64,000 bases of DNA from Prochlorococcus sp. MIT 1341 (GTDB lineage Bacteria; Cyanobacteriota; Cyanobacteriia; PCC-6307; Cyanobiaceae). The stretch is taken from assembly GCF_034092415.1 (NCBI RefSeq), contig NZ_CP139304.1, forward strand, positions 434,001-498,000, read 5' to 3'. The position numbers and the translations under genes were made by a program. Under the pieces are notes generated by a model. It was not told the DNA's origin, did not search any database, and saw nothing but the letters and a program-made list of their open reading frames with translations. How positions within the stretch are numbered: position 1 is the stretch's first letter; each line of letters begins with the position of its first letter. Positions 1 through 64,000 of this stretch are shown here, piece by piece.

Positions 1-24
1 TCTCAAGTCATAGCGGGTTGACTG

Positions 25-45
25 AAAAGTGCCATCGCACTTTTT
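25..45 (+). terminator. Stem-loop terminator at the left edge
   Basis: A perfect 8-bp stem (AAAAGTGC / GCACTTTT) closes a CATC loop and runs into a T tract. An in-frame TGA lies just upstream at 19-21, so this probably ends a plus-strand gene lying mostly outside the window. The A-rich arm means it could also act on the minus strand. Read directly from the sequence; function is inferred. Confidence 0.65.
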
Positions 46-193
46 GCCTATTAGTCCTTCGAGTCAAAGAAGTTGAACGAAGAAAAGAATACAAACACCG
101 AAATCATTATAGGTAGAAAGTTTTGAAGATTCTCAAACTTTCTATTAAAATTGGAATATCTTGGTTAATAGAAAAAGCTCTTAAGAGGTCATT

Positions 194-544
194 GTGAATA
201 CTGAAGAACTTACAGTTCCACAAAAAGTCAAAATTCTAGTCCAGTCACTCGATGGGGTTGAGCAAACAAACGAGGCGCTTTCTCGCTGTTCTGACTCAGA
301 AGCAATGATAAATGTACTTCTGAGTGCATCGGAGAAGCTTGAACTTGACCTAACAAAAGCGGACCTTATCAAGACAGCTCCTATTCGTGATTGGATCTGG
401 TATAAAGATGGTGGCGCATTAGTGCAAGTGGGAGATGGAGTGCCCCGCTACCAACAGGACAAGAACTCTGCAAACCTCCGTTATATTGGTGGTGGATTGG
501 TAATAGCACTACTATTTATCGTAGGGATGTTAACCGGCTTCTAA
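194..544 (+). CDS. Nif11-like small protein with C-terminal membrane helix
   Basis: A 116-residue protein with a GTG start, chosen because AAGAGG lies seven bases upstream. Residues about 8-60 have the pattern of Nif11-type domains: a helical stretch, a D/E-rich turn and an ending near LTKADLI. A conserved-looking WIWYKDGGALVQVGDG stretch follows, and residues about 97-116 form one hydrophobic helix. Nif11 domains serve as leaders of prochlorosin and related peptide precursors, but this one has no double-glycine cleavage site and no Cys/Ser/Thr-rich core. It ends in a membrane anchor, so it is probably not a lantipeptide precursor. No modification enzyme is visible nearby. The role is unknown; assignment to Nif11 is by pattern only. 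Confidence 0.7.
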   Translation: MNTEELTVPQKVKILVQSLDGVEQTNEALSRCSDSEAMINVLLSASEKLELDLTKADLIKTAPIRDWIWYKDGGALVQVGDGVPRYQQDKNSANLRYIGGGLVIALLFIVGMLTGF

Positions 545-716
545 ATCTCATAATGATCAAAAACAAGGTCAAATGGCAGGGGAAAGCAACCCAAAGGCAA
601 AGAATACGAGCCTAAATGAGTGCATTGGCCAATGAAATTAAAGCTAGCTCAAAGCAAATATGAACTTAGGCAAGATTTTCTTAAATCAAATCTAGAGCTT
701 TTAGGATTCTTTAGTG

Positions 717-818
717 ATGGATATCGAGATCACCTCTAGCAAAGAAGAATGGATCAATTCACCAAACTCTTCTAACAATTACTTTGAAGAATACTCTTCG
801 GGAAAAGGAACCATCTGA
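717..818 (+). CDS. Possible very small acidic protein
   Basis: A 33-codon ATG reading frame encoding a hydrophilic Ser/Asn/Glu-rich peptide beginning MDIEITSSKEEW. There is no clear ribosome binding site and no recognised domain. It sits alone in the stretch 545-925, where I see no other credible gene. It is listed because the frame is clean and the region is full of small proteins, but it may be chance. Confidence 0.25.
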   Translation: MDIEITSSKEEWINSPNSSNNYFEEYSSGKGTI

Positions 819-925
819 AATGAAAAACTTGCTTTTGCGTTAGTAAGACAGCAATTTTTTATGAAATAGATTTATAGTGCATATTAGAAACTGGCAAATG
901 GCATCAAAAAATGCTTAAATAAGTT

Positions 926-1087
926 ATGGAAAAGAAAAAAAAGATCGTCAAGCTTGCATCCTCCACAAGCTTTGAAGAAAAAGACCACAGGCTAGCTTGT
1001 GGTTGGCATGTTGACATAGAAGGAAGCGGTCAGCGCAAAAGATACCTCAGATCCCTTAGAAAAGAAGAAATTGTGCAAAGCGCCTAA
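926..1087 (+). CDS. Small basic hypothetical protein
   Basis: A 53-residue ATG frame. The N-terminus is lysine-rich (MEKKKKIVKLAS). The middle has a Cys-Gly-Trp-His element followed by Asp-Glu acids, and the C-terminus is strongly basic (GQRKRYLRSLRKEE). No membrane segment or known domain is seen. The composition looks protein-like rather than random, with alternating charged and aromatic residues. Such short basic proteins are frequent in Prochlorococcus intergenic regions. Function unknown. Confidence 0.5.
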   Translation: MEKKKKIVKLASSTSFEEKDHRLACGWHVDIEGSGQRKRYLRSLRKEEIVQSA

Positions 1088-1396
1088 AATCAACAAAAAG
1101 AAATTTTAGAACAATAATTAAGCCGAACCTGTTTTTTCATACCAATTTAATTTGTTACTTATCTGTGAATTTATACTCATACAATTCGTATATTTTTTAA
1201 TTAATGAAAAATCTTTTTGAATACTAAAAACAATTAATATATTTACCGTGTTCATTTTTAGAGCTCCGACTAAAAAGTAATTAATTCCTTTTTAATGATT
1301 ATAGAAAACATAGAAATTGCATTTTATTACTTCAAATAGCACAAATGGCAATCACTGTCAAATAGATCTATAGTAAAAGAGGTTTTAATCACACCA
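1088..1396. other. A+T-rich gap without a recognisable gene
   Basis: About 310 bases of very A+T-rich sequence between two small genes. I see no open frame of useful length, no tRNA-like fold and no strong hairpin. It may hold the promoter of the small membrane protein that follows. Confidence 0.5.
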
Positions 1397-1582
1397 ATGA
1401 ACCTACTAGCTACTGGATCCGGATTTCTTGGTATTTCCCCCACGACAGACCAGCTAATTGTTGTCAATCTTGCGGCGATACTTGTAGGAACAACATTTAA
1501 TTCACCACAAAAGCCCATAAAATGGGGAGGCCTTCTTATTGCTGTAGTCACTACTACATGTGCTCTTTGGTGTGGTCATTAA
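1397..1582 (+). CDS. Small two-helix membrane hypothetical protein
   Basis: A 61-residue ATG frame with two hydrophobic segments, roughly residues 19-33 and 44-58, separated by a short polar loop containing Asn, Lys and Pro. The protein ends Trp-Cys-Gly-His. A longer frame lies antisense to it (1327-1551), but it lacks membrane or domain logic and I treat it as the shadow. No family recognised. Confidence 0.45.
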   Translation: MNLLATGSGFLGISPTTDQLIVVNLAAILVGTTFNSPQKPIKWGGLLIAVVTTTCALWCGH

Positions 1583-1676
1583 ACTATAAAAAGGATGTAA
1601 CTAAACTAAATTAGATTTCTTTTATTCACTTAACTCCTTATCGACTTCTCCCCTCACTGATCAATCCTTATTATCT

Positions 1677-1835
1677 ATGGATTATTTTGATAATGCTATT
1701 CACTATGGTCCAAATGATGCCGGAGCGTCAACCCTTTCAATAGCATTGGTTGTACTTGCAATACTTTTTGGATCATGGATGTTAGGAGCCCTATATGGGT
1801 TAATTGCTAATTATTTCAAGAAGAATAAGGACTAA
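1677..1835 (+). CDS. Small single-pass membrane protein
   Basis: A 52-residue ATG frame. An acidic N-terminus (MDYFDNAIHYGPND) is followed by one long hydrophobic helix (about residues 18-45) and a basic tail (YFKKNKD). This gives a clean N-out/C-in topology by the positive-inside rule. It resembles many short membrane proteins of unknown role in picocyanobacteria. It lies on the same strand as its neighbours but is separated by A+T-rich gaps, so an operon is unlikely. Confidence 0.5.
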   Translation: MDYFDNAIHYGPNDAGASTLSIALVVLAILFGSWMLGALYGLIANYFKKNKD

Positions 1836-2011
1836 GCTAAGCCACTATAATTGATGATTAAAAACTTTTTATCTTTATATGATTACCCCTTTAAACGTTT
1901 ATCAATATAAAGGAAGTATTAAATAGAATATTTAGAATTCAAAACTAAATTCCCGAAATACCTCCACGATCAAGTAAAAAGCTGTAATTTATAATTAAAT
2001 CAAACTTGAAA

Positions 2012-2224
2012 ATGACCCCAAGAGAAATGATTAGGGCCCATGCCTACCCTGTTCTGGCAGTTGTAAGCACTGTAAGCCTAGTGATAATTTCTACATCTCT
2101 TATCCCTATTGCTAAATGGTCAAGAAGTCAGAATGAATGCATAGAGAGAACATTTAAGGTTAACGGTATAAACACACAAGGGCTATCTAGCAAAGTTTGG
2201 AGTTGTAATGGTGGTGGTGATTAG
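2012..2224 (+). CDS. Small signal-anchored hypothetical protein
   Basis: About 70 residues. A TTG two codons upstream would add only two residues, so the ATG is preferred. A short basic N-terminus leads into a hydrophobic helix (about residues 12-33), followed by a polar tail with two cysteines about 30 residues apart. The layout suggests a membrane-anchored domain on the far side of the membrane, possibly with a disulfide. A GGGAGACGGGACTCC hairpin-like sequence follows the stop and might be a weak terminator. No family recognised. Confidence 0.55.
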   Translation: MTPREMIRAHAYPVLAVVSTVSLVIISTSLIPIAKWSRSQNECIERTFKVNGINTQGLSSKVWSCNGGGD

Positions 2225-2276
2225 ATCAATATATTTTTGGGAGACGGGACTCCTCTCCTTTAAAAAGGTAATTTAA

Positions 2277-2456
2277 TTAATGACTATCACGTTTCCTAAG
2301 TGCCTGTGCCAACTTTCCTGCAATAAAAGGGATATGTAAAGAATACTTGTTAAGCTGTATCCTTTCTTCAAGAGTTACAGAGTCTCCCAACTCTAAACGT
2401 GAAAGAATTTCTTGAAGTTTCTGACGTGTCTGATTAGTAAGCATTCGTAACGCCAT
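2277..2456 (-). CDS. Conserved small hypothetical protein
   Basis: A 59-residue frame beginning MALRMLTNQTRQKLQEIL. It is rich in amphipathic helix, with a QTRQKLQEILSRLELG segment followed by a conserved-looking VTLEERIQLNKY motif and a basic C-terminus (LAQALRKRDSH). It has the even composition and heptad-like spacing of a real small soluble protein and, from memory, belongs to a short family kept in Prochlorococcus. It stands alone, 112 bp downstream of the glycerate kinase stop. Function unknown. Confidence 0.65.
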   Translation of the reverse strand: MALRMLTNQTRQKLQEILSRLELGDSVTLEERIQLNKYSLHIPFIAGKLAQALRKRDSH

Positions 2457-2568
2457 AAGAAAGTACTATTTTCTATAGGGTGGTATTTAAAAGAGTGAAG
2501 TGCAATTAAAGTTAAAAAATAATAATATTTAATTCACCTAGCCTAGACATAAGAAATAGTTCTAGATC

Positions 2569-3567
2569 TTAGTCGAATCGCTCATCGCAACTTCTACCCA
2601 CCCATTTAATACGTCGATCAATATCTAGGTGAGCAACGACATCAGCATTGATTTTCATTAAATTCTGATGTGGTATCGATCGCTGTATCATTCTGATAAA
2701 TTTTTCAAGTGAGTCTCCTTGTAATGAGGCACCTTTAGTTCTTAGAAGATGATCTTCCTGCTGTCTTTTCCATTTAGCTGTGTAATCTATATCTAGTGCT
2801 TTAAGATGCCATATAAGAGAAAGTCTTTTCCAAATCGATTGGTATTTTTTGAGAGAGTTTTGAACAGTACCTCTATAATCTGTCTCTCTTTGGATAAATT
2901 CATTACATTCAGAAGCGTTATCATCTATATCAAAATCTAGGGTATTGGTGTTTTCAGAACCTAAAAACCAACCTTCTAGAAGAAGGATTTTGGGTCTGGA
3001 CAAAGACCAACCACTTCTATCTCCAAGGCCATCCCTTAGTGATTTATCAAATCTGGGGCAGGATAAGATTCCTTTATTTAAGAACTTATAAAGAGTTTCT
3101 TCAAGTACGTCTAAGTCATGACTTCCGGGTAATCCCCTAGGAACTCCCCAAGGATTACCTTCCATTGCAAGGTCCAAGCGTGGTGAGGGTAAATAAAAGT
3201 CGTCAAGAGAAACTACCCTTAAAGGAAGTTTAAAAGCTTTTGCTGCTCTCTCTAACCATTTACCAAAACTGCTCTTTCCGCAGCCTGGTAGTCCAGATAA
3301 GCCAAGGAGTAGAGGCTGATCATTAAAGCTAATTAGAGATTCTACTTCTGAAAGAAGAGGTAGACCTACTCCCCAGAACCAGTCCGCTCTAGTTCCTTCT
3401 GGCCAATAATTATATATAAAATAATCAGCTCCTCTCTGAAGCCAAAATTCAGCCCATTTATTAATCTCTAGCGGACTAAAGGTACTAATAAGCTGTTGAA
3501 GATCAGCTAAAGGGAAGTTGATCTCATTCTCATATGGTTGAAATGGATTTGAAATTGAACCAATCAT
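2569..3567 (-). CDS. glyK: D-glycerate 3-kinase
   Basis: A 332-residue P-loop kinase with the Walker A motif GLPGCGKS at residues about 92-99, then an SLDDFYLPSPRLDL stretch and a LLLEGWFLG element, all typical of the plant/cyanobacterial glycerate kinase family (phosphoribulokinase/uridine kinase-like fold). The family phosphorylates D-glycerate to 3-phosphoglycerate and usually serves photorespiration. Here the gene is last in a minus-strand run with a glucosyl-3-phosphoglycerate phosphatase (14-bp gap) and a GH13_18 phosphorylase. Context therefore suggests a second role: recovering glycerate released from glucosylglycerate. Family call is strong; the solute link is inference. Confidence 0.88.
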   Translation of the reverse strand: MIGSISNPFQPYENEINFPLADLQQLISTFSPLEINKWAEFWLQRGADYFIYNYWPEGTRADWFWGVGLPLLSEVESLISFNDQPLLLGLSGLPGCGKSSFGKWLERAAKAFKLPLRVVSLDDFYLPSPRLDLAMEGNPWGVPRGLPGSHDLDVLEETLYKFLNKGILSCPRFDKSLRDGLGDRSGWSLSRPKILLLEGWFLGSENTNTLDFDIDDNASECNEFIQRETDYRGTVQNSLKKYQSIWKRLSLIWHLKALDIDYTAKWKRQQEDHLLRTKGASLQGDSLEKFIRMIQRSIPHQNLMKINADVVAHLDIDRRIKWVGRSCDERFD

Positions 3568-3581
3568 CAGTTCTGTCCATT

Positions 3582-4379
3582 TTAAGAAGAAGTTTCAGAA
3601 AAAAACTTTCTCACCGATAAAGCCCATCCCGTAGCGTGAGGTTCAAGGGCTGAAGAAAAACGACCACTAGATATCTCATTTATATAATAGGGATCAATAC
3701 CATTTAAACCAGGAACAACTATCGATACATCTGCTGCGTCTAAAAGGTCTTTATCATTAGGAGAATCACCTAATGCAAAAACTTTTACTTCAGGCTGTTT
3801 TAAATACTCTTTAAGTGAATTTAATGCTTTACCTTTATTAGTTTTATTACTTATTAAATGACTCATTCTATTGCCTTTTAGAATTGCTACATTGAATTTA
3901 GGCGTTAATTTTTCTAATTTTAATGAAAACTCTCTAGGAGGAGTTAGAAAAGGGACACTCCACAAACGCTCTTGTGCAAGAGTAATAGACTTTCCCGTCA
4001 ATCCGGTTATCTCCTCCACTTCAACTGCAGATAAATCCTTAAAGGACAATAGGTTATAACCTATTAATCTAGAAAGATCATCTAAAATTGGTCTAAGTTC
4101 CTCATACCGTAATCCGAGTGGTAAATTCCAAGTACTATTAGTATCAGGTTCTTGACCATATACTGCTCCACCATTTTCAACTATATATGGATCCTTTAAT
4201 CCATATATAGACCTAAATTGCTCAACTTCGGCTGCTGTCTTACTTGTACAGGGAATTACTGGAACTCCAGATTCTTGAAGCCATCTCAAAGTTTCGAGTG
4301 CTGGTGATAAATCATATTGATGGTCCATTAAAGTTCCATCCAGATCGGTTACGACCCACCAGTTTTTAATGATTGTCAT
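3582..4379 (-). CDS. gpgP: Glucosyl/mannosyl-3-phosphoglycerate phosphatase (HAD)
   Basis: A 265-residue HAD hydrolase. The nucleophile motif DLDGT is at residues 12-16, a Thr-Ser-Lys motif II (PCTSKT) near 43-48, and the metal-binding GDSPND loop at 204-209. The cap contains VENGGAVYG, characteristic of mannosyl-3-phosphoglycerate phosphatases. It should remove phosphate from glucosyl-3-phosphoglycerate to give glucosylglycerate. Its start overlaps the stop of the upstream phosphorylase by four bases, indicating translational coupling. The synthase lies divergently next door, so a glucosyl substrate is more likely than mannosyl. Confidence 0.88.
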   Translation of the reverse strand: MTIIKNWWVVTDLDGTLMDHQYDLSPALETLRWLQESGVPVIPCTSKTAAEVEQFRSIYGLKDPYIVENGGAVYGQEPDTNSTWNLPLGLRYEELRPILDDLSRLIGYNLLSFKDLSAVEVEEITGLTGKSITLAQERLWSVPFLTPPREFSLKLEKLTPKFNVAILKGNRMSHLISNKTNKGKALNSLKEYLKQPEVKVFALGDSPNDKDLLDAADVSIVVPGLNGIDPYYINEISSGRFSSALEPHATGWALSVRKFFSETSS

Positions 4380-6178
4380 GAGTTAATACTACCTTTTAAC
4401 CAGGCAACCGAATAGGGATCTATATTAATTAAAGCCTCAAAGTATTCATTGCCACTAAGTATATCTTTCCAAAAGGATGAGGCTCTGAGATTATGAGACA
4501 AGCAGAGACTTGTTATGTTAATAGTCACTTCGTGTTCTGTAAAGTTATGCACAGCAATGACTTTCTCGTGGTCTTTACCTCTACTTACTATAACTAAATC
4601 ATTTCTATTTAAGCTTAGACATTGCATAGAAGAGTCAGGGTGAAAAGCTGGGGTCTTTGACCTTATCAACATGGCGGTCTTGAGATTTTCTAAAATCAAT
4701 GATTGTATGGAGCTTTCAGTCTGCAAAGATTCTATTAACTTATTTACAGGAAATTTTCTACGGTTAAGGTCTCGTCTTTGTCCTGTTCTTCGGAATGTAG
4801 AGATATCATTTTCTGATGCTAATAATGCTTGGAAATAAAATGCTGGAACTCCTTTTAATGACATAACTAAAAGCTGACTTAATAAAAATCGAAGCAGTTG
4901 CGTATTGGAATCATTACCCTCAGTATCCGACATCGCACTCCACCAACTTATATTTATCTCATACGGCTCATCTTGTCCATTAACTGTTGATCTATGGCTT
5001 ATCATACCTCCACGTTTCTCACAAGCTATCAACAATTCCTTTAATCTACTATCATCCATAATTCCATAAAGAGGCCTCAATCCAACACCATCATGACAAG
5101 CTGTGAAATTTAGAAGGGTTGTATTTGCAGGAAGTTTTGGCCATTCATTAATCATATTATTTATCAAATCAGTTCGCCTACTCATAAGAGCTTCAAGTAT
5201 TAAAGGTGGCAACGGAAAATTATATGCAATATTTGCTTCCAACCCAGAATCCAGATAAGATAAGTTTTCATCTTGTGGTACATTCGTCTCAGTAACTAAA
5301 ACAGATCTAGGGAGAAGTATTTCTATAAAAACCCTGAAAATCTGGACTAATTGATGGGCTTGATCTAAATGTATGCATTTAGTACCTGATTCTTTCCAAA
5401 TAAACCCTACAGCATCAAGTCTGATCCATTTAACTCCAAAGTTTGCATAACGAACAATAAGCTTTAGAAATTCAATTAAAAGAAATGGATCTTGCCAATT
5501 TAGGTCTATCTGATCTGGGCTAAACGTTGTCCAAACAGGAAAAGGGCCCTTAATTGTTGAAATAGTTGAAAACAATGAAGAGTTCCTTGGCCTAACAACA
5601 TTTGACCAATCACCTAATAAGGAAGGTGAAAGAATATAAGATTTTCCAGGACCTTCATCTTTTCTGAATTGATCCACCCAAGGATGTGAAGATGAAACAT
5701 GGTTTAGAACAAGGTCGGCCATGAGCATCCGTTCCTCTCCAAGGAATCCCAAGTCACTCCAGTTACCAAACCTGGCATTTAATTCTTCATGACTTGATGG
5801 AGCAAATCCTCCATCACTAGTTGCCTTTAAGAAAGGTAAGACATGTGTGACTGATGCCAAATTTTCAATTTTTGAATTAATTATATTTGCTAATAATCTC
5901 AATGATGGAGCATCAGAATCAACGAAAGGGTCTGGGTACGTTATTAAAACTGCAGTGGAAGAGTCCCAAATTTGATCTGTTGAATTTGCCTTATCATCAA
6001 CAATTAATGAATTCGATTCAAGAATTTGCATCATTTGTGACCAAATTAATTCCATATCTACGTCAGATTGGTTTTTATAGATCTCTTCGATCAATCCCTT
6101 CAACCGGACTAATTGATTTGACACTTCAATTTCCACACATCCTCTACTATTCTGTCCAAACAATTGACATATACACAT
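4376..6178 (-). CDS. GH13_18 sugar phosphorylase, probably glucosylglycerate phosphorylase
   Basis: A 600-residue alpha-amylase-superfamily enzyme of the sucrose phosphorylase type. Visible motifs are DLVLNH (155-160), IRLDAVGF with nucleophile D255, VTETN with acid/base E298, and ACHDG with transition-state D363. Subfamily GH13_18 contains sucrose, glucosylglycerol and glucosylglycerate phosphorylases, and annotation pipelines usually default to sucrose. Here it is coupled to a glucosyl-3-phosphoglycerate phosphatase and a glycerate kinase, so reversible phosphorolysis of glucosylglycerate to glucose-1-phosphate and glycerate is the better inference. The ATG start lies only 23 bp from the divergent synthase start. 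A GTG at codon 15 is an alternative start. Confidence 0.85.
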   Translation of the reverse strand: MCICQLFGQNSRGCVEIEVSNQLVRLKGLIEEIYKNQSDVDMELIWSQMMQILESNSLIVDDKANSTDQIWDSSTAVLITYPDPFVDSDAPSLRLLANIINSKIENLASVTHVLPFLKATSDGGFAPSSHEELNARFGNWSDLGFLGEERMLMADLVLNHVSSSHPWVDQFRKDEGPGKSYILSPSLLGDWSNVVRPRNSSLFSTISTIKGPFPVWTTFSPDQIDLNWQDPFLLIEFLKLIVRYANFGVKWIRLDAVGFIWKESGTKCIHLDQAHQLVQIFRVFIEILLPRSVLVTETNVPQDENLSYLDSGLEANIAYNFPLPPLILEALMSRRTDLINNMINEWPKLPANTTLLNFTACHDGVGLRPLYGIMDDSRLKELLIACEKRGGMISHRSTVNGQDEPYEINISWWSAMSDTEGNDSNTQLLRFLLSQLLVMSLKGVPAFYFQALLASENDISTFRRTGQRRDLNRRKFPVNKLIESLQTESSIQSLILENLKTAMLIRSKTPAFHPDSSMQCLSLNRNDLVIVSRGKDHEKVIAVHNFTEHEVTINITSLCLSHNLRASSFWKDILSGNEYFEALINIDPYSVAWLKGSINS

Positions 6179-6201
6179 AATTCTGTTGCACTCAACACCA
6201 A

Positions 6202-7389
6202 ATGGACTTTCAACAGGGCCTGATCACAACAATCCATCACTACGGTATTTACCAAGATTCCCTTAAAGAATTACGGAGCAGTTTGAAGAAGCGGCCTACC
6301 TCCCTCCTAATTCCTTGTATTTTCAGTGAATTCAAGAGGCCTGCCCTGACTCTGATAAAAGATGTACTTTTAGAACTTGAAGGTCTAGACAGGTTAGTAA
6401 TAGCTCTGTCGGCAAATTCAGAAAGCGAGGTAAAGCAAGCAGATAATTTCTTTAGTGAGTTGCCATACCCTGTACATATTCAATGGACAGATTCTCCTGC
6501 AGTCATAGAACTCCTAAAAGCTCATGAAAAAAATGGTTTATCAGTATATGGAAAACCAGGTAAAGGGTGGGCCGTTTGGCAGGGCATTGGTATAGCCAGT
6601 GTTACGTCTGATGTAATTGCATTGTTTGATGCTGATATTCGCACCTTTAGTCCTTCCTATCCCGCAAGGATGTTAAGTCCATTACTTAACGGTTCTGATG
6701 GAGTCTCATATGTAAAAGCTTTTTATAGCCGTATATCTCTTGATACAAATGCTCTACAAGGAAGAGCTACAAGATTATTTGTCGGGCCATTATTAAATGC
6801 ACTAGAGAAAATATTTGGAACTCTTCCGTACCTTCAATACCTCCAAGCCTTTAGATACCCCCTAGCCGGTGAATTTGCCTTCTCAAAAAGTTTAGCCATG
6901 AATCTAAGGATCCCCTGTGATTGGGGACTCGAAATGGGCCTTTTATCTGAGGTTTATAGACATGTGTCAACAACTCGAATTGCTCAAGTCGATTTAGGAA
7001 TATTTGATCACAAACATAAAGATATTGGTGATAAACCAAATCAGGGCTTGCAAAAAATGTGCTCTGAAATATTCGCAAGTATCCTAAGAGGACTCATGGA
7101 GCATGAAGGGAAAACACTAATTGGGCCCCAATTATCAACTCTTGAAGTGCTATATAAACGTCTTGGTGAAGATAGAGTTAAGCAGTTCGGAGTTGACTCC
7201 TTAATAAATCATCTTCCATATAACAGGCATGAGGAGGAGCTTGCTGTTCAGAAGTTTGCTTCACTTTTAAAGCCAGCAATGAACGATTTCATGAGTTCTC
7301 CATCGTCAGAACAACTACCCTCCTGGTCGAAAGTATTAGATCGTGAAAATAGGCTTCAAGAGGATCTTGCTATAGCAGGAAAAATATAG
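6202..7389 (+). CDS. gpgS: Glucosyl-3-phosphoglycerate synthase
   Basis: A 395-residue GT-A fold glycosyltransferase (GT81 type). The substrate loop GKGWAVWQGI is near residues 120-129 and the metal-binding DAD triad at 143-145 in ALFDADIRTF. Downstream come a GEFAFSK element, a DWGLEMGLL catalytic-region motif and a His-rich FDHKHK stretch, all known from GpgS/MpgS proteins. It transfers glucose from an NDP-sugar to 3-phosphoglycerate, the first step of glucosylglycerate synthesis. The length fits the family. It is divergent from the phosphatase-phosphorylase-kinase run with a 23-bp gap, so its promoter must lie within the neighbouring coding sequence. Confidence 0.92.
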   Translation: MDFQQGLITTIHHYGIYQDSLKELRSSLKKRPTSLLIPCIFSEFKRPALTLIKDVLLELEGLDRLVIALSANSESEVKQADNFFSELPYPVHIQWTDSPAVIELLKAHEKNGLSVYGKPGKGWAVWQGIGIASVTSDVIALFDADIRTFSPSYPARMLSPLLNGSDGVSYVKAFYSRISLDTNALQGRATRLFVGPLLNALEKIFGTLPYLQYLQAFRYPLAGEFAFSKSLAMNLRIPCDWGLEMGLLSEVYRHVSTTRIAQVDLGIFDHKHKDIGDKPNQGLQKMCSEIFASILRGLMEHEGKTLIGPQLSTLEVLYKRLGEDRVKQFGVDSLINHLPYNRHEEELAVQKFASLLKPAMNDFMSSPSSEQLPSWSKVLDRENRLQEDLAIAGKI

Positions 7390-7578
7390 GTAAAAAATAG
7401 GAGGAAACCATTATTGACTCCATCAAAAAACTAACTCAAGTCTCAAGATAAAAAGCCGAATATTTACTTAAGAGGTTTTATATGAATAGAAGAATAATAA
7501 AATTTATTCATACAAGTAGTACTAATTTATAAACAATGCTAGCCTTCATAAATAAAATTATTTGTATTCAAGAAAGAA

Positions 7579-7902
7579 GTGAAAAAAACTACGGAGAATG
7601 AAATCCTTGCCTCCTCATCTGGTTGGGTAGCCTTTTTCTTAAACATCTTGCCTGGACTTGGCGCTGGCTATATGTACCAGCGACGTTGGAAAGCTTATTG
7701 GATTACAATAGCATTGACAATTTTATGGCTTTTTCTTAGTTTTCTGATCCAACTAGGAAATGATCCCTCGGACCCACTTCCAGGTCGATTTGAAAATTTA
7801 GGTTTCTACGGTCTTCTTATCATCGCGATTACTACTGCATCCGAAGCTGGTCTGAAAACCAAAAAAATTAGGGAATTGCTGGAGCAAGAAAGCTTGTTTT
7901 AA
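7579..7902 (+). CDS. Conserved membrane hypothetical protein
   Basis: A 107-residue protein with a GTG start preceded by an AAGAAAG purine run. The hydrophobic segments lie at about residues 15-32, 40-60 and 75-90. The first contains the Gly-rich LPGLGAGYMYQRRW turn that resembles the glycine-rich motif of TM2-type small membrane proteins, and a charged C-terminal helix follows. Codon use looks normal for the window. A membrane location is clear; the function is not. Confidence 0.65.
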   Translation: MKKTTENEILASSSGWVAFFLNILPGLGAGYMYQRRWKAYWITIALTILWLFLSFLIQLGNDPSDPLPGRFENLGFYGLLIIAITTASEAGLKTKKIRELLEQESLF

Positions 7903-8006
7903 AAGAAAGAAGTTTTAAGTAGAGATCCAAATATTTAAAAACATGGAATTGGACAACTGAGTATTCTTGGTATGATGTAGTTCTAAAAGGTTGAAAGAAA
8001 TTCAGT

Positions 8007-8135
8007 TTGACATCCTACTGGCCACTACTAGGCGTTTTGCTAATCATTATTGGACTTCTAGTCCAATTTGAGGTTCAGTTCATCCAATCTTCATCTGACG
8101 AAAACATCAACGAAAGTGAAAATTCCAACTCTTAA
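8007..8135 (+). CDS. Possible 42-residue membrane peptide
   Basis: A TTG-initiated frame giving one hydrophobic helix (residues about 4-20, LLGVLLIIIGLLVQF core) followed by a Ser/Asn/Glu-rich tail. The sharp split between helix and acidic tail looks like a genuine small membrane protein. The start codon is weak and the upstream GAAAGAAA is only a loose ribosome site. The rest of 7903-8377 shows no other credible gene. Confidence 0.35.
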   Translation: MTSYWPLLGVLLIIIGLLVQFEVQFIQSSSDENINESENSNS

Positions 8136-8377
8136 ATCAAATAACCTTGCACATTCTCAACTTACAAAACCAAATTATAGTTACAACTTAAATGCTACAA
8201 AAATCTATTGCCCACACCTTGTAGCTATTAACTAATCTTATACTATAACAACTACCATGTGTTTATCAATTTACGGTTCAATCAGCAAATCACCCCATTG
8301 TTCTTAATTACTCTTTGGAAGAGGTGAGCTTTTAGATATTTAACCGAAAAGGGAATTTCTGGACTTAATGGCTGAGG

Positions 8378-8782
8378 ATGGGTGATATTGGTAAATATGT
8401 TTCTGTTTCCGTGAAGATCACTAGAACCCTTTTGAATGTGCTTTGCACAGTGATGTGCTTATTAGTCCTTTCTCCAGCTGCCTTTGCTGAGAATCAAGCC
8501 ATAGCAGGCCCTAATCAACCTTTTGCTCATAAAAACAATTTCGGCAAATCCACCACTTCTATAGGGTCAATGGGATATCACCAATTTCTCTTTATGGATA
8601 TTGGAGCAGTAGGAAGCAAAGCTCCACCCTTAAACGTCATCGAGGGGGAGATTACAGATCCAAACTTCAATGTGATGAGGAATCAGGCAACAAAAAAGAG
8701 CACAGCTATCGCCTGGGTAGTAGGTTGTCTAGTTATTGCGACGATAGTTCCACTTGCAACCTGGTGGTACTTCTCTAGGTAA
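8378..8782 (+). CDS. Secreted/membrane hypothetical protein with signal peptide
   Basis: A 134-residue ATG frame. A hydrophobic stretch near residues 18-35 ends in SPAAFA, followed by ENQ, a good signal peptidase site. A central soluble part follows (about residues 40-105), containing GSMGYHQFLFMDIGAVGSKAPPLNVIEGE, given here in two adjacent pieces: GSMGYHQFLFMD and IGAVGSKAPPLNVIEGE. A second helix (about 112-131) ends WWYFSR. The mature protein would therefore be anchored by its C-terminus in the thylakoid or plasma membrane. No domain recognised; no close operon partner. Confidence 0.65.
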   Translation: MGDIGKYVSVSVKITRTLLNVLCTVMCLLVLSPAAFAENQAIAGPNQPFAHKNNFGKSTTSIGSMGYHQFLFMDIGAVGSKAPPLNVIEGEITDPNFNVMRNQATKKSTAIAWVVGCLVIATIVPLATWWYFSR

Positions 8783-8940
8783 AAGTAACAACAACTAAAA
8801 TTATTAAACTAACTAACCCATGTCTTTTATTTTTACATCCTAGAATTAACATATTTCCCTAGGTTGCTTTTGACAATGTTTTTCCTTTGAAAAATGTTAT
8901 TATATCTGTACTGTAAACAATAAGCACAAATCATCGCATC

Positions 8941-9504
8941 ATGCCTTTTACGCGATTAACAAAAAGAATCTTCATTCAAATAATAACCTTTTCTGCAATA
9001 TTTTTATTAGTTCTTCCTTTTGCAGATCCGTTGTTAGCTGTGCTTCAAGAGGGTGAAGAAGTACCAAACTATGTACGCTCTAATATCACTGGTGGAGACT
9101 TTCACGGGCAAGATTTACATAAATCCTCTATAGCTGGTGCAGTTGCTAGGGACGCAGATTTCAGCGATGTAGACCTACAGGGCACAGTACTTACTTTGGC
9201 AGACCTAAAAGGATCAAATTTAAATGGAATAAATCTCACGGACACACTTGCCGATCGAGTTAATTTTCAAAAGACAGACCTAAGAAATGCAATTTTAACT
9301 AACATGATCGCATCTGGAAGTAGTTTTGCAGGTGCTCAAATAGAAGGAGCAGACTTTACTTTTGCAGTCCTCGATAGCGATGATCAAAAGAATCTATGCC
9401 TACAAGCAACCGGAACCAATCCTAAAACGGGTGTCGCCACAATCGACAGTCTTGAATGTGGAGATGTTGCTGGTGGATATAAACCAGCTTTGCCTACTGA
9501 ATAA
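8941..9504 (+). CDS. Thylakoid-lumen-type pentapeptide-repeat protein
   Basis: A 187-residue protein with an N-terminal signal (hydrophobic residues about 12-30, ending near LLAVLQ). A pentapeptide-repeat region from about 45 to 145 follows the A(D/N)LXX rhythm, for example GGDFHGQDLHKSS, ADLKGSNLNGINL and KTDLRNAIL. The C-terminus has two cysteines (LCLQATG and LECGD) that could form a disulfide. This layout matches lumenal pentapeptide proteins of cyanobacteria and chloroplasts (TL15/TL17 type), whose role is not established. A TTGACA-like element and a TATTAT box lie upstream around 8869-8905. Confidence 0.8.
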   Translation: MPFTRLTKRIFIQIITFSAIFLLVLPFADPLLAVLQEGEEVPNYVRSNITGGDFHGQDLHKSSIAGAVARDADFSDVDLQGTVLTLADLKGSNLNGINLTDTLADRVNFQKTDLRNAILTNMIASGSSFAGAQIEGADFTFAVLDSDDQKNLCLQATGTNPKTGVATIDSLECGDVAGGYKPALPTE

Positions 9505-9643
9505 TATTATTTAGGCTTAGTAGTACTTTGAGGTATTAAAATTATCTTACAATGTAGGTTTCATTTCTAATAGTAAAGATATATAAATATGATTATTTTT
9601 AGCTAGATAATATTGACATGTATACTTACTGAGTAATATACAA

Positions 9644-9823
9644 CTATAGAAATCCGTCGTTATTATTCCAAAAGTCTGGATTAAGTTTATTAGCTTGTGC
9701 TATTGCATTTACAAAGTCTAAAAGGGTTCCATAGCCAGCCTCAAGGGCTTGGTCTTTTCTTGTCATTTCCGTATTCCTCTTAAGGAATTCAAGCAATTCT
9801 ATACCAGTAAGAGAGCGTGACAT
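9644..9823 (-). CDS. Short AbrB-like (cyAbrB-related) protein
   Basis: A 59-residue protein using the ATG at 9823; an upstream TTG would add three residues. The LTG-ELLEFLK stretch and RKDQALEAGYG resemble the N-terminal part of cyanobacterial AbrB-like regulators (LTG-LL--VK, then A--CGY). The usual continuation with a KDG-RLNF segment and a DNA-binding basic C-terminus is absent. Instead the protein ends in an acidic WNNNDGFL tail. It could be a truncated relative or a small partner of full-length cyAbrB. Similarity is by eye only. Confidence 0.55.
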   Translation of the reverse strand: MSRSLTGIELLEFLKRNTEMTRKDQALEAGYGTLLDFVNAIAQANKLNPDFWNNNDGFL

Positions 9824-9913
9824 GAGGACCAACTTAGTGAACTACAGAAGCTTTTAGACAACGGAGGTCTTGCAAGTAAGGCAAGAGGAATTAAGACTTT
9901 ACCTCTTGACATC

Positions 9914-10027
9914 ATGAGCACAACCATCGCCTTCGTAATTCTCACTGTTATAGTAGCCATTTTTTGTACCCATATAAAGGGTCAAGACGACAAAAGGGAC
10001 GCAAGAATATATCAAAATAGAGGTTAG
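9914..10027 (+). CDS. Possible 37-residue membrane peptide
   Basis: An ATG frame encoding a hydrophobic helix (residues about 3-19, IAFVILTVIVAIF) and a basic hydrophilic tail (GQDDKRDARIYQNRG). The topology is clean for an N-out/C-in single-pass peptide. I see no recognised photosystem or cytochrome subunit signature. After it, 10028-10297 has no further gene that I can support. Confidence 0.4.
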   Translation: MSTTIAFVILTVIVAIFCTHIKGQDDKRDARIYQNRG

Positions 10028-10297
10028 TGTCATTATTGACTTGTTGATTTTAAATTCACTTCAATATAGCCCTCTATAGGAGGAAAATCAATTTCTTAAT
10101 GTTATCTCCCTCAATAAACTTCCTAATTCACAACTTAATTAAAATATACGACTGTTCAGGGCTCCCTAGAATTAAATATTAACAGTCCAAATCATTTCCA
10201 ATGTGAAAAACCTAATCCTCTTCTAGACAAAGACAAAAATATTAATGCATAATTAAGGATGAAAAGCCACACAAAGTACACTAGAATTTAATTATTG

Positions 10298-10693
10298 ATG
10301 AAAACTTTGATGAGCTCTAGAAACTATTTAAGTCTGGTCTACTTATTACTTGCTTGTCTTGGCGCATTTTTCACAATGCAAGCAAATATAGATTTCATAA
10401 GTGAACATGGACCAGGTTTTGATGTTTTACTTTTTTTTAGGATGGCAAACGAAAATGCTGCCTCTAGATCTCTAACAAGTGACCTACTTATAGGTGCATC
10501 TGCAATAACAATTTGGATATTAAATGAAAGCAAAAGGCTTCAGATGAGGAATCTATGGATCGTCTTTTTAACTATGTTTACAATAGCATTTGCATTCGCA
10601 GCTCCATTATTTCTCTTCCTTAGAGAACGACGGCTTTTAGAGATGGAGTCACTAAGACAAGGAAGCGTTACAGATCAGAGTGAAAATCAATAA
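10298..10693 (+). CDS. DUF2834 membrane protein
   Basis: About 131 residues; the ATG is preferred over a TTG one codon upstream. Three hydrophobic segments lie at about residues 10-28, 66-82 and 90-112. The layout NYLSLVYLLLACLGAFF, a short DV-L-FF loop, a SLTSDLL element and a basic R(E)RR turn matches the DUF2834 family found across cyanobacteria. Function unknown. The gene ends 27 bp from the convergent MFS gene. Confidence 0.75.
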   Translation: MKTLMSSRNYLSLVYLLLACLGAFFTMQANIDFISEHGPGFDVLLFFRMANENAASRSLTSDLLIGASAITIWILNESKRLQMRNLWIVFLTMFTIAFAFAAPLFLFLRERRLLEMESLRQGSVTDQSENQ

Positions 10694-10719
10694 GATCATT
10701 ATGTCTTGTTTATTTAAAG

Positions 10720-11970
10720 TCAATTAGCACTTCTCAATGGTCTTACTAAACGAAGGATAGGGATCAAAAGTATGCATAATGCTGCCATTAAAAGCCATAA
10801 ATCATAGGCATGTGAGTTAGTGTCAAGGAACCAACCAGTAATCAAAGGAGCAATCAATGCTGTAAAGGCAAAGCATTGCGAGAATAGTGCCAATGCTAGG
10901 CCTCTTTTATTAAAAGGTGTTATGTCAATAACTGCCTGGGTTGCGGTAGGTAGAAATGCTGCCAATCCAATAGAAAAAAATATTTGAGCCCCAAAGATTA
11001 TTAATACACCATTTTTTATGGTCGCCGAATAGGCAAGAAGGTAGCAGCCCGAACCTAAATTGAGAAGGCTAAGTAGTAATCCAAATCTTATTGTTCTATC
11101 TGCAAGCCATCTGCCTACTGGCCACTGCAAAAAAACTAATAGGCAAAGTTGCATTGTAATAATTGATCCACTTGTAGCTTCAGAGAGAGGAGGCCTTTCA
11201 AGACCACCTCGAACCATATCAAGAGGTAAAGCACTCTGGAGCATGGCAAAGATTCCAGTAGCGATAAGACTAACTATTAAAATGGGAATAAGCTCAATAA
11301 AAAAGGGATATTTTACCATATTATTTGTTAACTTTGAGACTGATATCGCAGAGTCATTATTTTGGTCATAAGGCTTTAATAATGAACTTTTCCTCAATAA
11401 ATTTAATAAGATAATCATGCAAAAAGTATCAAACAAGTAGACGAGACGGATATAACCTACTGCTGCAGTAATGGTTCCAAACAAAGCTCCTAGACTCATT
11501 CCTAAAGCATCTGAACTTCTTACTAGGGCATAGCCACGCCTAGAAGGAAACTCCCCACATCCAAATGGGACTGCTAACTCAGCAGCTGGCCAATAAATAC
11601 CTGCAGAAGCACCTATCAAGACTTGCCCAAATAAGTATGTATTAAAGCTATTGGCTCTAAAAAGCGATAAATCAGCAAATATTGTCAGAAAACAAGCCGT
11701 ACTTACTAACAAGGAGCATGAAACTCTACGATCAAGGAGAAAACCACTTAGCAACCTTGTAAATGTTCCAATTAACGCCGCAATGGCAATACCAATTCCT
11801 ACTTGGGTAGCATTAAAACCAATCTTATTAAAAGCCATTGGAGTTAAATAAATAACTCCACCAGCCCCTAAAGAGGCCAAAAAACGGATTCTGGTCACCA
11901 ACTGAAGAGTTACTGGAAACTGGCCCCACCATCTCCCTGGATTCAGCTTTGACACTAAGGAAATCAACAA
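10720..11970 (-). CDS. MFS family transporter
   Basis: A 416-residue protein with about twelve hydrophobic segments. Major facilitator signatures include a GFLLDRR loop between helices 2 and 3 (near residues 75-82), an RGYALVRSSDALGMSLG stretch in the first half and a GRWLADRT repeat in the second half. It probably exports or imports a small molecule; the substrate cannot be told. The start is uncertain: TTG at 11970 gives the listed length and a GTG at 11955 is an alternative. Both overlap the start of the divergent hydrolase gene. Confidence 0.82.
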   Translation of the reverse strand: MLISLVSKLNPGRWWGQFPVTLQLVTRIRFLASLGAGGVIYLTPMAFNKIGFNATQVGIGIAIAALIGTFTRLLSGFLLDRRVSCSLLVSTACFLTIFADLSLFRANSFNTYLFGQVLIGASAGIYWPAAELAVPFGCGEFPSRRGYALVRSSDALGMSLGALFGTITAAVGYIRLVYLFDTFCMIILLNLLRKSSLLKPYDQNNDSAISVSKLTNNMVKYPFFIELIPILIVSLIATGIFAMLQSALPLDMVRGGLERPPLSEATSGSIITMQLCLLVFLQWPVGRWLADRTIRFGLLLSLLNLGSGCYLLAYSATIKNGVLIIFGAQIFFSIGLAAFLPTATQAVIDITPFNKRGLALALFSQCFAFTALIAPLITGWFLDTNSHAYDLWLLMAALCILLIPILRLVRPLRSAN

Positions 11971-13544
11971 AAAGAATCGCGCTATTACTATTTAGCAGTC
12001 TGCTGCTCTCTTGGGCACCCATTTCAAAGTTAGAGGCGGCTGATCAACTGGAAGTCGTCATCGATGGAACAGTTATCCCAGTTTCAATTAAAGAATTAAC
12101 AGAATGGGGACGTCTAAAAAAAAACAATTCTGAATTAGCCAATTGGCTAAATTTGCTAGAGCCAGAAAACCGTGAAGGCCTTATAAAAATCCTCAAAGCG
12201 CCCTTGTTAAAGGAACTCAGCATGGGAAGACAAATGCTGAGAAGTTGGGCGGGGCAGCAACTTTTAGACGAAGTAAGTGACTTATTATTGGTTGATATGG
12301 ACAGCAGTGGTAGCAAATTATTCGAAACTCTAGAAAGATTGCTCGAAAGACAAACAGAAGTAAGCACCCTAGATCTTCTAGAAGCTTTACCAGCAGTAAA
12401 TATCCGTTTGGATTTAGATGCTCTATTTCAAATAGCAAATAGATGGAGACTTCAATTAAAAAGTCAACAAAGGCTTTCTGCTGCTCTTAGCAGACTCCCC
12501 TCTTCGCAATTTTTAGAAAAGAATCAGGCTATCGGTAATTCTTCTAAGAGCCTAAAACAAGAATTGATCTCTTTAGAAGTTAAGCATCGCTCTAATCCTT
12601 TAGTCTTGGAAGTCTGGAATTCCTCTAATAGCAATCAAGAGAGAGAAAGTTGGGTTCTTCTAATGCCAGGACTGGGCGGTAGCCAAAATCATTTTAGATG
12701 GCTGGCTAGATATCTAAATCAAAAAGGATGGTCTGTCGTCGTTCTTGAACACCCTGGTAGTGACAGTAAAGCTGTGAAAGCGTTACTTGAGGGCAGGGAG
12801 GCTGCGCCTGGAGCTGAGGTTATTCCAGAAAGGATGGAGGATCTAAAGGCAGTCCTATTAGCTAAAAAAACAGGTGCGTTGAAAATACGGAAAGAAAAGT
12901 TGGTGCTCATGGGGCATTCTCTTGGTGCACTAACAGCTTTCATAGCTGGAGGTGCAACTCCTATTCCTGGATTAGAAAGACGATGCAAAAAAGCACTTGA
13001 AGATTTATCTCTAACCAATCTCTCACAACTCTTGCAATGCCAATTAAATGATGTGGATATAAATAATAGAGAAAAGATCTCAGATCTTAAAGCAATCGTT
13101 GCTCTAAACAGCTTTGGCAGCTTGCTATGGCCTAAAAATGGTGATGCATCAATAAATGTTCCTGTCCTAATTGCTGGAGGGACACTAGATCTGATAACCC
13201 CACCACTAAGTGAACAACTAGGGTTATTACTTGCAACCCCTATAAATAAAAATAGTCGAGTCGTTATAATAGAAGGTGCTAGCCATTTTTCTCCAATAAG
13301 AGTTGAAAAAAATACACTCAAATCAGATTCTGAAGATCTTTTTAGATTTGGGGAAGATCTAGTTGGAATAAAACCTCTACAAGTTCAACGTCTATTAGCT
13401 CAAGAAATTGCTAATTTTATTGAGTTTTTAGAAAATAAAAAACCAACAAAATCAGAAGATTCTTTTCACAAAAAAATGGGTGATATTCGAATGCATCGTC
13501 TAAGCCAATCGGCTGTTCGGAACCTACTAAGTATCAGTAATTAA
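11949..13544 (+). CDS. DUF1400 alpha/beta hydrolase, secreted
   Basis: A 531-residue protein from a TTG start with a signal peptide (residues 9-31, ending KLEAAD). Residues about 32-170 form the cyanobacterial DUF1400 domain. An alpha/beta hydrolase fold begins near 235 with oxyanion region MPGLGG, nucleophile GHSLG (S324), a likely acid in GGTLDLITPP and a catalytic His in EGASHFSP. It is probably a periplasmic or lumenal esterase or lipase; the substrate is unknown. No alternative ATG keeps the signal peptide. It is divergent from, and overlaps at the 5' end, the MFS gene. Its 3' end overlaps the convergent permease by 11 bp. Confidence 0.82.
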   Translation: MTLRKSTKRIALLLFSSLLLSWAPISKLEAADQLEVVIDGTVIPVSIKELTEWGRLKKNNSELANWLNLLEPENREGLIKILKAPLLKELSMGRQMLRSWAGQQLLDEVSDLLLVDMDSSGSKLFETLERLLERQTEVSTLDLLEALPAVNIRLDLDALFQIANRWRLQLKSQQRLSAALSRLPSSQFLEKNQAIGNSSKSLKQELISLEVKHRSNPLVLEVWNSSNSNQERESWVLLMPGLGGSQNHFRWLARYLNQKGWSVVVLEHPGSDSKAVKALLEGREAAPGAEVIPERMEDLKAVLLAKKTGALKIRKEKLVLMGHSLGALTAFIAGGATPIPGLERRCKKALEDLSLTNLSQLLQCQLNDVDINNREKISDLKAIVALNSFGSLLWPKNGDASINVPVLIAGGTLDLITPPLSEQLGLLLATPINKNSRVVIIEGASHFSPIRVEKNTLKSDSEDLFRFGEDLVGIKPLQVQRLLAQEIANFIEFLENKKPTKSEDSFHKKMGDIRMHRLSQSAVRNLLSISN

Positions 13545-14559
13545 TTCGTGGGTCTATAGCTGCAACCAACAAATCAACTACAACACTTACAAAGACAACT
13601 AGGGCTGCGACAACAACAACTATTCCCTGTACAACGGGATAGTCTCTCTGAGATATTGCTTCCTGAAGTCTCAATGCTATACCAGGCCAAGAGAAAGTTA
13701 GCTCTATAAGTAATGCACCACCTATTAATGAAGCAATGGTAATTCCCATAATCGTAAGAACTGGGAGCAAAGCATTTGGAAGTGCGTGTCTAACAATTAC
13801 CCGTCTCTCTCTAAGTCCTCTACTTCTAGCAGCTTCTACATAATCAGAGTTCAAAGATCTAGAAAGATTCAGCCTCAATGCTCGGCTAAAAATGCCGCTA
13901 AGTAATACCCCAAGAGTTCCGGCAGGTAACAACAAATGCCTTAATGCACCTTGAAGAGCGATAGGGTCACCTGCACGAATACTGTCTAAAACAAGAAATC
14001 CTGTCCCTTCAGGCATCAACAATGATGGAGGGAAGCGACCTCCCACAGGCAGCCAGCCCAAAATTACCGCAAAGAGAAGTTGGACCATCATCGCCGCCCA
14101 AAATGGAGGCAAAGCATACGTTCCTATCCCATAAAAGCGACCCATAAGATCTATCTTTTGATCAGGTTTAGCTACAGCGCTAAAGCCAACTGAAAAACCC
14201 AAAAAGATTGCAAAAAGCAAGGCAAAAAAGGCAAGCTCAATGCTTGCAGGTAAAGAAGAGTAAATAATCTTTGATACAGGTTCTTGGTTGATCAATGCTT
14301 GGCCCAAATCACCATGTAATAAACCTCTTAGAAAGTGAACGTATTGATGCCAAAGAGATTGGTCTAAACCAAGTTGGGCCCTAAGAGCGTCACGAGCAGA
14401 AGCTGTGGCACGAATACCAAGAACTGCATCTACAGGATCTCCTGGGGCAACCCTTAAAAGTAAAAAGACTATTGATGAAACCAACCAAAGCATCACAGGT
14501 GCAAGAGCCAACCTTGATAAGCAATAACGAAGAAGTGATCTGTCTTTAGTCATAATCAA
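13534..14559 (-). CDS. ABC transporter permease, DppB/OppB family
   Basis: A 341-residue inner-membrane permease with about six helices. The LLLRVAPGDPVDA signature follows the first helix, as in DppB. The cytoplasmic coupling loop EAARSRGLRERRVIVRHALPNA lies near residues 240-262 in its EAA form; its key residues are E, A, A, R, G and the terminal HALPNA. It should pair with the lipoprotein encoded just upstream, which it overlaps by four bases. No DppC partner or ATPase is present in this stretch, so the transporter is incomplete here. Confidence 0.87.
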   Translation of the reverse strand: MIMTKDRSLLRYCLSRLALAPVMLWLVSSIVFLLLRVAPGDPVDAVLGIRATASARDALRAQLGLDQSLWHQYVHFLRGLLHGDLGQALINQEPVSKIIYSSLPASIELAFFALLFAIFLGFSVGFSAVAKPDQKIDLMGRFYGIGTYALPPFWAAMMVQLLFAVILGWLPVGGRFPPSLLMPEGTGFLVLDSIRAGDPIALQGALRHLLLPAGTLGVLLSGIFSRALRLNLSRSLNSDYVEAARSRGLRERRVIVRHALPNALLPVLTIMGITIASLIGGALLIELTFSWPGIALRLQEAISQRDYPVVQGIVVVVAALVVFVSVVVDLLVAAIDPRINY

Positions 14560-16160
14560 TGTTCCCTAAGTCGCTCAAGCAAAAGTTGTCCACTTCCATC
14601 AAATTCAGGGACAGCTAAACGACTCTGTGCCCATGCTTTTGGGGTGACTAGCCAAACCGGCAAATAAGCACCACCCTTTGCTGCCATTCTTTCGACAGAG
14701 TTCAAAAGCTCTTTACGTTGATCTCCAACTGTTTTATCACTAAGTTGCAAACTTTCCTCTAATCCGAAAGAAGACCAAAAGCTTCCACTAATAGCGGCTT
14801 CTCCCTCCTCACAGTATGAGTCTCTGAACTTGCTACAACTTAACAAAGGCGTTAAATACGCCTCAATGCCTGGATAAGAGCCTCGCCAGTCAAGCATTAC
14901 AGCATCAAAAGCCCCTTGGCCAAGTTGCTTGTAAACAGTAATAGATTCAACACCCTGCAATGTAAGTTTGAGACAGTCAGAAAGGTCTCTATCAATTTGC
15001 TCCTTCCATGTCAAGGCAAGAAGCTTGTCGGCAGGAACATTTGAGCGAAAAGTAAAAGGAATAGTTAGCTTTTTATCATCACAATAACCAACACTCTTAA
15101 ATAGCGAATATGCTTTTACTGGATTATAACTTGGCCAAGGACTATCTTCAATAGACTTTAAAGTTGGAGGAAGCAAAGACCTTAAAGGCTTCCTTAAACC
15201 ATAACTAACCCTATCTACTATAAGTTTCCTATCTAAGCTATAGGAAAGGGCAGTCCTAATGATTGGATTACTTAAAGGCTCAATGTTACTTCTAAAAGTA
15301 ATGTACCCAATTTCAAGAGCTCTACCCAAACCTTCTCGTAAGTTTCCATTTAATGACATCTTGTGTAATGCCAGATGCTGATCCTCATCTAAAGCATTTG
15401 ATAAAAGTACATCTATCTCTCCACTCTTCATCGCACCAAAAAGAGCAGTTGAATTGCTGAGTTTAATAAAATCAATGCCCTTATTTTGAGCAGGTTTACC
15501 CCAATACAAGTGAAAAGGATCCAACCTTTGCTGTTGCCTATTAAATCTAGTTAATTTATACGGGCCAGTTCCTATGAAGCGATCATTAAGGAATTTATTT
15601 TGATGGTCAGAATAAGCAGTCGGAGAAACAGGAGTAAGGTTTATTGATGTAAGCAATCCCTCAATTGAACTTGAAGCTCTTGTAAGCCTTAAACGTATTA
15701 AGTAAGGTGAAGGAGTTTCAATTGAAGATATTCTTCCTCCTATCAGGTAATTCAACCTGCCAATACGCATAAACCTCCTAAAGGTAAATGCCATTGCATA
15801 AGAATTAAAAGGTGTGCCGTCGTGAAAATAAATATCCTTACGAAGTGGAATCGTAATTGTCTTGCCTAAATCACTAAAAATTGGTAATTCCGATGCCAAG
15901 CGCGGGATTAAAGAACCATTTTGATCAAATTTATAAAGCGTGTCACCCAAGCCACTTAGAAGCTGAAGTACATCAAAAGTACTTGCCTGTGCTGGGTCTA
16001 AAGATGTTATTTTACCTGCACTAGCTACAACAATACGTGAGTTAACCTTGTCAGGTTTGCATGAAGAAAATAAAAATAAATTTATGAGTAATAAAAAATA
16101 AGCTATAAAAGAACTCAAAAATGTGTTTGAACTGAAACAAGTGAATTTCTTACTAGTCAA
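14556..16160 (-). CDS. ABC transporter family 5 substrate-binding lipoprotein
   Basis: A 534-residue SBP_bac_5 protein (peptide/nickel/opine class). The N-terminus is a lipoprotein signal with a lipobox ending at Cys34 (LFSSC). SLDPAQASTFDVLQLL near 53-68 and FHDGTPFNSYAMAFTFRR near 112-129 are standard for the family. The ligand could be a short peptide or another small molecule. Translationally coupled to the permease downstream. Gene 16175-16483 lies 14 bp upstream on the same strand. Confidence 0.88.
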   Translation of the reverse strand: MTSKKFTCFSSNTFLSSFIAYFLLLINLFLFSSCKPDKVNSRIVVASAGKITSLDPAQASTFDVLQLLSGLGDTLYKFDQNGSLIPRLASELPIFSDLGKTITIPLRKDIYFHDGTPFNSYAMAFTFRRFMRIGRLNYLIGGRISSIETPSPYLIRLRLTRASSSIEGLLTSINLTPVSPTAYSDHQNKFLNDRFIGTGPYKLTRFNRQQQRLDPFHLYWGKPAQNKGIDFIKLSNSTALFGAMKSGEIDVLLSNALDEDQHLALHKMSLNGNLREGLGRALEIGYITFRSNIEPLSNPIIRTALSYSLDRKLIVDRVSYGLRKPLRSLLPPTLKSIEDSPWPSYNPVKAYSLFKSVGYCDDKKLTIPFTFRSNVPADKLLALTWKEQIDRDLSDCLKLTLQGVESITVYKQLGQGAFDAVMLDWRGSYPGIEAYLTPLLSCSKFRDSYCEEGEAAISGSFWSSFGLEESLQLSDKTVGDQRKELLNSVERMAAKGGAYLPVWLVTPKAWAQSRLAVPEFDGSGQLLLERLREH

Positions 16161-16174
16161 AGAAACAAATAGAC

Positions 16175-16483
16175 TTAATTAATGGATAGCTTAGAGAAAG
16201 TTCTTGAAGTTGATATATGCTTCATTGACACTTCAAAGACAGGAGAACCTTTAGGTAGTAATGGCCATCTCCTTAGCCAACATCGGTTGTGATGATCATC
16301 TACACCAATCACTTGAAACAAGTCGTCACTAGTTGTGAGTTGCACACAGTCGCCCTGATGGAGATCCATAACAGGTTGTATTCCGAGTAAGGAGAATTGT
16401 TGTACTTTTGGCATCATAAAAACGTTCTCTTTGAACGCCGGCCAGGAGAAGTCAGCATCTGCAAACTTATCTCCATTACACAT
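16175..16483 (-). CDS. Conserved small hypothetical protein
   Basis: A 102-residue soluble protein. The central part (HQGDCVQLTTSDDLFQVIGVDD) reads as a small beta-rich domain and is followed by HNRCWLRRWPL and a GSPVFEVS strand. The ATG at 16483 has AAAAGAG at a suitable distance. An internal Met pair about 22 codons in (MMPKVQQF) is an alternative start giving about 80 residues. It lies 46 bp after hom and 14 bp before the lipoprotein gene, so it is likely cotranscribed. No known domain. Confidence 0.6.
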   Translation of the reverse strand: MCNGDKFADADFSWPAFKENVFMMPKVQQFSLLGIQPVMDLHQGDCVQLTTSDDLFQVIGVDDHHNRCWLRRWPLLPKGSPVFEVSMKHISTSRTFSKLSIN

Positions 16484-16529
16484 ATAGCAACTCTTTTAAA
16501 GAAAAGACCAGAAAAACTTGTCTTAACCT

Positions 16530-17846
16530 TTAAAGACATCCCAAATGAGCTGAAATTCCTTTTACTTCAGGCAGCGCTTGAATAGCAATCAGAGCATCCG
16601 TCATCTGACCATGGCTCACCGCATGAGTTATAACAACAATTTCCGCATTACCTTCAGACACATCAAATTGAACAATTGATTGAATAGAGACACCCTCCTT
16701 CCCAAAGCAAGTTCCTATAGATCCAATAACACCAGGAGTATCTACTGCTCTAAGACGCACATAATTTCTTTGAACAATTTTTTTGGGGTCCACCAAATGA
16801 CATTTACGCCAACTAGCCGCTGCAAGGAGAGGGTCAACTGAACCTCTCCTTGCAGCAACCTGACTAATACCCGCAATATTTAATATGTCAGCAACAACAG
16901 CTGAAGCAGTAGGCCCGGAACCAGCACCAGGGCCATAAAACATAACCTCTCCAATAGGATCACCTTCTACGAGTATCGCGTTATTCACATCATTCACCCC
17001 AGCCAATGGATGATCTATTGGGATAAGGGTAGGTTGAACACGAACACCGAGTGATAAAGACTTTTCAAGAATAGTATCTTTGTCAAAACGTTCAGATACG
17101 GCAAGCAGTTTTACGCAATAGCCAAGTTGTTTAGCATAGTCAATATCAAGTGCTTTTAAATCGCTGATTCCTCTAGTAGGAATAGCCTCACGATCTATTA
17201 GTCCTCCAAAAGCCAATCGACTAAGAATAGAGATCTTATCAGCAGCATCAAGGCCTTCAACATCTGAAGCAGGATCAGCTTCAGCAAAGCCAAGTTGCTG
17301 AGCTTCTTTTAGGACTTTGGGATAAGGAACTCCCTCTTTTGTCATTCGACTAAGTATGTAATTAGTTGTCCCATTAATAATTCCGCTAACTCGATCAATG
17401 CGATTAGCTCCTAGAGATTGTTTTAATGGCTCAATAATCGGTATCCCCCCACCTACAGCTGCCTCAATTAGGACATAAACACCTGATTTAGATGCTGCAA
17501 TTGCAATCTCTTCACCATGTCTTGCAATAACAGCCTTATTGGCCGTTACAACAGATTTCCCTGCAGCAATTGATCTCAAAATTAATTGTCTTGCTGGTTC
17601 AATTCCCCCCATCACCTCCACAACTATTTCAACAGCTGGGTCGTCAACAACATCTTGGGGATTGCTCGTGAGTAAAAGAGGAGAAACCTCAACATTTCTT
17701 TCCCGTTTTAAATCTCTTACCGCTACACGAACCAGGTCCAACTGATGAACAAGAGGATGCCTCCCGGCAGCATTCCTCATGATGTTCATGACACCAGTGC
17801 CAACTGTGCCTAGACCAAGCAGTCCTATGCCAATTCTTTTATTCAT
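16530..17846 (-). CDS. hom: Homoserine dehydrogenase
   Basis: A 438-residue enzyme converting aspartate semialdehyde to homoserine in threonine and methionine synthesis. The NAD(P)-binding GLLGLGTVGTG is at residues 8-18, ANKAVIARHG near 105-114, the catalytic-domain EAAVGGGIPII near 128-138, and GLDAADKISIL near 204-214. A C-terminal ACT domain (from about 360, VDTPGVIGSIG) suggests feedback control by threonine. Length is standard for the monofunctional form. It sits in a long minus-strand run with sufE upstream. Confidence 0.95.
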   Translation of the reverse strand: MNKRIGIGLLGLGTVGTGVMNIMRNAAGRHPLVHQLDLVRVAVRDLKRERNVEVSPLLLTSNPQDVVDDPAVEIVVEVMGGIEPARQLILRSIAAGKSVVTANKAVIARHGEEIAIAASKSGVYVLIEAAVGGGIPIIEPLKQSLGANRIDRVSGIINGTTNYILSRMTKEGVPYPKVLKEAQQLGFAEADPASDVEGLDAADKISILSRLAFGGLIDREAIPTRGISDLKALDIDYAKQLGYCVKLLAVSERFDKDTILEKSLSLGVRVQPTLIPIDHPLAGVNDVNNAILVEGDPIGEVMFYGPGAGSGPTASAVVADILNIAGISQVAARRGSVDPLLAAASWRKCHLVDPKKIVQRNYVRLRAVDTPGVIGSIGTCFGKEGVSIQSIVQFDVSEGNAEIVVITHAVSHGQMTDALIAIQALPEVKGISAHLGCL

Positions 17847-17901
17847 AACTAAGCTTTACTGAACTGTTAGCAGGTTCACAACTTTATGAACTCGAGGGGC
17901 C

Positions 17902-18354
17902 TTAAGCTTGAGCAGTCTTAATATCATTAGCAAGACTCTTCATAGTTAAAAGAATATTCATAAAACCATTCGCTCGTGATGGCGTAAGACTGACCTGTAA
18001 ACCAGTCTCAGCTATGAAGCCTGGATCTATTGCTAAAACCTCTTCTGGCGACAACCCAGATAAACCATTAATCAATAAAGCAAGCAGACCTCTTGTTATA
18101 AGGGCATCTGAATATCCATACCACTGAAGTTTTTCATTGATAAGTTCGGCATAAATATGAACTTGTGAAACACACCCTTTAACCCTTACTGATTTAGGGA
18201 ACCTCTCAGGGTCAAATCCAGGAAGTTTCTTTGAAAGCCATAAAACATACTCATATTTCCTCTTCGGATCCATGGTCCTTTGCAATTTAGAGACCATCTC
18301 GTCTAAGGCTTTGCTACCAAAGCTCTTGAAGGTGGCATTTGAGTCTTGATTCAT
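17902..18354 (-). CDS. sufE: SufE-family cysteine desulfurase activator
   Basis: About 150 residues using the ATG at 18354, chosen because it overlaps the upstream gene's TGA (ATGA), a coupled arrangement. The active-site cysteine is C61 in VKGCVSQVH. YEYVLWLSKKLPGF precedes it, and LLALLINGLSG and a TPSRANGF element complete the family pattern. SufE accepts sulfur from SufS for Fe-S cluster assembly in the cytosol. Confidence 0.92.
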   Translation of the reverse strand: MNQDSNATFKSFGSKALDEMVSKLQRTMDPKRKYEYVLWLSKKLPGFDPERFPKSVRVKGCVSQVHIYAELINEKLQWYGYSDALITRGLLALLINGLSGLSPEEVLAIDPGFIAETGLQVSLTPSRANGFMNILLTMKSLANDIKTAQA

Positions 18355-18947
18355 CTGTTCTTTGATGAGCAAAAAGTGATCCCTGTTTCACTAATCCAAC
18401 CATTAAAAGGCACGTCCCAGGAATCACACGGCAATAGATTGGATGATACGCAAGCCTGTGGCAAGACAACAAGGGCTGGAATTGATCGCCAAGGATCAAT
18501 ACTTCTCAGACGATCAAAACAGCCAGCTCCATATCCCAACCTTATCCCAGCTTTATCTATAGACAAAGCTGGGACGAGAAGAAGCTTGAGATCTTTAGCT
18601 GAAAGACTAGGTAAGTGAATCGGAGCAGGAATCCCGTAGACATCTTTGCCAAGGGGAAAGTCTTTCCAAGGATGATAAGAAAGACCACCATCAAGATCTG
18701 AAGCTGGAAGCGCCAAGGAGAAATTTAAACATTTAGATAACGATCGCAAATCAATCTCTCCACTTAATGGCCAATAAATTCCTATATATCCATCGGAATT
18801 CTGATAACTTAAAAAGTGATTTAAATACTTTGATACTTCCTGAAAAATTAATTTCTGAGTAACCACATTCTCATCTTTTCGAAGATTAAGAAAAAACCTT
18901 CTCTTTTGTTCTTTAATAGTGAGGTTTGGAGTCATCGCTGAAACCAT
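18351..18947 (-). CDS. 5-formyltetrahydrofolate cyclo-ligase
   Basis: A 198-residue enzyme that converts 5-formyl-THF to 5,10-methenyl-THF using ATP. Family features are an N-terminal [13 protein letters not shown], the [13 protein letters not shown] segment around 55-67, and the ATP/substrate loop [13 protein letters not shown] near 130-142. Its start lies 16 bp inside the end of ruvC and its stop overlaps the sufE start. It belongs to one-carbon metabolism together with folD elsewhere in the window. Confidence 0.9.
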
Positions 18948-19396
18948 GCTGTCAAAGCAATTGCAAGTGCATCTCCAGCATCGTCTGGCCTGGGAGGATT
19001 AATTAGTTTTAATTCCCGCATTACCGAGTCAAGAACTTCGTTCTTGTCAGCTTTTCCAGATCCTGTAAGAGCAAGTTTCACTTGCATGGGTGGAAACTCA
19101 ACAATAGGTATTGAAAACCTAGCCAAGGTCATCATCAAAACTCCCCTAGCCTGAACAACACTAATGGTGGTGCTTGAACGATAAAAAAAGAACTTCTCAA
19201 CGGAAGCGAGCTCTGGCTCCCAAATTCGAATTAACTTTCGAAGATCTCTAGCTATTTCTACCAATCTGTCTCCCTCTTGATGAGAAGAATCAGTACATAT
19301 TATTCCGCAATCAAGCATATTCATCTGTTGACTATCTACATCAACCACCCCATAGCCAACACGCGCCAAGCCTGGATCAATGCCAATTATTCTCAA
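18932..19396 (-). CDS. ruvC: Holliday junction resolvase RuvC
   Basis: A 154-residue endonuclease. The N-terminal [16 protein letters not shown] carries the first metal Asp (D7), [14 protein letters not shown] the central Glu, and [13 protein letters not shown] the C-terminal acids. Length is normal for RuvC. It cuts Holliday junctions with RuvAB. It sits four bp after chlI and overlaps the cyclo-ligase, so it is likely part of one transcript. Confidence 0.95.
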
Positions 19397-19400
19397 GGAA

Positions 19401-20489
19401 TCAGCTCGCTAAGGCAAGTTCAAAATCAGATCGATCTGCGTCTTCGCTTCTCTCAAAAACCTTACAGAAAACCTTTACGACCCGATCACCAGAGTCAACC
19501 TGCTCTAAGGGATCTTTTCTAAGGCGATGGCGTAAAGAACAAGAAACAACTCTAGCCACATCCTCTTCAGAAACTTCCGTCCTACCTTCAAAAGCAGCAA
19601 GCGCCCTAGCTGCCCTATTTGTAACAATATCGCCCCTTAAACCATCTACGTCTAACTCACCACATACAGAAGATATTCTCAAGCGAAGATCGTCATCTAC
19701 TTTGACATTATCCAGCCTTTCCTGCGCATCAACGACTCTTCTCTGCAAAGCCTCCTGATCTGAGTTGACAGCATTCACGAAACTATCAGGGTCAGCATCG
19801 AAAGCAGTCCGCTGGTCAACAACCTGGACACGTAATTGGGCTTCTCGAACAGTTCTTACTTCGACACTCATCCCGAAACGGTCTAAAAGTTGTGGCCTTA
19901 ATTCTCCCTCCTCTGGATTACCTGAACCAATTAAGACAAACCGGGCGGGATGTCGCACTGAAACGCCCTCTCGTTCAACAGTATTCCAACCAGAAGCTGC
20001 GGAGTCCAAAAGTACATCAACAAGATGATCATCTAGAAGGTTCACCTCATCCACATAGAGCAATCCCCTATTCGCCTTTGCAAGCAAACCAGGTTCAAAG
20101 GCTCTGACACCTTCACTCAGTGCTTTTTCAATATCAATAGTTCCGCATAGTCGATCTTCTGTTGCTCCGAGCGGCAAATCAACCATTGGTACCTGGCTTT
20201 GCTCCACTGGAAGCTGTTCTCCATTATCCAGTCTTTGCTGAACATCACTACTCTGCAAATCAGGATCTGTTGGGGAACTGTTGTATGGGTCGCCAGCAAC
20301 AACTTTTATACCTGGCAGGAGATCTGCTAAGGCTCTAATTGTTGTGGATTTCCCAGTACCCCTATCTCCCATAATCATGACCCCTCCAATTCGTGGGTCG
20401 ATGACATTGAGCAAAAGAGCTAATTTCATCTCTTCTTGCCCTATAACAGCTGTAAAGGGGAAGACCCTTCTCTTCCTAGATGAACTCAC
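19401..20489 (-). CDS. chlI: Magnesium chelatase subunit ChlI
   Basis: A 362-residue AAA+ ATPase with a GTG start. Walker [10 protein letters not shown] is at about residues 41-49, Walker [11 protein letters not shown] near 142-151, and the ChlI-specific [19 protein letters not shown] around 188-206. It powers Mg2+ insertion into protoporphyrin IX with ChlD and ChlH, the first committed step toward (divinyl) chlorophyll. The start matches the conserved [11 protein letters not shown] opening of the family. It heads the run chlI-ruvC-cyclo-ligase-sufE-hom. Confidence 0.97.
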
Positions 20490-20492
20490 GGT

Positions 20493-20720
20493 CTAACTTC
20501 TATGTTCATAAGGGATTGTTTCACAAGCTTGGGCCCCAGGCGATCCTGTAAACAATAAAACGTTCAAGAAAAAATACGAGATAGTTCCTAGAAAAACTTT
20601 TAGCCCGAACAAAAAAAAACCACAAAGCAAAAATAAACCAGCCAAACAAAAGCGGAGAGTCACTGCAGCACAATGGGCCTTAGGAACATGGGCAGCTAAA
20701 CAGATCAGCCAATTCTTCAC
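20493..20720 (-). CDS. Possible small Cys-rich membrane protein upstream of chlI
   Basis: A 75-codon GTG frame ending three bases before the chlI start. It would encode two hydrophobic segments (about residues 22-42 and 44-58) with several cysteines. It does not overlap another gene and is more G+C-rich than the adjacent gap, but there is no ribosome site, no known domain and a short competing ATG frame. It could simply be the chlI leader. Low confidence. Confidence 0.25.
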   Translation of the reverse strand: MKNWLICLAAHVPKAHCAAVTLRFCLAGLFLLCGFFLFGLKVFLGTISYFFLNVLLFTGSPGAQACETIPYEHRS

Positions 20721-21237
20721 TCATACATGCCATGAAGCAAGTCTGAAGGAGTGCATTCGCAAAAAAAACAGCAGATGTATTTGGTATGCCTGATACAAAA
20801 AAAAACGAAAAATTTTTAGATTTTGTTTTTTTTGATTTTTATTTCATGTGAAAAGAAAACAAGCAATTGAACCAACAAAACAATTTTCCACCGTAAAAGT
20901 TAAATAGCTCGTGAGAATTTTCCAGAAGAAGAGGCAAAAGTATTGCAAATGAAGGTCACTGAAAGAATCTCACACGAAAAGAGAAAGATTGCACAAATCA
21001 ACAAAAATACTTAAAGAGAAAAGGTTCAATCATTCATTCTCGCTATACAACAGTCTGTCAATTAGCTAAAATTATATACATAAATAAATCATCAAAACTG
21101 ACTATTTCTATTCAGTAATAAGAGTTAAGAACCATACTCATTTATCTAAAAATGATTAGCTTTAGATGGGCATCTAGACACAGAAATAGATTACAAAATA
21201 ATTTTAGGCGCTAATAAAAATGTTTTTCATGAGAAGA
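20721..21237. other. Gap of about 520 bases without a supported gene
   Basis: Between the chlI leader and the beta-lactamase-like gene. The stretch is rich in A and T tracts, with an imperfect A/T inverted repeat near 20796-20840. I see no tRNA fold, no hairpin with a G+C stem and no convincing frame. It is the longest gap in this half of the window and may contain the chlI promoter or a small RNA. Confidence 0.5.
20796..20840. repeat. Imperfect A-tract/T-tract inverted repeat
   Basis: A run of A (from 20797) and CGAAAAA faces TTTTTAG, ATTTTG and a run of eight T, so the region can fold into a long, weak A:T hairpin centred near 20812/20813. It lies upstream of chlI on the minus strand. It could be a bent-DNA upstream element or a weak terminator of an unseen transcript. 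Read directly; function unknown. Confidence 0.4.
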
Positions 21238-22335
21238 TTATAACCTCACAAGCGTTGGGATCATTGAAGCAACTAAATCTCTAATCATTTCCCTTGATCT
21301 AGGGTCATTAAAAGGACCCTTAACTAAAAACCCTGCGACTGCCCTCCTTCCATCAGGAAGCTCTATTAAACCTGCATCAGCGTATGCAATTCCTATATCT
21401 CCTGTTTTATTATAGACACGATAACCCTTTATTAGCAGAGTCTTATCTGGGTCTTCCTCATTAACTCCAAGGCCTTTAAGTAAGCCTGCAGGGATCAAAC
21501 GATTGCTCACAGATGTGCTCATTACTTCTCTAAAAAGGTCCCTTGCTCTAGTGCCTAGAACCTTACCAGTATCTACAAGTGCAATAGCCATTGCTAGATC
21601 TCTCGCACTTGTAATATTTGTTCCTGATAAATCAGGAAGGAAATTATTTATAATTGTAGATTTTAATCCTAAAGCTTTAAAATTAGCATTTAAAAAATCT
21701 AGGCCACCAATCCTCTTAATTAAGAGGTTTGTTGCAGTATTATCACTTACCCTAATCATTTCTGTCGCAGTATCATGAACCGGAAATACTGTCCCTATTG
21801 GTTTAAGAGCCATCCAACCTGCTCCACCCGCAATCACATCTTCCTTTAATTCAAGCAGTTCATTCCATCTAATCTTCCCTGTTTCAACTTGTTGAAGTAA
21901 TGCAATAAGAACTGCTGTCTTAATTGAACTGGCTGCAGGTAATTCAATATCTGGATTATATTTTGCGTATCTTCCATCATCCAAAATAAGCATATATGCA
22001 CTCACTATTAGATCGGGATGCTGTTTTGCTATAGAAGCCCAACGGGAACTCAATTCAATAACTTCAGTTTTAGGGTTAAAACTTCCTAACTCTAATTTGT
22101 AGCTTTGATTTTTGTTGGAGGATTTTCTTATTCGAGAAATCAAAGAATCACTAGAATCAACCCCTTTGTTAAACACATTTTTAAGCTCAAAATCCCTAAC
22201 AGAAGATGGCCTTAGCATTTTTATTGCGCTTCCTATAACTAGACCAAACCCAATTCCAAGAATGGCCAATCTTATAGTTGACCTCAAAAAAAATACCCAA
22301 TTTTTAGGAGTCGAGGTAGAGCCACTTCTAGTCAA
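21238..22335 (-). CDS. Class A beta-lactamase-like serine hydrolase, membrane-anchored
   Basis: A 365-residue protein with an N-terminal membrane helix (about residues 20-38) and an exported domain. All three penicilloyl-serine motifs are visible: SSIK (S136, K139), SDN (197-199) and KTG (310-312). GWMALKPIGTVFPV and NFLPDLSGTNITSARD also fit class A. Cyanobacterial members may act on peptidoglycan or as weak lactamases; true resistance is not shown. The usual class A general base (ExxLN) is not obvious between the motifs. The start is 31 bp downstream of the methyltransferase stop, on the same strand. Confidence 0.85.
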   Translation of the reverse strand: MTRSGSTSTPKNWVFFLRSTIRLAILGIGFGLVIGSAIKMLRPSSVRDFELKNVFNKGVDSSDSLISRIRKSSNKNQSYKLELGSFNPKTEVIELSSRWASIAKQHPDLIVSAYMLILDDGRYAKYNPDIELPAASSIKTAVLIALLQQVETGKIRWNELLELKEDVIAGGAGWMALKPIGTVFPVHDTATEMIRVSDNTATNLLIKRIGGLDFLNANFKALGLKSTIINNFLPDLSGTNITSARDLAMAIALVDTGKVLGTRARDLFREVMSTSVSNRLIPAGLLKGLGVNEEDPDKTLLIKGYRVYNKTGDIGIAYADAGLIELPDGRRAVAGFLVKGPFNDPRSREMIRDLVASMIPTLVRL

Positions 22336-22366
22336 AAGCCAAAATCTCCTAAAGAGCCACCTGAGG

Positions 22367-23101
22367 TTAAGAGCGAGAGCTATTTAAAGCCCAGCGAAGT
22401 TGCCGAATCATTCCTCTAATAAGAGAAACTTCTTCAGGCCTTACTTCCGACCGATTCAAAAGAGCTCTAACCTTGGACATTCTCGCTTTAGAAGTATGTT
22501 CAAGAAGAAATCCAACATCGATCAACAGCTTTTCAGCATCCTCGAGACAATCTCCTAACTGAAGAGGTGTAGCAAGGATATTTTTAAAAGACTTCTCGCT
22601 ATGAGAAGCAAAATCAAATTGAAACCTTTGTAATTCATATAAAGCTATAGCTACAGCATGCGAAAGATTCAAAGATGGGTATTCGGAATTCATTTCCAGC
22701 TTTAAAACTCTTTGCGCTAGAAGTAACTCATCATTGCTAAGGCCTCGATCTTCTCTGCCAAACACAATTGCAACGGAACCATTATCAACACCATCTAGCA
22801 ACCAAGGGAGGGCTCTTGAAGGGCCCTCAAGAGGAATCTCCCCATGATCAATACGTGCACATGTTGCGACTACTCTTGTGCAATCAGAAACCGCATCAAG
22901 CAATGAATAGAAACTTCTTGATTTTTCGAGCAAAGCTGCTCCCTTTAGGGCCATCCTCTTTGCCTGGGTAGAAACGACATTGCAACGAGGAGAAACAAAA
23001 CGAATTTCGTTAAGGCCAAAATTGGAACAAAGCCTTGCAACGCTGCCAACATTTATCTCCCCAGCTGGCTCAACTAAAACAATTTTTATATTTTCATTCA
23101 C
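22367..23101 (-). CDS. trmJ: TrmH-family RNA methyltransferase (TrmJ-like)
   Basis: A 244-residue SPOUT methyltransferase. VLVEPAGEINVGSVARLCSNFG at the N-terminus is characteristic of the class I TrmH/TrmJ group; its key residues are the P, N, GS, AR and NFG. The knot motifs AIVFGREDRGLSNDEL (near 132-147) and YPSLNLSHAVAIALYE (near 162-177) form the SAM site. Length agrees with TrmJ, which 2'-O-methylates position 32 of tRNAs. The exact target is not certain from sequence. It lies nine bp after the cytochrome gene. Confidence 0.85.
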   Translation of the reverse strand: MNENIKIVLVEPAGEINVGSVARLCSNFGLNEIRFVSPRCNVVSTQAKRMALKGAALLEKSRSFYSLLDAVSDCTRVVATCARIDHGEIPLEGPSRALPWLLDGVDNGSVAIVFGREDRGLSNDELLLAQRVLKLEMNSEYPSLNLSHAVAIALYELQRFQFDFASHSEKSFKNILATPLQLGDCLEDAEKLLIDVGFLLEHTSKARMSKVRALLNRSEVRPEEVSLIRGMIRQLRWALNSSRS

Positions 23102-23110
23102 GAATCCAAC

Positions 23111-23500
23111 TCAAGACAAAGAATGGAGATAAGCCAACAAATCAGCCATAGTCTCCTCCTCTAATTCAAAACTTGGCATAGGGGGGGTCCTACCACTCAC
23201 AACTTGTTTAATGAGTTCAGAATCAGTTCGTAAAGCCGCCACTTCGTTAAGGCTTGGGCCTACAAGCCCTTGAGCCTGTATACCGTGACAACCTGCACAA
23301 TTCATCCTATATAGCTTTGCGCCATTTCTTTTTGATCCTTCAATCTCCAGGACGGCATTCACATATGGATCTTTCTGTGAAATAAGTAAAAACCAAAAAA
23401 CCAAAATTAGGCATGTGATTGAGGCAAGCACAACAAGAGCTCTTACGAGACCGATGCCTCTAGTGATTTTTGGTTGATCTACTGAAATCGGGCCCGGCAC
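23111..23500 (-). CDS. cytM: Cytochrome cM-like class I cytochrome c
   Basis: A 129-residue membrane-anchored cytochrome. A hydrophobic helix is at about residues 20-42, the haem motif CAGCH is at about 69-73, and the axial Met lies in TPPMPSF near 106-112. DPYVNAVLEIEG before the haem site and the terminal EETMADLLAYLHSL resemble cyanobacterial cytochrome cM. That protein is small and linked to respiration or stress electron flow; its partner is debated. Divergent from petG with 56 bp between starts. Confidence 0.82.
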   Translation of the reverse strand: MPGPISVDQPKITRGIGLVRALVVLASITCLILVFWFLLISQKDPYVNAVLEIEGSKRNGAKLYRMNCAGCHGIQAQGLVGPSLNEVAALRTDSELIKQVVSGRTPPMPSFELEEETMADLLAYLHSLS

Positions 23501-23556
23501 GATAAATTAATGTGCATCAAACAATTCTGCTTGATCGGCCACTAAAACGTGAAATC

Positions 23557-23670
23557 ATGATCGAACCTCTTCTTTGCGGCATAGTTCTAGGGTTAATACC
23601 CGTTACTCTTCTAGGTCTGTTCGTAGCGGCCTGGAATCAGTATCGTCGAGATAGTTCTCTGGTGGGCTAA
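23557..23670 (+). CDS. petG: Cytochrome b6f complex subunit PetG
   Basis: A 37-residue single-helix protein that reads as a classic Pet[21 protein letters not shown] followed by [11 protein letters not shown] and a short tail. PetG is essential for assembly of the cytochrome b6f complex in the thylakoid. The gene is easily missed by length cut-offs. Its last 68 bases overlap the 3' end of the convergent rsmD gene. It starts 56 bp from the divergent cytochrome cM-like gene, so two electron-transfer genes share a short control region. Confidence 0.96.
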
Positions 23671-24247
23671 CCAGAAGTAAAGAAGAATCTCCATACTGCC
23701 TTCTATCAACTAAAACCCAAGGGCTTGGTATTTCCATATCTAGATCAGAAGAGTACTCACAAAGGACAACAGAGTCTCTATTTATCCAATAGCCCTTCAA
23801 CAGACTTCTTAATACAGGAAAATACAGATCAGATCCGTATGGAGGATCTATATACACAAAATCAAAAAAAAATTTTTGCTTAGTTTCAACGGCTAAATTT
23901 TGTTGAGGGTTCCTACTGAGCCATTTCAAGACCTCACCACAAATACATTCAACTTCTGGCCGAGGATTTAATCCAGACTGCGTAGCTAAAAGATTTGACT
24001 TACAGATTTTTGCAACTTTTACATTTTTTTCTACTGCTACAACATATTTCGCCCCGCGCTGCATAGCTTCACAACTCACAGCGCCACTTCCACTACAGAG
24101 ATCTAGCCATATAGCCCCTCTTAGCCTCCCGGCTATTAAATTCATAACCGCCTCCCTAACTCGACCTGTTGTAGGCCTAGTACCAACCCCTACAGGGCTA
24201 AGCAGCTTTCTACCACCAGAAATTCTTAAATAGCCTTTTAATCCCAA
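23603..24247 (-). CDS. rsmD: 16S rRNA (guanine-N2)-methyltransferase RsmD
   Basis: About 214 residues. [15 protein letters not shown] and [15 protein letters not shown] open the protein as in RsmD. The SAM motif [15 protein letters not shown] lies near residue 50 and catalytic DPPYGSDLY near 133. It methylates G966 of 16S rRNA. I chose the TTG at 24247, which has an AGGGG site upstream and a 10-bp overlap with hisH; a TTG at 24271 would add eight residues. The 3' end overlaps petG convergently. Confidence 0.88.
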
Positions 24248-24873
24248 GCAGGAGCCCCTAAATCCAACCAATTCAACCAGTTGGCCAAGAGACCCTGTCC
24301 AGCAAGAGAAGACTTCTCAGGGTGAAATTGACAGGCCCCCAAGCGCTTCTTCCATACAACAGCAGTTACTTTTCTCTGTCCAAAGCATGTTGTTGCAGCA
24401 ATATCGCGATCAATCGAAGGAAATGCTGCATATGAATGTACAAAATACATCCAATCTTGTGACCCTTCATCAAAAAGAGGGCACGATTTTCTCTTGATCA
24501 AAGGAGACCATCCCATATGGGGAATACGTTCCCCAACATCATCTGGGAGCAATCTCACTTGCCCTTTAAAAATTCCCAATCCCTCAGACTGACCTTCATC
24601 GCTGCCTTCAAACAACAATTGCAAACCAAGGCATATTCCTAGAAGAGGCTTACCTTCTTTTGCCCAATTTCTAATCGGTGAAACTAATTTGCATTCTTCC
24701 AAATTTCCCATTGCGGGATCAAAACTACCTACTCCAGGCAAAATCAATGCATCACACTGATTGAGATCCAAAGGAGATTTAACTAGCTCTAGAGACCTCC
24801 CTAACCTAAAGAAGGCCTGTTGCACAGAATGCATATTGCCCATGCCGTAATCAATTAGGCCAAGGCGAACCAT
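24238..24873 (-). CDS. hisH: Imidazole glycerol phosphate synthase subunit HisH
   Basis: A 211-residue class I glutamine amidotransferase. The opening is GLIDYGMGNMHSVQQAF, the nucleophile Cys lies in GICLGLQLLFEGS (near residue 79), and the His/Glu pair in CQFHPEKSS near 186. With HisF it supplies ammonia for histidine and AICAR formation. The start is ATG. It overlaps rsmD by ten bases. Confidence 0.95.
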   Translation of the reverse strand: MVRLGLIDYGMGNMHSVQQAFFRLGRSLELVKSPLDLNQCDALILPGVGSFDPAMGNLEECKLVSPIRNWAKEGKPLLGICLGLQLLFEGSDEGQSEGLGIFKGQVRLLPDDVGERIPHMGWSPLIKRKSCPLFDEGSQDWMYFVHSYAAFPSIDRDIAATTCFGQRKVTAVVWKKRLGACQFHPEKSSLAGQGLLANWLNWLDLGAPAWD

Positions 24874-24974
24874 CAGAAGAAAACGTTTAATTGCTTTTAG
24901 TACTCAAAATCGAGCACTTGACTAGTAGCTAGCTATTTAAAGCTTTACAGCCCAAGCTTTTAACTAGTCTTAAG

Positions 24975-25298
24975 TCAAAGGTACTTTGAGATTGTTGCAG
25001 AGAGAGTCGCCTTAGGCACGGCACCAACAACAGTGTCGACTTTTTGCCCCCCCTTAAAAACCATCAATGTGGGAATACTCCTTATTCCATATTGACTGGC
25101 AACATTTGGATTCTCGTCCGTATTGAGCTTGAAGACCTTGATCTTCCCCTCAAACTCCTTAGAGATTTCATCAACTATTGGTGAAACCATTCGACAAGGA
25201 CCACACCAAGGAGCCCAAAAATCAACCAAAACAGGGACTGAACTCTGAAGGACGTCCTGCTCAAAAGAGGCATCTGTAACAGCAGAAGCAGTTGACAT
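24975..25298 (-). CDS. trxA: Thioredoxin (m-type)
   Basis: A 107-residue thioredoxin from the ATG at 25298, which matches the usual family start; a TTG four codons upstream is possible. The active site [10 protein letters not shown], the buried [11 protein letters not shown] stretch and the cis-Pro segment SIPTLMVF are all present. It reduces target disulfides in the cytosol under light control. It is separated from guaB3 by Yfr1, and an AAAGCTT/AAGCTTT inverted repeat lies just past its stop. Confidence 0.96.
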
Positions 25299-25393
25299 TC
25301 CTAAAGCCAATTATCTCGATGAAACTTAGCAACCGTTGCTGCTTTTTTCAGGGATTGGCCCGTTAACTGTGTGAAATGTGACGGTAACGTATC

Positions 25394-25423
25394 TAAAAAA
25401 CAAAAAGCCCGAACGCGTCGGGC
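25394..25423 (-). terminator. Rho-independent terminator of Yfr1 (and guaB3 read-through)
   Basis: A 6-bp G+C stem (GCCCGA with TCGGGC) and an ACGCG-type five-base loop are followed on the minus strand by TTTTTGTTTTTT. It forms the 3' end of Yfr1 and would also stop transcripts running from guaB3 toward trxA. Confidence 0.92.
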
Positions 25424-25457
25424 AGTGTGTGTGAGGAGTGTGTGGGCCGAAGCCCTC
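25402..25457 (-). ncRNA. yfr1: Yfr1 small RNA
   Basis: On the minus strand, a 5' GGGC-UUCG-GCCC hairpin (25455-25444) is followed by a single-stranded region carrying the ultraconserved ACUCCUCACAC (25439-25429), then a GCCCGA/TCGGGC terminator hairpin and a U tract. The order hairpin, CU-rich core, terminator and the location between guaB and trxA are exactly those known for Yfr1 of marine picocyanobacteria. Yfr1 base-pairs with outer-membrane porin-type mRNAs and is needed for stress growth in other cyanobacteria. A TATTTA box lies about ten bases before the start. Ends are estimated to within a few bases. Confidence 0.94.
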
Positions 25458-25513
25458 ACATATAAATACTAGCGCTTGGCTAAGCAGAGACCAATTAATT
25501 TGGCAATAACGAA

Positions 25514-26677
25514 TTACTTTCCCATCCCTAATTGCTGTGCCTTTTGGTACACCTTCCCTTCTGTAAGAAGAGAAGGTGCTACAACCACTTCTACGTTCTG
25601 CATCTCCTTAAGAGTTCTTGCCCCAAGAGTCCCCATCGAAGTCTTCAAAGCACCTAATAAATTATGGGTGCCATCATCAAGCAAAGCTGGTCCACGAAGA
25701 ATACGCTCAAGGTTTCCTGTTGTACCCACGTTTATTCGAGTTCCTCTTGGCAATACTGGACTAGGCGTTGCCATTCCCCAGTGAAAACCTCGGCCAGGGG
25801 CCTCCTCCGCTCTAGCAATAGGAGATCCAATCATGACAGCATCAGCGCCACAAGCAATACATTTACAGATATCCCCGCCTGTCACAATTCCACCATCAGC
25901 TATCACAGGAACATACCTGCCTGTCTTTTTTTCATAATCAGAACGAGCAGCTGCACAATCTGCTACAGCCGTAGCCTGAGGGATCCCTACACCTAGAACA
26001 CCTCTAGAAGTGCAAGCAGCACCAGGGCCAATGCCTACCATTACACCCGCAGCTCCTGCATCCATAAGCTGCAAGGCCACTTCATAAGTAACGCAATTTC
26101 CTATTACAACAGGTATTCCCATCTCTAAGCATAGTTTTTTAAGATCAAGGATTTCTCGACCTTTTGGACCTATATGTTCAGTTGATACAACCGTTGCTTG
26201 AACAAAGAAAATATCAGCGCCTGCTTTAGAGATAATCTCGCCAAATTTAATTGCAGCTGCAGGGGTACCACTAACAGCTGCGATGCCTCCCTTTGCCTTA
26301 ATTTCAACTATACGCGTGCGAATTAATTCCTTCTGTATGGGTTCGCTATAAATTTTTTGCATCAACTGAACAAAATCGTTCTTCCCTACTGATGAAATCT
26401 CTTCCAATACAGATGAAGTGTTGGCATACCGAGTCTGTATACCTTCTAAATTCAAGACCCCTAGAGCCCCCAATTTACTTAAAGAAACTGCCATATTTAC
26501 ATCCACAACTCCATCCATAGCGCTTGCAATAATTGGGATCTCACGTTCAATCCCTCCAATGGTCCAGTTAGTTTTAGTGACTTCGGGGTCAACAGTCCGA
26601 CTCCCTGGCACTAATGCGATTTCATCAATTCCATAGGCACGACGAACGACCTTGGAGCGCCCGAGCTGAATATTCAC
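25514..26677 (-). CDS. guaB3: GuaB3-type IMP dehydrogenase without CBS domains
   Basis: A 387-residue TIM-barrel protein from the GTG at 26677, chosen because GAGG lies five bases upstream and the length equals the family norm. LGRSKVVRRAYGIDEIALVP opens the protein, and the catalytic loop GPGAACTSRGVLGVGIPQAT carries the thioimidate Cys. Barrel phosphate-binding residues lie in VIADGGIVTGGD. The CBS pair of classical IMPDH is absent. GuaB3 enzymes oxidise IMP to XMP in GMP synthesis. It is divergent from gyrA, with about 280 bp between starts. Confidence 0.92.
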   Translation of the reverse strand: MNIQLGRSKVVRRAYGIDEIALVPGSRTVDPEVTKTNWTIGGIEREIPIIASAMDGVVDVNMAVSLSKLGALGVLNLEGIQTRYANTSSVLEEISSVGKNDFVQLMQKIYSEPIQKELIRTRIVEIKAKGGIAAVSGTPAAAIKFGEIISKAGADIFFVQATVVSTEHIGPKGREILDLKKLCLEMGIPVVIGNCVTYEVALQLMDAGAAGVMVGIGPGAACTSRGVLGVGIPQATAVADCAAARSDYEKKTGRYVPVIADGGIVTGGDICKCIACGADAVMIGSPIARAEEAPGRGFHWGMATPSPVLPRGTRINVGTTGNLERILRGPALLDDGTHNLLGALKTSMGTLGARTLKEMQNVEVVVAPSLLTEGKVYQKAQQLGMGK

Positions 26678-26957
26678 CACTGCCTCAATTAAGTTCCGCC
26701 AAAATAACAACTGGAGGGGGAAGAGGACTGGAGATGTGGTGGATCCAGATCAGATTCAAAAAAAACTTTAAGCACACTTTCGCTCTAATCGACTGCAAGG
26801 GAATGAGCCTCACTATCACACCCCAAAAACAAAGCTCAGGATAAGATGATCGCGAAAGGATAAAAAGCTTCAACTACCGGAAGATATAGCTTTTTAGAAG
26901 CTTTTGCGCAACTGAACAGCCGCCGAGATAACCTTATGTCTGGTAAACAGCTTTTAT

Positions 26958-29594
26958 ATGGCTGATCCATTGGGACCAAGTAGCGGCGGTCCCGGAGATT
27001 CCGACGACCGGATCATCCAAACTGACCTACGAAATGAAATGTCGCGCTCCTACCTGGAGTACGCGATGAGTGTGATCGTTGGTAGAGCCCTGCCAGACGC
27101 GAGAGATGGTTTAAAGCCTGTTCACAGGCGAATCCTCTATGCAATGTACGAGTTAGGGCTTACCAGCGATAGGCCTTATCGAAAATGTGCCCGTGTCGTA
27201 GGCGAGGTACTTGGTAAATATCACCCACATGGGGATACAGCTGTATATGACGCCCTTGTGCGAATGGCGCAAGACTTCTCAATGCAGATGCCATTAATTG
27301 ATGGGCATGGAAATTTTGGATCTGTTGACAACGATCCACCTGCAGCAATGAGATATACAGAATCACGCCTAAAGGCGCTTACAACTGACAGTCTTCTAGA
27401 AGATATCGAATCCGAAACAGTAGATTTTGCTGATAACTTTGATGGTTCACAACAAGAACCTACTGTTTTACCGGCAAGAATTCCACAACTGCTTCTAAAT
27501 GGATCATCAGGAATAGCAGTTGGAATGGCAACAAACATTCCTCCCCATAATCTTGGTGAGCTTATTGATGGACTGCAAGCACTAATAAAAAATCCCGAAT
27601 TAGAGGAAAAACAACTTTTAGAAATAATACCTGGACCAGATTTTCCAACAGGGGGACAGATTCTAGGAAGAAGTGGCATTCGCGAAACATATCTTGCAGG
27701 CAGAGGGTCCGTAACAATGCGAGGCGTGGCAAACATAGAAACCATTGAAGCGACTGGTCGGCCAGATCGCGACGCAGTAATCGTTACAGAATTGCCATAC
27801 CAAACAAATAAAGCAGCACTTATAGAAAGAATTGCAGAAATGGTTAACGAAAAAAAACTCGAAGGAATCTCGGATATCCGAGACGAAAGTGACAGGGACG
27901 GCATGAGAATAGTTGTCGAACTTAGAAGAGATGCCTATCCACAAGTAGTTCTGAATAACCTATTCAAACTAACTCCTTTGCAAAGTAACTTTAGTGCGCA
28001 TCTATTGGCTTTAGTAAATGATGAGCCAATTTTGCTTACCCTGCGCAAAATGTTGCAAGTTTTTCTAGACTTTAGAGTTGAAACTGTTGAAAGACGAACT
28101 AAATACCTACTAAGAAGAGCTGAAGAAAGAGATCACATTTTACTTGGATTACTATTAGCACTTAACCAATTAGACCCAATAATTGCACTTATTCGAGCTG
28201 CTTCTGATACTGCAACTGCAAAGAATCAATTACAAGAGCAACATGGCCTAACAGCAATTCAATCAGATGCAATTCTTCAGATGCAGCTTCGTAGGTTAAC
28301 GGCATTAGAAGCTGATAAAATCAGACTGGAACATGAAGACCTGCTGAAAAAAATCACAGACTACAAAGATATTCTGGATCGTCGAGAAAGAGTTTTTGGG
28401 ATCATTCAAGAAGAGCTAACTAAACTTCGTGAAAAGTACTACACGCCAAGAAGAACTGAAATTCTCGATTTAGGGGCTGGCCTTGAGGATATTGATCTTA
28501 TTGCTAATGAGCGTTCTGTAGTTCTTCTTACTGAAACAGGCTATCTAAAACGAATGCCTGTAAGTGAATTTGAATCTACCAGCAGAGGAACAAGAGGAAA
28601 AGCTGGGACAAGGAGTCAAGCTGAAGAAGCAGTAAAACTATTTATCAGTTGCAATGATCATGACACTCTTCTTTTATTTAGCGATAGAGGAGTGGCATAT
28701 GCACTCCCTACTTATCGAGTTCCTCAATGTAGTCGCACTGCAAAAGGCACCCCTGTAGTCCAACTATTGCCAATCCCTAGAGAAGAGGCAATTACGTCTC
28801 TTCTATCTGTTTCATCATTTGAGGAAGACAACTACCTTTTAATGCTTACTCAAGGTGGTTTTATTAAACGAACTCCACTCTCAGCCTTTAGCAAAATCCG
28901 ATCAAATGGACTGATTGCGATTGGTCTTGAAGATGGGGATTCTCTTACTTGGGTCAGGCTTGCTCTTTCTGGGGATAGTGTTCTTATTGGTTCAAAAGCT
29001 GGAATGACTATTCATTTTCGGGTCAGTGATGAAGAGCTCAGACCACTTGGCAGAACTGCTCGTGGAGTAAAAGCCATGAACTTGCGCTTGAATGACTCCT
29101 TAGTAAGCATGGACGTCCTTCCCATAGAATTAGCCGATCAAATTGCTCAGTCACTAGAAGATGATTTAAGCGAGAGCAATGAAAACAATTCTTTGAACGT
29201 TAATGATGGGCCATGGGTTCTAGTTGCTTCTGCCAGTGGTCTTGGGAAAAGAGTTCCCGTAACACAATTTCGACTTCAAAGACGGGCAGGGATGGGGCTA
29301 CGTGCAATAAAGTTCCGCAGGGAGGGAGACGAGCTAGTTGGCCTAAAAGTGTTAGGACCTGGAGAAGAGCTACTGCTGGTTAGTGAACGAGGAGTGATTG
29401 TAAGAACAAGTGCGGATAAAGTTCCTCAACAATCCAGAGCGGCTACAGGGGTTAGGCTCCAAAAGCTGGATCAAGGAGATCGGCTATCAGAAGTAGTTCT
29501 TGTCCCACAGAAAATCGAGGCTGATGAAGACGAGGAAAAAACTGAACAAGACAATGCTCCTCCTTCTCAAGCAGCAGACTCTTCCAAAGACTGA
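26958..29594 (+). CDS. gyrA: DNA gyrase subunit A
   Basis: An 878-residue subunit. The winged-helix breakage domain has [18 protein letters not shown] (43-60), [12 protein letters not shown] (89-100) and the active tyrosine Y133 in AAMRYTES. The C-terminal half holds the beta-pinwheel with repeated RG(V/L)AY-LP and RTS-type blades and ends in an acidic tail. With GyrB it introduces negative supercoils. At the fluoroquinolone-sensitive serine position a Thr (T94) is found. The next gene starts two bases after the stop. Confidence 0.97.
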
Positions 29595-29596
29595 AA

Positions 29597-30829
29597 TTGA
29601 TCAATTTTTCCGAAGTACTTGTAATGGGAGCTGGGCCTGCGGCCCTTTGTATTGTTGCTGAACTAGTTGAACAAGGACTAAATGTCACCGCTCTTGCATC
29701 ACATACACCAGATAAGCCGTGGCCAAATACCTATGGAATATGGGCAGAGGAAGTTGAATCGCTAGGTTTGGAATCGCTACTAGGACATCGCTGGAGCAAT
29801 ACAGTTAGCTATTTTGGTGACGGTATTGGTAGACAAGGGAAAAATCCAACTATCCATAACTTTGATTATGGACTGTTTGATCAGAACTCGTTGCAACAAT
29901 CACTCCTCAAACGATGCCGAAATCTTAGTTGGAATCTTGAAACAGCTGAAGAAATAAGGGTTTTAGGTACAGAAACTGAGGTCCTATGTAAATCGGGGAA
30001 AAAATATAAGGCAAGACTTGTTATTGATGCAAGTGGACATCGTAGTCGATTTATACGACGTCCTGACCATGGTCCAGTTGCTGAGCAAGCTGCCTATGGA
30101 GTGGTTGGCCGATTCAGCTCTCCACCAGTCAGCAAGGATCAATTTGTATTGATGGATTTCAGACCAAACCACCTAACAGAAAAAGAAAAATGTGAACCAC
30201 CCTCATTTCTTTATGCCATGGATTTTGGAGATGACATTTTCTTTGCCGAAGAAACATCCTTAGCATGTTCACCTCCCTTGTCTTGGAATATTCTTAGAGA
30301 AAGGTTGCAAAGACGTCTTTCATCTAGAGGCATTGAGATAAAGGAGATTCTTCACGAAGAGCATTGTCTTTTTCCAATGAATCTACCCCTCCCTGACAGG
30401 AATCAACCTCTTCTAGCCTTTGGGGGCGCTGCAAGCATGGTCCATCCTGCCTCTGGATACATGGTAGGGGCACTTTTGCGCCGAGCGCCGGCTTTAGGTG
30501 CAGAGCTTGCTTTAGCCATGTCCGTTAAACCTAGTCTTGACTCATCAGCCTTAGCTAAAAAAGGATGGGAAGTCCTATGGTCCCCAGAGCTAGTAAATCG
30601 CCATCGCTTATATCAATTCGGACTTCGTCGTCTTATGAGTTTTAAAGAAGATGAATTAAGAGATTTCTTTGCAACTTTTTTCCGTTTACCCAGAAAAGAT
30701 TGGTCACGTTTTTTGGCAAACACCCTGCCACTTCCTAAGCTTATATTGGTTATGTTGAAACTTTTCTGGATAGCATCATGGCGAGTACGTAGAGGTATGG
30801 TTTTCGGAATACCTAGTTCAAGTAGCTAA
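29597..30829 (+). CDS. crtL: Lycopene beta-cyclase (CrtL type)
   Basis: A 410-residue flavoprotein-fold cyclase. A TTG start two bases after gyrA gives the dinucleotide-binding VLVMGAGPAALCIVAEL at residues 7-23. WPNTYGIWAEEVESLG, the FGGAASMVHPASGYMVGALLRRAP region and a DASGHRSR element fit plant-type CrtL. It forms beta-ionone rings for beta-carotene and zeaxanthin. Prochlorococcus carries two CrtL paralogues; the plain beta/beta-cyclase is likelier here but not proved. The 3' end overlaps the convergent GH57 gene by four bases. Confidence 0.9.
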   Translation: MINFSEVLVMGAGPAALCIVAELVEQGLNVTALASHTPDKPWPNTYGIWAEEVESLGLESLLGHRWSNTVSYFGDGIGRQGKNPTIHNFDYGLFDQNSLQQSLLKRCRNLSWNLETAEEIRVLGTETEVLCKSGKKYKARLVIDASGHRSRFIRRPDHGPVAEQAAYGVVGRFSSPPVSKDQFVLMDFRPNHLTEKEKCEPPSFLYAMDFGDDIFFAEETSLACSPPLSWNILRERLQRRLSSRGIEIKEILHEEHCLFPMNLPLPDRNQPLLAFGGAASMVHPASGYMVGALLRRAPALGAELALAMSVKPSLDSSALAKKGWEVLWSPELVNRHRLYQFGLRRLMSFKEDELRDFFATFFRLPRKDWSRFLANTLPLPKLILVMLKLFWIASWRVRRGMVFGIPSSSS

Positions 30830-32397
30830 TTCCTCATAGGAGTCCAATCTCTTGGATCAACAAATGGGAAAAGACAATCTTCGTTCTCAAATCTTAAAAG
30901 CAAAGAATCCGAGAGATCTTCCTTGTCATTAGCTGCATTAACTAAGCTCCAGAAACGTTGGAGGTGTCTATGGATACGCTCTTTGGCTATTTGAGTAGTG
31001 GTTCCAGCCCTAAGAATAAAGCTCCAATCAGAGGACTGAGCGAGAAGCAATTCTCTGGCTGCCTGCCTCAAAAGACGATCCTTTTCTCCTCCTATACCGT
31101 TGAAACGATCACAACATTCAATCATTGCCTTTCCAGCCTTGCTCCACTCAGGAATAACCCAAGCATTAGTTTCATTAAGCCAATAATGGTGATACCCCCC
31201 TTGTCCCCAACTCGATGGCGATGGATCACTTAACTGTAATCGAGGAGAATTTGAGAGCGAATCCACTAAACGCGTAAAGGAGATGTTTTCTCTTGGGGCT
31301 TGACGAAAAAGTTCAGACAAAAACTCTGGGCCTTCAAACCACCAATGTCCAAAAAGCTCAGCATCAAATGGGGCCACTAACAAAGGGTTAACTACCATAG
31401 ATGTTTTCAATTGCTTCAATTGGCTTTTCCGCCCTTGTAAATAATCTCTTGCATGATCTTTCACAAGAGAACTTGCCAAATCAGGTTCATAAGGAGCCTT
31501 ATTCTCAAGAGGAGTTGAGACTCCAGTAACTCTATAAAGCTTGAGGCCTAAGGGTCTTGGTTCATTAATTCCAATTTCTTGAAGTTTTTCTTTTGGAAAG
31601 TCCCAACCAAGATCTCTATGAAATTCACGATAAGAGGAATCTCCGGGATACCCTTCTCTAGAGGACCAAACAGGGAAAGTGGATTCGGCATCTCTTCCAA
31701 AAAATGCTACCCCTTTAGTGCTACAAATTGGAGCATAAATGCCATAACGAGGTCGAGGGTTGGCATTAAGCAAACCATGACCATCTAAAACTGCATAACG
31801 TAAACCCACCTCATACATCAACTTATCCAAGCCCTCGTAATAAGCACATTCAGGTAGCCATATTCCTAATGGTGGAGAACCTATAAGCCTGCTATGTTCT
31901 CTAACAGCAGTTAATAATTGAGCTCGAACCGCTTCAGGATGCTCCCTCAAGAGAGGAAGATATCCATGAGTGGCAGCGCATGTCAAAAGATCTAAGACTC
32001 CTTCTTTCTGTAAAAACGAAAACCGACTTATCAGGTCTCCATTAATAGATTGCCAATGGAGCAATTGCTTCTTAATCCTCTTAGAAAGGTGATTAGCTGC
32101 GTTGTAAAGCTGTGGGGGCGCCTCCTTTAAAAGGTCAAGTCTAAGTAAAACCCAAGGCTGGAATCTCTCTTGAAGCTCCTTATCAGCTAATAAAGAAAGA
32201 AGTGTGGGCGAAATCCCCAGAGTCATATGAGGGAACTGATCCTCGGCTGCATGAGATTCCTCAAGCAACTCCAATAAAGGCAAATAACACTCAATCAGTG
32301 CTTGAAAATACCAATCAGCTTCTAAAGAAGTTGGATTCTCAGAACGCACATAGGGGAGATGCGCGTGTAAAACAAGAGCTAGTTGTCCTTTGGACAC
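30826..32397 (-). CDS. GH57 1,4-alpha-glucan branching enzyme
   Basis: A 523-residue family 57 protein. The five-motif pattern is visible: LHAHLPYV (10-17), THGYLPLL near 143, GIWLPECAYYEG with nucleophile E183, and APFDAELFGHWWFEG with acid/base D345. A C-terminal DUF1957 helical region follows (WGQGGYHHYWLNETNAWV, then a leucine-rich end). It transfers alpha-glucan chains to make 1,6 branches in glycogen, alongside the usual GH13 GlgB elsewhere in the genome. No partner gene is adjacent. Confidence 0.9.
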   Translation of the reverse strand: MSKGQLALVLHAHLPYVRSENPTSLEADWYFQALIECYLPLLELLEESHAAEDQFPHMTLGISPTLLSLLADKELQERFQPWVLLRLDLLKEAPPQLYNAANHLSKRIKKQLLHWQSINGDLISRFSFLQKEGVLDLLTCAATHGYLPLLREHPEAVRAQLLTAVREHSRLIGSPPLGIWLPECAYYEGLDKLMYEVGLRYAVLDGHGLLNANPRPRYGIYAPICSTKGVAFFGRDAESTFPVWSSREGYPGDSSYREFHRDLGWDFPKEKLQEIGINEPRPLGLKLYRVTGVSTPLENKAPYEPDLASSLVKDHARDYLQGRKSQLKQLKTSMVVNPLLVAPFDAELFGHWWFEGPEFLSELFRQAPRENISFTRLVDSLSNSPRLQLSDPSPSSWGQGGYHHYWLNETNAWVIPEWSKAGKAMIECCDRFNGIGGEKDRLLRQAARELLLAQSSDWSFILRAGTTTQIAKERIHRHLQRFWSLVNAANDKEDLSDSLLLRFENEDCLFPFVDPRDWTPMRN

Positions 32398-32607
32398 ATT
32401 CTGTGCTCCGCTGATTGAATTTAGGATGTCACTAGCCCCATCTAGGTAAAGGTCGTCAAAGAATGATCAAAACGATGCCCATGAACACTCACTGAGGATT
32501 GAGTAAAGAACAGCAATTAAGAATCCAATGTCCCTTAAAAAAATTATTCCTAGCTTAGAATGAAGGTAATTTTCCACATGTCGACTGACACTCTTTAAGG
32601 TGCATGA

Positions 32608-34233
32608 ATGGCAAAGGATCCAGGACGAGTTCTAATTTTTGATACCACCCTCCGGGATGGAGAGCAATCCCCTGGGGCAAGCTTGAATCAGGAAGAAAAA
32701 TTAGCCATAGCTCAACAACTTGCCAGACTGGGCGTTGATGTTATAGAAGCAGGCTTTCCTTTTGCTAGCCAAGGAGACTTTGCTGCAGTAAACCGTATTG
32801 CCGACCAGGTCGGTGGAGGTGAAGGACCCATTATTTGCGGGCTAGCAAGAGCATCCAGCAAAGACATCAAAGCCTGCGCTGAAGCAATTGCTCCAGCACG
32901 CAACAAACGAATTCATACCTTCATTGCTACTAGCGATATTCATCTAGAACACAAACTAAAAAAATCTAGAGATGAAGTTCTTGAAATAGTTCCTGAAATG
33001 GTTTCCTATGCAAAATCTTTTGTAGATGATGTTGAATTCTCCTGTGAAGATGCTGGAAGGAGCGATCCAGAATTCTTATATCAAGTTATAGAAACAGCTA
33101 TCTCTTCAGGCGCAAATACTATCAATATCCCTGACACTGTTGGATATACAACTCCATCAGAATTTGGGGAGTTAATTTCGAATATCAACAAAAAAGTTCC
33201 AAATATTGATGAAGCGATAATTTCTGTACATGGTCACAATGACTTAGGATTAGCAGTCGCAAATTTCCTTGAAGCAGTTAAATGTGGTGCAAGACAACTT
33301 GAATGTACTGTTAATGGGATAGGAGAAAGAGCAGGCAATGCCGCTCTAGAAGAATTGGTAATGGGACTGCATGTTAGACGTCATTATTTCAACCCATTCT
33401 TTGGTAGAGAGTCAAACAGTCCAACTCCATTAACAGCAGTTCGTACTGAAGAAATCACGAAAACCTCACGACTAGTTTCTAATCTCACTGGAATGGTTGT
33501 TCAACCCAACAAGGCCATTGTTGGAGCCAATGCTTTTGCTCATGAGTCAGGTATTCATCAAGATGGTGTACTAAAGAACCGACTTACCTATGAAATAGTT
33601 GATGCGCAAACAGTTGGCTTAACAGATAATCGAATCTCCTTAGGCAAACTAAGCGGCAGAAGTGCAGTAAGAGCAAGACTCGAAGAACTTGGTTATGACC
33701 TTACTCGGGATGACCTAAATGAGGCATTTGCACGTTTCAAAGATCTTGCAGATAGAAAACGAGACATCACTGATAGAGACCTTGAGGCAATTGTTAGTGA
33801 ACAAGTTCAACAACCGGAGGCTCGTTTTCAATTACACTTAGTTCAAGTCAGTTGCGGAAACAGCATAAAGCCCACTGCAACAGTGACTCTCAGCGATCAA
33901 AACGGACCAGAAAGAAGTACTGCTGCTGTAGGCACTGGACCAGTAGATGCTGTATGTCGAGCTCTAAATTCACTGGCTGGTGAACCCAATGAATTGATCG
34001 AATTCTCTGTGAAATCTGTTACCGAAGGAATAGATGCAATGGGTGAAGTAACAATCCGGCTTCGGAGAAATAACAAACTCTACTCAGGGCATTCAGCAGA
34101 TACAGACGTGGTAGTGGCCGCAGCTCAAGCCTTCGTAAATGCACTGAATAGGCTTGTCGCCAAAGAATCATCCCTCGCAATTCATCCTCAAAAAGATGAT
34201 TTAATCTCAGACGAATCTATTTCAGGTATATAG
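32608..34233 (+). CDS. leuA: 2-isopropylmalate synthase
   Basis: A 541-residue enzyme of leucine synthesis condensing 2-oxoisovalerate with acetyl-CoA. [16 protein letters not shown] opens the barrel at residues 11-26, [15 protein letters not shown] carries metal His ligands near 207-221, and [11 protein letters not shown] and [14 protein letters not shown] follow. A LeuA-type allosteric domain occupies roughly residues 380-520. The start ATG follows a second ATG two codons back in another frame; AAGG precedes it. Confidence 0.97.
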
Positions 34234-34421
34234 AAAAAACTTTAGTATAAAACTCGAAAATCTAGAGTATTTCTATAACCTGAAAAAAGAAAAGCGAGCC
34301 ATTACATGAGTAATAATACTCTCAAAGTTGGCTAATATTAAATGGTTAATAAATGCTTGCCTACTTGGCAAGCAGAAGAAGACCATGGGAAAATATTGGA
34401 CAGTTGAGCATGTGCACATAC

Positions 34422-34637
34422 ATGGCCCTGAAAAGCAGTATTTATAGGCTTATTGGCCTAGATGGAAGTCCGCATCCAGTTCTTGATGCTCCATACGAGT
34501 CTCTAGAGGCTGCCATGAGAGCTGCTCAAAATTGGTGCGAAGGACAAGGGCTTCGTCTATCAACAGGTGAAAGAGCATATGGAATTGAAGTAATGACTCA
34601 TTGCGGAGAATGGAGAACAGTACTTTATGCTCAGTAG
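34422..34637 (+). CDS. Conserved small hypothetical protein
   Basis: A 71-residue soluble protein starting at MALKSSIYRLIGLDGSP. I chose this Met because upstream codons of the longer frame (to 34353) read as noise. PHPVLDAPYESLEAAMRAAQ and WCEGQGLRLSTGERAYGIEV look like one small alpha/beta domain. It precedes the thiamine-binding-type gene by 11 bp and may share its transcript. No family recognised. Confidence 0.6.
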   Translation: MALKSSIYRLIGLDGSPHPVLDAPYESLEAAMRAAQNWCEGQGLRLSTGERAYGIEVMTHCGEWRTVLYAQ

Positions 34638-34648
34638 AGACTTCAAAA

Positions 34649-34963
34649 ATGAAATCTCATAGCCAAAAATTATGGGTCAGCATTGACCTCTGCCTAATAC
34701 CAGTAGGGACAGGGGTCTCAATTGCACCTTATATTAAGACTTGCCAAAAGACCATTGAAGAAGCAGGCCTTAACTATGAATTAGGGCCAAATGGAACCGC
34801 TATTGAAGGGAACTGGGAAGAAGTTTTTGATTGTGTGAAGGCATGTCACACAGCTGTTCATAATCTCGGAGCACCTCGTATTTACACAACTCTAAAAGTC
34901 AACACAAGAACAGATAAAAAGCAATCCTTTACTGAAAAAGTTGAAAGTGTAATTCAATTATAA
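34649..34963 (+). CDS. MTH1187/YkoF-like thiamine-binding family protein
   Basis: A 104-residue protein from the ATG at 34649; the longer frame adds 16 unlikely residues. VSIDLCLIPVGTGVSIAPYI and GLNYELGPNGTAIEGNWEEVF match the Thiamine_BP (formerly DUF77) family of small ferredoxin-like domains. APRIYTTLKVNTRTDKKQSF completes the pattern. Members bind thiamine-like ligands or have unknown roles. The two cysteines in VKACHTAV and DLCLIP are not conserved family markers that I know of. Confidence 0.8.
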   Translation: MKSHSQKLWVSIDLCLIPVGTGVSIAPYIKTCQKTIEEAGLNYELGPNGTAIEGNWEEVFDCVKACHTAVHNLGAPRIYTTLKVNTRTDKKQSFTEKVESVIQL

Positions 34964-35121
34964 GAAAAGAATTATCAGCAAAGAGTGTAGAAATTTAATT
35001 TTTGTGGATCAAAAATATTTTTTGGGCTTTCATATGCTTTTTAAGATTCCCTAAATTGTAAGATTATTATTATTGTTGTTCAATAATAAAAGCCTAAAGT
35101 CAAATAAAGCAAAAATCATTC

Positions 35122-35514
35122 ATGAGCAAAATAGTTCGCGGCTACTGGGCAATGACATGGCTTGGGCTTTTTGCCAATATTTCAGCGCTCCCAATCATTG
35201 GAGTAATAGCTTTTGCAGGTCCTCCCTTACAAGCAGCAAACATTAGCCTGGCATTTAGCATCGCTTGGCCTGCCGCAATAGTTGGAATTGTTGCATGCTC
35301 AGGACTCCTAGCTGAACGTCAATGGGGTGTGATTCTTACAATAATTGCACTTTCAATGGCACTTTCAGCCTCATTACCATATGGAATCGTTCGCTTAATA
35401 ATTGTGAATGACTCTCAAACAATTAGTGGTCTATCTTTAGCCATGGCGTTGTTAAATCTATTATCATTAATATACTGGTGCAGGCCTATACATCGCCGTA
35501 CAAGAAGGCTTTAA
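35122..35514 (+). CDS. Conserved four-helix membrane hypothetical protein
   Basis: A 130-residue ATG frame with hydrophobic stretches near residues 10-32, 42-62, 68-88 and 100-118. Short loops and a basic C-terminus (RRTRRL) place the tail in the cytosol. SGLLAERQWGVILTIIALSM is one clear helix-turn-helix pair. No transporter or enzyme signature is seen. Flanked by A+T-rich gaps; probably its own transcript. Confidence 0.65.
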   Translation: MSKIVRGYWAMTWLGLFANISALPIIGVIAFAGPPLQAANISLAFSIAWPAAIVGIVACSGLLAERQWGVILTIIALSMALSASLPYGIVRLIIVNDSQTISGLSLAMALLNLLSLIYWCRPIHRRTRRL

Positions 35515-35650
35515 GAAAAATGCAAACTCTTTTTGAAAAGATAAACTATACCACCTATTAATAGTTAGCAAATTCTACTAATTAAAGTCATATAGTGAAA
35601 AATAAAGATTCACTAAGCATAATTAGTAATATCCAATGTCCATTATCTAA

Positions 35651-35674
35651 CTCATTTCTCATTTCTCATTTCTC
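35651..35674. repeat. Tandem 7-bp repeat CTCATTT x3
   Basis: Three exact copies of CTCATTT plus a partial fourth (CTC) in the gap between two convergent genes. Such a short repeat may vary in copy number. No coding or regulatory role is visible. Confidence 0.8.
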
Positions 35675-35718
35675 TTTTATTTTCGATAATTTTGATAAAG
35701 AATATTTATTCCTTTTAT

Positions 35719-37836
35719 CTAATTGTTTCTGTATATATTTTTAGCAGGTAATGGATAAACTATTCTTCTGTGCTTCATCCTTCTCCAAACACGAACAAAT
35801 GAACGTATGACTAATTCAATCTCAGCTCGCGTCAGACCACTTTCAATAAGTTGTCCATCATAATATCGAGATTCTACAATTCTTCTCACTGTTTCACTGG
35901 CATCTGAATCGTCTATGTTTTGATCAAGAGACCTAAGTGCAGCTTCACATCCATCTGCAAGCATTAAAATTGCTGTCTCTTTAGATCTGGGTAAAGGACC
36001 TTTATATCTAAAATTACTTTCAGGAATTTCTGGATTCTTTTCCTTCGCAAGATGTAGGAAATATCCCATCTTCATAGTCCCTTGATGTGCAGGAATAAAG
36101 TCAACAACACTTTGTGGCAAGCGATATTTTTTTGCTAGCTTTAAGCCCTCATCGACATGAGCCTGGAGAATGCTCGCACTAGCTAGAGGATCATTTAATT
36201 CTTCATGCGGGTTTATTCCATTTTCTTGGTTCTCAATAAACCATTCAGGTGCATGTAACTTTCCGATATCGTGATAAAGAGCTCCTGTACGGGTAAGGTC
36301 AACATCAGCGTAGATAGATCTTGCCCCTTCCTCTGCTAAACCACATAACATAAGAGTATGTTCAAAAGTTCCCGGAGCCTCGATAGAAAGCTTCCTTAAT
36401 AAAGGCCTTTCCTGATCAGCTAGTTCCATTAAACGAGCTCTAGTCACCAATCCAAAAGCATTCTCAATTAGTGGAATCAAAGTAATAGCAAACATTAAGA
36501 GAGCACCCATCAAAATCGCTTCAGAGAAAAGGGCCTCTGAGTTAGGAGCCAACCTCCCCCAAGCTGTATTTGCTGGATTAATTTGACTCGCCAAAAGAAA
36601 CCATTCTGCAAAAAGTGCCCCTAAAGGTAGAAGCACTGCCAATTGAAATAATTGTGCTCGACTTCGCAATCTCCCTGCCTGCAATGCAACCAAAAACGCT
36701 ACTGCACAAGCAACCAACATTCGACCATCCCCAAATCCACTAACAGGGACTGGCCAAAGAAGGCTCCCTATAGCCATCCATATAAGGGCACAAGATGTTC
36801 CAAGCCCCTGCGAGATAAGAAGTGTTGGAGGAACAATTACAGCCAAAGGACTAACTGCGGCTCCGAACCAAACCTTGCTGGCCTGAGCAACTAGAAGCAA
36901 TAAAAGAGGTAACAACGCATGCCTAGCCTGCAAAGCAGGCTTCTCTCTACGCATTATCAATATCAAAAGAAAACAACCGAGAAGAGCTTCGCTATATTTC
37001 CAAAACCATGTAAGAGGCCTAGGGCTTCTTTTAATCATTCCAAAATAATCAAGTACATCGTAGGCCTGTGGACTAATCCGTTCTCCTTGTCTTGTAATCA
37101 AATCACCTTCATTAACCTCAATTATGGGAATACCCTGCTTAGTAATCAAATCCTCCAATAATTTCTGACTTTTAATGGCGTCCGTTCGAAGATTACTAGT
37201 CCCTTGAAAAGTACTTGCAAGCAATTTACTGCCAAGAGTGCGAGAGGGACTCTCTGGCGCACCTATATCCCACAACTGCATGGACACAGCCTTTAGCAAT
37301 TGCTCCTTAGCCAAAGTATTTACAAGACCCTGGCTAAGCATTCGCTCAGCCCCTTCACGAATTTTAATTTCCCAAATATTCCGAGCTTCCTGGGTTCTTT
37401 GAGAAAGCCATTTTTGCTCTTGTAAATTAAGATTTACTGGACCAATTCGATCTCCTTCACTACTTAAAGCAACAAGCTCAATCTCACCCAATTGCCGTTC
37501 AAGCTTTTGCATTAATGCCATTGACTGCTGTTGATCTATCACCTGAACAAATGTTCGTGGTACTAAATCAGAACGTTTTTGCTGAAGGGCCTGACTATCC
37601 TCTACAAGAGCATCTCTTGGCGCCCTTGCCTCAAAAGGAGCGGGGCTGCCAACCTTCAAATTAGGCTCACCAAGCCATTGCCAACTTGTAATAAGTGCAA
37701 CCAAAACAGCAACTACTATCAATCCAGCCTTCTGTGATGGTGACCATGCAACTAGACGATGGTGAGGTGACTCATTCCGCAACCAAACCCGCCAAAGCCT
37801 TTTGAAAGTCTTAAAAATGGCAAAAGAAGGTTTCAC
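35719..37836 (-). CDS. 7TM-HD phosphohydrolase (PgpH-like)
   Basis: A 705-residue membrane receptor. A helix near residues 33-50 is followed by a large extracytoplasmic part (about 60-270), then a seven-helix segment (about 280-470). A cytosolic HD domain has ARSIYADVDLTRTGALYHDIGK with the HD pair at 522-523, then PASILQAH-type and SKETAILMLADGCEAA elements. Proteins of this layout in Firmicutes (PgpH) hydrolyse cyclic di-AMP. Substrate here is inferred only. It runs divergent from folD, 55 bp apart. Confidence 0.88.
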   Translation of the reverse strand: MKPSFAIFKTFKRLWRVWLRNESPHHRLVAWSPSQKAGLIVVAVLVALITSWQWLGEPNLKVGSPAPFEARAPRDALVEDSQALQQKRSDLVPRTFVQVIDQQQSMALMQKLERQLGEIELVALSSEGDRIGPVNLNLQEQKWLSQRTQEARNIWEIKIREGAERMLSQGLVNTLAKEQLLKAVSMQLWDIGAPESPSRTLGSKLLASTFQGTSNLRTDAIKSQKLLEDLITKQGIPIIEVNEGDLITRQGERISPQAYDVLDYFGMIKRSPRPLTWFWKYSEALLGCFLLILIMRREKPALQARHALLPLLLLLVAQASKVWFGAAVSPLAVIVPPTLLISQGLGTSCALIWMAIGSLLWPVPVSGFGDGRMLVACAVAFLVALQAGRLRSRAQLFQLAVLLPLGALFAEWFLLASQINPANTAWGRLAPNSEALFSEAILMGALLMFAITLIPLIENAFGLVTRARLMELADQERPLLRKLSIEAPGTFEHTLMLCGLAEEGARSIYADVDLTRTGALYHDIGKLHAPEWFIENQENGINPHEELNDPLASASILQAHVDEGLKLAKKYRLPQSVVDFIPAHQGTMKMGYFLHLAKEKNPEIPESNFRYKGPLPRSKETAILMLADGCEAALRSLDQNIDDSDASETVRRIVESRYYDGQLIESGLTRAEIELVIRSFVRVWRRMKHRRIVYPLPAKNIYRNN

Positions 37837-37891
37837 TGGAGCATATCTCTCTTCAGAACTGGTGCCTAAAAGTACTTTTCCTTAACTTCAT

Positions 37892-38800
37892 ATGACCCTA
37901 AAACTTGATGGTAAAAAATTGGCTTCAGAAATAGAAGAACGACTTGGCTCTGAAATTAGAACCCATTCAGGCCTAGCAAAACGTCCTCCTGGTTTAGCTG
38001 TGATTCGAGTTGGTGATGATCCTGCTAGCAAAGTATACGTATCAAATAAAGAAAAGGCATGCAATCGAATAGGCATTGAAAATTTTGGTGAGCACCTCAA
38101 CGCTAAAAGCACTGAATCAGAAATTATTCAAAAAATAAACCTGTTAAATAACGATGAAAAAGTAGATGGAATTTTATTGCAACTTCCACTTCCTAAGCAC
38201 ATAAACGAAAAGTCACTACTCGCTCACCTCTCCCCAGAAAAAGATGTTGATGGCCTCCATAGCCTAAATCTTGGAAGACTTGTGAAAAACGAACCAGGCC
38301 CTAGAAGTTGCACCCCTGCAGGAATTATGGCCTTATTAAAAGCCAACAAAGTATCAATTGAAGGAAAAAATGTAGTGGTAATTGGTAGAAGCGTCCTTGT
38401 TGGCAAACCAATGTCTTTAATGCTTCAAGCTGCCAACGCAACAGTCACTATGGCCCACTCACATACAGAGAACCTCTCTGTTTTAACTAAACAAGCAGAC
38501 ATTCTTGTTGTAGCGACAGGTTGCGCCCAAATGATTGGTGCGAGGCATGTCAAGCCAGGAGGTGTTGTAATTGATGTTGGAATTCATCGCATCGAAAAAG
38601 AGCTTTCTAAAGGGAGTGCAAAAAAAGCAACGCTTTGTGGAGATGTACGTTCTGAAGAAGTAGCCTCAATAGTGAGTGCTCTCACGCCAGTTCCGGGTGG
38701 AGTTGGGCCAATGACGGTAACAATGTTGCTAGTAAACACTGTCAATAGTTGGCAGCAGCATTGCAATTTGCCCTTCAGCCTCAAAGATCTTCTCCCTTAA
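37892..38800 (+). CDS. folD: Methylenetetrahydrofolate dehydrogenase/cyclohydrolase
   Basis: A 302-residue bifunctional folate enzyme. The catalytic [14 protein letters not shown] carries the Lys near residue 54. [13 protein letters not shown] (about 97-109) and PEKDVDGLH are family signatures, and [14 protein letters not shown] with TVTMAHSHT form the NADP site. It makes 10-formyl-THF for purines and formyl-Met. It starts an apparent operon with crtE, 34 bp downstream. Confidence 0.96.
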
Positions 38801-38834
38801 ACCATTACTCCTGAGAGAATCCAGTCAACAAAAT

Positions 38835-39743
38835 ATGGCAATGGAACAAGCAATAAAAAATTCTTTTGACTTCTCCAACTATTTGGAAAAGGCCAAAGCC
38901 TCTATAGAGATTGCCCTGGACGAGTCTTTAGGACCAGAAGAGCCTGAAGAACTCCGAAAAGCGATGCGATATTCCCTCTTGGCAGGCGGAAAAAGATTAA
39001 GACCAATTCTCTGCCTCGCTGCATGCGAACTTGCAGGCGGTGATCCGCAAAATGCCATACCTACGGCAGTAGCGCTTGAAATGATCCATACGATGTCCTT
39101 GATTCATGATGACCTTCCCTCAATGGATAACGATGATCTACGTAGAGGGCGCCCAACTAATCACAAAGTTTTTGGAGATGCTGTCGCAATCCTCGCTGGA
39201 GATGCTCTTTTGACAAGAGCTTTTGAAATGGTCTCACTCAGAAGTCCAAATGTTCCCGCTTCAAGATTGATAAAGGTCGTAGGAGAACTTTCTCTTGTAG
39301 CAGGAGCTCCAGGCTTAGTTGGGGGACAAGTTGTTGACCTTAAAAGTGAAGGCAAAAAAGTAGATCTTGAAACTCTTGAATTTATCCATCTTCATAAGAC
39401 TGGAGCACTTTTAAATGCATGCGTTATATGTGGCGCACTGATTAGTGGGGCAGAGGATAATCTATTACATGCCCTACGAAAGTATGCGAAAGGAATCGGA
39501 CTAGCCTTTCAAATTATTGACGACATTCTTGATGTGACCGCCAGTAGTGAGGTCCTTGGAAAGACTGCAGGCAAGGACCTTCTTGCTGATAAAACTACTT
39601 ATCCAAAATTATTAGGACTAAGTGAATCGAAAAAACGAGCAGAGGCTCTTGTTAGCGATGCAAAGGAAGCACTAAAGCCTTGGGGAAAGGCCTCTGCACC
39701 ATTGCTCGCATTAGCAGATTACATAACAAAACGAGATAGATGA
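38835..39743 (+). CDS. crtE: Geranylgeranyl diphosphate synthase
   Basis: A 302-residue prenyltransferase. The first Asp-rich motif is DDLPSMDND (92-100) and the second is IIDDILD (227-233). [13 protein letters not shown] and [12 protein letters not shown] are also family-conserved. It makes GGPP for carotenoids, phytol and quinone chains. Its stop overlaps the start of the DUF212 gene by four bases, so the two are coupled. Confidence 0.96.
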
Positions 39744-40252
39744 CATTCCCCGCAAGCACCACACACAACCCAATCGAAATCTTCGACAATGGGGTTCTCG
39801 CATGGGGGCTAGTTGCATGTGGCTTTGCTCAGGTTTCCAAACTTTTTATAGAACTCATTCAAAATCGAAGATGGCGCCCTTCTGTCTTAATAGAGACTGG
39901 AGGAATGCCTTCAAGTCATTCTGCACTAGTAACTGGAACAACAGCTGGCATAGGTTGGGAATTGGGGTTTAGTCATCCTGCATTTGCTCTAGCAGTAACT
40001 ATGGCCTTTGTAGTTATGTACGATGCAAGTGGTATACGACGTGAAGCAGGTTTAATAGCATCAAAAGTTAATTTACTTCCAAAAAATATTTGGGAGAATT
40101 TAGACAGTAGTGAACTCAAAGAAAATCTTGGACACAGCAGATTAGAGGTCGTAGTTGGAAGTTTAATTGGGCCTACGGTGGCCTTGCCTGGTCTTGTATT
40201 TATTGGTTCACCATTACATTTAATTCAAAGCATCACATTGACTCCTGGGTGA
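39740..40252 (+). CDS. DUF212/divergent PAP2-family membrane protein
   Basis: A 170-residue protein with several hydrophobic segments. The family motif [20 protein letters not shown] (near 53-72), with Ser-Ser-His, and a [13 protein letters not shown] stretch near 93-105 match divergent PAP2 (DUF212) proteins. These resemble phosphatidic-acid/prenyl phosphatases but activity is not established. It overlaps crtE by four bases and the helicase gene by four bases. The context suggests a link to prenyl diphosphates, but that is inference. Confidence 0.85.
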
Positions 40253-41742
40253 AAGGCAATATAAAGAAAAACTCTTCCCTTACATCAAAGCTCACAGAAG
40301 AGCAAAAGATTGTTTACAAAAATTTCAAATCATGGCTAGGCGAAACTGGCGAAAAGAAAGAAACAAGTTTTGTTCTCAGTGGATTTGCTGGTACCGGAAA
40401 AACATTCCTATCAACAAGGTTTCTACGTATAGCTGAAAAATCAAAGCTTTGCTGGACAGTTGTTGCCCCAACTCACAAAGCTGTGGGAGTAATAAGACAA
40501 GCTCTAGAGAACGAAAAATTAAAACCTACATGGTATCCATCAACAATTCACCGCCTCCTTAAATTGAGACTAAAAAGAAAAGGAGACATAGAACATTTTG
40601 AAAAGACAGAACAAACTTCGAGCGCTCTTGAACAATTGGGGTTAGTTCTTATTGATGAAGCTTCAATGATTAACAGCTCATTATTAACAATAATTCTCGA
40701 ATGCGCTCAACCATTCAAGACTCGCCTTGTCTTCGTAGGCGACCCTGCACAATTACCACCAATCAATGAAGAGGTAAGCCCTGTATTCTCAATGAAAAAA
40801 TGCGCCCAGGTTGAACTAACAAATGTAGTTCGGCATCATGGGGTAGTTTTAAACCTTGCTAATGGTTTTCGTCAGGGAAAAATCCCATGTATACCGCCAC
40901 CATACCTTCCAATAATAAAAAGCAAAAATGAGATTGTTGGTTGTTTAAGTAAGCAACATTGGCTTGAGAAAGCTCAAGAAGCATTAAAAGAATCTTCCTA
41001 TCAAAATAATCCTGATGGGGCTAGAATTCTTTGTTATACAAATAGAATTCTTGAGAAATTAGTACCACATGCCAGAAGAGCTCTCCATGGTGAGATGGCA
41101 GACCAATTACCTGTACTTCCTGGGGAAATTCTAATCAGTAGAAACGCAATAATGGCACCAGCTGCAAGCCAAGGTTCCCAAGAAGGAGGAGAGCCTGACA
41201 TGGTTTTAGGCTCCAATAGAGAATTACAAGTAATTGATGTTTCACCTCACGATTGTGACTTATCGAAATTTGGCTTGAATAAAGATTCAAACTGGGATGT
41301 TCCTATTATAAAAACTCAATTAATCCAAGCAAAAGCTGGAGATTTACAATTAGAATTAAGAATGCTTCCTTGTGTAGGGACGAACGCAAGAAAACTATTG
41401 GATGCAACACTCAATAAAATAAAAATCAAGGCAAAGATGTTGCCAAAGCAAGAAGGAAAACCTATTTGGAGGCAATTCTTTCTAATTAGAGATGCATTTG
41501 CTTCACTTGGTCCAGCTGCTGTACTAACTGTTCATAGAAGTCAAGGCAGCAGTTTTGATGAGGTATTTGTTGCTCCTGATGTTTTTTGGCCTAAAGAAAT
41601 GACCTTACGAAAGCAACTCGTATATGTAGCCGTCAGTCGCGCAAAAAGTGCAGTATGGTTAGTAGGTGAGAACAATAATCTTCACCTTAAAGTTGAATGG
41701 GAACAAGCCCTACAGAAACGCAACCTAAAACGTCAATCCTAA
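40249..41742 (+). CDS. RecD-like superfamily 1 helicase
   Basis: A 497-residue protein from a GTG start overlapping the previous stop. Walker A GFAGTGKT is at residues 45-52, Walker B with LVLIDEAS near 132, motif III-like VGDPAQLPPINEEVS near 163, and a late TVHRSQGSSFDEV with VAVSRAKSAVWL near the end. This matches RecD/Dda-type 5'-3' helicases. It lacks the long N-terminal extension of RecD2 and no RecB/RecC genes are nearby. It probably works alone in repair or replication restart. Confidence 0.85.
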   Translation: MKGNIKKNSSLTSKLTEEQKIVYKNFKSWLGETGEKKETSFVLSGFAGTGKTFLSTRFLRIAEKSKLCWTVVAPTHKAVGVIRQALENEKLKPTWYPSTIHRLLKLRLKRKGDIEHFEKTEQTSSALEQLGLVLIDEASMINSSLLTIILECAQPFKTRLVFVGDPAQLPPINEEVSPVFSMKKCAQVELTNVVRHHGVVLNLANGFRQGKIPCIPPPYLPIIKSKNEIVGCLSKQHWLEKAQEALKESSYQNNPDGARILCYTNRILEKLVPHARRALHGEMADQLPVLPGEILISRNAIMAPAASQGSQEGGEPDMVLGSNRELQVIDVSPHDCDLSKFGLNKDSNWDVPIIKTQLIQAKAGDLQLELRMLPCVGTNARKLLDATLNKIKIKAKMLPKQEGKPIWRQFFLIRDAFASLGPAAVLTVHRSQGSSFDEVFVAPDVFWPKEMTLRKQLVYVAVSRAKSAVWLVGENNNLHLKVEWEQALQKRNLKRQS

Positions 41743-41784
41743 ACCTTGGGTTATAGGAATCATAAAAGAAATCACCTCCCAAAT

Positions 41785-43197
41785 TTATTGGGTGATGACA
41801 AGTTCAAGTGATTTACGCCATCTTTTAGCAAGTTTTATATTACTTGCCCAATGAAGGTGGACCCAACTCGCATGAAGTAAACAGTTAGAAAATCCTTCTT
41901 CTTCCTCTAATTGTAAGTAACCACTCATCTTCCAAGGCTTAAATAGGCTTGAACTCTTAGCATCTAAGTATTGATCGGACGAATCATTTAAAGGGTTTGG
42001 ACTACTAACCAGGTGCCACCTATGAAACTCATGGCCAACTAAAAGCTCGTTCTTTTTTATGAGAAGAGTATCATTAATTCCAATCATTTTTCGATAGCCA
42101 ACCTTCAAAGAACTCTTAGTAAAGGAATAAGGCAAGATGCCAGAAAGCTTGAAATTATTACCTTCTGTATCATAAATAGATTCTCCCAATAGCATCATGC
42201 CACCACACTCAGCATAGATTGGAAACTTCCCATAAAAGGATCTAATTTCATTCAAACTTCTTCTGCAAGTTGACAACAATTCAGCGAACTCTTCAGGAAA
42301 CCCTCCGGGAATCATTAAACCACTTACGGAAGGGGGTAACGCTTCATCGTTCAGTGGGCTCCATGGAATTAATTCCACCCCTAAGCAAGACAAGCATTCC
42401 TTCATTTCTTCATATCGAAAATGAAATGCCCTATCTTGAGCTATTGCAACAGAATATTTTTGACTGAAAAAATTCTCATTTTCGTTCTCAAACAATGATT
42501 TTACCGGATCAAAACATGCTTGTGGAGAAAGTAGAAGTTTCTTGAAAGTTTCAAGATCAAGATGTCTTTCCGCTAAAAAAGCCAATCCTTCATATCTTTT
42601 TTCAAAACCATCAAGTTCATGCGCTGGGACAAGTCCCAAATTCTTACTAGAAATTGTTAACTGAGAATCTCTTGGCAAATGACCCAGAACCCTTACCCCT
42701 GATCTTGTAAGTACTTGGGTTAAAAGCTCTAAATGCCTTTTGGAATTTATTTTATTAAGGACTACGCCTGCTATCCGAAGTTTTTCATCATGAAGACAAA
42801 AACCATTCAGCAATGCAGCGATAGAAGCTGCTTGGCCAGATGCATCTACGACTAAAACTACTGGTAAATCGAGATATTTAGCTACAGAGGCTGTACTGCC
42901 ATAATCCGAAGCACCAACACCATCAAAAAGTCCCATGACTCCTTCAACTAAAACAAAATCAGCTTGTCCTCCATATCCTTGAAAACTTTTTTTTACCCAA
43001 TCAAAACCACAAAGAGGAATATCTAAATTCCTACAACGACTTCCAGAGACCTTAGTAAGATGCTCAGCATCAAGATAATCAGGCCCGATCTTAAAGGGTT
43101 GAGACCTAAATCCTTGACTTTTTGCCCAGGCTAAAAGGACAAGACTTAGTATCGTCTTACCGCTACCACTAGATGGAGCTGCAACTACAAATGCCAT
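41785..43197 (-). CDS. cbiA: Cobyrinate a,c-diamide synthase
   Basis: A 470-residue glutamine-dependent amidase of corrin synthesis. The P-loop PSSGSGKT is at about residues 8-15, KIGPDYLDAEHL near 37-48, and VEGVMGLFDG near 84-93. The GATase half has LMIPGGFPEEFA and the nucleophile Cys in AECGGMMLLGESI near 328. A terminal LLHASWVHLHW closes it. It amidates the a and c side chains in (pseudo)cobalamin synthesis. It lies 20 bp downstream of opcA. Confidence 0.93.
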   Translation of the reverse strand: MAFVVAAPSSGSGKTILSLVLLAWAKSQGFRSQPFKIGPDYLDAEHLTKVSGSRCRNLDIPLCGFDWVKKSFQGYGGQADFVLVEGVMGLFDGVGASDYGSTASVAKYLDLPVVLVVDASGQAASIAALLNGFCLHDEKLRIAGVVLNKINSKRHLELLTQVLTRSGVRVLGHLPRDSQLTISSKNLGLVPAHELDGFEKRYEGLAFLAERHLDLETFKKLLLSPQACFDPVKSLFENENENFFSQKYSVAIAQDRAFHFRYEEMKECLSCLGVELIPWSPLNDEALPPSVSGLMIPGGFPEEFAELLSTCRRSLNEIRSFYGKFPIYAECGGMMLLGESIYDTEGNNFKLSGILPYSFTKSSLKVGYRKMIGINDTLLIKKNELLVGHEFHRWHLVSSPNPLNDSSDQYLDAKSSSLFKPWKMSGYLQLEEEEGFSNCLLHASWVHLHWASNIKLAKRWRKSLELVITQ

Positions 43198-43217
43198 AGC
43201 ATTCTAAATATATAGAA

Positions 43218-44531
43218 CTAAAAAGACTCCTTAGAAAGATTGAACATCTTTTCTGCTAAAGGCAAGGCTGAAGCAAAAAGAGGACCTGTGGATCCTCTGC
43301 TAGTTCCCAAGAGACGTGCTACATCTCTCTCTACAGAAATATTCTGATTTGGGACAACTTCCTCAAGAAGCTCCATGTTTGCCATCCCTCCAGCCTCAAG
43401 ACGCATACACTCTCCTGATTCAGCTCCAAGGATCACACAAAGATCATCCTTTGGATCATGCTTTGATTTGCAAATCAATCTTATGCCAACTATTTGCCCA
43501 GGATGAATACTTGGTTTACCTACAGGTAGAGGTGAAAGACGAAATTGAACTTTTTCAAGGTCCCTCCGCTGAAACTCGAAAGCAATTCCCTCTCCATTAG
43601 TATTAACGGTATCAACAAGTTTCCAATCAAGACGGTCCGCTAACCAACTTGCAAGTAATAACCCTTGAACTGGATGGCGCCCTTCAATATCAATATCTAA
43701 TTGGACCACATTTTGGAGTACGGAGTGTCGAAAAGGTGGATCAAAGATTATTGCAAGAGTTTCTCTCCAACTTCTAAAACGTAACCAATTCAGGTCATAA
43801 ATAGCTTGATTTTTTTGAACCCTATCAGTCAAAAAAAGCAAACATTTATCGGGTTTCCCAAGAGCACTATCTACAACTAGTCTTCTTGGGGACAAAGCTA
43901 AGCTATCTAGTAATTCAGGAGCTTCATCTAATCGGCCATTCCACCACAACCAGCAAGGTAAATCAGTAAAGGTTAAAGGGTCTATTATCTCAATTCGCTT
44001 CTTAAGAGACTTAAGACCTCCTCTGAAAACAATAACGTCACCACACGCAGAAGGCCCTCTCCCATCCTCTGGGAGAGGGCAATATGCTGCGACAAGTGTG
44101 TCTAGTTTTTGCTCATCATCCAATGTAGGGGCTAAAGTTATTAACCTCCTAGGGTGCAACGTACTAATAGCAGAATCAATATGTTGACCTCTTAGATCTT
44201 CATAAGAAATTTCTACATCATTTTTAGAGATAACATCTGTAACTCTTTGATCAAAAGGTGGCGTACTATGAGGCAAATCTCCCTCTAAAACAAGTTCTCG
44301 AGCTGCTGTTACCAATCCTTTTCTTTGCGAGCCAATAATTGGACCATTTATCCTTCCGGTTCTAACTAGGTGTTGTTCTAACCAAGCAGGTTGCCAAACC
44401 AATAAACAAAAAGTGTTAGCTCCTGTAGTACCAGGCTGGTCCTTTTCATATGCCCATAAATTCTCTAAATAGACAGGGATCTCCTCGGGAGGTAGTTGAA
44501 GCGGTGTCTGAAGGGTAAGTTGAGGTGACAT
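43218..44531 (-). CDS. opcA: Glucose-6-phosphate dehydrogenase assembly protein OpcA
   Basis: About 437 residues from the ATG at 44531, which gives the familiar MSPQLTLQTPLQLPPEEIP opening and leaves a 22-bp gap after zwf. A longer frame to 44579 would overlap zwf and add 16 unconvincing residues. OpcA is an allosteric activator of Zwf and, in other cyanobacteria, links it to thioredoxin control. It directs carbon into the oxidative pentose phosphate path at night. Identification rests on the opening, its length and its position next to zwf. Confidence 0.93.
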   Translation of the reverse strand: MSPQLTLQTPLQLPPEEIPVYLENLWAYEKDQPGTTGANTFCLLVWQPAWLEQHLVRTGRINGPIIGSQRKGLVTAARELVLEGDLPHSTPPFDQRVTDVISKNDVEISYEDLRGQHIDSAISTLHPRRLITLAPTLDDEQKLDTLVAAYCPLPEDGRGPSACGDVIVFRGGLKSLKKRIEIIDPLTFTDLPCWLWWNGRLDEAPELLDSLALSPRRLVVDSALGKPDKCLLFLTDRVQKNQAIYDLNWLRFRSWRETLAIIFDPPFRHSVLQNVVQLDIDIEGRHPVQGLLLASWLADRLDWKLVDTVNTNGEGIAFEFQRRDLEKVQFRLSPLPVGKPSIHPGQIVGIRLICKSKHDPKDDLCVILGAESGECMRLEAGGMANMELLEEVVPNQNISVERDVARLLGTSRGSTGPLFASALPLAEKMFNLSKESF

Positions 44532-44553
44532 AGCAATCCAAAGAGTTACTTGA

Positions 44554-46077
44554 TCATGGACGACGCCAAAGAAGCCCATCAGAAGCTAAAAGGGCATCAG
44601 CGGCAGCAGGCCCCCAAGTTCTTGATTCATAGGAATTTATAGGTAAGAGCCAAGGACTTTCTTCAATTAATTCAAGCAATGGGGTATAGAGCCGCCAAGC
44701 CGCCTCAACTTCATCACTACGAGTAAATAGTGTCGGATCACCAAGCATTGCATCAGCAAGTAAACGAACATAACCTTCATCTGAAGGCTCACCAAATGAT
44801 TCTTCGTAAGAGAATTCCATCTCCACTGGCCTACTCCTCATACCAGAGCCTGGTGACTTAACGTCAAATCGAAATTCAGCTCCTTCATTGGGTTGAATTC
44901 GCAAAATGAGTTGATTAGAAGTAGGTGATCCACCTACCGCATCAAAAAGATGAACCGGAGCCTCTCGAAAAGTAAGGACTACTTCACTTAAACGTTTTGC
45001 CAAACGTTTTCCTGTACGGACATAGAAAGGGACTCCTTGCCAGCGCCAATTATCAATAAATAATTTCATCGCAACATATGTTTCCGTTGTACTGTTTGGG
45101 TTTACCCCAGGCTCCTCTCTATATCCAACTAAAGGTGATAAATGATTACCGCCTTTTGAATATTGACCTCTTACGCAACAGTTCCATGGCTCAAAATCAT
45201 CAGCCAATCGTGCAGCCTGTAAAACCTTTGCTTTCTCATTGCGAATAGCTTCTGGATCAAAATGACCTGGGGGCTCCATAGCTGTTAATGAAAGCATCTG
45301 TGTTAAATGGTTTTGGACCATATCTCTCAAAGCTCCTGAAGACTCGTAATAGCCAGCTCGATCTTCTACCCCAACAGTCTCTGCAGCAGTAATTTGAACA
45401 CTAGAAATGTAATTACGGTTCCATATAGGTTCAAATATTGCATTCGCAAATCTAAGAACCAAAATATTTTGAACAGTCTCTTTGCCTAGATAATGATCAA
45501 TTCGAAAAACCTGGGATTCATTAGCACAACTCTGAACTATCCGATTTAAGGCCTGAGCACTTCCAAAGTCTCTTCCAAATGGTTTTTCAATAACCAATCG
45601 ACTACGTTTCGGATCATCCAAAAGACCTTCTGCAGCAAGAGCTTTACATCCACAACTATAAAAGTCTGGTGATACTGATAAATAAAAAGTTCTATTCCCA
45701 TGTGTTGCCCTTAAGCGATCAATCTCCTCAAGCCGGTCTTTTAACTTTCTTACGTCACCTAAATTTTGTAAATCCAATGACTGATAAAAAAGGCAAGCTT
45801 TGAATTGATCCCAAGCAATAGGATTCTCTGAAGCCCTAGCACCTAAAGCCTGGTACATCTTCTGCTGAAACTCCTCATCACTCCATCCCCTCCTGGCACA
45901 GCCAAGAATGGCAAATTCACTAGGCAATCGTCGCTGATTAAAAAGTTCGAAAAGAGCAGGGACCAATTTTCTGTGAGTCAGGTCTCCAGTGGCTCCAAAA
46001 ATTACAAGGCATTGAGGCGCTATGACCTTTTCCTGCCGTAAACCAAGCCTTAAAGGATTTGTAATCGCAAAGCTCAT
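44554..46077 (-). CDS. zwf: Glucose-6-phosphate 1-dehydrogenase
   Basis: A 507-residue enzyme. NADP-binding IFGATGDLTHRKLVPALF is at residues 27-44, the active-site FRIDHYLGKETVQN near 193-206, and the RNEKAKVLQA and FYVRTGKRL segments follow. It oxidises glucose-6-phosphate to 6-phosphogluconolactone, the entry to the night-time pentose phosphate path. ATG start. Coupled in order with opcA. Confidence 0.97.
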   Translation of the reverse strand: MSFAITNPLRLGLRQEKVIAPQCLVIFGATGDLTHRKLVPALFELFNQRRLPSEFAILGCARRGWSDEEFQQKMYQALGARASENPIAWDQFKACLFYQSLDLQNLGDVRKLKDRLEEIDRLRATHGNRTFYLSVSPDFYSCGCKALAAEGLLDDPKRSRLVIEKPFGRDFGSAQALNRIVQSCANESQVFRIDHYLGKETVQNILVLRFANAIFEPIWNRNYISSVQITAAETVGVEDRAGYYESSGALRDMVQNHLTQMLSLTAMEPPGHFDPEAIRNEKAKVLQAARLADDFEPWNCCVRGQYSKGGNHLSPLVGYREEPGVNPNSTTETYVAMKLFIDNWRWQGVPFYVRTGKRLAKRLSEVVLTFREAPVHLFDAVGGSPTSNQLILRIQPNEGAEFRFDVKSPGSGMRSRPVEMEFSYEESFGEPSDEGYVRLLADAMLGDPTLFTRSDEVEAAWRLYTPLLELIEESPWLLPINSYESRTWGPAAADALLASDGLLWRRP

Positions 46078-46100
46078 TAGGACTGCCCTCTCGCGATTTC

Positions 46101-47350
<1,250 letters not shown>

Positions 47351-47511
47351 CTAAATACCGATGGCGAGATTACCAACCCCCCCTCTCTCATAACTCTTAA
47401 TTCGCCAGATAAAGGTCACTTTGTCAGATTGCACAAGTCAAAAAGCACGTAATTCTGTCCAAATTCACCTTCATTCTGTATTCTCTATTCCTGTCGAAAG
47501 AAGCTTTTCAT

Positions 47512-48102
47512 TTGACTTCTACCCAATCGAACCTAAGTCAAGCGATTTCAGCGAAAGCTGAGACCTCAGAATCGCTTCTTTTGGAACGGCAGACAATCCA
47601 GCAGACAATGGAGCGCCTCCCTAACGGAACAAGGCGGCTAGCAGCACAATTAAGAACCCCTATAAAAGCAAGCACACTTTGGGAGGTCCTTACCGACTAC
47701 GAGAATTTAAATACTTTCATACCAAACCTCTCCACCAGCGAACTAATTTCTCGCAGCGAGAACAAAGTTAAATTAAAACAAGTTGGGACTCAAAAGTTTG
47801 TTGGGGTGAAATTCTCAGCAAAAGTACAGATTGAACTAACAGAAAATAAGAAAATCGGAGATCTTGAATTTTGTTTATTAAAGGGAGATTTCAGGCGATT
47901 TGAAGGCGCATGGAGAATTAGACCGCAGATAGAGGGCGAAGGGACCTTTTTGCTTTACGAATTAACAGTTCAAGGATGCCTAGGGATGCCTGTGGGCCTA
48001 ATAGAACAACGACTTAGAGAAGACCTTTCTACAAACCTTCTTTCAGTCGAGAAAGAAGCCAATAAAAGAGAAAAAATCTTCAAACTTCTCGACAGTGATT
48101 AA
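47512..48102 (+). CDS. START/Coq10-like (SRPBCC) protein
   Basis: A 196-residue protein from a TTG start with CGAAAGAAG upstream; an internal Met at residue 33 is possible. From about residue 40 it shows the polyketide cyclase/Coq10 fold: TLWEVLTDYENLNTFIPNL and SRSENKVKLKQVGTQKFVG, then beta strands and a C-terminal helix (GLIEQRLREDL). Such proteins bind lipids or quinones. It is divergent from petH, with about 170 bp between them. Confidence 0.8.
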   Translation: MTSTQSNLSQAISAKAETSESLLLERQTIQQTMERLPNGTRRLAAQLRTPIKASTLWEVLTDYENLNTFIPNLSTSELISRSENKVKLKQVGTQKFVGVKFSAKVQIELTENKKIGDLEFCLLKGDFRRFEGAWRIRPQIEGEGTFLLYELTVQGCLGMPVGLIEQRLREDLSTNLLSVEKEANKREKIFKLLDSD

Positions 48103-48171
48103 ATAGCGGAATATCAAGCCGCAATTACATAGCATCCCAACAAGAATTACCAACGTCTAATCATCTTTGTA

Positions 48172-48244
48172 TACCCCCAAGGGGATTCGAACCCCTGTCG
48201 CCTCCGTGAAAGGGAGGTGTCCTAGGCCTCTAGACGATGGGGGC
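48172..48244 (-). tRNA. trnE: tRNA-Glu (UUC)
   Basis: A 73-base cloverleaf with all arms visible: acceptor GCCCCCA with TGGGGGT, the D arm, an anticodon stem CTCCC/GGAGG-like around CTTTCAC with anticodon TTC, and a TTCGAAT T loop. CCA is not encoded. Besides translation, this tRNA is the substrate of glutamyl-tRNA reductase, the start of chlorophyll synthesis. Confidence 0.97.
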
Positions 48245-48312
48245 GAGGCCGTAATTAAAAGAATTTGCTCTTTTAATCACATTTGAAAACTACGGTTCAG
48301 CCTCTCCCTACG

Positions 48313-49440
48313 TCAAGGCAGTTGATGAGACTCTTCTCCTTGACCCCGCCAAACTGGAACTTTGAAATAAAACGATGCGCCTTTATCAGGTTCTGATACC
48401 ACCCATATTTTCCCACCATGCACCTCAACAATTCTTCTGCAAACTGAGAGCCCGACCCCAAACCCAGAAGTTTGCTCAGAGGTCTGAGGAAGTCGAACAC
48501 GATCTAAGAAGATTCTTTGTTGTTCGTCTTCTGGAATACCAGGTCCACTATCAGAGACCTCAATTTGGACCCATTGACTAGTGCGATGAAGCATTGTTAA
48601 AGAGATATTTCCTCCGTCTTGAGTAAATTTCAAAGCGTTTTCTAAAAGATTCAACAAAACCTGCCGCATTCGCCGTTGATCAGCAAAAACCTTTGGCAAA
48701 TCAGACGGAATATCAGTTCTAATTTCAATATTTCTTGTCCTCCAAAGCTTTTCGAGCTCCAAAATCGCTTCTGCACAAACACTCCCCAAGTCAAGTTTCT
48801 GAGGATTAAATAATGCCTCCCATCGTGTAATCCCAACCTCAAGAAGATCCTTGGAGAGGAATTCAATCTCTTCCAGTCTCCTTGTGATTACATCTTGAAA
48901 GTGCTCTAAATCAATTTGACCTAATTGCTGACTTTGTACTGCAAGCCTCGCTGCACTAAGAGGAGTTCGTAATTCATGTGCGACCATCCTTAGCAACCTT
49001 TCTTGCGAATGAATTCGCTTTATAAGAGTTTGATTCTCTTGACGAAGAACCAAAAGCTCATCCTCTAATTGCAATTCTCTCTGTGTAAGGCTGGTGTCAA
49101 GTTGAGAAGGCTTAAGGCTTAAGCCCAAACCAGTAACAAATTCTTCTTGCTGCCAGCGTGGAATCCAACTTTGAAACTGTTTAAAAATTGATGATCCAGC
49201 AAAAATCTGCTTAGGAGTTGGCGACAACTTAATCAGAGCAGGAAGCGCCACCAAACGATGTAGCTCTAGCAATTCTGGCTTTTCTTTAGGGTCAATTATT
49301 TGGAGAGTCACTCCAAACTCACAGTCATCACCCTCTAAATAATTTATAAGTCCTCTGAGGTCACCTCTAGAAAGGTGATGACGAGCAGCAACAAGAAGCA
49401 ATTGAAGCCGAGGTCTTTCAATGGGATGATCTCGAACCAA
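48313..49440 (-). CDS. sasA: Circadian output histidine kinase SasA
   Basis: A 375-residue kinase. Residues about 10-95 form a KaiB-like thioredoxin-fold sensor ([40 protein letters not shown]). The phospho-acceptor H155 lies in [14 protein letters not shown]. The ATPase core has [21 protein letters not shown] and [14 protein letters not shown]. It couples KaiC state to RpaA. The only nearby start is TTG, which is weak but keeps the sensor domain whole. It lies 68 bp from tRNA-Glu. Confidence 0.94.
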
Positions 49441-49901
49441 AACTACTGTGAATTGTGAAAGTTAAAGCACACCTTATGTTTTTTTGGTGTCCGTTGACTG
49501 ATTTTCTTAAGAACTAAAAAAAACTAATTAACAATGTTATTGATTTTTATATGAAAATTCGCTTTTCTCATTGCAATTCAGGCAAATTCATACATGAGTC
49601 GAAAGAAGGAGTGTGTCTTTTGTATCTGATCGAAGTGCAAAAAGAACAAAAAGTAGCAAATCCTACTTCAAAGAAGCAAAATCTTTGAAGCAAACAATTC
49701 TTAAAGCAGCTTTACTAATGGAAATTATTAATCCAGATTCTATTTAAAAGCTAGATAAAGACTTCAATTACACCAAGGATATTAGTTAGAAAAAAATCCA
49801 TATTGAATATGTAATCTATTTAAATTAATACCTTTTTAAGATCAACAAATAAGGAGGTCTATCAGGCAGCATGGCAAGATGTAGTAAAAGCATTACGCAT
49901 T
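49441..49901. other. Gap of about 460 bases between sasA and a secreted-protein gene
   Basis: A+T-rich. A GTG frame at 49613-49747 would give 44 residues (basic, ending LLMEIINPDSI) but its AAGGAG lies only one base from the start, so I do not call it. A strong AAGGAGG lies at 49851-49857, 13 bases before an out-of-frame ATG. The next gene's frame stays open upstream of its TTG through this site, which leaves that start uncertain. Confidence 0.4.
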
Positions 49902-50339
49902 TTGAAATCCCATCGGCTTCTACTCATAACAAGAGTTCTTCTAGTAATTCCAATAGGACTCTTGAGTTCTCCGGCACTTGCAGAGGCTAAAAACGATTCG
50001 TCTGCAAAACCAGCGGCTACAAACAGCGATATATTTCTCTATAGAGGTTTAGGCGCTTCATATGTATGCAATGCCCTTCGAATAGGAGTGGAGTTCCCCA
50101 AGTCGGTTGGAATTGCTGCAGCAACTTATACACAAGTGCTTAATGGCCGACATGCTGGCAAGATTGCCAGTTCTGGAGATAAAAAGCTTTCCAACAAACA
50201 GCTTTTTATGGGAGCAGAATTCCAACTTGTCAACGCCGCTGTTGAATACTGCCCGAAGCTTGTACCTGAAGATGTCAAGAAAAAAGTTGCGAAAGCAAAC
50301 AAAGAGTTAATAGATCGTGAAAAGAAAAAAAGAAAATAA
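49902..50339 (+). CDS. Secreted conserved hypothetical protein
   Basis: A 145-residue protein from TTG with a signal peptide (hydrophobic residues 6-26, ending SSPALAEA). The mature part includes DIFLYRGLGASYVCNAL and a GVEFPKSVGIAAATYTQVL helix, with a second Cys in VEYCPKL that could pair with the first. The C-terminus is strongly basic (REKKKRK). It looks periplasmic and resembles a small cyanobacterial family of unknown role. The frame continues open upstream, so the start is not secure. Confidence 0.65.
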   Translation: MKSHRLLLITRVLLVIPIGLLSSPALAEAKNDSSAKPAATNSDIFLYRGLGASYVCNALRIGVEFPKSVGIAAATYTQVLNGRHAGKIASSGDKKLSNKQLFMGAEFQLVNAAVEYCPKLVPEDVKKKVAKANKELIDREKKKRK

Positions 50340-50429
50340 ATTTCAAAAGAAAATACTAAAAATATTTAAAGGAAGAGAACCATTAGACTAAGATGTACAA
50401 GGAAGATTGACCACTGTATTTAAAGTGCT

Positions 50430-53027
50430 ATGAAAGAAAATACCATTAAATATATACATGAATACAAGCCATATCCATTTAATTTACCTGAAATATGCCT
50501 CGAATTCAAAATTGGGGAAGAGAAGGTTAAAGTCATAAGTAAAATGAAATTTAGCAGTTTAAAAGAAGGTTATCAGAAATTGATTCTTAAAGGGATAGAT
50601 CTACAGCTAATAAGCTTAAAGTTAGATCACAAGGAATTAGGAAAAGAATATTATTCTGTTAACGAAGATCAACTAACAATTAATCGGCATTTTGATAAAA
50701 ATTTTGTTCTTGAAGTCACTTGTATAATTGATCCATTTAACAACACATCATTAGAGGGGCTATACGCAAGTGAAGGACTACTAACAACTCAATGTGAAGC
50801 CGAAGGGTTCAGAAGGATATGCTACCACCCTGACCGCCCAGACGTATTAAGTAAATATAATGTAAAAGTCAGTGCCCCAAAAGAGGATTACCCAACAATC
50901 CTTTCAAATGGAAATCTTCTCTCCGATAAGTTTGACAACAAAGACTTAAGTATCAAGGTGGTTGAATGGGAAGACCCTTATCCCAAACCCTCATATCTTT
51001 TCGGATTAGTCCTAGGGAAATTATATGAGAAGACAACAATTTATCAGTTAAAGTCAGGAAAAAATACCTTGCTTAGATTTCACACGGAAAAATCTAATCT
51101 TAAGAATCTAAGCCATGCAATGTCCTCACTAAAAAAAGCTATTGAGTGGGATGAAAAAGTATACGACTTAGAATATGACCTGGAGCAATATAACATAGTA
51201 GCGGTGAGACATTTCAATATGGGTGCGATGGAAAATAAAAGTCTGAATATATTTAATTCTAAGCTAATTATTGCTAATGAAGATATCTCTACTGATAGGG
51301 AGTTAGAAAGAGTCGAAAGTGTCATTGCTCATGAATATTTTCATAATTGGACCGGCAATAGGGTAACTTGTAGAGACTGGTTCCAGTTATCACTAAAAGA
51401 AGGTCTCACAGTCTATAGAGATCAATGTTTTACTTCAGACCTACATTCCTCCTCAGTTAAAAGAATTGAGGATGTTTCTGTCCTTAGAAATATACAATTT
51501 AAGGAAGACAATGGTCCCACCTCGCATGCAGTTAAGCCGTCAAGATACAAGTCTATTGATAATTTCTACACAACTACAATTTATGAGAAAGGTGCTGAAC
51601 TTATAAGAATGCTGGAAATACTTATCGGTAAAGAGAGTTTTAATAGAGGCATAAGATTTTATCTAAGAAAATATGATGGCAGTGCCGCTACTACAGAAGA
51701 TTTCATAAATTCCATTGCTGAAAGTACTCGCGAAAGCATTAAGTTTGATCTAAATCAATTTAAGACTTGGTACTATAGGAAAGGAACCCCTAAAATTAAA
51801 ATTAAGCACAATTGGGACCCTGTGCAGGGAAAACTTAAGGTAACATTTTCTCAATGTCTAGAAGTATGTGATGATCAAAATACCCCATTTCTTATACCAA
51901 TTAAAATCAAAGTTTTCAACAAAATAAAAGCCCTCACTAAAGAGCACTTATTTATACTTGACAAGATGAGAGATACTTTATTAATTGACAACCTCCCTAG
52001 GCAAAAGGAGTCCCCATACATATCACTATTTCGAGACTTTTCAGCACCTGTAATTTGGGAATCTGACATTGGTGAATATGATTTATTAGAACTTTTAAAG
52101 ATTGATGATGATCCCTTTTCGAAATGGGATGCAGCACAAAAAGTTATCAAAAAGATATTGTTAAGTAGAGCTAAAGGTAATATTCTATTGGAAGTGGAAC
52201 ATGCCTTTATCTCTACCTTATCTGAGATTTTATCAAATAGCGACAAATATGATCTTAGATTTCTAGCGAAAATCCTAAGCTTGCCTTGCTTATCTGAACT
52301 TGAATCAGAGCAAGAGATAGTGAACCCTATTGCAATGTTCATTGGTTACCAGAAATTCCAAGCCCTACTTGGAGAAAAGCTTTCTAATCAACTTCATGAA
52401 TTACTTAGCAAAATAAAAGCCAACTTAAAGCTTTCTTGGCCACAGGGAGTAGGGCAAAGAGAAATAACCGCTATTGCTTGGAAATGGCTTGCGCAATCTG
52501 GGGACAAATCAATCTACGAAAAAGCAGTAAAGGCAGTTAATTCAAACTCAATGTCCATAGCAAGGGCTGGTCTTGATGCATTGAATCCAATAAACTGCCC
52601 TCAAAGGGAAGAGGCACTCCAGATCTTCTATCAGAGATGGAAAGATTCCCCTGTAATTCTAGATACTTGGTTTAACCTAAATGCTTCTAATCCACATTTA
52701 AATTCTATTAATAAAATCAAACTGCTAATGGAACATCCTAAGTTTGACCCTATTGCTCCAAATGCAATAAGAGCCGTCCTAGGTGGGTTTACGAATAATC
52801 CGCCAAATTTTCACGCAATAGATGGAAGTGGTTATACATTTATGGCTGAACAAATAATCATTCTTGACTCAAAAAATGCTATCACTGCATCTCGTTTAGT
52901 AAAGATATTTAGCAATTGGAAAAAATATAACCATTCACATAGGAGTAAGATGAAGAAAGCCATTGAAATTGTTGCTCAGGAAAAAATATCTTCAAACACA
53001 AGAGAGATTATTGAGCTCATCAAATAA
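50430..53027 (+). CDS. pepN: Aminopeptidase N (M1 family)
   Basis: An 865-residue zinc peptidase with the substrate-binding GAMEN motif at residues 265-269, HEYFH zinc motif at 301-305 and the third zinc ligand E324 in LSLKEGLT. A beta-sandwich N-domain precedes it and a long helical C-domain follows. Length and order match the E. coli-type PepN. It trims N-terminal residues from peptides in the cytosol. ATG start. Ends eight bases from the convergent prs gene. Confidence 0.95.
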   Translation: MKENTIKYIHEYKPYPFNLPEICLEFKIGEEKVKVISKMKFSSLKEGYQKLILKGIDLQLISLKLDHKELGKEYYSVNEDQLTINRHFDKNFVLEVTCIIDPFNNTSLEGLYASEGLLTTQCEAEGFRRICYHPDRPDVLSKYNVKVSAPKEDYPTILSNGNLLSDKFDNKDLSIKVVEWEDPYPKPSYLFGLVLGKLYEKTTIYQLKSGKNTLLRFHTEKSNLKNLSHAMSSLKKAIEWDEKVYDLEYDLEQYNIVAVRHFNMGAMENKSLNIFNSKLIIANEDISTDRELERVESVIAHEYFHNWTGNRVTCRDWFQLSLKEGLTVYRDQCFTSDLHSSSVKRIEDVSVLRNIQFKEDNGPTSHAVKPSRYKSIDNFYTTTIYEKGAELIRMLEILIGKESFNRGIRFYLRKYDGSAATTEDFINSIAESTRESIKFDLNQFKTWYYRKGTPKIKIKHNWDPVQGKLKVTFSQCLEVCDDQNTPFLIPIKIKVFNKIKALTKEHLFILDKMRDTLLIDNLPRQKESPYISLFRDFSAPVIWESDIGEYDLLELLKIDDDPFSKWDAAQKVIKKILLSRAKGNILLEVEHAFISTLSEILSNSDKYDLRFLAKILSLPCLSELESEQEIVNPIAMFIGYQKFQALLGEKLSNQLHELLSKIKANLKLSWPQGVGQREITAIAWKWLAQSGDKSIYEKAVKAVNSNSMSIARAGLDALNPINCPQREEALQIFYQRWKDSPVILDTWFNLNASNPHLNSINKIKLLMEHPKFDPIAPNAIRAVLGGFTNNPPNFHAIDGSGYTFMAEQIIILDSKNAITASRLVKIFSNWKKYNHSHRSKMKKAIEIVAQEKISSNTREIIELIK

Positions 53028-53035
53028 TATTCTTC

Positions 53036-54049
53036 TTATTTACGAAACATTGAACTAATCGAGCTTTCTTCATGTATCCTCCAAATTGCTTCACCAAGCA
53101 TATTTGCAACAGAAAGTACTTTTAACTGGGGAAATACATTTTTTTCGCTTAATGGAATGCTGTTTGTGACAATAACCTCCTCAAACAGACCCTCTTGAGA
53201 AAGACGTTTAGATGCTGGAGGGGAAAACACAGGGTGTGAAGCACAAGCTATAACTCTTTCTGCACCTTCCTTTCTTAAAAGTTCTGCACCAGCACAAATA
53301 GTTCCCCCGGTATCGATCATGTCATCTATGAGTATTGCTGTTTTCCCTTTCACATCTCCAATCACAGTAAGACTCTTGGAAACATTATGAGCAGCGCGCC
53401 TTTTATCAATAATGGCCAAAGGAGAGTCCATCATTTGCTTAGCAAATGCTCTTGCCCTGGCTACACCTCCTACATCAGGTGAAACGACAACGATCTCTCC
53501 TAAGTCCTTTTTTGAAAGATAATCAACTAAAACCGGTGATCCATAGATATGGTCACAGGGGATATCGAAATAGCCTTGAATTTGTGCAGAATGCAAGTCC
53601 ATTGCAAGAACTCTGTCAACACCGGATTTAACTAGCAGGTTCGCCGTAAGTTTTGCAGTAATTGATTCCCGTCCTGCTGTTTTTCTATCTGCCCTTGCAT
53701 ACCCGTAATAAGGAATTACTGCCGTTATCTGCCTAGCTGATGCTCGTTTACAGGCATCGACCATAATCATCAGTTCCATCAAATTGTCGTTAACTGGAGC
53801 ACAAGTAGGTTGAACCAAAAACACATCACATCCACGAATTGATTGCTGTATCTGAAGATAAAGCTCACCATCAGCAAATCGTTTGCAAACCTTTGGGCCT
53901 ACTGACAGGCCCAGATACGTGGCAATCTCATCTGCTAAAGAAGGATTGGAAGTCCCACTGAACAAACGAAGGCGCTGCGAATCAAGACTTACATTCTTAT
54001 GCTCGTCTCTTACTGCGCTAAGGAAAGTCTTCACGGTAGTCGCAGCCAA
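53036..54049 (-). CDS. prs: Ribose-phosphate diphosphokinase
   Basis: A 337-residue PRPP synthase. LRLFSGTSNPSLADEIATYLG, then FADGELYLQIQQSIRG, MELMIMVDACKRASA and the PRPP-binding VLIDDMIDTGGTICAGAE-type loop are visible (the Asp-Asp-Met-Ile-Asp-Thr run near residues 237-242). It supplies PRPP for purines, pyrimidines, His and Trp. The listed TTG start is weak; GTG at 54034 would shorten it by five residues and is equally possible. Confidence 0.95.
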   Translation of the reverse strand: MAATTVKTFLSAVRDEHKNVSLDSQRLRLFSGTSNPSLADEIATYLGLSVGPKVCKRFADGELYLQIQQSIRGCDVFLVQPTCAPVNDNLMELMIMVDACKRASARQITAVIPYYGYARADRKTAGRESITAKLTANLLVKSGVDRVLAMDLHSAQIQGYFDIPCDHIYGSPVLVDYLSKKDLGEIVVVSPDVGGVARARAFAKQMMDSPLAIIDKRRAAHNVSKSLTVIGDVKGKTAILIDDMIDTGGTICAGAELLRKEGAERVIACASHPVFSPPASKRLSQEGLFEEVIVTNSIPLSEKNVFPQLKVLSVANMLGEAIWRIHEESSISSMFRK

Positions 54050-54116
54050 AACTTGATACCGATGCTAGTGCTGATGAAGCCGCTATCCAAATTTTTTCAT
54101 CTAAAATTTTCTATAG

Positions 54117-54650
54117 ATGACTAACCAAACGCTTTTTCTCCTAAACACTGGTCCTGTTACAGGAACAGAAATGCAATATGCAACAAGTCTTCTAGCAAAT
54201 TCATGGGGTTGTGAGCACACTCATCATCATTCCACTGTGAACCCGAATGAAGTCCTTAAAAAGCTTCCGGAAAGAGCCTCTGTAATACAAATATGCGGAG
54301 ACCCCGCTGCAGAGAATCAAAATAATTGCACTTGGATTGAGGCTCTGAGCTCATGGCGAAAACCCACACTTTTATTTACTAAGCAATTGGGGACAGGAAA
54401 AATCCCTGGGACAGCATCTGCTTATGTAGCTTTGTGCGAAAAATTTAAACTGCCATTGATAGGGATAATCCAAATAGCAGGGGAATGGGAACCCAGAAAG
54501 CGAAAATCAGACGGGCTTCCATGGTGTGGATGGCTACCTGAAGAGAAAGCTCCAACAAAACAAGATGTTGAGGACCTGTCCATGAGAAACAGTCATCAAG
54601 ACTTAGTTATTAAGGTAATAGAGCAAAGGTTATCTATATTAAAGATTTGA
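54117..54650 (+). CDS. Conserved hypothetical protein
   Basis: A 177-residue soluble protein with an ATG start. An alpha/beta-looking N-terminus (TLFLLNTGPVTGTEMQYATS) is followed by a His-rich HTHHHS loop, VIQICGDPAAE and KPTLLFTKQLGTGKIPGT strands. The C-terminus has a WCGW element and a closing helix. The His cluster and several cysteines could bind metal, but no family is recognised. Divergent from prs, about 70 bp apart. Confidence 0.6.
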   Translation: MTNQTLFLLNTGPVTGTEMQYATSLLANSWGCEHTHHHSTVNPNEVLKKLPERASVIQICGDPAAENQNNCTWIEALSSWRKPTLLFTKQLGTGKIPGTASAYVALCEKFKLPLIGIIQIAGEWEPRKRKSDGLPWCGWLPEEKAPTKQDVEDLSMRNSHQDLVIKVIEQRLSILKI

Positions 54651-54664
54651 AAGACTTATTAGAA

Positions 54665-55639
54665 TTAGTCAATATTTGGCCATAAGGGTTGAATAGAATC
54701 ACTTTCCAAGCGTCTACGAACTTGTTTGAAAAGTTGCTTAGATAAAGGTAAGGTTTCCCATCTAGGTTCGTGGTTTGATTTTGAGATGCTATAAAGCAAG
54801 CTAACCATTTCTTCATAAGAAAGGTTGGTTTTAACTTGTCTAATCAAATTATTTAACAAAACAGGGTAGCTATATTCTTTTTCTGCTGAATTAATCTTAG
54901 AGAATAAAGAGTTAACCATAACTTTTCTTCTTGATCTGCCTTCAGAAGAAAATTCCCTTGGAATTCTAGTTGAATAATCAGCCAACATTGAACCACTCAA
55001 GACATGTGATCCTGGAGGAAGATAAAGAGGCAAATTGGAATATTTATCATTAATCAATGAGGGTTTTCTTGTTACAATCCGGAAAGAACCAAAACCTATC
55101 AAGAATTCTCTTAAGCTATTGTGTGAGAAAACAATATACCGATCAATATTACCTTTTTCTAGACCGATTAAATCTGATAATATATCTGACATAAGCTTTA
55201 CATCGCCTTTAAAGTACATATCAGATAAGGGTTTTAAACTCTTATCACCTGGTAATGTTATTTGAATCTCTAATGGGACCTGGAGTATGTCAACATCTCC
55301 ATTTGGAGAAAATTGAATTAAAGCAGTAGACTCTGCTTTAATTCTTTCTTCATTTATTCTACTTTTACCTGGTTCATCGTTAAAGCCGTCAACCAATATG
55401 GCAAGTAAAATAATTCTTTTCTTTAATCTATAGACGCTATCTTCCAGTTTAATCTCAGATCTATTCTCATATAAACTACTTTCATTAAATTCATTCCAGA
55501 AAAGATTCAAAGACAACCCTCCTAACCAAAAACCTGTAACCGCAGCACCCAGTCGTTGAAGAGTTCTTCCAGGGTAACGACCCAAAATAAATCTACTTTT
55601 CTTTTTATTTCTACTGATTTTGGTTGTAATTTTATCCAT
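54665..55639 (-). CDS. LytR-CpsA-Psr (LCP) family protein
   Basis: A 324-residue protein with a membrane helix near residues 32-48 and an exported LCP-type domain. ILLAILVDGFNDEPGKSRIN resembles the N-terminal D/R motif and LPGDKSLKPLSDMYFKGDVKL and IDRYIVFSHNSLREFL follow in family order. A later NLIRQVKTNLSYEEMVSLL also fits. LCP proteins attach glycopolymers to cell walls; a role in envelope polysaccharide attachment is inferred. The key Arg/Asp set seems partly diverged. Confidence 0.72.
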   Translation of the reverse strand: MDKITTKISRNKKKSRFILGRYPGRTLQRLGAAVTGFWLGGLSLNLFWNEFNESSLYENRSEIKLEDSVYRLKKRIILLAILVDGFNDEPGKSRINEERIKAESTALIQFSPNGDVDILQVPLEIQITLPGDKSLKPLSDMYFKGDVKLMSDILSDLIGLEKGNIDRYIVFSHNSLREFLIGFGSFRIVTRKPSLINDKYSNLPLYLPPGSHVLSGSMLADYSTRIPREFSSEGRSRRKVMVNSLFSKINSAEKEYSYPVLLNNLIRQVKTNLSYEEMVSLLYSISKSNHEPRWETLPLSKQLFKQVRRRLESDSIQPLWPNID

Positions 55640-56017
55640 TTTATATTCAACGTTAGACTTGACTAAGTCAAAAGAAATTTACGTATTCTACAAGCAAAGA
55701 AATGTCCTCCATATCCAAAAGTAGAGGAGTAGAAAACTCTAAATCCTTTTTGAAGAATAACTTTTAGCAAAGGTTTGTACATTCTAGAAGACTGAATTCA
55801 ATGAAGAAAACCTAGTTTTAAATGCAACGTAAAAATAAGACTTCTAAAGACTAAGGGGGATCACATGGCTGAGTCAGAAGACCATCATATGGAGGATTCA
55901 TATAGCATTAGCATATTAGTCTAAAAATCATGCCATTTGTTTCTAGCTTTGTTTTAAAGCTAATGCATTCATTATGAATTTCACCAAAGATGCTGGATTC
56001 CTTAAACCCTAATTAAT
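55640..56017. other. Gap of about 380 bases before malQ
   Basis: A+T-rich, with no tRNA or strong terminator. The only coding-like item is a 19-codon frame at 55865 with a strong ribosome site. Otherwise I see nothing beyond presumed promoter sequence for malQ and the divergent LCP gene. Confidence 0.5.
55865..55924 (+). CDS. Possible 19-residue acidic peptide with strong ribosome site
   Basis: ATG preceded at four bases by AAGGGGGA, one of the best ribosome sites in the window. The peptide (MAESEDHHMEDSYSISILV) is acidic and His-rich, with no known match. It lies 94 bp before malQ, whose own TTG start is weak, so it might be a leader peptide. Very short; could be coincidence. Confidence 0.3.
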   Translation: MAESEDHHMEDSYSISILV

Positions 56018-57568
56018 TTGCCTTCAACTCGAACTACAGGGGTTTTACTACACCCAACAGCCCTTCCTGGATCGCCAGCATGCGGAACTTTTGGCCATCC
56101 TGTTAGAGAGTGGCTAAAGATTCTCTCGAACAACAGCATTGGTGTTTGGCAGCTATTACCACTAAGCCCTACCGATGGAACAGGGTCACCTTATAGCTCA
56201 CCCTCTGGATTTGCGATAAATCCATGGTTCCTAGATGCCAAAGATCTTGCCGCGGAAGGGTTTATAACTGTCTCAGCACTTCACGAGCTTCCACAAGAAA
56301 GAGCGTCCTCAAAATGCCACTCATCATTGAATTTAGCCCTGGCAAATGACCGGAGTAGATACCTAGGAAGACTGTTAAGAGAATCCTGGTGCGAACAAGG
56401 ACAAAGTCGGCATAAAGCATTTAAAGAGTGGTTTGGAAAAAATCCTTGGGTGAAAGATCACAGCGCATTTATGGAACTGCGTCGACAAAACGATGACCTC
56501 CCATGGTGGAAATGGTCTAACTCATTAGCTCAACATAAAACACTTGCATTAAAAGAATGGGAGGAAAACAACAATGAAGCCTTGTTAGAACATCAACTTG
56601 TTCAATGGCATCTTGATAGACAATGGCAGGCAATTAGAAAACTTGCAAAAAGTCTTGGAGTAATCCTTTTTGGCGACTTGCCTTTTTATGTTGCTCGAGA
56701 CAGCGTCGATGTATGGGCAAATCGTGAACTTTTCTCAATCCATTCTAATGGACAAATGGAAGTACAAAGTGGAGTTCCACCTGATTATTTTTCCGAGACA
56801 GGTCAGCTATGGGGAACTCCTATATACAGATGGAAGGTTCATCGTCTAAGTAGCTTTAACTGGTGGAGGAAGCGATTAAGACGTCAATGGCAACAATTTG
56901 ATTTATTACGGTTAGACCATTTCAGAGCTCTGGATTCTTACTGGGCTGTGCCTGGTCAGGAGACAAATGCAGTCAAAGGACACTGGCAATCCTCTCCAGG
57001 GATAGACTTATTAGAGACGATAAGGAATGATTTCCATGGAAAGATTCCTTTAATAGCTGAAGACCTAGGCTTAATTACTCCTGAAGTAGAAAGATTAAGA
57101 GACAAATTTTCTCTTCCAGGCATGAAAATTCTCCAGTTTGCCTTTGATGGCAATCCAGAGAACCCTTACTTACCAGAAAATATTAAGGGTAATAATTGGG
57201 TTGTTTACACAGGAACTCATGACAACCCAACCACTTTGAGCTGGTGGCAGAACCTAGAGAAAGAATCTAAAGATAGAGTCCGTGAGACAGTCCAATGCAA
57301 TATTGAGGCTCCAGGGTGGCAACTTTTAGAACTAGCACTCAAAACTGAAGCATTTTTAGTCATAGTACCCATACAAGATTTATTAAATTTAGACGACGAA
57401 GCAAGGTTTAATACCCCAGGAACAACATCTGGAAATTGGAGTTGGAGATTATCCTCTTTTGGTCTGCCTATTGAGAACGCCTTAAAAGATTTTCAAGAAC
57501 GAGGCTCTTTCTGGGGAAGATCAAATGAATCAGTTTTAAAACTATCTGAGTCATTAGGGAGTCGGTAA
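56018..57568 (+). CDS. malQ: 4-alpha-glucanotransferase (amylomaltase)
   Basis: A 516-residue GH77 enzyme from a TTG start. TGVLLHPTALPGS, SPTDGTGSPYSSPSGFAINP near 50-69, FGDLPFYVARDSVDVWANRE near 215-234, LLRLDHFRALDSYWAVP with nucleophile Asp, LIAEDLG with acid/base Glu, and YTGTHDNPTT with the stabilising Asp are all present. It rearranges malto-oligosaccharides during glycogen turnover. The last 76 bases overlap the convergent RodZ-like gene. Confidence 0.95.
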   Translation: MPSTRTTGVLLHPTALPGSPACGTFGHPVREWLKILSNNSIGVWQLLPLSPTDGTGSPYSSPSGFAINPWFLDAKDLAAEGFITVSALHELPQERASSKCHSSLNLALANDRSRYLGRLLRESWCEQGQSRHKAFKEWFGKNPWVKDHSAFMELRRQNDDLPWWKWSNSLAQHKTLALKEWEENNNEALLEHQLVQWHLDRQWQAIRKLAKSLGVILFGDLPFYVARDSVDVWANRELFSIHSNGQMEVQSGVPPDYFSETGQLWGTPIYRWKVHRLSSFNWWRKRLRRQWQQFDLLRLDHFRALDSYWAVPGQETNAVKGHWQSSPGIDLLETIRNDFHGKIPLIAEDLGLITPEVERLRDKFSLPGMKILQFAFDGNPENPYLPENIKGNNWVVYTGTHDNPTTLSWWQNLEKESKDRVRETVQCNIEAPGWQLLELALKTEAFLVIVPIQDLLNLDDEARFNTPGTTSGNWSWRLSSFGLPIENALKDFQERGSFWGRSNESVLKLSESLGSR

Positions 57569-58407
57569 ACCCCAGGAGTCCTTATGTCAGAAGAATATTT
57601 CTTACCATTCCAATAAATACTTTCAGTAGAAGGTAATGGAGGGTTTATCTCAATCAATAGTGGAGGAACTATCCTTAGTGATATCTTACCTATAACTTCT
57701 TTTAGCTCTAACTTAGAGCCGCCTGAACTTCTTAAAGATATTGACCTTGCTTTAGTTAAGTTGATAACCAAAAGCCCAGAGTTATAAAGTTTCTTTGGAA
57801 CTCTAGATGCTAAATCCAGCCAAGCTTTCTTAGACCCTCGAGTTGCAGAAACAACAGGCTTATATTGATCAAGAGGTGTTTCATAAGAATCAGGAATTGA
57901 AACCGATTTGTTTGAGGCAAAAGGTCTTAACGAAATGCTGTTAATTTCTGCAATATGTTTATGCTGTTGGTTAAGCAGAAAAACACTTGAAATCATAAGG
58001 AATAAATAAACAATAGCTCCTTGCCAAGTAGTTAAGATGTCAATATTACCTGGCGTGAATGGAAGAGGTTTTCCACTCTTAAATTCTTTATTCCTTTCAT
58101 ATGTAGCCTTAAGCAAAGAATCTAAGGTTCCACCTTGAATCTCTAGCTGCGCCTCCAATAATGCAAGCATTGAAGAAAGATATGCTGGCTCTGGCAGACG
58201 ATCAATCCAACCTCTTTCAATTGCTTCGAGTACAGTTATAGAGATACGAGTACTAACAGCCAACTGTGCGATAGTTTTTCCCTGACTCTCACGCCTACTT
58301 CTGATTAAAAGGCCAAGTTCTCTTAACGATTCCAAAGAAATATTATCTGGCGAATAAAAAGCCGCAACAGGCTTATTCTTTGATCTCCAAAATGATTTAA
58401 AACGCAT
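57493..58407 (-). CDS. RodZ-like helix-turn-helix membrane protein
   Basis: A 304-residue protein. Residues about 28-85 form a Xre-type HTH of the RodZ kind (LRELGLLIRSRRESQGKTIA, then STRISITVLEAIERG and LPEPAYLSSML). A membrane helix lies at about 130-146, and a Ser/Pro-rich extracytoplasmic part follows with a short DUF4115-like beta domain. RodZ couples MreB to cell elongation; that role is inferred. The 3' end overlaps malQ by 76 bp. Confidence 0.78.
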   Translation of the reverse strand: MRFKSFWRSKNKPVAAFYSPDNISLESLRELGLLIRSRRESQGKTIAQLAVSTRISITVLEAIERGWIDRLPEPAYLSSMLALLEAQLEIQGGTLDSLLKATYERNKEFKSGKPLPFTPGNIDILTTWQGAIVYLFLMISSVFLLNQQHKHIAEINSISLRPFASNKSVSIPDSYETPLDQYKPVVSATRGSKKAWLDLASRVPKKLYNSGLLVINLTKARSISLRSSGGSKLELKEVIGKISLRIVPPLLIEINPPLPSTESIYWNGKKYSSDIRTPGVYRLPNDSDSFKTDSFDLPQKEPRS

Positions 58408-58453
58408 TCTTGTTAGTTGTTCATTATGGAAACGTTTCAGAAATACCTCTGAA

Positions 58454-59176
58454 TCAGCTTATTGGACCCAACCAATGCAACCATTCTGTCCTATGGAGCT
58501 CTCGCCAACTCCCCTCACGTAGTTCTCCTAAACAAATCCCTGAGAACTCGATTCTTTGCAAATCCAATACTTGATGACCCAATACTTCTGCTACACGTCT
58601 TATTTGGCGGTTTCTCCCCTCCCTAATTCGAATCTCCAATAAACTCTTACCATCAACAAATTGCAAATTCTTGACAAATGCTGGCATAGTTAATCTCCCA
58701 TCTAACACAACACCATTACGCCATCGATACAATTTATCCTGTGATGGTTTTCCATTTACCAAAGCTCGGTAGATTTTTTCATGTTGGTATCTTGGGTGCG
58801 TCAACCGTAATGTCAAATCTCCTATATTTGTCAACAAAAGAACTCCGCGAGTGTCAAAATCTAATCTTCCAACTGGATGTAGTCCTGATCTAATATTTCT
58901 AGGAATAAGTGATAACACACTTTTTTTTTCTCTTTGATCTTTACAACTACTTATAAGGCCTAAAGGTTTATTTAATAGAAATACCCTTGGAGGAAGCGGA
59001 GTTGGAAGTTTCCTTCCATCAACAAGGATAAGGTCCTTAATTGGATCTGCCGTTTGACCTATCGTTGCTATCTTACCATTAACACTAACCCTCTTTTGCA
59101 GTATATACTCCTCGGCCTTACGCCTTGAGCATATTGCTGAATTAGCAATTGCTTTTTGAAGCCTTAACTTGGGCAT
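58454..59176 (-). CDS. RsuA/RluB-family pseudouridine synthase
   Basis: A 240-residue enzyme. An S4 RNA-binding domain at the N-terminus (RLQKAIANSAICSRRKAEEY) is followed by the catalytic HPVGRLDFDTRGVLLLTNIG with the active Asp in RLDFDTRG. REGRNRQIRRVAEVLGH near 185-201 is the usual closing motif. It modifies a uridine in 16S or 23S rRNA; the exact position cannot be told. ATG start. Confidence 0.9.
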   Translation of the reverse strand: MPKLRLQKAIANSAICSRRKAEEYILQKRVSVNGKIATIGQTADPIKDLILVDGRKLPTPLPPRVFLLNKPLGLISSCKDQREKKSVLSLIPRNIRSGLHPVGRLDFDTRGVLLLTNIGDLTLRLTHPRYQHEKIYRALVNGKPSQDKLYRWRNGVVLDGRLTMPAFVKNLQFVDGKSLLEIRIREGRNRQIRRVAEVLGHQVLDLQRIEFSGICLGELREGSWRELHRTEWLHWLGPIS

Positions 59177-59399
59177 TAGCTACTAAATATTTTTGCAATT
59201 TATCATTTATATAAAATAAGAAGTATATATAAGCAAGCTTTTTATATATAAGGATGTAAATGAAGCAAGGAAATGCAAGTTTGCAGAAAACAGGAAAACG
59301 AACTGGAGCCTAGTACCACATATCACCAAGACCATAAAGCTACTTCCGTAATATTTTAAAAGGTGGTAAATTAGGAAACTAAAAAGTTTCGAAATTTGA

Positions 59400-60362
59400 A
59401 TGGGTGGTTCGGCCTCACAACTAAATCTAGACCTGGTCAGCTCATATTTACGTGATATAGGTCGTGTTCCTTTGTTGACGAATGATCAAGAAATTACTTT
59501 AGGAAGACAAGTCCAGGAGCTGATGTCTCTTGAGCAGTTGGGCACCGAATTAGAACTAACCAATGGTGAGAAGCCCAGTTTTGACGAATTATCTAAAGCA
59601 GCAGGGATTTCCATTACCCAGCTAAAGAAAAAACTTAAATCTGGGCGACGCGCTAAAGAGCGTATGGTCGCTGCAAACTTGCGTTTGGTTGTCAGCGTTG
59701 CAAAGAAATATACGAAACGGAATATGGAGCTTTTGGACCTAATCCAAGAAGGTACTCTCGGATTAGTGCGAGGGGTAGAAAAGTTTGACCCTACTCGAGG
59801 CTATAAATTCTCGACATACGCCTACTGGTGGATTCGACAAGGAATAACAAGGGCATTGGCTGAGAAAAGCCGAACTATTCGTTTGCCTATTCACGTCACT
59901 GAAATGTTGAACAAACTGAAAAAAGGTCAAAGAGAATTAAGTCAAAAGCTTGCAAGGACTCCTTCTATATCGGAATTGGCGAAATTTGTTGAGCTAAAAG
60001 AAGAAGAAGTCAAGGAATTGATGTATAGAGCTAGTCAACCAATGAGTTTGGAAAAGAAAGTAGGAGAGGGTGATGACACGATCCTGCTTGACTTACTTCC
60101 AGGAGAAGAAAGCCTACCTAGTGAAAAAGTCGAAGCTGATTGCATGAAAGGAGATTTACATGCATTAATTGATCAGTTACCAGAAATACAAGGTCTTGTA
60201 TTGCGAAAGAGATATGGGATTGATGGAGATGATCCCATGACCCTTACTGGTATCGGGAGAGATTTGGGAATGAGTCGTGATCGAGCAAGGAGACTAGAGA
60301 GAGATGGCTTAAAAAAACTAAAGGAGAAACAAATAGAGACCGACTATTTCAATGCCACTTAA
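59400..60362 (+). CDS. Group 2-type sigma-70 factor
   Basis: A 320-residue RpoD-like sigma factor. Region 1.2 has SSYLRDIGRVPLLTNDQEI, region 2 has NLRLVVSVAKKYTKRNMELL, LIQEGTLGLVRGVEKFDP and KFSTYAYWWIRQGITRAL, and region 3 has RLPIHVTEMLNKLKK. Region 4 is LRKRYGIDGDDPMTLTGIG and the recognition helix MSRDRARRLERDGLKKLK, which departs from the usual SRERVRQIE. It probably serves a stress or diel regulon. ATG start. Long A+T-rich leader upstream. Confidence 0.93.
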   Translation: MGGSASQLNLDLVSSYLRDIGRVPLLTNDQEITLGRQVQELMSLEQLGTELELTNGEKPSFDELSKAAGISITQLKKKLKSGRRAKERMVAANLRLVVSVAKKYTKRNMELLDLIQEGTLGLVRGVEKFDPTRGYKFSTYAYWWIRQGITRALAEKSRTIRLPIHVTEMLNKLKKGQRELSQKLARTPSISELAKFVELKEEEVKELMYRASQPMSLEKKVGEGDDTILLDLLPGEESLPSEKVEADCMKGDLHALIDQLPEIQGLVLRKRYGIDGDDPMTLTGIGRDLGMSRDRARRLERDGLKKLKEKQIETDYFNAT

Positions 60363-60410
60363 ATCAGATAATACACATCAGTCTAAATAATTAATTTAAT
60401 CAAATGTATT

Positions 60411-62072
60411 TCAAGAACTAGTTCCTAATGAGAATTCATTGCCAATCTTTTGTTTTAATAGCCTAATTAACTTCTTAAAATCTGACACATCAATTCTGTC
60501 ATCTTTTATAAGTGCCATAAGAAAAGCTTTCCTTAGTTTTGAGCCATCCTCACTAAGTAATAGCTTCAAAACTGATGCGGCTAATGGAAGTAACTCATCT
60601 TTAGAGTCGGAATTCGGATTCGTTAAAATTGAAAGCAAGCTCTCAATTCTTTGAAGCTTAAGATGACCATCTGAGTCAAAAATAACTTCTAAAAGAATTT
60701 CTATCATCTCTTCGGTATCACCCATTAAAAGTCTCTTTACAACATAAGGGTATGCAATTGCAAGTATCCTAAAATTAGGATCAAGCCTTAGTGCTAACCC
60801 CTCTTGACTTACAACAGCACGAATTATTAATGCAAATCTAGCAGGAACACGAAACGGATAGTCATACATCAACGCTGAAAACTGGTTTGTGATTTTTTTG
60901 AAGTTAAATGAATTAACAGAGTCTATTAATTGAGCCCCTAAAACATTTTCTAATACAGGAATAATAGGCTTTATATCAGTCGAAGGACTTAAGAAGCCAA
61001 GTATTTTAAAATCATTTGCTAATTCACAAAAATCTCGGTTAATAAGATGAACGACTGCTGACACGAGACTAATACGATCATAATCACTAATTGAATCCAT
61101 CATTCCAAAGTCAACATATGCCAGGTGTCCTAACTTTCCAGACTTACCTCTTAAAGCAAATATGTTCCCTGGATGAGGGTCAGCATGAAAATATCCAAAT
61201 TCTAATAACTGTTGAATAGCACTTATTACTGCTGTCCTAATAATAGCTTTAGGATCTAAATGGTGAGCCTCAAGATCTTCTCTACTTCGTAATTTAACAC
61301 CTTCAATCCAACTTGTTGTAATAACCTTTTTAGAAGAAAGAGAGTATTCTACTTTAGGTATAGTTATAGTCGGATTCTCTGAAAAGAGATTAGAGAACCT
61401 TTCTGCATTTCTTGCTTCCTGTTCGTAATCAATTTCTTCAAAAAGACTCTGAGCAAATTCATCTATAATTTCTGTTAAACTAAAACCTAAGTTTAACGGC
61501 AAGAAAGGAGCTGAAATTTTTCCAAAGAATCTTATTAAAACTAAATCACGCCGGATTATAAATTCTAAATTTGGACGTTGAATCTTAACAGCAACCCAAT
61601 AATTCCTATATAACCTTGCCTTGTAAACCTGTCCGAGACTTGCAGCAGCAACAGGTTCGCCTCGAAAATCTTTAAAAATTTTATAAGGGCTTATGCCAAG
61701 TTCATTTTCAAAAATGTCTAAGGCAACATCTTGTGGAAAAGGGGGTAAATTATCCTGAAGATTGCTTAATTCCTCTAACCAATCACGCCTAACTAAATCT
61801 GGTCTTGTCGACAGTGCCTGGCCAAGTTTAATAAAACAAGGTCCTAAACTTGTAAAAGTAGAAAAAAGATTCTGAGCAAGGTTTCTCTGAACACGTTCTT
61901 TTTGACTAGAGCCATATATAAGAAGGTTAACAACAAATATAAGGAAAGAACTACTTACTTGAATTAATCGAGGCAACCATATCAATGGCCTACATATAAG
62001 CCATATAAAATCACCCTTTGGGTCATAGCAAGTCAAAGTATTACTTGCTAATGGCTTTAACGGCTTCCTCAA
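60411..62072 (-). CDS. ABC1/UbiB-family atypical kinase
   Basis: A 553-residue protein. The ABC1 core shows LGPCFIKLGQALSTRPDLV (the KxGQ motif near residues 79-82), VAAASLGQVYKARL (Ala-rich P-loop), the Lys in VAVKIQRP, EEIDYEQEARNAERF, and HADPHPGNIF (the HxDxHPGN catalytic loop), then VDFGMM. The C-terminus is hydrophobic helix-rich. Members are linked to quinone/lipid metabolism in thylakoids. Convergent with the sigma gene. Confidence 0.92.
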   Translation of the reverse strand: MRKPLKPLASNTLTCYDPKGDFIWLICRPLIWLPRLIQVSSSFLIFVVNLLIYGSSQKERVQRNLAQNLFSTFTSLGPCFIKLGQALSTRPDLVRRDWLEELSNLQDNLPPFPQDVALDIFENELGISPYKIFKDFRGEPVAAASLGQVYKARLYRNYWVAVKIQRPNLEFIIRRDLVLIRFFGKISAPFLPLNLGFSLTEIIDEFAQSLFEEIDYEQEARNAERFSNLFSENPTITIPKVEYSLSSKKVITTSWIEGVKLRSREDLEAHHLDPKAIIRTAVISAIQQLLEFGYFHADPHPGNIFALRGKSGKLGHLAYVDFGMMDSISDYDRISLVSAVVHLINRDFCELANDFKILGFLSPSTDIKPIIPVLENVLGAQLIDSVNSFNFKKITNQFSALMYDYPFRVPARFALIIRAVVSQEGLALRLDPNFRILAIAYPYVVKRLLMGDTEEMIEILLEVIFDSDGHLKLQRIESLLSILTNPNSDSKDELLPLAASVLKLLLSEDGSKLRKAFLMALIKDDRIDVSDFKKLIRLLKQKIGNEFSLGTSS

Positions 62073-62134
62073 GACCTTCAGTAGAACGAAGGGAATGACA
62101 TTTAATCAAACTCTAATCACCAAAAGACTCTTTC

Positions 62135-63556
62135 ATGAGACTTCTTCCTTTGTTGACGCAACTTCATACCAAAAGCAGGTCTCTACACCTCCCGGCACAC
62201 GGTCGTGGTCTCGCGCTCCCAAAAGATCTAATTGCATTACTCAAAAAAAAACCTGGTTTATGGGACCTACCTGAACTAAATGAGATTGGAGGCCCTACTG
62301 AAAAAAACGGAATAATCGCCGAAAGCCAATCATTCGTAGCTAATGCGATGGGAGTTAAAAACGCATGGTACGGAGTAAATGGAGCAACTGGTCTCCTTCA
62401 AGTTGGCCTTCTTTCAATGACAAAGCCAGGAGGCAAGGTATTAATGCCGAGAAATACTCATAAAAGCTTGATCCACGCATGTGTTCTTGGAAATTTATCT
62501 CCGGTTCTTTTCGACATTCCTTTCTTGCCTGATAGAGGCCATTATTCTCCTCCTGATCTAAATTGGCTAGAACAAGTTTTGGAACAACTTACAAAGGACG
62601 ATATCCAAATAGATGCTGCTGTATTGATTCACCCTACTTACCACGGGTATGCAAAGGACTTAAATCCATTAGTCAAGCTTCTGCAAAAAAAAGGAGTGCC
62701 TGTCTTGGTAGACGAAGCACATGGATCATATTTGGCAGGCAACATCGACAATGACCTGCCTGCATCCTCTCTAGGGTCAGGAGCGGATCTAGTTGTTCAC
62801 TCATTACACAAGTCCGCTTGTGGGCTAAATCAAACTGCAGTCCTTTGGTTACAAGGCAATAAAATTAATCCCAACCAAATAGAAAAAAATCTTGAGTGCC
62901 TACAAACAACAAGTCCAAGTGCCCTATTAATGGCTTCTTGTGACTCTGCAATCCGAGAATTACTTTCTGCGAAAGCCTTGAAAAATTTACAGCAACGGCT
63001 CTATGAAGCAAGAATAATCTACTCACAATTAATTGAACGAGGAGTACCACTACTAACTACACAAGACCCTTTACGACTAATCCTCCATACGGCACCACAT
63101 GGTATTAATGGCTTAATCGCTGATGGTTGGTTTATTGAGCATGGACTAGTGGCTGAGCTTCCTGAACCTGGATGTATCACGTTCTGTCTAGGAATGGTTC
63201 GGCATAAAGGTCTTTCAAATTTCATTTCTCGTAAGTGGTTTCAGCTTCTAGATTCTGTTGGACCAACAAACCCACTAGGTCCATTTGAATGTCCCCCTAA
63301 TGGATTGCTGACAATTCCATCAATATCCCCTACAAAAGCCTGGTTCTCAAAGAAACAAAAGGTGAAATTAAAAGAGGCTATTGGCAGAATTTCAGCAGAA
63401 TTGATATGTCCTTACCCTCCAGGAATCCCCTTAGTGATTCCTGGCATGTACCTTGACATGAACTTAGTTCACTGGTTATTAAAACAACGATTATTTTGGT
63501 CCAATCAGATATCCGATGAGATCTCAGTTGTTTGCCGTGAAGAAACTCTGATCTAG
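62135..63556 (+). CDS. Orn/Lys/Arg decarboxylase-family PLP enzyme (short form)
   Basis: A 473-residue fold-type I enzyme. GVNGATGLLQVGLL near 80-93 binds phosphate, VDEAHG (192-197) carries the PLP-contacting Asp193 and His196, and HSLHKSACGLNQT has the Schiff-base K226. The short form lacks the N-terminal wing domain of E. coli enzymes. Likely substrate is lysine, arginine or ornithine; not resolved. It lies 12 bp upstream of cdsA. Confidence 0.87.
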   Translation: MRLLPLLTQLHTKSRSLHLPAHGRGLALPKDLIALLKKKPGLWDLPELNEIGGPTEKNGIIAESQSFVANAMGVKNAWYGVNGATGLLQVGLLSMTKPGGKVLMPRNTHKSLIHACVLGNLSPVLFDIPFLPDRGHYSPPDLNWLEQVLEQLTKDDIQIDAAVLIHPTYHGYAKDLNPLVKLLQKKGVPVLVDEAHGSYLAGNIDNDLPASSLGSGADLVVHSLHKSACGLNQTAVLWLQGNKINPNQIEKNLECLQTTSPSALLMASCDSAIRELLSAKALKNLQQRLYEARIIYSQLIERGVPLLTTQDPLRLILHTAPHGINGLIADGWFIEHGLVAELPEPGCITFCLGMVRHKGLSNFISRKWFQLLDSVGPTNPLGPFECPPNGLLTIPSISPTKAWFSKKQKVKLKEAIGRISAELICPYPPGIPLVIPGMYLDMNLVHWLLKQRLFWSNQISDEISVVCREETLI

Positions 63557-63568
63557 TTTTAAATTCTG

Positions 63569-64000
63569 ATGGCACCAGTCTCACCAAACAACCGACTAAA
63601 AAGCGGTCTTGCTGCCGGAGCTTTTGGCCTTTTGATTGTTGGTCTAGGAGGCTGGTGGTTCACCTTCGCAGTAAGTTTGATAGTTCATCTAGCCCTTTTA
63701 GAATTTTTTCGAATGGCTCAGTTTGCGGGGATTCGACCTGCCACTAAAACAACTCTTTTAGCATGTCAATTATTAATATTTAGCACACAATTGGCGGCAA
63801 TTGGAATTTTATCTACTGACTTCACTTCCGCAGTTCTACCATTATCGGGTGCGGCTATTTGTGGATGGTTGTTACTGCAACCAATAACAGGTTCAATTGC
63901 TGATATAGCGGTATCAATCTTTGGATTATTTTATCTTGGCTTCCTTCCCAGCCATTGGCTAAAACTTAGAAATATTACCAGCCCTGATCTTACTCCGAAT
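63569..64000 (+). CDS. cdsA: Phosphatidate cytidylyltransferase, 5' part
   Basis: The first 144 codons, running off the window. ATG at 63569, 12 bp after the decarboxylase. Repeated hydrophobic segments (AAGAFGLLIVGLGGWWFTF, LLACQLLIFSTQLAAIGIL, IADIAVSIFGLFYLGFLP) fit the N-terminal helices of CdsA, and YLGFLPSHWLKLR is a family-like element. It would make CDP-diacylglycerol for phospholipids. The signature C-terminal motif lies outside the window. Confidence 0.82.
   Translation, partial: MAPVSPNNRLKSGLAAGAFGLLIVGLGGWWFTFAVSLIVHLALLEFFRMAQFAGIRPATKTTLLACQLLIFSTQLAAIGILSTDFTSAVLPLSGAAICGWLLLQPITGSIADIAVSIFGLFYLGFLPSHWLKLRNITSPDLTPN

What the first reader, a model, noticed from the sequence alone, without database searches (positions are those of the whole stretch)
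2569..7389. A closed glucosylglycerate make-break-recycle module
Four adjacent genes can form a complete cycle. GpgS makes glucosyl-3-phosphoglycerate, the HAD enzyme dephosphorylates it to glucosylglycerate, the GH13_18 enzyme can release glucose-1-phosphate and glycerate, and glycerate kinase returns glycerate to 3-phosphoglycerate. The three minus-strand genes are coupled (4-bp overlap, 14-bp gap) and divergent from gpgS by 23 bp. GH13_18 enzymes are usually annotated as sucrose phosphorylases; this context argues for glucosylglycerate. The glycerate kinase would then serve solute turnover as well as photorespiration.
Basis: partly seen in the sequence, partly recalled or inferred. Interest (0 to 1): 0.75.

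Follow-up and report, generated by a model that had tools for sequence, protein, structure and literature searches.

The report
Glucosylglycerate make-and-recycle gene cluster
Four neighbouring genes in a Prochlorococcus-type ocean cyanobacterium can make the protective sugar-acid glucosylglycerate, break it down and return both halves to metabolism; this is real and very likely works as described, but the same operon and cycle have already been published for Prochlorococcus.

Summary
Four genes at 2569-7389 encode a class III glycerate kinase, a glucosyl-3-phosphoglycerate phosphatase, a GH13_18-type phosphorylase and a glucosyl-3-phosphoglycerate synthase (GpgS). The phosphorylase carries the published glucosylglycerate-phosphorylase fingerprint (TETN and a loop-A Glu), aligns to E. 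coli YcjM over 527 residues, and lies outside a fully supported clade of sucrose, sucrose-phosphate and glucosylglycerol phosphorylases. It tracks gpgS almost perfectly: 15 of 15 versus 0 of 25 genomes among relatives, and 21/1/1/93 across the class. The glycerate kinase is the only one found in the genome.

One detail needs correcting. The 23-bp divergent gap rests on an upstream ATG; homologues point to a GTG at 6124, giving about 77 bp.

The system is not new. A 2024 paper shows this operon and recycling route in Prochlorococcus NATL2A, and the enzyme specificity dates from 2017.

What I add is evolutionary. The kinase is a housekeeping cyanobacterial gene that joined the cluster. Two other lineages lost the solute genes but kept the kinase, with gpgP remnants beside it, so it has a second job. 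A separate kinase lineage joined the same set in heterotrophs. No activity was measured.

The parts
2569..3567 (-). Glycerate kinase, class III (P-loop, plant GLYK type), 332 aa; returns glycerate to 3-phosphoglycerate
   Evidence: PDB hits 6ckg and 7xpc D-glycerate 3-kinase; P-loop GLSGLPGCGKSS; sole copy in genome, no class II or class I found
3582..4379 (-). gpgP, HAD-IIB glucosyl-3-phosphoglycerate phosphatase, 265 aa
   Evidence: TIGR01486 266.6 bits above cut-off 164.75; PDB 3ztw MPG phosphatase; HAD motifs DLDGT and GDSPND
4376..6124 (-). Glucosylglycerate phosphorylase (GH13_18 type), probable 582-aa form from GTG 6124 (ORF from ATG 6178 is 600 aa)
   Evidence: TETN and loop-A Glu fingerprint, YcjM 32% over 527 aa, tree, model pLDDT 92
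6125..6201 (.). Divergent intergenic region of about 77 bp with an element conserved just upstream of gpgS
6202..7389 (+). gpgS, glucosyl-3-phosphoglycerate synthase (GT81 type), 395 aa
   Evidence: NF040724 GpgS 372.8 bits, E 1.8e-111; PDB GpgS hits 7p5l and 4y6n

Best explanation
The locus is a glucosylglycerate cycle. GpgS joins glucose from a nucleotide sugar to 3-phosphoglycerate, and GpgP removes the phosphate to give glucosylglycerate, a nitrogen-free charged compatible solute. When the solute is no longer needed, the GH13_18 enzyme splits it with phosphate into glucose-1-phosphate and D-glycerate, and the class III glycerate kinase turns glycerate back into 3-phosphoglycerate. The disposal genes sit in a minus-strand operon with gpgP, divergent from gpgS, so synthesis and disposal can be set separately. 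The kinase also serves photorespiration. Shown here: gene content, order, fingerprint residues, phylogeny, co-occurrence, single kinase. Inferred: substrates, direction, regulation, physiology.
For: Gene families. Catalytic residues D255, E297 and D363, the TETN motif (N299) and loop-A E407 are invariant on the glucosylglycerate side; TETN and the Glu are absent in SP, SPP and GGoP. Equivalents of the sucrose phosphorylase phosphate-site residues P134, R135 and Y344 are kept as P197, R198 and Y406, with R198 and Y406 invariant and P197 nearly so. Tree. gpgS and phosphorylase co-occur 15/0/0/25 among relatives and 21/1/1/93 across the class, Fisher p 7e-21, not corrected for relatedness. Four-gene order in 35 Prochlorococcus loci. 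Kinase kept after solute genes are lost. A GlcD-type glycolate oxidase subunit homologue is present, a weak pointer to photorespiration. Published NATL2A expression agrees (PMC11631117).
Against: No enzyme from this lineage has been assayed. The only characterised glucosylglycerate phosphorylase available as a reference was YcjM, at 32% identity; the M. silvanus and S. thermophila sequences were not obtained. Overall architecture is nearer to GH13_4 amylosucrase than to sucrose phosphorylase. gpgS does not reach the NF040724 cut-off (373 of 700 bits). Operon transcription is inferred from spacing alone.
Confidence: 0.9

Rival explanations
1. The GH13 enzyme is a hydrolase (glucosyl- or glucosylmannosyl-glycerate glucosidase, gmgG, as named in some picocyanobacterial annotations), giving free glucose and glycerate.
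For: Papers use the name gmgG for a glucosyl(mannosyl)glycerate-glucosidase in the gpgS/gpgP cluster. The nearest solved structures overall are amylosucrases and sucrose hydrolases.
Against: Counterparts of the SP phosphate-site residues R135 and Y344 are invariant and P134 nearly so. HDG rather than the HDD of amylosucrase, and TETN rather than AEAI. Characterised members of the TETN clade are reported as strict phosphorylases (PMC7178133).
Confidence: 0.06
2. The GH13 enzyme is a sucrose phosphorylase, and its place beside gpgS is incidental.
For: Best NCBIfam name is sucrose_gtfA. Prochlorococcus also accumulates sucrose (PMC11631117).
Against: Score far below the family cut-off (144 of 334 bits); SP motifs absent; outside the SP/SPP/GGoP clade at 100/100; presence follows gpgS across the class.
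Confidence: 0.03
3. The glycerate kinase is a bystander: a photorespiratory gene that happens to sit downstream and takes no part in solute turnover.
For: It is unlinked in Synechococcus-type genomes G007 and G011, kept where the solute genes are gone, and belongs to the cyanobacterial kinase lineage.
Against: Adjacent in all 35 Prochlorococcus loci with enough flank, 14 bp behind gpgP here. A different kinase lineage joined the same gene set in heterotrophs (L126, L140, L145, L157). It is the only glycerate kinase found in the genome, so glycerate released by the phosphorylase has no other known kinase.
Confidence: 0.15

Closest known systems
Glucosylglycerate metabolism operon of Prochlorococcus NATL2A (PMC11631117)
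   Same: Same solute genes in one operon, and the same recycling of glucosylglycerate to glucose-1-phosphate and 3-phosphoglycerate
   Different: NATL2A has an adjacent transporter gene. LLI-like loci here carry a TauE/SafE permease beside gpgS (L175, L105); the window has none in its 64 kb. That this is the published transporter is inference.
Glucosylglycerate phosphorylase GGaP, EC 2.4.1.352 (M. silvanus, S. thermophila, E. coli YcjM; PMC7178133)
   Same: TETN and loop-A Glu fingerprint, catalytic triad, genomic neighbours gpgS, gpgP and glycerate kinase
   Different: Window protein only 32% identical to YcjM; activity not measured
gpgS-gmgG-gpgP cluster of marine Synechococcus (PMC7522525, PMC9361551, PMC2874817)
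   Same: gpgS divergent from the GH13 gene and gpgP
   Different: No linked glycerate kinase in the two Synechococcus loci examined (L117, L121); GH13 gene named a glucosidase
Four-gene sets in Luteolibacter, Marinobacter, Halieaceae and Pseudomonadales
   Same: All four functions, including a class III kinase homologue, in one cluster
   Different: All genes in one direction; kinase from a separate clade

Membership tests
Glucosylglycerate phosphorylase (GH13_18 GGaP) | (T/S)ETN motif at strand beta-5 | tested here: met
   T296-E297-T298-N299, invariant in all homologues tested, absent in SP/SPP/GGoP
Glucosylglycerate phosphorylase (GH13_18 GGaP) | Glu in loop A in place of Gln | tested here: met
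   E407 in PYE; SP, SPP and GGoP have Q
Glucosylglycerate phosphorylase (GH13_18 GGaP) | Groups apart from SP, SPP and GGoP | tested here: met
   Those form a 100/100 clade that excludes the window and YcjM; long branches noted
Glucosylglycerate phosphorylase (GH13_18 GGaP) | Strict phosphorolysis of 2-O-alpha-glucosylglycerate, inactive on sucrose | not testable with these tools
   Needs purified enzyme
Sucrose phosphorylase (TIGR03852) | Score above family cut-off and N(L/V)D(I/L/V)YQ loop-A motif | tested here: not met
   144.3 of 334.4 bits; loop A reads DEPYEIN
Amylosucrase / sucrose hydrolase (GH13_4) | HDD motif and AEAI around the acid/base Glu, as in the two GH13_4 sequences compared | tested here: not met
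   HDG and TETN, although overall fold is close
Class III glycerate kinase (GLYK) | P-loop kinase related to D-glycerate 3-kinase | tested here: met
   6ckg E 2.8e-14, 7xpc E 1.2e-13
Class III glycerate kinase (GLYK) | Product is 3-phosphoglycerate | not testable with these tools
   Reported for the class in PMC10970406 and PMC2063504
Glucosyl-3-phosphoglycerate synthase (GpgS) | Above NF040724 equivalog cut-off | tested here: not met
   372.8 of 700 bits, E 1.8e-111; still the best family, and PDB GpgS hits agree

The most novel reading that the evidence does not exclude
In Prochlorococcus the only glycerate kinase, a photorespiratory enzyme, was moved behind the glucosylglycerate disposal genes, so that carbon salvage from photorespiration and from the solute pool share one co-transcribed enzyme. 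The same closed four-gene cycle arose separately in heterotrophs with another kinase lineage, and some Prochlorococcus lineages discarded the solute genes while keeping the kinase.
Probability: 0.6. Interest if true: 0.4.

Novelty: new member of a known kind. Interest (0 to 1): 0.28.

Why it matters
Glucosylglycerate is a nitrogen-free solute in some of the most abundant phototrophs in the ocean, so its disposal route affects carbon budgets and what is shared with neighbours. The case for phosphorylase rather than sucrose phosphorylase or glucosidase corrects common annotations. The natural losses offer ready test cases for what the kinase does without the solute.

Tried and rejected
The Franceus 2017, Mukherjee 2018 and Franceus 2024 papers are not held, so residue criteria come from the 2020 review. 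The one genome-contig scan was filled mostly by Prochlorococcus, Rhodobacterales and other marine groups and did not return M. silvanus or S. thermophila. The second GH13 in the genome (L169) is TreS or alpha-glucosidase-like, not a second phosphorylase. No NtcA-type site lies in the window's own gpgS gap, and such sites are no commoner in the window than chance. Sigma-70 promoter-like sites are fewer than in shuffles, so no promoter is claimed. The MFS gene at 10720-11970 was considered as a linked transporter, but it is linked at this distance only within the window's own genus and perhaps G022. I labelled 7qqj AaSP in scripts; it is Jeotgalibaca ciconiae sucrose phosphorylase.

Full report
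What is there. The window lies in a 1.94-Mb single-contig genome whose closest named relatives are Prochlorococcus. The 4-bp overlap and the 14-bp gap are confirmed. Family searches give a GT81-type GpgS, an MPGP-family HAD phosphatase and a GH13 enzyme related to GH13_18. The fourth protein has no Pfam match but hits solved D-glycerate 3-kinases of class III.

Start codon. The 23-bp divergent gap depends on ATG 6178. Most homologues match from about residue 15-26. The nearest sibling (G003) begins MSNQLQ where the window reads SNQLV behind a GTG at 6122-6124. The predicted structure of the 582-aa form starts with a confident helix. The gap is therefore probably about 77 bp. This is inference.

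Specificity of the GH13 enzyme. The 2020 review (PMC7178133) gives the criteria: (T/S)ETN at strand beta-5 and a Glu in loop A mark glucosylglycerate phosphorylase, and mutating two residues, Asn275 and Glu383 of the M. silvanus enzyme, severely lowers activity. Equating these with N299 and E407 is my inference from the motifs. The window has T296-E297-T298-N299 and E407, shared by YcjM and every gpgS-side homologue aligned, while sucrose, sucrose-6-phosphate and glucosylglycerol phosphorylases lack both. The automatic alignment is shifted by a residue or two around the acid/base Glu in SP-type sequences, so that region was matched by motif. Equivalents of the phosphate-site residues P134, R135 and Y344 of B. 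adolescentis SP are kept as P197, R198 and Y406. In the maximum-likelihood tree SP, SPP and GGoP form a 100/100 clade that excludes the window and YcjM. Some long branches meet, so finer order is not used. The fold search ranks GH13_4 amylosucrases first by whole-length match (query TM 0.81-0.87, against about 0.70 for SP), partly because SPs are shorter and lack the end domains. The HDD/AEAI motifs of the GH13_4 sequences compared are absent.

Co-occurrence. Among 40 relatives, gpgS and the full-length phosphorylase are both present in 15 genomes and both absent in 25. In 116 genomes of the class, 21 have both, one (G043) has gpgS only, one (G050) has phosphorylase-like fragments only, and 93 have neither (Fisher p 7e-21, not corrected for shared ancestry).

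Glycerate kinase. It has one match in the genome, with no class II or class I kinase found. It occurs in 33 of 40 relatives, many without the solute genes. In same-genus G002 the kinase stands 228 bp from the gene that follows gpgS in the window, with the last residues of gpgP (PHAKGWTLSVRK) left between them (L071). In G009 a C-terminal half of gpgP with an altered motif remains beside the kinase, and no gpgS or phosphorylase was found in that 83%-complete genome (L077). The solute genes were thus lost at least twice while the kinase stayed, so it must have another use; photorespiration is the natural candidate, and a GlcD homologue is present. PMC2063504 noted in 2007 that the role of class III kinases in bacteria was unclear.

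How the module was assembled. Linked Prochlorococcus kinases nest among unlinked cyanobacterial kinases (G007, G011, G012, G005). The kinases of heterotroph four-gene clusters (Luteolibacter, Halieaceae, Pseudomonadales, Marinobacter) form a separate clade (100/100), and starred branches force at least four changes of linkage. Linkage to the cycle therefore most likely arose more than once.

What is known. PMC11631117 (2024) shows the NATL2A glucosylglycerate operon, recycling to glucose-1-phosphate and 3-phosphoglycerate, and an adjacent transporter, with expression data. GGaP was described in 2017 and its neighbours include glycerate kinase and gpgS. Other papers call the GH13 gene gmgG, a glucosidase. 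The finding is a further member of a known system.

Verdict. Observation confirmed, interpretation well supported by sequence, system already described in the same group of organisms; modest added interest from the kinase history.

Noticed in passing
L080, L086, L089, L090, L122 (gpgS-phosphorylase gap, about 52 bp from the gpgS start): A perfect NtcA-type palindrome GTAN8TAC sits at the same place in five SS120-like loci although its 8-base core differs (shuffle chance about 2% each). It is absent in the window and could link the module to nitrogen control.
   Followed up: partly
window 6179-6201 and homologues: A short element (roughly TCTGTTGC..T) just upstream of gpgS is conserved across genera, although the sequence there is non-coding in at least one.
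   Followed up: partly
L175:6111-6884, L105, L115, L119, L120, L074: A TauE/SafE permease gene lies next to gpgS in LLI-like loci and is a candidate for the published adjacent transporter; the window has no homologue in 64 kb.
   Followed up: partly
L085 (G018:C8): A decaying second copy: kinase with an in-frame TAG beside broken gpgS fragments, while an intact module lies on another contig of the same bin; may be a foreign contig.
   Followed up: partly
PMC9606707 Table 4: gpgP is given as NATL1_05721 and PMM0515, far from gpgS (NATL1_09131, PMM0962), while every Prochlorococcus locus here with enough flank has gpgP beside the phosphorylase. The published gpgP assignment may be another HAD gene.
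   Followed up: no
G043 (L177): A cyanobacterium with gpgS and gpgP side by side but no phosphorylase found; its disposal route is unknown.
   Followed up: no
window 10720-11970: An MFS transporter gene 3.3 kb beyond gpgS is linked to this locus in all four genomes of the window's genus but, with few exceptions, not elsewhere.
   Followed up: partly
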